Of a stretch of 22,888 nucleotides of DNA, positions 1-22,888 are shown piece after piece. Position numbers and translations under genes: made by a program. Origin of the DNA: a virus; the IMG/VR virus record IMGVR_UViG_3300029624_000058, positions 1-22,888 of that record; one strand, written 5' to 3'. The first letter of the stretch is position 1. The number at the start of each line of letters is the position of its first letter. The notes below the pieces were generated by a model, which saw only the letters and a list, made by a program, of their open reading frames with translations, was not told the origin of the DNA and ran no database searches.

Positions 1-43
1 CAAATCAGACCGCCGTGGCTTTCATTCTCTCAAGGGGGCAAGG

Positions 44-484
44 ATGCCACGACTAGCGAAGCCGAAGACGCGGGCGATCATCATGCACGCGCTGTCCAAG
101 TTCTGCAGCAAGCAAGCCGATCGAAGCCAGCTCGAGGGCGGCGACCAATACGACGTCGACCTGGCGATCAGCGGAACGATTGGAAACCAGAAGGTGGAAG
201 ACGTTTGCCGCGGATCTCTATCCGTTGGGTATGACTCCACGCGAAACGCAAGCAACGCGATCGCACCCGCCAAGCTAGTCGCGTTCCTCTTGAACGCAGA
301 TCCCGAGAAAGCCGGCAAGCTATCCGAGCAGCTGCGGAAGCTGGCCGCAAGCGGAAAGATCGGCGACAAGGTCACGGCCGATCAGGAAGCCCACGCGGCC
401 AGCCTGATCACATTGTTCAATCAAACGACATCGACGGCGGCGAAGGGATCCGTTTCATTCAAAGCAGCGAAGGCGGCCGCGTAG
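44..484 (+). CDS. Hypothetical protein, 146 aa
   Basis: I do not recognise this protein. It starts with a basic stretch (MPRLAKPKTR), has no obvious signal peptide or membrane segment, and ends in an alanine/lysine-rich tail (KAAKAAA). The middle is mixed alpha/beta in character, so a soluble cytoplasmic protein is likely. The reading frame is open without a stop to the left edge of the window (14 codons), so an upstream start is possible. However, AAGGGGG at 32-38 lies 5 nt before ATG 44 and makes this start convincing. The next gene begins 2 nt after the stop, which suggests co-transcription with the envelope-type genes that follow. No function can be assigned. Confidence 0.75.
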   Translation: MPRLAKPKTRAIIMHALSKFCSKQADRSQLEGGDQYDVDLAISGTIGNQKVEDVCRGSLSVGYDSTRNASNAIAPAKLVAFLLNADPEKAGKLSEQLRKLAASGKIGDKVTADQEAHAASLITLFNQTTSTAAKGSVSFKAAKAAA

Positions 485-486
485 CT

Positions 487-1128
487 ATGGACCGACGCCA
501 AGCCGCCGCCGCGATCGTGATGCTTTCCGCCTGCCTGGTTGGCGGCGATGAAGTCGCCGGCATGGCGATCGAGTACTTCCGCCGGAAGCCGATCGACCTG
601 GCCAGGCCGCCGGCCGACGTGCCGTTTCCGCTACGCGTGAAGAATTACGTGCGACATCGGGAAGGCAGCTGCTTCCACGTATCGACCCAAGTGGCGTTGC
701 GTTGGGCCGATCAGGGAGCGATCGCGGACAATTGGCGGCAGAGTTTCGGGGGCGGTGCGTCGACCAGCGACATCGCCCGCATATTGGACCGCTACAAAAT
801 CCCCTACAAGCGGACGCACATCGTCAACTACGGGCCGAACGAAGACGGCAACGTCGAAATTCTGGACTATGCCCACAACCACCGCCTGGCCGCGGCGATC
901 CACTACTTCCGCGGCCACGCGATCAACTTCCTGGGCTGGGTCGAGAAAGACGGCCAGGCGATGGCCTGCCTGTTGGATAACAACCGGCCGCAAGAGTTCA
1001 TATTCGTTGAAAAGAATCAATTCCTCTGGAATTGGCGAAACCGGTACCACGGCGGCGCGATCGTTCCCCTGGTGAAACCATTGCCGCCGCTACCCTACGA
1101 CCCCCGCGATTTTTTGGAGAAGCCTTAG
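487..1128 (+). CDS. Membrane-anchored C39/papain-like cysteine peptidase-like protein
   Basis: This 213-aa protein begins with a short hydrophobic segment (about residues 6-20, AAAAIVMLSACLVGG) that could be a signal peptide, lipobox-like signal or anchor. The body has the order of a papain/C39-type catalytic triad: Cys62 in GSCFHVSTQVAL, His144 in GHAINFLGW, and Asp164/Asn165 in LLDNNRP. In such families Cys is the nucleophile, His the base and Asp/Asn orients His. The tail is proline-rich (PLPPLPYDP). The Shine-Dalgarno sequence is weak (AAGGCGG), and translational coupling to the previous stop is likely. It could be an envelope-side peptidase, a lysis-related endopeptidase, or an inactive fold member. 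The fold call comes from motif order only. Confidence 0.65.
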   Translation: MDRRQAAAAIVMLSACLVGGDEVAGMAIEYFRRKPIDLARPPADVPFPLRVKNYVRHREGSCFHVSTQVALRWADQGAIADNWRQSFGGGASTSDIARILDRYKIPYKRTHIVNYGPNEDGNVEILDYAHNHRLAAAIHYFRGHAINFLGWVEKDGQAMACLLDNNRPQEFIFVEKNQFLWNWRNRYHGGAIVPLVKPLPPLPYDPRDFLEKP

Positions 1129-1130
1129 CT

Positions 1131-1454
1131 ATGGCCTTCGGATTGCCACCCGCGAAAAAGGAAAGCGAAACGCCAGCGAAGCCGGCCGAACCACAACGCA
1201 AGCGACCGCCAGCCACGTGGTCGGAACTGTCGGTTGGTTTCGCGTTGGTGTTTTGCTGCCTGATGTCGGGCTTCACGTTCTGCGATCGCTTCGTGCCCGA
1301 GCTGGCCGCCTGGTGGAATTCGCCGCGGCATTGCCAGTGCCAAGAGTGCGAGTGGATCCGCGCGAACTGTCGGCCGACGCCGCCACCTTCGGCGATGCCG
1401 ATGATCCTACCGAATCGACGCCCCTTGCCACCGATCCAACCGCCGGCAATTTAA
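1131..1454 (+). CDS. Small single-pass membrane protein with a cysteine cluster, 107 aa
   Basis: I place the start at ATG 1131, two bases after the previous stop and with GGAGAAG upstream; the frame also opens earlier, inside the preceding gene. The N-terminal 30 residues are charged and proline-rich. One transmembrane helix follows (about residues 34-50, VGFALVFCCLMSGFTF), then a short region with closely spaced cysteines (HCQCQECEWIRANC, a C-x-C-x2-C-x6-C pattern), and a proline-rich end. The cysteines could bind metal or form disulfides, depending on topology. I know no family for it. It is the second of four consecutive envelope-type genes. Confidence 0.65.
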   Translation: MAFGLPPAKKESETPAKPAEPQRKRPPATWSELSVGFALVFCCLMSGFTFCDRFVPELAAWWNSPRHCQCQECEWIRANCRPTPPPSAMPMILPNRRPLPPIQPPAI

Positions 1455-1497
1455 CCGGCGAAACCTTCAACCGTTTTGAAATGGGAACCGTTCAACC

Positions 1498-2292
1498 ATG
1501 GGGGAAATGATGATCCGCAAACTGATCGCCGGCGTGATTGTCGGCTTGTCGCTATTGGCCAGCGGTTTCGCTGAGTCGAAACCGCCGGAGCCTGAGCAAA
1601 TGGAATTCGTTCAAGAGATCGAAGGGGTAGAGCTGCCGCCGTATGCCAAGTGGTACACGGTTCTGGTTACCGCGAAGGGCCACGCCACGCCGATCGCCGG
1701 CTGGTTCGATGCGGATCCGCGGCTTGCGGAGATGAAACGCAAGACGGAATGGCGGCACTACCAAAGCGACAGCCAGGCCTTCCGCCACCAGCTGGCCGCG
1801 GCCTACGGGAATGATTTCCCGATGCTGGTGATCCAAGACCACGACGGGGCGATGCGTGCCCAATTGACCGGCACGCTGTTAAAGCAGATCCAGACACCGG
1901 ACGAACTGGTCGGCGCGTTGGACCTGGCAGCGCAGACATTGCGGCCGGTCGAGCTACGCAAGCGACGCGAAGCCGTTGTTGGCGGTTGGCTATTCAACCG
2001 ACGGCCGCGGCCGAATCCGGACAGCTGCCCCGATGGGAGCTGCAACCCCGATCTACCGCCCGCGCCCAACGAAGACGATTACAACCAACCGCCGGCGGAA
2101 ACCAAGCCGAAGGAAACGCCGCCGGCGAAGTCGTCGACACCACTGGCCGACCTGGCGATCTCCATCTTCGGCGATCGGGCCAAGCCTTGGGTAAATGGAT
2201 TCAACCCAGCGGAAACCCTGATCGCCGGCGGGATTGTTGGCGGAGCGCTCTGGTGGAAACGCCGGAAGAATCGCAAGGCCGGCAAGTCTTAA
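1498..2292 (+). CDS. Secreted thioredoxin-fold-like protein with C-terminal membrane anchor
   Basis: The protein has an N-terminal signal peptide (MIRKLIAGVIVGLSLLASG, with cleavage probably near GFAES). A domain of about 110 residues follows and reads like a thioredoxin fold: WYTVLVTAKG, then GWFDADPRL, then a DFPMLVIQDHDG segment that resembles the cis-proline strand. There is no CXXC motif at the expected site, so a dithiol redox role is unlikely. A proline-rich linker (about 170-205) leads to a C-terminal hydrophobic helix (TLIAGGIVGGALWW) and a basic tail (KRRKNRKAGKS), the usual pattern of an inner-membrane anchor. Three starts are in frame (1498, 1507, 1510). ATG 1510 gives the cleanest signal peptide, while 1498 has GGGAA upstream. 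The fold call is tentative. Confidence 0.7.
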   Translation: MGEMMIRKLIAGVIVGLSLLASGFAESKPPEPEQMEFVQEIEGVELPPYAKWYTVLVTAKGHATPIAGWFDADPRLAEMKRKTEWRHYQSDSQAFRHQLAAAYGNDFPMLVIQDHDGAMRAQLTGTLLKQIQTPDELVGALDLAAQTLRPVELRKRREAVVGGWLFNRRPRPNPDSCPDGSCNPDLPPAPNEDDYNQPPAETKPKETPPAKSSTPLADLAISIFGDRAKPWVNGFNPAETLIAGGIVGGALWWKRRKNRKAGKS

Positions 2293-2320
2293 TCTGTTTC
2301 ACGTTCCAAACCACACCACA

Positions 2321-2340
2321 CAACGAAGGGAATCGTTGCC
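2321..2340 (+). promoter_or_regulatory. Hairpin with Shine-Dalgarno in its loop
   Basis: CAACGA (2321-2326) pairs with TCGTTG (2333-2338), leaving AGGGAA as the loop. The ATG of the next gene starts two bases later at 2341. The ribosome-binding purines are therefore displayed in, or sequestered by, a six-base-pair hairpin. The leader before it is rich in A and C and should be unstructured. Confidence 0.4.
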
Positions 2341-2805
2341 ATGTTGAGCAGTCCTGTTTTGATCGGCCTAGCCGCGGCCGCTTATATCTTGTTCTTCTAC
2401 AAGCCGAAGGACGAAACCGAAGGCGGCCAGGCACAACCGGCCGACGCGAAGGAAACCACGCTGGCCGGCCGCCTGGTCGATCGCGTCGAATCGAAGGTCC
2501 TGCAGAAGGCGCAAGCGGCCGCCGCGAAGAACGGCCTGCCCGCGGTCGCCGATCTACTCGGGGCAGTCGATCGCGGCGACGGCGTCGCGCTGGCCACGAT
2601 CGCGGAGAACCTGGTCGAGCAGCTGGGCACATCGGAAGGCCGCCGCTACCTGATGGGGAAAACGGTCCGCGGTTGGATCGCCGAAGCGGCCGCGAATGAT
2701 CCGAGCGAGTTTTCCGCGATCGCAGCGGACGTGAACAACCGCAAGAAGGACGTGGAAGACAACGCCAAGCGGATCGCGTCGGACGGCGCGTTGAAAGCCC
2801 AATAA
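2341..2805 (+). CDS. Membrane-anchored hypothetical protein, 154 aa
   Basis: The N-terminus is one transmembrane helix (about residues 4-20, SPVLIGLAAAAYILFFY) followed by a charged stop-transfer region (KPKDETEGG). The remaining 120 residues look helical and soluble, with several alanine-rich helices (RLVDRVESKVLQKAQAAAAK; IAENLVEQL; VNNRKKDVEDNAKRIA). No family is recognised. The likely topology is an N-terminal anchor with the bulk on one side of the membrane. It is the last gene before the 2922-2943 terminator, so it closes the envelope-type block. A helical coat or scaffold-like role is possible but unsupported. Confidence 0.65.
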   Translation: MLSSPVLIGLAAAAYILFFYKPKDETEGGQAQPADAKETTLAGRLVDRVESKVLQKAQAAAAKNGLPAVADLLGAVDRGDGVALATIAENLVEQLGTSEGRRYLMGKTVRGWIAEAAANDPSEFSAIAADVNNRKKDVEDNAKRIASDGALKAQ

Positions 2806-2823
2806 CGGCTAACCGTTTGAGAA

Positions 2824-2857
2824 GCCCCGCGGCGGTTCTTCGGATCGGCCGCGGGGC
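2824..2857 (+). repeat. Ten-base-pair GC stem-loop without U-tract
   Basis: GCCCCGCGGC (2824-2833) is the exact inverse complement of GCCGCGGGGC (2848-2857), with a 14-nt loop. No T-run follows. It may protect the 3' end of the upstream transcript, or belong to a larger structure together with the 14-bp inverted repeat 2866-2879/2925-2938. Confidence 0.55.
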
Positions 2858-2921
2858 GATGTTACACGCGGCCGCCGCGGCTATCGGGTTTAGTCCATCC
2901 GCTGGCCAGGTCAATCGCAAG

Positions 2922-2943
2922 AAACGCGGCGGCCGCGTTTTTT
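2922..2943 (+). terminator. Intrinsic terminator after the envelope-type block
   Basis: AAACGCGG (2922-2929), loop CGG, and CCGCGTTT (2933-2940) form an eight-base-pair stem leading into a run of six T (2938-2943). Its left arm can alternatively pair over 14 bp with 2866-2879. The position after a stop and before a long gap fits an operon end. Confidence 0.7.
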
Positions 2944-2981
2944 AATTCAACGCTTCCGAGTCGGCTTCTCTGGTCGGCCGG

Positions 2982-2987
2982 CATAAT
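2982..2987 (+). promoter_or_regulatory. Possible -10 box before the packaging genes
   Basis: CATAAT at 2982-2987 is one base from TATAAT and lies just after a terminator, where a new promoter is expected. There is no convincing -35 hexamer. If it is used, the transcript would begin near 2994, so ATG 3008 and not ATG 2993 would be the start of the next gene. Confidence 0.2.
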
Positions 2988-3007
2988 TCAGCATGAAGGG
3001 GCAGGCT

Positions 3008-3862
3008 ATGTTTTACGATCTTCTATCGTGGTGCGTTTTTCTGATCGTGGCGATCGCCGCGGTCGAATTCTTCCGTTGGCTTTTCATCACTCCACCAGGT
3101 GAAGAACCGGAAGATGATCGCGACGCGGAAGGGATGAAGGAAGCCTGCCGCTACGACTTGCGGAAGTTCTGCGAGTACTACCTGAGAGACACCTTCTACA
3201 ACGAATTCACGCCACGCCAGGCGCGAACGATCGCCGGCCTGCAGTCGGTGATTTTGTTCGGCGGTGAGTTTCCCGGCGTGATCGGACGTGGAGAAGGTAC
3301 TACGTCGATGATCAAGGCCGCGGCGATCTGGGCGGCCGCCTATCGTCACCGCAAATTTATCGTGTTGCTAAGTTGCTGGGCTTCCAGCGCCATAGCGTTA
3401 CGCTGCCAGGTTGAAGGCGAACTTTGGGAGAATGCGCGACTAGTTCGCGACTTTCCGCGGGGCAAACCTTGGTCGCCAATCGGTTTCTATTCGCTATCCG
3501 AGAATTTGCGTCAAGTGATCGAAGTCAACTACGTGACATGCCCCGACTGCGTGCTGGTTGATTCAGTCGAAAGCAATCCAAAAACTCGCGCAATTGTCGA
3601 ACGTCGCCGCCGCTACTTGAAGCGGTTTGTCGACGATCTCCACTTCCGGCAACCGGCCGGCGGTCAACTCGCGGTCGCCAACTTGGTAGGAGTCGAACGC
3701 CAACAAGAGCTACTCGCGAAGTACGCCAGGGCGCAAGCAATCAACCAGATGACGGCCGAAGAGATCCGCGCGAAGTTTGCCAAGTGGTCAGAGTCGCAAC
3801 CGATCAGCGTGGGCCAGGCCTACGTTCAAAGCGAACCACCAGCTGCCCCGCGAGGCGAATAG
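3008..3862 (+). CDS. Membrane-anchored, catalytically degenerate terminase ATPase-domain paralogue
   Basis: ATG 3008 is preceded by AAGGGG at 2996-3001; an in-frame ATG at 2993 would add five residues. The 284-aa product begins with a transmembrane helix (about residues 5-27, LLSWCVFLIVAIAAVEFF). From residue 45 it aligns colinearly with the ATPase domain of the large terminase encoded at 4046. Both share EACRYDLR. The Walker A PRGSGKTT of the terminase corresponds here to GRGEGTTS (93-100), so the catalytic lysine is Thr98. The Walker B LVLLDDP corresponds to CVLVDSV, so the second acid is Ser186. Shared HxKFxV and DFP follow at matching positions. The nuclease domain is absent. ATP hydrolysis is therefore unlikely. 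I infer a membrane-located regulator, decoy or docking partner of the packaging motor, or a decayed duplicate. The frame is intact, which argues against simple decay. Confidence 0.75.
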   Translation: MFYDLLSWCVFLIVAIAAVEFFRWLFITPPGEEPEDDRDAEGMKEACRYDLRKFCEYYLRDTFYNEFTPRQARTIAGLQSVILFGGEFPGVIGRGEGTTSMIKAAAIWAAAYRHRKFIVLLSCWASSAIALRCQVEGELWENARLVRDFPRGKPWSPIGFYSLSENLRQVIEVNYVTCPDCVLVDSVESNPKTRAIVERRRRYLKRFVDDLHFRQPAGGQLAVANLVGVERQQELLAKYARAQAINQMTAEEIRAKFAKWSESQPISVGQAYVQSEPPAAPRGE

Positions 3863-3870
3863 GGGCAAAC

Positions 3871-4053
3871 GTGAAACCGGCCGATCTGACCAAGCTGTCG
3901 ATGAAGAAGGCCGCGGAGCTTATGCACGTCGATCGGGCCGTTGTTGCCGAGCTGGTGAGGCAAGGCTGCCCCCGCAACGCGAACGGCACGATCAACCTTT
4001 ACAAGCTGACCGCCTGGCTACTGGTGCGCACCAAGGGGGAAGCCGTTGGCTAG
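3871..4053 (+). CDS. Small HTH protein, candidate terminase small subunit
   Basis: I choose GTG 3871, which has AGGGGC immediately upstream; the frame opens further left inside the previous gene. The 60-aa product contains a compact helix-turn-helix stretch (MKKAAELMHVDRAVVAELVR) followed by GCPRNANGTINLYKLTAWLL. This resembles the Nu1-type winged-helix pattern in which a GxP turn and a final W-containing helix follow the recognition helix. Its place directly before the large terminase, overlapping it by eight bases, is where terS lies in lambda-like phages. At 60 aa it is much shorter than usual small terminases, so part of that role may sit in the N-terminal extension of the large subunit. 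An excisionase-like regulator is the alternative. Confidence 0.6.
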   Translation: MKPADLTKLSMKKAAELMHVDRAVVAELVRQGCPRNANGTINLYKLTAWLLVRTKGEAVG

Positions 4054-6343
4054 TTTCAAGATCGACGCGGCCGAACTGTTGAAGGAGATCAACAGCGCCG
4101 GCCTGGGGCAAGTGATCGACGCGCGGACGTTACGCCGCCACCGCGAACAATGGGAGCTGGGCAAGTCGATCGACGTGGGAACCTATGCGGCTCACCTGGT
4201 CGATCGGTACCAGGCGAAGCAAGCCAAGTCGATCACCTACGAAGATAAGAAAGACAAGGCCAGGCAGCGCAGCGAGGAACAAACCCGCAAGGGGCAAGAC
4301 ATCGGGGCGTTGCCCGATATCTTCGATCCGGACCGCCGCGAAGCGTGCCGCTATGATCTGCGGTTATTCTTCGACACCTACATCGCCCCCGAGGATTTCT
4401 TCGCGTGGTCACCTGATCACCTGGATATCTTCGCGACGATGCAGGATGCGATTCTAAACGGCGGCAACTTCGCGTTGGCCATGCCCCGCGGATCCGGCAA
4501 GACCACGATCACCGAGGCGGCCGCGTTGTGGGCTTTGCTATTCGGCCACGTGAAGTTTGTGGTGATTGTCGGCGCGACCGGAGAGAAGGCAGTCGACCTA
4601 CTGGAAACGATCAAGACTTACCTGGTCGCGAAGGAAAAGCTAGTCGAAGATTTTCCGGAAGCGTGCGTCCCGATTATGAAGCTGGAAGGCCAGCCAGGTC
4701 GATGCCGCGGCCAACGCTGCCAGGGCAAACGAACACAGATAGGCTGGCACGAAGATGAGCTGATATTTCCCACGATCGAAGGCAGCGCCTGCAGCGGGTC
4801 GATCATCCGCACGTTTGGCATTACCGCGAAGGGGATCCGCGGCCAGAAGTACACCAACGCCGAAGGCGTCACCTTCCGGCCTGACCTGGTGCTTTTGGAC
4901 GATCCGCAAGACGACGAATCGGCGGCTAGCCCGGGCCAGGTCAAAAAACGCGAGAAGACGATCAACGGCACGATCGGCCGGCTGGGCGGACCTGGCAAAC
5001 CAGTAACGCTCATTATGCCTTGCACGGTGATCGAGCCGGATGACCTGGCATCGCGATACCTGGACCGCAAACGCTACCCGCGTTGGTCCGGCAAGCTAGT
5101 CCAAATGATGAAGTCTTTCCCCGCCAACGAGGCGATCTGGGAGGAGTACTTCACGATTCTGCGCGAGGACCTGGCCGCCGGCAAAAAGAACACGCGGGCC
5201 AACGCGTTCTATAAAAAGAACCGTAAGGAAATGGATCGCGGCGCGGAGGTCTACTGGGTTCACCGCTGGGACCCTGGCGAGATCTCAGCAATCCAGCACG
5301 CGATGCACATCCGCGACGACGACCCGGAAACCTTCGCGGCCGAATACCAAAACGACCCGATCAGCGCGGGGACGGTCGACCTGGTGATCGTCACCGCGGA
5401 CGAAATTGCGGCAAAGGTTCACAGCTACGGCCGCGACCAGCTGCCGATCGATACCGATATCGTCGTTGGCTACGTCGACCTGCAGTTGCGAATTCTCTAT
5501 TACGCGTTGGGTGCGATGCGTTGGGATTTCACCGGCCATATTCACAACTACGGCACCTGGCCGAAGCAACCGACCAAGTACTTCATTTACAGCCCGCAAA
5601 TCGCCGCGCCCATTCAGGGCCACCGAACCGAGGAAGGGATCCGCCTGGGTACGTTGTCCGAAGAGGCACAGATACGCCAGGCGCTCGAGATCCTGATCAA
5701 TCAAGATCTGATGCTGCGAACCTGGAAGCGTGAAGGGGACGGGGCAGAATTCCAGATTGATCTTCTGCTGATTGATATGGGGGACTGGACCCACATCGTT
5801 AAGCAGTTCATCGCCGAATCACCCCACCGCGCCCGCCTGATGCCCAACAAAGGCCGCGGCGTCGGCGCGAAGAATTCCAAGATCAGCGAAACGGCGAAGA
5901 AGCCAGGCGAAGAAATTGGCGAGGAGTGGATCATTCCGCGGGCCAAGGGTAAGGATCCCTTGCGGCATATCATCCACGACACGAACCACTGGAAAAGCGC
6001 CGTACAAAAACGCTGGAAGTCGCCGATCGGCGAGCCTGGTTGTCTAACGCTCTACAACGCGAAGCCGCACGAACACCGGATGATCTCGGAACACTGCGCG
6101 GCAGAGTTTGCCAACCGGATGAAGAACGAGAACAGCGGCAACACGGTCGACGAATGGAGTCTGAAGCCCAACCGCGACAACCACCTTCTGGACTGTGTCG
6201 CCGGCCTTCACGTTGCAGCAAGCCGTAAGGGGTGCGCGGTACCGTCGGCCGAACTAATGAAGGCGAAACCGAAGCGGAAACGCGGCGGCAGCGGCAAAAA
6301 GAAAATGAGCGAGCTGCGACGCGAAAGGCAGATGGGCCGTTAA
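4046..6343 (+). CDS. terL: Terminase large subunit (packaging ATPase-nuclease)
   Basis: The start is TTG 4046 with AAGGGGGA about 6 nt upstream, overlapping the previous stop by eight bases. The ATPase domain has Walker A PRGSGKTT at 147-154 and Walker B LVLLDDP with Asp285/Asp286. A C-terminal RNase H-like nuclease is indicated by three spaced acids: Asp478 (VGYVDLQ), Asp577 (LLLIDMGDW) and Asp716 (HLLDCVAG). The protein translocates DNA into the prohead at the portal and cuts concatemers. At 765 aa it is longer than most large terminases; the first 95 residues form an extra charged helical region (ARTLRRHREQW and a KDKARQRSEEQ segment) absent from the degenerate paralogue at 3008. The tail is basic (KPKRKRGGSGKKK). 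Confidence 0.93.
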   Translation: MASFKIDAAELLKEINSAGLGQVIDARTLRRHREQWELGKSIDVGTYAAHLVDRYQAKQAKSITYEDKKDKARQRSEEQTRKGQDIGALPDIFDPDRREACRYDLRLFFDTYIAPEDFFAWSPDHLDIFATMQDAILNGGNFALAMPRGSGKTTITEAAALWALLFGHVKFVVIVGATGEKAVDLLETIKTYLVAKEKLVEDFPEACVPIMKLEGQPGRCRGQRCQGKRTQIGWHEDELIFPTIEGSACSGSIIRTFGITAKGIRGQKYTNAEGVTFRPDLVLLDDPQDDESAASPGQVKKREKTINGTIGRLGGPGKPVTLIMPCTVIEPDDLASRYLDRKRYPRWSGKLVQMMKSFPANEAIWEEYFTILREDLAAGKKNTRANAFYKKNRKEMDRGAEVYWVHRWDPGEISAIQHAMHIRDDDPETFAAEYQNDPISAGTVDLVIVTADEIAAKVHSYGRDQLPIDTDIVVGYVDLQLRILYYALGAMRWDFTGHIHNYGTWPKQPTKYFIYSPQIAAPIQGHRTEEGIRLGTLSEEAQIRQALEILINQDLMLRTWKREGDGAEFQIDLLLIDMGDWTHIVKQFIAESPHRARLMPNKGRGVGAKNSKISETAKKPGEEIGEEWIIPRAKGKDPLRHIIHDTNHWKSAVQKRWKSPIGEPGCLTLYNAKPHEHRMISEHCAAEFANRMKNENSGNTVDEWSLKPNRDNHLLDCVAGLHVAASRKGCAVPSAELMKAKPKRKRGGSGKKKMSELRRERQMGR

Positions 6344-6346
6344 GCC

Positions 6347-6538
6347 ATGGTAACCAAACAACCACCAGCAAAGGCCGAAGCCGAACGAACCGACACGCCT
6401 GGCGTTCAATGTCCGGCGTGCGGATGCGGCCACGCCCCAGTATATTACACGCGGCAGCAATTGCGGCGAACGATCCGGCGACGGATCTGCCGGAAGTGCG
6501 GCCGGCGATTTACCACCACCGAACGCGTAACCGGATAA
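6347..6538 (+). CDS. NrdR-like zinc-ribbon protein, 63 aa
   Basis: Two cysteine pairs make a zinc ribbon: CPACGCGH (Cys22, Cys25) and CRKCGRRF (Cys48, Cys51). The second half, with RRRICRKCGRRFTTTERV, closely resembles the zinc ribbon of the ribonucleotide-reductase repressor NrdR. The ATP-cone domain that follows in NrdR is missing, so nucleotide-sensing repression is not expected. Small stand-alone zinc ribbons of phages (Ogr/Delta type, for example) activate late transcription, and DNA or RNA polymerase binding is a reasonable guess here. The gene starts 3 nt after the terL stop, so it is probably co-expressed with packaging genes, and it is the last gene before the 6585-6631 terminator. 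Confidence 0.75.
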   Translation: MVTKQPPAKAEAERTDTPGVQCPACGCGHAPVYYTRQQLRRTIRRRICRKCGRRFTTTERVTG

Positions 6539-6584
6539 TGCAATTAGGCACCATTTTTCTCTTTAGAGATTGAGCATCACTACG

Positions 6585-6631
6585 AAAAAAAGCGACGCTA
6601 GAAGTGGAATACTTCTAGCGTCGCTTTTTTT
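6585..6631. terminator. Perfect 21-bp terminator, active in both directions by design
   Basis: Bases 6585-6605 and 6611-6631 are exact inverse complements with a five-base loop (GGAAT). The arms end in seven A on the left and seven T on the right, so the structure is a valid intrinsic terminator for either strand. It ends the packaging transcript. It could also stop an antisense RNA that starts inside the island to the right. Confidence 0.9.
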
Positions 6632-6746
6632 AATTCTATCCAACGGATCCCCTCAAGTAGTCCGATTGTAGGGGCCGATCACAGACTTAGTGGACGATAG
6701 CTCCGTCCGTTTTAAAGTTCGTGTTCTTTTTGGGAAGGATCCTAAA

Positions 6747-6902
6747 ATGAATTGGCTCTCTGATGTTGTTGCATTTCTCGTGAAAGGTGCAATTAAGCTT
6801 GCACTAGTCCTGTTTCTCCTGAGCGTCTTTCTGGAAAAGGGCCCAGAAGTTATCCGGAAGTTCACACAGGAGTTCATCGGCGCCGTAAGAAGTGCAACTT
6901 AA
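6747..6902 (+). CDS. Moron-like small membrane peptide, 51 aa
   Basis: ATG 6747 has GGGAAGGA (6732-6739) seven bases upstream; a GTG at 6690 in the same frame is less likely. The peptide has one long hydrophobic helix (about residues 6-28, DVVAFLVKGAIKLALVLFLLSVF) followed by an amphipathic basic/acidic helix (EKGPEVIRKFTQEFIGAVR). By hand count the gene is about 46% GC against roughly 60% around it. It sits alone between two strong terminators, in the gap between terL and head genes that are normally adjacent. This matches the definition of a phage moron. Possible roles are superinfection exclusion, a type I toxin-like membrane peptide, or a small holin-like protein; the sequence does not decide between them. 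Confidence 0.6.
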   Translation: MNWLSDVVAFLVKGAIKLALVLFLLSVFLEKGPEVIRKFTQEFIGAVRSAT

Positions 6903-6946
6903 GGCAAATTGTGATTTGCGTCTTTAATAGCACTGAATGCAAATCG

Positions 6947-6979
6947 AAGCCGGTTTCCTCAGGGAAGCCGGCTTTTTTT
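6947..6979 (+). terminator. Intrinsic terminator closing the moron
   Basis: AAGCCGGTTTCC (6947-6958) pairs with GGAAGCCGGCTT (6963-6974) with one G-U pair and a four-base loop, followed by seven T (6973-6979). It lies about 45 bp after the stop of the 51-aa gene. A small extra hairpin, GCAAAT/ATTTGC at 6904-6919, lies between them. Confidence 0.85.
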
Positions 6980-7001
6980 GTACCGACGGCTTCTGGAAAG
7001 C

Positions 7002-7116
7002 TAGGCCGATGATCGGCCCAAATACGCCAAATCTCTAAGCCACTGATCGGCACATTTCGACGCCAGCCCCTAGCTTCTCGCGAAACGAAAATGGGCCGAA
7101 GTTCCAGATATGGAAC
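7002..7116. promoter_or_regulatory. Operator-like repeats in the leader of the head operon
   Basis: The region 6980-7276 has no convincing gene. It holds GGCCGAT-G-ATCGGCC (7004-7018), a perfect inverted repeat, and a related partial copy (TAAGCCACTGATCGGCACAT begins at 7036). The two 22-bp segments agree at about 16 positions and start 34 bp apart, roughly three helical turns. A separate perfect inverted repeat, GTTCCA-GATA-TGGAAC, lies at 7101-7116. Such spacing fits a regulator binding on one DNA face before the late genes. No clear -35/-10 pair is visible. Confidence 0.4.
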
Positions 7117-7276
7117 GCAATCCGGAAAACGGCCGCCAAGGGGGCGTTTCGATCTAACCAACGCCGCGGCGATCGCGTAACACCACCATCTACCCAGCGC
7201 GGCAACGGGGGGCGATCCACGCGATCGCCAACGCCGCGCACTCTTTTATTTTCGCGACGGGATCCAAGGGGCAGGG

Positions 7277-7477
7277 ATGGCCGACACCAACGAAGAAGCG
7301 ATCGCCAAGCTGGAAGCGGCGGCGACCAATCCAAAGCAGGTAACGGTCGACGGCGTGACGGTTCAAGCGCATTCGCTGAAGGACCAGATCGAGCTTGACC
7401 AATACCTGGCCAGGAAGAAGGCCGCACAAAAGGGCGGGATGCGTTTCCAAAAGATCGTGCCGCCTGGTACCGCGTAG
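7277..7477 (+). CDS. gpW-like head-tail connector protein, 66 aa
   Basis: This small protein lies between the terminase and the portal, where lambda has gene W (68 aa). Its layout matches the gpW-like pattern: an N-terminal helix (EEAIAKLEAAA), a short beta hairpin (QVTVDGVTVQAHS), a second helix (LKDQIELDQYLARKKAAQ) and a short C-terminal strand (MRFQKIV). Proteins of this kind bind under the portal to close the capsid and dock the tail. The ribosome site AAGGGGCAGGG is strong. The call rests on size, position and secondary-structure pattern, not on a search. Confidence 0.7.
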   Translation: MADTNEEAIAKLEAAATNPKQVTVDGVTVQAHSLKDQIELDQYLARKKAAQKGGMRFQKIVPPGTA

Positions 7478-7488
7478 GAGCTGCGAAC

Positions 7489-8994
7489 GTGGTACAAGCC
7501 AACAAATCATTGAGCCCGATTCTCGGGGCCGACGGCAACCAGATCCGACGCGAACCTTCCGCGGCCGTGATCGAACGGCAACGCGGCCGGATCCAAGAGC
7601 TACGCGCGAAGTACGACGCGGCGGTTACCAACTTCGACAATATGAAGCATTGGGCCAACGCGGACAATCTAAGCGCGTCGGCCGCCGCTAATCCCGTCGT
7701 TCGTCGCCGGCTGCGATCGCGTGCCCGCTACGAGTGCCGCGAAAATAACAGCTTCGCCAAGGGCATGATCGACACGCTGGCCAACGACATCGTCGGCCGC
7801 GGTCCGAATCTGCAGATCCATAGCGGCAGCCAATCCGCGGCAAAACAGCTCGAGCGGAATTTTCGCCGCTGGATGAAACGAACCGGCCTGGCCGCCACGC
7901 TACGAACCGCGGTAACCAGCGAAGTTTCCGACGGTGAGATCTTCGCGGTGAGTGGTAACAACCCCAACGTCCGCAACGCGGTCCAATTGGACGTGCGACT
8001 TCTTGAGGCCGACTATTGCAGCGACTTCGGCGGATTCCAAACGGCCACGTTCGACGACGGGATCGAATACGATTCTGCCGGCTATCCGATCGCCTACAAC
8101 TTTCTGGAAGATCACCCCGGCGACAACTTCGCCGGCGCTAGTCTTCTGAAGACGCAACGCGTCCGCGCCGACCAGGTGATCCACTACTACCGCCAAGATC
8201 GACCAGGCCAACGCCGCGGCATTTCTTGGGTAGCGCCCGCGTTGCCGCTGTTCGCGCTGCTACGACGCTACACGCTGGCCGTCACCATGGCCGCGGAAAC
8301 GGTCGCCAACTTCGCCGGCGTCATGTACGCCGACGGCAACCAGGTCATTCCCGACGATGAAGTCGATCCGATGGATTCGATCGAGTTCGAGATGCGATCG
8401 ATGCTAACGCTGCCGATCGGCTGGAAGCTGGGGCAGCTGAAAGCGGAGCAACCCACGACCACTTACCAGATGTTCCGCGACGCGCTGCTGTGTGAGATAT
8501 CGCGTTGCCTCAATATGCCGTTCAACAAGGCCAGCGGCAATTCGAGCGGCTACAACTTCGCCAGCGGTCGACTAGATCACCAGACTTACTTTGAATTCGT
8601 CGACATCGAGCGGAGCAACCTAGAAACGCAGTTCTTAGATCGCGTTTTCCTCTGGTGGATCAATGAGGCGGTTTTCATTCCTGGCGAGATCCCGGCCGGT
8701 ATCGGGCCGATTGATCAGCTGGAATATACCTGGCGATGGCCGAAGCACCAGCACATCGACCCGCAAAAACAAGCCGCGGCCGACATCGCTCTTTGGAACG
8801 CTGCCCTTCTGACAGATGAAGAATATCAGCTCGAGAACGGCCGCGACCCGGAAGAACACTACGCCAGCCTTGAACGCATGTACAAGCGTCGCGCCGTGAT
8901 CGGTGCGCCGCTGCCTGGTTTCCAGCAAGGGGCAGGAAGCCAGCCTGGCAACGAAACCACCGAAGAAGAGGCGGCCACCGATGACGACGAATAA
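7489..8994 (+). CDS. Portal protein, lambda gpB type
   Basis: The start is GTG 7489 with AGGAG at 7476-7480, overlapping the upstream stop. The 501-aa product has features of lambda-family portals: an N-terminal YDAA motif (RAKYDAAVTNFDNMKHW), then VVRRRLRSRARYECRENNSFAKGMIDTL broken around residue 80-105, with the NNxxAKGxIDTLxNDIVGRGPNLQ stretch typical of the family. The C-terminal part has WRWPKHQHIDPQKQAAAD and ends in an acidic tail (TTEEEAATDDDE). Twelve copies usually form the ring at one capsid vertex through which the terminase pumps DNA. It overlaps the next start (8981) by 14 bases, suggesting coupled translation. Confidence 0.92.
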   Translation: MVQANKSLSPILGADGNQIRREPSAAVIERQRGRIQELRAKYDAAVTNFDNMKHWANADNLSASAAANPVVRRRLRSRARYECRENNSFAKGMIDTLANDIVGRGPNLQIHSGSQSAAKQLERNFRRWMKRTGLAATLRTAVTSEVSDGEIFAVSGNNPNVRNAVQLDVRLLEADYCSDFGGFQTATFDDGIEYDSAGYPIAYNFLEDHPGDNFAGASLLKTQRVRADQVIHYYRQDRPGQRRGISWVAPALPLFALLRRYTLAVTMAAETVANFAGVMYADGNQVIPDDEVDPMDSIEFEMRSMLTLPIGWKLGQLKAEQPTTTYQMFRDALLCEISRCLNMPFNKASGNSSGYNFASGRLDHQTYFEFVDIERSNLETQFLDRVFLWWINEAVFIPGEIPAGIGPIDQLEYTWRWPKHQHIDPQKQAAADIALWNAALLTDEEYQLENGRDPEEHYASLERMYKRRAVIGAPLPGFQQGAGSQPGNETTEEEAATDDDE

Positions 8995-9232
8995 GCCCAA
9001 CGATCTATTCGATCTGTTTCCACCATTGAACGCCAGCGGATCCGCGACGGCCGAACCGCCGGTTATCGCCGGCGATCGGCCGGAGCTGCTAACGCTGGAA
9101 GCGGAAGGCGACGTCGAGTGGATCGAAGCGGCCGGCGAAGGGGCGAAGGCGAAGACGACACCGCGCCGAAGTTCTCCATGGTCGCGTACCGCGGCGGCAA
9201 GATGCAACCGGCCGGCTGGGGCGGCGACGTGA
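8981..9232 (+). pseudogene. N-terminal part of the prohead protease, in a different frame
   Basis: ATG 8981 overlaps the portal stop and opens an 83-codon frame. Its first 58 residues read like the natural N-terminus of the protease (PELLTLEAEGDVEWIEAAGEG). After that the frame turns arginine-rich and stops at 9232. The protease sequence continues one frame lower from about EDDTAPKFSMVAYRGG. One extra base in the GGGG run at 9140-9143 would join both parts into GEGGEGEDDTAPKFS. I therefore read it as the 5' part of a gene broken by a one-base deletion, a sequencing error, or an undescribed -1 shift. No good slippery heptamer is visible. Confidence 0.6.
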
Positions 9233-11286
9233 TCTTGGACCTGGCAGGGACCAAGGTCGCCAAGGGCAAACGCCCCGCGCTGATGTTTCACAACCACCGC
9301 CAACCGGTCGGCCACTTCGAAGAGAACGCGATCACCAACGACGGCAAGACGATCAAGGCCGAAGGCGTTCTGTCCGTAATCTCGGAAGATCAACGCACGA
9401 TCATTCAGGCCAGCCGCAACGGCTTCCCCTGGAAGGCGTCGATCGGTGCCGCGCCCGATTGGTCGAAGGTCGAGAAGATCGAGGCCGGCGACACGCGAAC
9501 CATTAACGGCAAGTTACACCGCGGCCCGTTTATCTACGTGAAGGCCGCCCAAGTCCACGAAGTTTCTTTTGTCACGATCGCCGGCGACGACACGTCTAGC
9601 GCGGCCGTGAAAGCCACACGATCCAAGGAGGGATCTAACACGATGACTTTTGAACAATGGCTCGAGGCCAACGGCTACGACATCGAAGCGCTGAACGAAA
9701 AGCAGATCAAGACGCTACAAGCGGCTTGGAAACTGGAAGCCAACGGCAACGGCGGCGAAGGCGGAAGCGATGACAACGAGCAACCGACCAACAACGGCGG
9801 CGGATTGAACGCCGGCGGCAACACCAACCAGCCACCAGGCGACGGCCTGCCCGATGCCGCCGAGATGCTGCGAGCGAGTGCCGCCAACGAAGTCGAACGC
9901 CAGAACCGGATCCGCGGCTTGTTTGCGGGTTCGCAACTTTCCGAAGATCGCCGCGGCGAATTGCACGCCCAAGCGATCCGCGAAAACTGGACGGCCGACC
10001 GCGCCGAGCTGGAAGTACTGCGAGCAAGCCGCGCCGAAGTTGGCAACGGCGGCCAGGTCGCGATTCATTCGCGAAACAAGAACCTGACGGCCGGAGCGAT
10101 CACCGCGGCGTTGTCCCAATCGTTGGGCGTGCCTGAAGAGATCGCGGCCCGCGGCGTATCCGAGAAGGATATGAATACGGCCAACGAAGCGACCACGCGA
10201 GCGCTGACCCTTCACGCGCTGATGGACCTGGTAATTCTGCAGGCCAACGGATACCACTACACCGGCAACCGCAAGTCCAACGACTTCATCCGCGCCGCGG
10301 GTGCTGCCGATCGCCAGCTGGCCGCCAACGGCTTCTCGAGCTTGAACGCGTCCGGCTTCACCACGATCAGCCTAACCGGCATCTTGGGGAACGTGGCCAA
10401 CAAGTCATTGATCGCCGCCTTTGAGTCGGTGGAAACCGTTTATCAACGACTTTGTCGAGCTTCGAGCCACAACGACTTCAAGGCGCATACGCGTTACCGG
10501 TTGGACGTGAACGGCGGCTACCAGAAGGTCGGGCCGGATGGCGAGCTGAAGCACTCGGAAATGTCGGAATCGGGTTTCACTTCCAAAGTGGACACCTTCG
10601 GCACGATGCTGACCCTGACCCGCCACGACATGATCAACGACGACTTGGACGCGTTCGACCAGATCGCCCGAAGCCTGGGGATCATGGCCGGTACGGTGAT
10701 GGAAGAAGAATTCTGGAAGCTGGTCTTGGCCGATCCGAATTCGTTCTTCAGCACGGGCAACAAGAACCTGACCCACGGAACCGACTACGCGTTGTCGATC
10801 GAAGGCCTGACCAAGGCCGAGGCGGCCTACACTGATCGCGTGAAGTCGGACGGTTCGCCGATCTTGCTAAGCCCGAAATTGCTGGTCACCGGCAGCACGT
10901 TGAAGGTTACCGCGAAGAACCTCTACAAGGAAACCAAGGTCAACGTATCGACCACGGCCAACAAGCCGAACTTCGCCAGCAATCCGCACGAGGGCAACTA
11001 CGAGCCGGTAGCGTCGAGCTATATCAACAACACCACGATCCGCGATCGTTCCAAGAAGGCGATCAGCGGCCAATCGGCTACCAAGTGGTTCTTGTTCGCC
11101 GATCCGCGGGTTCGTGCCGCGTTCGTCTGTGCCACGTTGAACGGCAAAACCATGCCGACGATCGAGTCGGACGAGTGCGCCTTCAACAAGCTGGGCATGG
11201 AATGGCGCGGCTACCACGACTTCGGTTTCGGCAACGAAGAACCGGAAGCCGTGATGCAGTTCACCGGCGTAGCCGATCCTGGCTAA
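9118..11286 (+). CDS. Prohead protease-scaffold-major capsid protein fusion
   Basis: The frame opens from GTG 9118 (GGAAGG upstream), but its true N-terminus probably lies in the 8981 frame. Residues 20-150 resemble a U35-type prohead protease: ALMFHNHRQPVGHF with His58 and PWKASIG with Ser108. Around residue 176 a second start, ATG 9643, has a near-perfect Shine-Dalgarno. Residues 176-320 look like scaffold: an acidic helix, a Gly/Asn-rich linker, and a coiled-coil-like stretch (ERQNRIRGLF to ELEVLRASRAE). From about 330 to 722 is an HK97-fold major capsid protein (VDTFGTMLTLTRHDMINDD; TVMEEEFWKLVLAD; C-terminal FTGVADPG). The protease would cut off the scaffold during maturation. Full length 722 aa; 547 aa from the internal start. 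Confidence 0.88.
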   Translation: MDRSGRRRGEGEDDTAPKFSMVAYRGGKMQPAGWGGDVILDLAGTKVAKGKRPALMFHNHRQPVGHFEENAITNDGKTIKAEGVLSVISEDQRTIIQASRNGFPWKASIGAAPDWSKVEKIEAGDTRTINGKLHRGPFIYVKAAQVHEVSFVTIAGDDTSSAAVKATRSKEGSNTMTFEQWLEANGYDIEALNEKQIKTLQAAWKLEANGNGGEGGSDDNEQPTNNGGGLNAGGNTNQPPGDGLPDAAEMLRASAANEVERQNRIRGLFAGSQLSEDRRGELHAQAIRENWTADRAELEVLRASRAEVGNGGQVAIHSRNKNLTAGAITAALSQSLGVPEEIAARGVSEKDMNTANEATTRALTLHALMDLVILQANGYHYTGNRKSNDFIRAAGAADRQLAANGFSSLNASGFTTISLTGILGNVANKSLIAAFESVETVYQRLCRASSHNDFKAHTRYRLDVNGGYQKVGPDGELKHSEMSESGFTSKVDTFGTMLTLTRHDMINDDLDAFDQIARSLGIMAGTVMEEEFWKLVLADPNSFFSTGNKNLTHGTDYALSIEGLTKAEAAYTDRVKSDGSPILLSPKLLVTGSTLKVTAKNLYKETKVNVSTTANKPNFASNPHEGNYEPVASSYINNTTIRDRSKKAISGQSATKWFLFADPRVRAAFVCATLNGKTMPTIESDECAFNKLGMEWRGYHDFGFGNEEPEAVMQFTGVADPG
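9625..9645 (+). promoter_or_regulatory. Strong internal ribosome-binding site and start in the capsid fusion
   Basis: AAGGAGGGA (9625-9633) is one of the best Shine-Dalgarno sequences in the window and lies nine bases before ATG 9643, in frame. It would give an independent 547-aa scaffold-capsid product (MTFEQWLEANGYD) in excess over the protease fusion. This is the logic of the nested C/Nu3 start in lambda. Confidence 0.65.
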
Positions 11287-11312
11287 TCACCAGGCGACTA
11301 ACGGCCAACCCT

Positions 11313-11340
11313 GAAGCCGCGGCCAGGCCGCCGCGGCTTC
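11313..11340 (+). repeat. Ten-base-pair hairpin after the capsid gene
   Basis: GAAGCCGCGG (11313-11322) and CCGCGGCTTC (11331-11340) are perfect inverse complements with an eight-base loop. There is no T-run, so it is not a classic terminator. It may stabilise the 3' end of the abundant capsid message or lower expression of what follows. Confidence 0.55.
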
Positions 11341-11388
11341 CACTTCCACCAACCAAGCAAACGCAAAACGATAAGCGAGATCAAAACC

Positions 11389-11745
11389 ATGGAAGCGAGA
11401 CTTGTACACGGAAGCCCGATCATGGCCGATCACACGCCGGACGCGGACGTGTCCGCCGGCGACGTGATCGTTCTAGCCGATACCATCCGGATCGCCCACC
11501 GAGATATCAAGGCGGGCGAGCTGGGCGCGGCCGCTGCGAGGGGCGGTATCTATGAAACGGCCAAGACGGCCGGCGGATCCACCGCGATCGCCGACGGCAA
11601 GAAGGTTTATTGGGACGCCGACAACAGCGTGATCACCGCGACCGCGTCGACCCACAAGCAGATCGGCTACACCCGCGGCGCTTCGCTGGATGCCGACACG
11701 ACCCAACTGATCGAGTTCGATCCCGGTCCGGCGGATCCGGCCTAG
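11389..11745 (+). CDS. Capsid decoration protein, DUF2190 type
   Basis: The 118-aa protein opens with MEARLVHGSPIMADHTPDADVSAGDVIVL. The family signature is a VxAGDVVVL strand, then a DIxAGELGAAA stretch and KKVYWDADNSVITATAST before a final GYTRGASLDAD. This is the usual pattern of DUF2190 proteins, which sit next to major capsid genes and cement the outer shell of the capsid. Length and position immediately after the capsid gene fit. The start at 11389 has only a weak ribosome site (AAGCGAG); an internal ATG at 11422 is in frame but would lose the conserved N-terminal residues. It lies behind the 11313 hairpin. Confidence 0.85.
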   Translation: MEARLVHGSPIMADHTPDADVSAGDVIVLADTIRIAHRDIKAGELGAAAARGGIYETAKTAGGSTAIADGKKVYWDADNSVITATASTHKQIGYTRGASLDADTTQLIEFDPGPADPA

Positions 11746-11835
11746 TCTGAGGCAAGCGAGGGGCGCAACGCGTCCGCGTCGGTTTGGGGGATGGCCGGCG
11801 CGGCGCGTTGATTTTGAAACCGAGGGTTCGAAACG

Positions 11836-12219
11836 ATGAGTTTTTTCAACGACGCGATCAGCTGGGCACGTGAACAGATCCACGCGACCGCGCCCGTTTT
11901 CATCGTTTATCGAACCGATGGCGATAGCCTGCCGATGACGGCCACCAAAGGCGGGTCGGAATTCCAAAGCGAAACCGAAGACAACTACGCGTCGGAAGAT
12001 CGCACGATCGACTTCCTGGTCAACCCCGCGGACCTGGTTGCGGCGTCGACCAGCTTCAAGCCGAAGGCCGGCCATGAAATAGACGAACTGGACGGCGAAG
12101 GGGGCAACGTGGTTGCGACGTATCGGATCACGGCGCTGCCAGGCGTTCCGCCTTGGGCCTGGTCTGGTCAATCGCGGGCAATGATGCGGATCCATACGAG
12201 GCAAGTCGGCGATGAGTGA
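11836..12219 (+). CDS. Putative head-tail connector/neck protein, 127 aa
   Basis: It lies between the decoration gene and the tail genes, where head-completion and connector proteins are encoded. It starts with an amphipathic helix (SFFNDAISWAREQIHA) and continues as beta-rich sequence (PVFIVYRTDGDSLPM; DRTIDFLVNPADLV). A PKAGHEIDELDG motif follows, typical of small head-tail joining proteins of the FII/head-closure kind. Its stop overlaps the next start by eight bases. The gap before it (11746-11835) holds only GC-rich inverted repeats. No exact family is claimed. Confidence 0.6.
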   Translation: MSFFNDAISWAREQIHATAPVFIVYRTDGDSLPMTATKGGSEFQSETEDNYASEDRTIDFLVNPADLVAASTSFKPKAGHEIDELDGEGGNVVATYRITALPGVPPWAWSGQSRAMMRIHTRQVGDE

Positions 12220-12670
12220 TAACGGACCCGCGGTCGACCTGGCCGACGGCCTGGCCTGCAAACTTACCGACCTGGGTTTTGCGGCGACGCGATCGCACTA
12301 CCCGATTATCCGGACCGACGATGTCGAAAGTCTGAAGATCTTCGTGATACCAGGCGGCAACAAAGCAGAGATAAAAACACGCACCACCAACGCGCACGAA
12401 GTCGTCGCCGCGATCATGGTGGTTAAGAACCTGAAGGATCCAGAAGACGCCAGCGAATTCGACGGCGTCGCGCAGACGGTCGAAGCGATCAAGCTGCTAT
12501 GGGAAAACCCTGAACTGGGCGGCACGGCCGGCACGTTGCGGCGCGAGCTGATCGCCGGCCTGGCATGGAAGGGCAAGATCAGCAACGAGCCGCTATTTGA
12601 GCAAGAGAAGCTTTATGTACACAACCAGCTGGTGAGCATTATCCAGCTGACGTACCACGGTACCAGGTAG
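12212..12670 (+). CDS. Putative tail terminator/minor tail protein, 152 aa
   Basis: The protein overlaps the upstream gene and directly precedes the tail tube gene, the position of the tail terminator (lambda gpU position) in siphophages. The beginning (GLACKLTDLGFAATRSHYPII) and the beta strand LKIFVIPGG, followed by AHEVVAAIMVVKNLKD, fit the alpha/beta layout of such proteins: a helix, a strand carrying a hydrophobic face, and a long helix (ASEFDGVAQTVEAIKLLW). The C-terminal strand (NQLVSIIQLTYHG) is also typical. Terminators cap the tail tube when it reaches the tape-measure length. Assigned mainly by position and layout. Confidence 0.6.
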   Translation: MSDNGPAVDLADGLACKLTDLGFAATRSHYPIIRTDDVESLKIFVIPGGNKAEIKTRTTNAHEVVAAIMVVKNLKDPEDASEFDGVAQTVEAIKLLWENPELGGTAGTLRRELIAGLAWKGKISNEPLFEQEKLYVHNQLVSIIQLTYHGTR

Positions 12671-12687
12671 CCAGGGAGGGCAACCCG

Positions 12688-13164
12688 ATGACTTTTGACC
12701 GCGATAGCGTCCTGGGCAAGGACTGTTATCTCTATTACAACACCGGCACGCACGCCACGCCCGTCTGGGTCGAGATCGAGCGGGCCATGGACGTCGACGT
12801 GACCCCATTCAGCAAGGGGAAAGCGGAACAGAAAACCCGCGTATCGAAGTTCAACTTCAAGCGCGGGACGTACATCGAGCTGGGCGTTGCGTTCGGCTAC
12901 GACTACGAACCAGGCGGCAGCGATACCGTTTTCGCGGCGCTGCTTGATTCGTTCTTAAACAACACGCCGATCGAGTTCTGGGCGGCCGACGGATTGGCGG
13001 CCACGGTCGGCACGGCTGGCCCGCGCATGGTCTGCGAAGTCTTCGAATGCCCGATGGGGCAAAAGCTGGAAGAAACCGGCAAGTTCGACATCGCCGCGGA
13101 GATCACTCGCGTAACCGAAGGGGGCGAACTGATCGAGCCGGATTGGTACGAAGTCGAAGAGTAA
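12688..13164 (+). CDS. Major tail tube protein
   Basis: This 158-aa protein lies upstream of the two chaperone frames and the tape measure, the conserved position of the tube protein. The sequence has the beta-sandwich character of tube proteins: GKDCYLYYNTG, then WVEIERAMDVDVTPF, KTRVSKFNFKRGTYIELGVAFGYDY, a helix DTVFAALLDSFLNNTPIEFWAA, and a final VCEVFECPMGQ / KFDIAAEITR strand pair. A run of GK...E..GV...Y resembles TP901-1-like tail tube families. The ribosome site (AGGGAGGGC) is strong, as expected for a protein made in many copies. After the stop, two mutually exclusive hairpins lie at 13163-13183. Confidence 0.78.
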   Translation: MTFDRDSVLGKDCYLYYNTGTHATPVWVEIERAMDVDVTPFSKGKAEQKTRVSKFNFKRGTYIELGVAFGYDYEPGGSDTVFAALLDSFLNNTPIEFWAADGLAATVGTAGPRMVCEVFECPMGQKLEETGKFDIAAEITRVTEGGELIEPDWYEVEE

Positions 13165-13242
13165 CGCCAGGCGTTGGGCCTGGTGGAATCACACCACACA
13201 ACAACCCGTTTTTTCAATCTCTAACCTCTGGAAATCGAAACC

Positions 13243-13413
13243 ATGAACGACAACGAAAAGAAGATCTTGGACACCCTGACCGAAGCCACCAAGGATCTGA
13301 AGGAAAAGAAGCTGGTCACCCTGCAGGCCGGCGACGTGGCCACGATCTGCCGCCTGGCAGCGAAGGCCAACCCGACCACGTCGGCAACGCCTGCCAAGAC
13401 CGGCGAAAAGTAA
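13243..13413 (+). CDS. Small hypothetical protein, 56 aa
   Basis: ATG 13243 opens a 56-codon frame (MNDNEKKILDTLTEATKDLK, later AGDVATICRLAAKA and ending KTGEK). It is charged, helical and has no membrane segment. The ribosome site is weak (CTGGAAA). Codon choice matches its neighbours, which supports it as a real gene, and the space between tail tube and chaperone genes would otherwise be empty for 370 bp. It may be a small tail assembly protein; no family is recognised. Confidence 0.55.
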   Translation: MNDNEKKILDTLTEATKDLKEKKLVTLQAGDVATICRLAAKANPTTSATPAKTGEK

Positions 13414-13499
13414 ACCATGAAAGGGGGCCTGGCCGCCGGCCGATCCGGTCCGCGGCAGGCCTTCCCCAATCGCCCGCAAAACCATCCACCACACGCACC

Positions 13500-13536
13500 A
13501 AGGGACCGACGCGATAGCGTCGCAACAAGAGCCATG
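13500..13536 (+). promoter_or_regulatory. Shine-Dalgarno/hairpin/start element, copy A
   Basis: AAGGGA (13500-13505) is followed by a perfect hairpin CGACGC-GATA-GCGTCG (13507-13522), eleven more bases, then ATG 13534. Folding of the hairpin would bring the purines to an effective distance of about 12 bases. The last 30 bases match copy B (17924-17953) at 26 positions. Confidence 0.5.
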
Positions 13537-14061
13537 AACGAACCACCACCCAACACGATGCAGTCGACGCGATTCGAGGACAGCAAAGGCCGCAAATGGG
13601 ACGCCACGGTCGACGCCCCAACGGTGAAGGCGATCCGCAACCACTTGAAAATTGATCTTATGGATCTGCTGGACGGCAAAACGGATTCGCTACGGCAGCT
13701 GATCGAGGACCCGATCACGCTGGTCGATGCGTTGTGGTTGGTCTGCCAAGAGCAGTGCCGCGATCGAAATATCAGCGACGAAGAATTCGGCCGCGGCCTT
13801 TATGGCGACGGCATCGACAACGCGGTCGACGCCTTCCTGGTGGGGCTGGCTTATTTTTTCCCGAAAGGCCGTCGCGCGATCGTTCTGGCAGCGATTCGGA
13901 AAACGAACGAATCACTGGCACGCGTGATGGCGAAGGGGATCCAAGCCCTGGAAGATCCGAGACTGACCGAGGCGATCGACCGGGAAGCAGATCGAGCGGC
14001 CGAGAAGTGGCTAACCCAAGTGGAAAGCCTGGGGGCTGGTGGAGGATCCTCTACGAGTTAG
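13534..14061 (+). CDS. Tail assembly chaperone, G-type
   Basis: I set the start at ATG 13534, after the hairpin element, giving 175 aa; the frame is open upstream to 13417, but that sequence is proline/arginine-rich and unlike the protein. The product reads FEDSKGRKWDATVDAPTVK, then a helical core (DLMDLLDGKTDSLRQLIEDP, LVDALWLVCQEQC) and a helical C-terminus. In lambda-like phages G and the longer G-T bind the tape measure and recruit tube subunits. Position between tube and tape measure, helical content, and a second frame with plausible protein sequence immediately following all fit. The last residues after the slip site (AGGGSSTS) look like a short normal end. Confidence 0.8.
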   Translation: MNEPPPNTMQSTRFEDSKGRKWDATVDAPTVKAIRNHLKIDLMDLLDGKTDSLRQLIEDPITLVDALWLVCQEQCRDRNISDEEFGRGLYGDGIDNAVDAFLVGLAYFFPKGRRAIVLAAIRKTNESLARVMAKGIQALEDPRLTEAIDREADRAAEKWLTQVESLGAGGGSSTS

Positions 14062-14357
14062 CGGCCGTTTGCCAGGTGGATCCCGATCGCCGCGGCCGCA
14101 CGCTTCGCGAGCTGGTCTGGATGAGCCACCAACGCGGCAAGCACGAATGGCAGCAAACGGCCTTGTTGGCTTCGATCCTAATCAACGCCAACCGGGACCC
14201 CAAGAAGCAAAGGCGGCCTGTCGAACCGAGCGATCTAAATCCCTACGAGCAAGACAAGCCACGAAGGCGCGACGGGATCCGGATCAGCAAACAGAATCGG
14301 GCGATCCTGAAAAAGTTGTTTACCAAGAAGGGCGGCCATGTCATCGGCGCGGACTAG
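13534..14357 (+). CDS. Tail assembly chaperone G-T fusion made by -1 frameshift
   Basis: The -1 frame relative to G is open past the G stop to 14357. Its sequence is clearly protein-like: WWRILYELAAVCQVDPDRRG, RTLRELVWM, HEWQQTALLASILINANRD and DLNPYEQDK. The LREL and NP[YF] motifs are familiar from T-type chaperone ends. It has no start codon or ribosome site of its own near 14037. A slip at GGG (14032-14034) back one base gives 167 G residues, then Gly, then 106 residues, total about 274 aa. In lambda about 4% of ribosomes do this; the rate here is unknown. The end overlaps the next gene by 20 bases. Confidence 0.72.
14029..14037 (+). other. Putative -1 slippery site of the G/G-T genes
   Basis: The zero frame reads CTG GGG GCT, with five G at 14031-14035. 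A tRNA on GGG (14032-14034) can move back one base and still pair with GGG; the next codons become GGC TGG TGG. An inverted repeat GCGGCCG/CGGCCGC (14061-14067 and 14093-14099) begins about 25 bases downstream and could help. It differs from the lambda GGGAAAG site. Confidence 0.6.
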
Positions 14358-14883
14358 CTTCAACGTCGGAATGCGAATGAAGCAGATGTTCTTCGATCGG
14401 CCGGCCGTGATTCGGTCGATCGAGCCGGGCAAGCTGCGAGTACTTCGCACGCACGCGGGGTCGATCCGCAAGACGGCGCGGCGTTCGATGAAACGCGTCA
14501 CCAAGGCCGCCAAGGCGAAGGCGCGGAAGCTGCGAACCGAAGCGATGCAGCGGGGCGATCGGGCGTTCCACGATCCAACCGTTAGCAAGCCAGGCCAACC
14601 GCCCAAGATCCACACCGAGGGAGACTTCAACCCGAAAAAGATCTTGTTCGGCTACGACACCAACTCGGACAGCGTGGTTGTCGGTCCGGTCCGGACCAAT
14701 AGCAGACACAACGCGGTCGAGACATTGGAAAAAGGCGGCAACGTTCCCATCTACATGGGACGCCGACGAAAACGGAAGCTGATCAAAACGGTTTACGTTC
14801 GGGCGCGGCCGTTCATGCGACCGGCCGAAGAGTTGATGCGGCCTGATTTTGAATCGGCCTGGGCCGACATTCAGCAAGTTTAG
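14338..14883 (+). CDS. HK97 gp10-like neck/tail-completion protein, 181 aa
   Basis: The N-terminal half is strongly basic and helical (RKTARRSMKRVTKAAKAKAR). It continues with KPGQPPKIHTEGDF, a glycine/proline loop common in gp10-like proteins, then beta strands ILFGYD and SVVVGPV. The C-terminal ARPFMRPAEELMRPDFESAW is the strongest family sign: an (A/R)RPFMxPA motif near the end occurs in HK97 gp10-like and related tail completion proteins. Such proteins usually lie before the tube gene; here it lies between the chaperones and the tape measure, a small departure from the standard order. The start has AAGGGCGG upstream and overlaps the G-T end, so coupling is likely. Confidence 0.68.
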   Translation: MSSARTSFNVGMRMKQMFFDRPAVIRSIEPGKLRVLRTHAGSIRKTARRSMKRVTKAAKAKARKLRTEAMQRGDRAFHDPTVSKPGQPPKIHTEGDFNPKKILFGYDTNSDSVVVGPVRTNSRHNAVETLEKGGNVPIYMGRRRKRKLIKTVYVRARPFMRPAEELMRPDFESAWADIQQV

Positions 14884-14888
14884 GTAGC

Positions 14889-14969
14889 GGCGAAGGATCG
14901 CCACACAAGACACAACGCCGCCCCCGCGTTGTTGTCGCTGATGGGAAAGGAGCTAGGCGAAGGATCGCC
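14889..14969 (+). repeat. Two identical 14-base hairpins before the tape measure
   Basis: GGCGAAGGATCGCC occurs at 14889-14902 and again at 14956-14969. Each copy folds as GGCGA-AGGA-TCGCC. The spacing is 67 bases. The second copy lies between a Shine-Dalgarno (AAAGGAG, 14946-14952) and ATG 14980. Confidence 0.6.
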
Positions 14970-14982
14970 TGGGGGCAACATG
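14943..14982 (+). promoter_or_regulatory. Shine-Dalgarno/hairpin/start element, copy C
   Basis: GGGAAAGGAG (14943-14952), three bases, hairpin GGCGA-AGGA-TCGCC, ten bases (TGGGGGCAAC), then ATG 14980. With the hairpin folded, the purines lie about 13 bases from the start, close to copies A and B. GGGGGCA next to the ATG is a second possible ribosome site. Confidence 0.4.
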
Positions 14983-17046
14983 GCAACGGGGGGAGTACGA
15001 GCGGGCGCGGCCTTTATCGAGCTGTACGTTAAGAACGGCTTGGATAAGGGACTGCGCAAGGCACGCGCGAAGCTGCAGGCGTTTTCGGGTAACGTCCAAA
15101 ACATCGGCAAGAACCTGACCGGTCTTGCTGCGATCGGTGCGGCCCCTCTGGCCATGGCGGCGACAACCTACGCCAACTTCGCCGACAAGATGGCCGAAGT
15201 CCGCGCGGTGACTGGTGCCACCGAGAGCGAATTCGGCCGGCTGGAAGCGAAGGCGCGAGAGCTGGGGTCGACTACCAGCTATTCGGCCAGCCAGGTCGCC
15301 GAAGCGATGAAGTTCCTAGGGATGGCCGGCTTCAGTACCGACCAGATCGAGGCCGCAATCCCGGCCGTCTTGAACCTTGCTCGAGCTGGTAACACGGAAC
15401 TAGCCACGGCGGCCGACATCGCGTCGGACGTCGGTTCGGCCTTTGGACTGACCGCGGACCAGCTGGGGCACGTGGCCGACGTGATGGCCACCACGGCTTC
15501 CAGCTCCAACACCTCTATCGAAATGATGGGGGAAACCCTGAAGTATGCCGCGCCACTGGCGAAGGCGGCCGGCCAGTCGATCGAGGACACGGCCGCGACG
15601 ATCGGGATCCTGGGGAATAACGGGATCAAGGCGAGCATGGCCGGTACCGACCTGGCGTTGATTATGAAGTCGGTCGGCAGTTCGTCGAAGAAGGCGTTGA
15701 ACGAGATCAACGTGGCCACCGAAGCGGAAGGCAAGATCCGCGGAATCATTGACGTGATGAAGGACGTAGGCGCGGCCACCGCCGATATGACCCAATCGGA
15801 ACGCTTGGCATTCTTCGAGAAGAACTTCGGCCGTGCTGCTAAGTCGGCTTTGATCCTATCCGAGTCCGGCGACGCGATGACCGACCTACGGAAGAAGATC
15901 GACGGCGCGGACGGATCCGCGGCAGCGATGGCGGCCACGATGGACGATAACCTGGGCGGGGCGTTCCGCCGTTTTATGTCGGCCTTCGAAGGCGTGCAAA
16001 TCTCCATCGGTAAGGCCTTAGACGGTCCGCTTCAGGGCTGGATTGATTGGGCCGGTCAGATGTTGGGGGAAATCGAGGCATTCATTGCGGCCAATCCCCA
16101 ACTCGTGACTTCGATCGCGGCGATCATCGCGATCGCCGGAGCGGCCGGCGTTGGTTTCCTGGGCTTCGCCTTTATTCTCAATATCGTGGTTGGTGCGATC
16201 ACTGGCCTTATGACGGTCGTTGGCGTGCTTACTTCGCTGATCGGTTTGTTGTTCACGCCGCTAGGGGCCGGCGTCGCGATCTTGGCGGCGCTGGTGATTG
16301 CCTTCACCGATTTTGGGGCGGCCGGCAAGGCTGCGTCGGGAATGATCGCGGACGCGTTTACCTACCTGGATGAAACGGTAAACCCGATTCTGGAATCGTT
16401 GCTGGATGCGATTCGATCAAATGAATGGGAGTTGGCCGCCAAGATCCTCTGGCAAGGCTTGAAGGTGGTTTTCCTTGATGGAATGACCGAGATCTCCAAA
16501 GAGGTCGAGATCTGGAAAGAAGGCCTAATAAACACGCTGAAAGACTTGGCTTCGTTTAATTCCATGATCGCCGGGGGGCCTTTGTTCGAGAGCCTCTATC
16601 ACGACGCCGCGGATGCGGCCGGCGGCATGATTGGAGCCGGCGCGGAAAACTTAGAGCTGGACGCGAAGCGGGCACGTCGCGAACTGAAGGAGCTGCAGAA
16701 GGAAGCCGACGAAGCGGCCAAGATGCAAGACCTTCTTGACGGCTTGGCGGACGCGTCCGCCTACGGCCTGGACGACCTAGGTGAAAGCGAGAAACTGGCC
16801 GGCCTGGCAAAGGACCTGGCCGAAGGAAGTGCAACCGTCGAATTGCCGGACCTGGAAGGCGTCGGCGACCAGGTGGCACAAGCCTGGGAGATGGCCGTCG
16901 GTACTTCTAACAGCTTCGCGGTCGGCCGGATCGGCTTGCAAGCCGCGCCGATCGAACGCGTCGAGACGCAACTGCAGGAAGTGAATACCAAACTAGCCAC
17001 GCTGGTCGAACAAGGCGAAGACGCCGGCGACGAATTCGGAGATTAG
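14980..17046 (+). CDS. Tail tape measure protein
   Basis: I favour ATG 14980 (MATGGVRAGAAFIELYVKN), which has GGGGGCA just upstream and matches usual tape-measure starts; the frame extends left to ATG 14941 and TTG 14929. The 688-aa product has the TP901-like core: FADKMAEVRAVTGATESEF, then SYSASQVAEAMKFLGMAGF, and repeated helices rich in Ala/Ser (TELATAADIASDVGSAFGL; IEDTAATIGILGNNGIKAS). A hydrophobic block of about 70 residues (376-447) could enter the host membrane during DNA ejection. A charged coiled-coil region (RARRELKELQKEADEAAKMQ) follows. At about 0.15 nm per residue the tail would be near 100 nm. It is the largest tail gene here. Confidence 0.93.
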   Translation: MATGGVRAGAAFIELYVKNGLDKGLRKARAKLQAFSGNVQNIGKNLTGLAAIGAAPLAMAATTYANFADKMAEVRAVTGATESEFGRLEAKARELGSTTSYSASQVAEAMKFLGMAGFSTDQIEAAIPAVLNLARAGNTELATAADIASDVGSAFGLTADQLGHVADVMATTASSSNTSIEMMGETLKYAAPLAKAAGQSIEDTAATIGILGNNGIKASMAGTDLALIMKSVGSSSKKALNEINVATEAEGKIRGIIDVMKDVGAATADMTQSERLAFFEKNFGRAAKSALILSESGDAMTDLRKKIDGADGSAAAMAATMDDNLGGAFRRFMSAFEGVQISIGKALDGPLQGWIDWAGQMLGEIEAFIAANPQLVTSIAAIIAIAGAAGVGFLGFAFILNIVVGAITGLMTVVGVLTSLIGLLFTPLGAGVAILAALVIAFTDFGAAGKAASGMIADAFTYLDETVNPILESLLDAIRSNEWELAAKILWQGLKVVFLDGMTEISKEVEIWKEGLINTLKDLASFNSMIAGGPLFESLYHDAADAAGGMIGAGAENLELDAKRARRELKELQKEADEAAKMQDLLDGLADASAYGLDDLGESEKLAGLAKDLAEGSATVELPDLEGVGDQVAQAWEMAVGTSNSFAVGRIGLQAAPIERVETQLQEVNTKLATLVEQGEDAGDEFGD

Positions 17047-17051
17047 CCAAG

Positions 17052-17897
17052 ATGGCAGAAGCAATTGAAATCATAAATTCGCAAAGCGGCACGGATGGAA
17101 CCGGCCGCAACACGAAACGCAAGATGCTCTATCACGTCCTGGGCAGTGACGTTGATGGCGATATTAAAACGGCCATCCTGGCGAAAGCGCCCGCGTTGTT
17201 CAGTGCCAACGGGATCGACCTGGTACTCGACGACATAAGCAAGACGCAAATCGGTCCGGAATTTTGGGCGGCCGAAGTTAGCTACATCGATCCCGAAAAG
17301 CAGGAAGACAAAGAGAAGCGAGCCGAGAACACGCTGGTCGCCAGCTGGGACACGACCGGCGGAACGCAGCACATTTCGACCAGCTTAGAAACCCGCGGAT
17401 CCGCGCGGCGATCGCTAAGCCACGACCCGCCCGAAAACTTCGGCAAGGCGATCGAGGTCACCGAGAACGGCGTCAACGGTACCGACGTTGTCGTTCCGCT
17501 GTTGCGTCTTGAGTTGGAATATAAGTTTCCCAACGCATCGGTTACCGACGCCTATATCCGCAAGCTGCGCGACCTGACCGGCACCACCAACAACGGCACC
17601 TTCAAGGGATGGGAGCAAGGCGACTTGCTATTCCTGGGATCGAGCGGACGCCAGGCAACCAAGGGGGGCATCACGGCCCGTTTCATCTTCGCGGCCGGCA
17701 AGGCGATAACCGGATCGTTTGGATACTACGACGAAGCCGGAGATCCGGCCGACCTGACCAAACGCGCCCACGATCATCTGTGGTACTACTTCGCCAGGGA
17801 GGCAGGCGACGAGAGCATCGTACAGCGGCCGAAGTGGCTTTACATCGAACGCGTTTATGAAGAGACGGATTTCGCCGAGATCGGAATCGGCACCTAA
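17052..17897 (+). CDS. Conserved tail-module protein of unknown function, 281 aa
   Basis: It begins 5 nt after the tape measure stop, where distal tail or baseplate proteins are encoded. The protein has no signal peptide. Two parts can be seen: an N-terminal region with KMLYHVLGSDVDGDIKTAIL and FWAAEVSYIDPE, and a central and C-terminal beta-rich part with DTTGGTQHISTSLETRG, DVVVPLLRLELEYKFP, a TGTTNNGTFKGWEQGDLLFLG segment and RPKWLYIERVYEETDF. I recall proteins with this TGGTQHI...NNAxFKG...GExLFLG order in other phage tail clusters as hypothetical proteins. A structural tail-tip role is inferred from position; biochemical function is unknown. Confidence 0.72.
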   Translation: MAEAIEIINSQSGTDGTGRNTKRKMLYHVLGSDVDGDIKTAILAKAPALFSANGIDLVLDDISKTQIGPEFWAAEVSYIDPEKQEDKEKRAENTLVASWDTTGGTQHISTSLETRGSARRSLSHDPPENFGKAIEVTENGVNGTDVVVPLLRLELEYKFPNASVTDAYIRKLRDLTGTTNNGTFKGWEQGDLLFLGSSGRQATKGGITARFIFAAGKAITGSFGYYDEAGDPADLTKRAHDHLWYYFAREAGDESIVQRPKWLYIERVYEETDFAEIGIGT

Positions 17898-17915
17898 CCA
17901 ACCAACGAGGCAACC

Positions 17916-17953
17916 AAAGGAGTCGGCGCGGTAGCGTCGCAATAAGTGCCATG
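17916..17953 (+). promoter_or_regulatory. Shine-Dalgarno/hairpin/start element, copy B
   Basis: AAAGGAG (17916-17922), one base, hairpin CGGCGC-GGTA-GCGTCG (17924-17939, one G-U pair), eleven bases, ATG 17951. Unfolded, the purines are 28 bases from the start, too far for normal use; folded they are about 12. The A-to-G change relative to copy A keeps pairing, and both loops are GNNA-type. Confidence 0.55.
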
Positions 17954-18616
17954 GACCGGCCTAACCTTTTGATCCATACCGCGATTAGCGGCTTTACCCA
18001 AAACGTGGGCAAGTGGAACGGGATCTTGGATCTTACCGAGAAACTGCGGGAACAGTTCTGCGACGGTGTCCGGAGCCGCGTTCACTACTACCCATGGCAC
18101 GCCAACTTCGCGCACGTTGCCGAGTACTATTTCGCCTTGGGTGAAAAGTACGGCACGCGGCCGATCTTGGGAGTGTACGCGTACAGCTGGGGCGCTGGCC
18201 GCGGGGCGATGACGCTGGCCAAACAGTTGAAGCGGCGGGGGATGATGGTCCGCGTGATGGTTCTATCTGATCCCGTCTACCACCACCCCTTCGCCCCCTG
18301 GCGAGCGCTGCGGGCCTGGTGCCTGCCGGTCATTGGCGAGCAAGTTATCCGCGTGCCTGACAACGTGAAGGAAGTTTACAGCTTCCACCAACACCAGAAC
18401 CGACCAGGCGGCCACAAGCTGATCAGCGGCGGAAGCGCGGGCGGGGCGTTCATCCATCCGCGGCAGCTGCTTGCCTACGATCACCAATACATGGACAACG
18501 CGCCCGAGTTCCACCAGGTCGCGTTGGAAGAAGCGGCGAAGCTTTGCAAGTTTGCCGGCGGCCGTCGTCCGGAAGCCAACGGGCAATTGAAAGCGATCCG
18601 AGAGAACCAAGCGTAA
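17951..18616 (+). CDS. Alpha/beta-hydrolase-like protein in the tail module
   Basis: The 221-aa product shows the order of a serine hydrolase of the alpha/beta fold: an N-terminal strand (NLLIHTAISGF), a nucleophile elbow VYAYSWGAGRG with Ser79 (A-x-S-x-G), a strand with the acid (VMVLSDPVY, Asp107), and a C-terminal candidate His (178 in AYDHQYMDNAPEFHQ, or 188). There is no signal peptide. In this place it could be a virion-bound esterase or depolymerase acting on the host surface, or a cargo gene. Family members hydrolyse esters, amides or lipids; the substrate cannot be told. The small core and many histidines are unusual. Its unusual leader (copy B) may control its dose. Confidence 0.6.
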   Translation: MDRPNLLIHTAISGFTQNVGKWNGILDLTEKLREQFCDGVRSRVHYYPWHANFAHVAEYYFALGEKYGTRPILGVYAYSWGAGRGAMTLAKQLKRRGMMVRVMVLSDPVYHHPFAPWRALRAWCLPVIGEQVIRVPDNVKEVYSFHQHQNRPGGHKLISGGSAGGAFIHPRQLLAYDHQYMDNAPEFHQVALEEAAKLCKFAGGRRPEANGQLKAIRENQA

Positions 18617-18628
18617 GGAGTCCCCACG

Positions 18629-19717
18629 ATGCGACAGAAACGAGTGAGCGGCGGCCAGAAGATCCACGGCAACATATCGGCCGCGGCGATCAACCAGCTG
18701 CCGCGACTGATCGAAAACGAGCAGATGCGCGAGATCGACAAGCCAGGCGGCCCGATTCCCGCGATCGGCGGGCCTGGGCATTTTGTCTTCGGGGATGTCG
18801 GCGGCGTGGCCGTTGGCGAGTGGACCTATTTGAACCGGCCGGTATTCCCTACAACCTTCGATTCGGCACCGGTCAACGAAGCCACGTGGTTCTTCGATTC
18901 ATCCATGCGCGAGGCACCGACGCCGACGGCGCTAGGAACATCGGGGCCTAGCCAATACGTGAAACAGATGTTGCCGGCCATGCACGTTGGGCAGGGCATG
19001 TTTCAGGTTAGCGGCCTGGCACGCACGCGGATCCAATTCCCCGAGGGTGTATTGGCGTCGAGCAACCTCTACCGAACCGCGCACATTGGCGACAACGCGG
19101 TACCGATCGCCACCGACACCGACGCCGGCGACCTAGATATCATCTGGCATAAAGAGATCGACGCCGAGAACCGAATCCACGCCGCCGTTGTTCGCTTTCC
19201 AACGGGACCGCGGCCGCCACGAACGGCCCAATACAATCTGCGTTGCAACGGCGTCACCTACAACGGCGGCACGGTGGAAGCGACCGGAACCGACGGGCAA
19301 CTGACGGCCGGCGCGAATACCTATCACGGGACGCAAATCGTATCCCCGGCGGATATTCAGCTGTTACGATCAGGCGACTACATGATTTCGATGAGCGTCT
19401 ATTTCCGTTCCTACTCTTGGACAAGCCGACCAAGTCGATCGGGCAAGGTTAGCGTCGAGCTGTTCAAACGCGGCGGCACATTATCCACGTTCAGCGGCAG
19501 ATACATCGTTTGGGGAAATCCCAAGACGGTCGAAGAATTGGGGCAACCGCCTTACGGCCAAATTTTCGCGTCGTCCACGCACCTAGTGCAAGTTGAGGCC
19601 GGCGACAAGTTCAGCGTGAAGGCGTCGGCCGATATCGGGTCGGCGGACATCGGGGTTCAGATGACGATCGCGGGGCCGTTTAGCAATCACTTTCCTGAGT
19701 CGGGAACCTACTGGTAG
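18629..19717 (+). CDS. Tail structural protein with C1q/TNF-like C-terminal domain
   Basis: AAGGAG lies 7 bases before ATG 18629. The N-terminal 200 residues form a structural part of unknown family, with GLARTRIQFPEGVLAS and a strand HAAVVRFPTG near 184-193 that recalls a domain seen in other phage minor structural proteins. Residues about 205-355 read like a C1q/TNF jelly roll: SGDYMISMSVYF (248-259), KVSVELFKRGG, then LVQVEAGDKFSVKAS (319-333), the GD.F.V turn being typical. Such domains form trimers in fibre tips and bind sugars or proteins. Host attachment is inferred from fold and neighbours. No signal peptide is present. Confidence 0.68.
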   Translation: MRQKRVSGGQKIHGNISAAAINQLPRLIENEQMREIDKPGGPIPAIGGPGHFVFGDVGGVAVGEWTYLNRPVFPTTFDSAPVNEATWFFDSSMREAPTPTALGTSGPSQYVKQMLPAMHVGQGMFQVSGLARTRIQFPEGVLASSNLYRTAHIGDNAVPIATDTDAGDLDIIWHKEIDAENRIHAAVVRFPTGPRPPRTAQYNLRCNGVTYNGGTVEATGTDGQLTAGANTYHGTQIVSPADIQLLRSGDYMISMSVYFRSYSWTSRPSRSGKVSVELFKRGGTLSTFSGRYIVWGNPKTVEELGQPPYGQIFASSTHLVQVEAGDKFSVKASADIGSADIGVQMTIAGPFSNHFPESGTYW

Positions 19718-19733
19718 CAGTCACACCAACGAC

Positions 19734-19791
19734 CAGGCGGATCACCGCCACAAGATCAAGCAACCAACAATCAGGCGGGCAACCGCCACAA
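19734..19791 (+). repeat. Tandem 20-base hairpin repeat
   Basis: Two copies at 19734-19753 and 19772-19791 share CAGGCGG, a variable four-base loop and CCGCCACAA. The loops are ATCA and GCAA (the second a GNRA tetraloop); the stems are GGCGG/CCGCC in both. Start points are 38 bases apart, and the sequence between is A/C-rich. This fills most of the 100-base gap between two tail genes. Confidence 0.6.
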
Positions 19792-19798
19792 CGAAAAA

Positions 19799-19822
19799 CG
19801 CCAGGGAGGGCGGTTTACTATG
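19799..19822 (+). promoter_or_regulatory. Ribosome-binding site in a small hairpin loop
   Basis: CGCC (19799-19802) can pair with GGCG (19809-19812) around the purine loop AGGGAG, eight bases before ATG 19820. The core CCAGGGAGGGC is identical to the leader of the tail tube gene (12671-12681). The stem is short, so it may simply be a strong open site. Confidence 0.35.
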
Positions 19823-20509
19823 TCACGGATGATCTTCGACCACGGCCTGCAGCTGGCCAACTTTACCAGCGGCGTGATCCGCGTTCTGTTGGAAGCCCAC
19901 ACGTCGACCTATTCGCCGGATCGAACCGATCAATATCTATCCGAGTTCTTCGCCGGCGGCGGCGTGGAATTGTCTGGACCTGCCAGCTATGCGCGGCAGA
20001 CGTTGGCAGGAAAGACGGCCGCGGCCGACGTGGCGAAACACCAGTTCGAGCTGGACGCCAACGACGTCGCCTTCGGTACGCTTGAGATCTCAAGCCAACG
20101 GATCATTTCGGCGATCTATTACGTCGAAGTGGGCGGCGATGATTCGACGCCGGCCGATGACGTTCTGTGGATGCGCGACGATGGCAAGATTGACATCAAG
20201 CTGACCGCGGCCGCGGCCTTGACCGATACGACGTTATACGTTGAACCGATCGCCGCGGATCTTCGCGACGGGACCACGATCACTTTCAGCGGCGGCGGGA
20301 CCTGCACGCTGGACGGCGATCATTCCAAGGGAGACGACGAACTAACCGTTAGCGCCTTGGCGACTTCGGCCGCGGCCCGTTGGGAAGTGGCCAGCGATGT
20401 CGACACGGTCGCAATTATCCCCGGCCTGGATTGCATCGCGATCCCGCAAAATGGTCCGGTCAATATCGCCTTCGATGCCGACGGCCTGGTCTACTTCAAA
20501 CAGCGCTAA
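19820..20509 (+). CDS. Putative tail-tip/fibre structural protein with beta-repeat insertion
   Basis: This 229-aa protein belongs to the fibre group by position. Residues 1-120 have mixed content (MIFDHGLQLANFTSG, VIRVLLEAHTSTYSP; ISAIYYVEVGG). About residues 122-182 form a separable insertion with two related units: KLTAAAALTDTTLYVEP...GTTITFSGG and CTLDGDHSKGDDELTVSA. The pattern L.AAA..GDT.L.V......GT.ITF is common in phage structural proteins as a small beta insertion, often surface-exposed. The end (VNIAFDADGLVYFKQR) resumes the base fold. Role inferred: fibre or adaptor. Confidence 0.65.
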   Translation: MSRMIFDHGLQLANFTSGVIRVLLEAHTSTYSPDRTDQYLSEFFAGGGVELSGPASYARQTLAGKTAAADVAKHQFELDANDVAFGTLEISSQRIISAIYYVEVGGDDSTPADDVLWMRDDGKIDIKLTAAAALTDTTLYVEPIAADLRDGTTITFSGGGTCTLDGDHSKGDDELTVSALATSAAARWEVASDVDTVAIIPGLDCIAIPQNGPVNIAFDADGLVYFKQR

Positions 20510-20549
20510 GCGGCCACCAGGTTAAGCCACGAAGGGAAGCGGGGCAGCT

Positions 20550-22067
20550 ATGGCATACGTCCACTATGACCGGATATCGGAAACCACAACCACCAGCGGA
20601 ACGGCCGACCTGGTGGTTAGTGGTGCGCTGCCTGGTGCGCGTCCGTTTTCGACTTTGACCAATGGCGAGCAGTTCGTTTATTGCCTGGAAGAAGGGACCA
20701 GCTACGAGATTGCCGACGGCACGTGGAATTCATCGACTAGCGAGATCACCCGCGGCACGCTTCACAGTAGCACCACCGGCGCGAAGCTGAATCTATCCGG
20801 CAGCGGTGCGACGGTGATGCTGATCGTCAGCTCGAAGTGGATCCAAGAGCTGGAAGCCACGATCGCGGATCACGCGGCCGACATCGCCAGCAACGCCACG
20901 GATATCGCTGCGATTGATACGCTGCAGTATTGGAGCGAAAGCGGGAGCGGTCACTTATGGCCCGATGTCACCAACACCCGAGACATCGGAACAGCTTCGC
21001 GACGGCCGCGCAATCTGTACTTGTCCGGCAATGCGACCGTCGGGGGATCGGCGACATTTACGGGGGCGGTTTCCGTTCAAGGTTTGGACGTGATTACCTC
21101 GTTTTTGTCGCTGGGCAATGATATCAGCGACTTAGAAGACATATTTGCGGCTGGCATTGCCGACGGCACCCACGTTACGGCCGGCGGCGATCAGATCACC
21201 ACGCAAGATGGTCTAATAACTGCTTTCACTGCAGGGAGTGGGGGCGGCGTACCGCAACACGTCGGGCACCGTTTGAGTCTATCCGCGTCGGATCCCTACC
21301 CGTCGGCCGACCAGACCGCGAAAACGGTTCTCTATCTGTTGCCGTTTGTCGACAACCTGGCCAGGCTTTACGACGGCAGCGCCTGGCAGCTGCGGACGAT
21401 CGCCAGTCTGTCGTTCGACATCTCCACCGATACCGACTACGACGGCGCGGCGATCGCGTCCGGATCCCTCTATGATGTTTTCCTTGATTGGAACGGCGGA
21501 ACGCACCAGCTAGTTCTCAAAAAATGGTCAACGTCGGGCGCGGGATCTTCTACGCGGGCGACGGCGTTGGTTAAGCAAGACGGCGTGGACGTTTTGAGCG
21601 GGGCAACCGATCACGTCTTCTTGGGGACGATCTACGTCGATAGTTCAACCGAGTTGGAAGATTCGGACGCCAATCGCTACGTCGGTAACCAATACAACCC
21701 GCGGATGCGATACCTGGAAAAGAACGTAGGCACGATTGTTCACAATTACAACGGCGGCGTCCGCCCATGGAATAACAACACCAGCTACCGCATGAATTTT
21801 GTGTCGCCTGAGGTCCGGCCGTTTGAAGTTACCGGCATCATCGGCACGATCGACAACAGCCCCGCGAAGGCAGGCGCGGCCCTGGATAGCACGTCGACGG
21901 CGTTGGTTGTCGTTGAAAACCGAAGCGGAGCTTTTCACCGGTCCAATTTTCAAAAGAAGTACAAGGTCGACCCCGGCTTTCATTACGTGCAGTGGATCGA
22001 AGATAGCGAAAACAGCGGCTTCGGTACTTTCTACGAGATCGCCGGCAGCGTCACAATTGATCTGTAA
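20550..22067 (+). CDS. Tail fibre/receptor-binding protein, 505 aa
   Basis: The N-terminus (RISETTTTSGTADLVVSGAL, NGEQFVYCLEEGTSYEI, then a W..SSTSEITRGTLHSSTTGA stretch) is a domain I know from the start of many phage fibre and appendage proteins. A short coiled coil follows (about 97-125, WIQELEATIADHAADIASNA), then a beta-helix stub (RNLYLSGNATVGGSATFTGAVS broken at about 155-176). Residues about 240-390 match another frequent phage domain: TVLYLLPFVDNLARLYDGSAW, YDVFLDW, ATALVKQDGVDV and LGTIYVD...DANRYVGNQYN. The C-terminal 110 residues are likely the receptor-binding tip. Trimer assembly is expected. The GGGGCAGCT leader is close to the start. Confidence 0.82.
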   Translation: MAYVHYDRISETTTTSGTADLVVSGALPGARPFSTLTNGEQFVYCLEEGTSYEIADGTWNSSTSEITRGTLHSSTTGAKLNLSGSGATVMLIVSSKWIQELEATIADHAADIASNATDIAAIDTLQYWSESGSGHLWPDVTNTRDIGTASRRPRNLYLSGNATVGGSATFTGAVSVQGLDVITSFLSLGNDISDLEDIFAAGIADGTHVTAGGDQITTQDGLITAFTAGSGGGVPQHVGHRLSLSASDPYPSADQTAKTVLYLLPFVDNLARLYDGSAWQLRTIASLSFDISTDTDYDGAAIASGSLYDVFLDWNGGTHQLVLKKWSTSGAGSSTRATALVKQDGVDVLSGATDHVFLGTIYVDSSTELEDSDANRYVGNQYNPRMRYLEKNVGTIVHNYNGGVRPWNNNTSYRMNFVSPEVRPFEVTGIIGTIDNSPAKAGAALDSTSTALVVVENRSGAFHRSNFQKKYKVDPGFHYVQWIEDSENSGFGTFYEIAGSVTIDL

Positions 22068-22076
22068 GGTTAACCT
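22067..22076. promoter_or_regulatory. Palindrome at the start of the fibre-assembly gene
   Basis: AAGGTTAACCT is formed where the fibre stop (TAA, 22065-22067) runs into the next leader; AGGTTAACCT (22067-22076) is a perfect ten-base palindrome directly before ATG 22077. The AAGG part may serve as a weak ribosome site. Confidence 0.3.
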
Positions 22077-22724
22077 ATGAGCGACCCACTAAACGCGGCG
22101 GACCTGGAACGCCTGGAAGTGATCAGGGCGATCGCCGCGGCCAATATCGAAGGCGTGACCGGTATCGGGATCGAAGAGGTCGCGCGGATCGCGTCGAATG
22201 TCACCTGGCACGATGTCGACGGCGTCGACGGGTTTGTGCGGTTGGATTGGGTCGACCCCATGCCCGCGCCGGAAGATCTGCCAGGCATCACGGCCGACCT
22301 GGCCGACCAGGTGGCGAAGGGAGCCAAGCGGCGCGATGTCGAAGCCTGGTATGCCGGGGCGATCGCGGCCGGCTGGTCGGCCGAGCTGCGCGACGAACTG
22401 GACGTGGTGGTGTATTCGCCAGGCTATACGCTGCGGATCGACGACAACGCACGCAACGAGTTCGACCAGCTGGCCACCAAGTGGACGATCAAGTTGCTAA
22501 ACGGCTTGGATCCTTCCGCGCTTACCACGACGATTTACGGCATCGACGAAACCAGCTCGAGCGGAAACGACGGCGGCCACCTGGTGACGGTCGATATCTT
22601 CCTGGCGTTGATCGACGCCGGCGGCGCGTACTATGAAAGCCTTCTCAACTTGCGGGAAAGCTACTTGCAAGCGATCGAGGCCGGCAACATCTCATTTACC
22701 GTCGGCGATCCACTTCCGGAGTAG
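22077..22724 (+). CDS. Fibre-assembly-like protein with DUF4376-like C-terminus
   Basis: The 215-aa protein lies right after the fibre gene. The N-terminal half has VIRAIAAANIEGVTGIGIEEV and a tryptophan-containing strand (GFVRLDWVDPM), followed by a helical part (RRDVEAWYAGAIAAGW). Residues about 120-205 resemble the C-terminal domain of small fibre-assembly proteins: RIDDNARNEFDQLATKWTIK, then ALTTTIYGID, then HLVTVDIFLALIDAGGAYYE and LLNLRESYLQAIEAG. In known systems such proteins help fibre trimers fold or attach. The family call rests on this layout and on position. Confidence 0.6.
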   Translation: MSDPLNAADLERLEVIRAIAAANIEGVTGIGIEEVARIASNVTWHDVDGVDGFVRLDWVDPMPAPEDLPGITADLADQVAKGAKRRDVEAWYAGAIAAGWSAELRDELDVVVYSPGYTLRIDDNARNEFDQLATKWTIKLLNGLDPSALTTTIYGIDETSSSGNDGGHLVTVDIFLALIDAGGAYYESLLNLRESYLQAIEAGNISFTVGDPLPE

Positions 22725-22732
22725 GCCAGGCC

Positions 22733-22888
22733 ATGCCAGGATTTTCGACAATCGGATCCACGCCGATCGGGATGGTACTGCGTCGCGTGGTCATTCGAGC
22801 CGGAGCGATTCGCGGCGACGTTCGCCAGGCCGCGGCGGCGGCTGTTGTGTCGCGGACGATTCCCGCGGATGCGATCACGGCGGACCTG
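22733..22888 (+). CDS. Small hypothetical tail-end protein, cut by the window edge
   Basis: ATG 22733 follows the previous stop by eight bases and the frame stays open to the end of the window (52 codons shown). It begins MPGFSTIGSTPIG and continues RRVVIRAGAIRGDVRQAAAA. A short start with FSTIGSTPIG is familiar from small proteins at the end of phage tail clusters, but I can give no function. No strong Shine-Dalgarno is present (GGCCAGGCC), so coupling to the gene before is likely. Confidence 0.55.
   Translation, partial: MPGFSTIGSTPIGMVLRRVVIRAGAIRGDVRQAAAAAVVSRTIPADAITADL

Follow-up and report, generated by a model that had tools for sequence, protein, structure and literature searches.

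A TerL-derived pseudo-ATPase with a predicted membrane helix, encoded directly before the terminase genes of a phage related to planctomycete prophages

The open reading frame at positions 3008–3862 of the 22 888-nucleotide stretch analysed here (an IMG/VR virus record; 'the window' refers to the whole of it) encodes a pseudo-ATPase that is firmly identified as a derivative of the large terminase, TerL, and is not itself a TerL. Few phage proteins are as conserved as TerL, which is also known to trigger bacterial immunity. We tentatively propose, with a probability of roughly one in three, that this pseudo-terminase is an accessory, moron-like protein that takes part in conflict, working by binding, as a membrane-tethered decoy; if true, this would give a defined, testable route to disarm TerL sensors or rival packaging motors. 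The nearest relatives of the window are planctomycete prophages and phages, and assignment of its host reaches no further than kinship to prophages of planctomycete genomes. Two related loci serve as the main comparisons, L001 (contig 3300030233_000279) and L112 (a contig of a planctomycete genome). The relevant features of the window are the following.

44–2805, plus strand: upstream module (genes 44–484, 487–1128, 1131–1454, 1498–2292 and 2341–2805), common to L001 and L112
2824–2943, plus strand: terminator-like element of two strong hairpins, with T6 after the second, separating the upstream module from the pseudo-terminase gene; also found in L001
3008–3862, plus strand: pseudo-terminase gene, 284 residues; N-terminal hydrophobic helix, acidic linker, dead TerL-type ATPase domain (approximately residues 41–235) and variable tail
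3029–3088, plus strand: predicted transmembrane helix, approximately residues 8–27, conserved in L001
3128–3259, plus strand: conserved block 1, residues 41–84; 93% identical to L001, dN 0.035, dN/dS ∼0.07 (0.035/0.507)
3284–3307, plus strand: degenerate Walker A motif GRGEGTTS, residues 93–100, with Lys replaced by Thr98 (from alignment); GEGTTSM is identical in L001
3290–3364, plus strand: conserved block 2, residues 95–119, covering the degenerate P-loop and the helix and strand after it; 96% identical to L001, dN 0.036, dN/dS 0.14 (0.036/0.261)
3548–3565, plus strand: degenerate Walker B motif CVLVDS, residues 181–186, with the second acid replaced by Ser186 (from alignment)
3871–4053, plus strand: probable small-terminase-like (terS-like) HTH gene, 60 residues, matching phrog_57 only at E 0.027
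4046–6343, plus strand: intact gpA-type TerL, 765 residues, with Walker A PRGSGKTT, Walker B LLDDP and a GpA_nuclease domain

The pseudo-terminase frame is open across all 284 codons, with AAGGGG a few bases 5′ of the ATG. Because this AAGGGG–ATG arrangement is kept in L001, whereas an in-frame upstream ATG at 2993 is not, we take the start to be correct as given. The N-terminal membrane helix was called by hydropathy only; residues 2–26 are helical in both AlphaFold models described below. Arg23 lies near the C-terminal end of the helix and no Lys or Arg precedes it, which suggests an N-out/C-in orientation with the ATPase-like domain in the cytoplasm. The frame ends about 50 residues past that domain.

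The initial annotation described the protein as collinear with the ATPase domain of the TerL encoded at 4046, and this is borne out by BLASTP (E = 3e-20; 39/107 residues identical, 36%, over residues 44–150). Beyond residue 150 the single-pair BLAST gives no match to this TerL; there the correspondence comes from a MAFFT alignment, which places CVLVDS of the pseudo-terminase on LVLLDD of TerL, and from the L001 copy, in which a second stretch aligns to TerL over the Walker B region (independent domain E 0.0014–0.004). The C-terminal half resembles TerL weakly. The L001 copy matches phrog_38 (E 2e-6), and a profile built from the two close dead copies, those of the window and L001, matches TerL ATPase domains throughout Planctomycetota. 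Pfam, PADLOC and PDB sequence searches gave no match for the dead copy, and a weak match of both proteins to phrog_14112 was uninformative.

A fold unrelated to the terminase ATPase had been set out beforehand as the outcome that would speak against this relationship; instead, T4 gp17 and PhiV-1 terminases head the structural matches. When only the two dead copies, and no TerL sequence, went into an AlphaFold model, its mean pLDDT was 56 and its best solved match was T4 gp17 (2o0j, Z 10.0, 172 residues, 4.6 Å), followed by 3cpe (Z 9.9) and, third, the PhiV-1 terminase (8dgc_E, Z 9.5); helicases and other P-loop proteins score lower (Z up to 7.8). A second model, for which TerL rows in the alignment are a biased input, reaches a mean confidence of 78, with residues 41–150 mostly at 86–97. 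Its top eight structural matches are all phage terminases, the best being PhiV-1 TerL in complex with Avs3 (8dgc_E, Z 14.4, 184 residues, 4.0 Å). The sequence match and the structural matches together identify a terminase-type ASCE P-loop ATPase domain, alike in sequence and fold to that of TerLs of the lambda gpA-like nuclease type (PF20454, phrog_38; structures of T4 gp17, PhiV-1, HK97 and P74-26).

What separates the protein from TerL is the loss of catalytic residues and of whole segments, together with the gain of the N-terminal hydrophobic helix; it is little over a third as long as TerL. The changes of the Walker A lysine to Thr98 and of the second Walker B acid to serine (Asp-Ser in place of two acids), both pointed out in the initial annotation, are confirmed, and they set the protein outside TerL at positions that are invariant in intact relatives: the Walker A Lys is present in 161/161, and the Walker B Asp-Asp in 161/161, of the distinct intact TerLs at the fetched loci. 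The C-terminal RNase H-like nuclease is missing as had been claimed, with a GpA_nuclease match in the TerL at 4046 and none in the pseudo-terminase. The W-S-x-D-H-L motif before Walker A, more than 90% conserved in TerLs, reads FTPRQA. Overlooked until now was the absence of about 60 TerL residues between the DFP motif and the strand before Walker B. From the residues lost we infer that ATP binding and hydrolysis are lost as well, and the job of the protein is probably non-catalytic.

A search for homologues beside terL with the same losses found a single close one, at 8001–8924 of L001. This copy is intact, 307 residues long and 58% identical, has the same losses (HHGEGTTS and CVLADS), the same hydrophobic helix and the same neighbours. 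In L112, the nearest relative with an empty site, TerL is 74% identical and the upstream module is complete, yet there is no pseudo-terminase between the homologue of gene 2341–2805 and the terS-like gene. The gene is also missing from about 160 other fetched TerL loci. Present in the window and L001, and absent from L112 between the same neighbours, the pseudo-terminase is accessory and rare.

One further, distinct dead copy was found in a prophage, L102, of another genome of the same order as L112. It is a 407-residue, ATPase-only frame whose Walker A reads RRGRGVTT, with Val for Lys, and whose Walker B reads FVLVDH, with His for Asp. It lies about 2.7 kb before an intact terL, from which other genes separate it, and adjoins a homologue of window gene 44–484; portal and major head genes follow downstream. 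Like the window protein it is short, nuclease-less, without the Walker A Lys and the second Walker B acid, and placed upstream of an intact TerL; unlike it, it has a different N-terminus without a membrane helix and keeps the middle of the ATPase domain. The membrane helix of the initial annotation therefore stands for the window and L001 proteins as a prediction, and a membrane anchor is not a general part of dead copies. Among the TerLs searched, the best match of the L102 copy is its own TerL. In trees the dead copies sit on very long branches, the three group only at 64/90, and AU tests do not reject the grouping of dead copies with their own TerLs (p 0.46); an independent origin of the L102 copy is unproven. 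Dead copies in two different prophage lineages suggest that such a conversion was not a one-off. Both homologous frames are intact, where mostly disrupted ones had been named as evidence against a maintained gene.

L001 and the L102 copy were the only further homologues in IMG/VR scans (with the window protein and with an alignment of both close copies), one genome scan, the INPHARED phages, 80 + 80 TerL loci, and genomes of Planctomycetota (392) and of the order of G209 (397). Other short TerL matches proved to be contig ends or frameshifted or interrupted TerLs, with Walker A intact wherever the loop could be read. In L102 a trypsin-like protease gene (6434–8038, minus strand; Pfam Trypsin_2, E 3e-11) lies between the dead ATPase and terL, and its product has a hydrophobic N-terminus and a Gly-rich, collagen-like stretch. 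L106 has terL in two overlapping frames (5063–7397, minus strand) on a large contig, through a frameshift or a sequencing error.

The view of the protein as a dead copy of TerL stands as far as descent goes; the neighbour does not look like its recent source. At 13 positions (within residues 43–150) it carries the neighbouring TerL's less common state against the majority of other TerLs, and Y49, L51, Q79 and I82, common to the two, occur in 0/26 other TerLs. At 12 positions, however, it retains what is common among other planctomycete TerLs, the neighbouring TerL being derived there. As read from the sequences, the L112 TerL agrees with the derived neighbour at most of these 12, and for this reason the paralogue seems to have branched off the TerL stem before the window and L112 TerLs split, a point that the trees cannot resolve. 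On the simplest reading, the pseudo-terminase was later lost in the L112 line or never arrived there.

Between the window and L001 the TerLs are 94.5% identical (dN/dS 0.08), whereas the dead genes are 54–58% identical with an overall dN/dS of 0.34, a selection estimate that rests on this one pair of sequences. The dead gene is a mosaic, with two blocks under strong purifying selection and much of the rest at or near dS saturation: over residues 120–235 dS is at or near saturation, against 0.4–0.5 in most flanking genes, and residues 85–94 are 10% identical to L001. Recombination with divergent alleles could have produced such a mosaic, which a single rate in one lineage hardly would. A frameshift was considered as the origin of the difference at residues 85–94; by eye, no offset match was seen between the two DNA strings. 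The GC3 of the dead gene, 0.65, is the lowest of the genes compared (0.72–0.82 in the others), a modest difference in composition. The earlier expectation that an intact frame is probably maintained agrees with the intact L001 copy and with the two constrained blocks, and the comparison supports a gene that is kept and not decaying.

A gap of 8 bases separates the pseudo-terminase stop from the terS-like gene, which overlaps terL, and the three genes probably form one transcript. A consensus scan of 2700–4100 found no sigma-70 promoter match and no canonical terminator. The two hairpins upstream fold better than shuffled sequences in both carriers (z −3.8 and −3.6), and by eye nothing like them was seen in the short intergenic stretch of L112; they could be a terminator or, given their place upstream of terS, part of a packaging site. 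In the window (2824–2943) and in L001 (7818–7936) this element is GC-rich with a T run, and the second hairpin contains the conserved stretch CATCCGCTGGCCAGGTCAATCGCAAGA. An Rfam search found no RNA family in the window. The upstream module (5007–7799 in L001, 5479–8300 in L112) consists of small proteins, most with hydrophobic segments: a putative signal or anchor in gene 487–1128, hydrophobic segments in 1498–2292 and 2341–2805 and, by eye, one in 1131–1454. None of its genes matched a Pfam, PHROG or PADLOC family above chance; it is possibly a lysis or envelope module.

The decoy that we propose would keep enough terminase surface to engage a terminase-binding partner while giving no working motor. 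The target might be part of the motor of a co-infecting phage, its subunits or its TerS, or else a host TerL sensor, and we slightly prefer interference with packaging by related phages to the blinding of an Avs-like TerL sensor. Several observations point this way: the low identity to L001 beside highly similar TerLs, with the divergence at residues 85–94 and the near-saturated dS over residues 120–235, resembles evolution under conflict; the gene has the lowest GC3 of those compared; it looks kept, with its constrained blocks and a divergence apparently older than the split of the neighbouring TerL from that of L112; it is accessory, for L112 lacks it while having the other genes of the module, and so do the remaining fetched TerL loci; an intact syntenic homologue has the same losses and a second dead copy exists in L102; and the gene is placed 8 bases before the terS-like gene and after the terminator-like element. 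Because it is apparently co-transcribed with the phage's own terS and terL, the decoy would act late in infection, and the same co-transcription argues against a constitutive prophage defence. The phage's own TerL might be spared through its long divergence from the decoy (36% identity). The pseudo-terminase is identical at 39/108 positions to its own TerL and at 29–41/108 to other planctomycete TerLs; as it is no closer to these, the sequence shows no sign of selective targeting of non-self terminases. The L102 copy, which has no membrane helix, argues against tethering as a general design. A further point against the proposal is that a decoy in an ATP-dependent recognition step might itself have to bind ATP, of which the pseudo-terminase is probably incapable.

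The protein might instead serve its own packaging machine, tuning or positioning the motor as an inactive subunit or as a tether to the membrane. Ring ATPases commonly contain pseudo-ATPase subunits, the gene is the first of an apparent operon with terS and terL at the close spacing given above, and both the P-loop helix and the segment preceding it fall within the two conserved blocks. A packaging system with such an inactive part tethered to the membrane would be unusual. We consider this role unlikely, and less likely than a decoy, since close relatives do without the gene: L112, with its similar TerL and the same upstream module, lacks it, as do the roughly 160 other loci, and the pseudo-terminase evolves far faster than TerL and TerS, out of step with them. 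A relic, that is, a duplicated terL fragment drifting to loss and open by chance, would fit a rare, fast-evolving gene with an internal deletion of about 60 residues and no catalytic sites that is absent in L112. It is made unlikely by a frame that is intact and has a ribosome-binding site in two phages, by blocks at dN/dS ∼0.07–0.14, by the identity of GEGTTSMIKAAAIWAAAYRHR in the window and L001 copies, by an apparent age greater than the split of the neighbouring TerL from that of L112, and by the second intact dead copy in another lineage. Least probable is that the terminase scaffold has taken on a new role, enzymatic or nucleotide-binding, through a deviant P-loop, for example via Lys103. 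Lambda gpA uses a deviant Walker A, the P-loop helix is conserved and Lys103 is kept in the window and L001 copies; but L001 has His in place of Arg94, no Lys is found on the loop's upstream side, and the losses extend to the second Walker B acid and to the motif preceding Walker A.

A decoy directed solely at a host sensor of the Avs1–3 type, binding it at the membrane as TerL is made and keeping it inactive, seems to us quite unlikely, about on a par with the relic. Avs1–4 sense TerL or portal, and Avs proteins recognize TerL (PMC12931631). The best match of the model built with TerL rows is the PhiV-1 terminase bound by Avs3, and the pseudo-terminase shares the ATPase-domain fold of the recognized ligand (PDB 8dgc; PMC12931631). 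Its translation directly before the terminase genes and its rapid, mosaic divergence would also suit such a role. Yet the 8dgc match reflects the terminase fold and not Avs binding; the pseudo-terminase, in contrast with the bound TerL, is catalytically dead and predicted to be membrane-anchored; the loss of ATP binding may spoil the mimicry; and literature searches gave no precedent.

In the decoy that we favour, the sensor side can point to the recognition of TerL by Avs proteins, and the side of conflict between phages has a precedent in kind only. The prophage gene tab, located between terminase genes, blocks virion assembly of incoming phages (PMC10884400). Its product, the tail-assembly blocker of a Pseudomonas prophage, acts on tails and is reported by its authors to have no similarity to known domains (PMC10884400). 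Its likeness to the pseudo-terminase appears limited to location and accessory nature: it is an accessory gene in the terminase region, absent from close relatives. Tab differs in that it has 83 residues, is encoded between terS and terL but on the other strand and from a promoter of its own, targets the tape measure protein and has an anti-Tab partner (PMC10884400). We found no description of an accessory pseudo-TerL in the papers and family libraries searched, and the statement of the initial annotation that no phage protein of this form is described therefore appears to hold within them.

The two lineages of dead copies invite a broader conjecture, to which we give a modest chance of being right: that planctomycete phages have repeatedly made decoys of dead TerL ATPases, encoded before their own terL, which blind TerL-sensing immunity or poison rival motors. 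If true, the motor itself would have supplied a class of proteins for counter-defence or competition.

Among the planctomycete loci compared, several terL frames, all on the minus strand (L104 3271–4311, L105 5735–6841, L107 6636–7142 and L200 2473–3342), stop at the Walker B strand, reading LVVL followed by D or E and then a shared kind of tail, RVExxxFxW. No Rfam intron was found in them at gathering thresholds. In L107 a second TerL piece repeats the stretch before Walker B, and the broken frames look like a recurrent insertion site.
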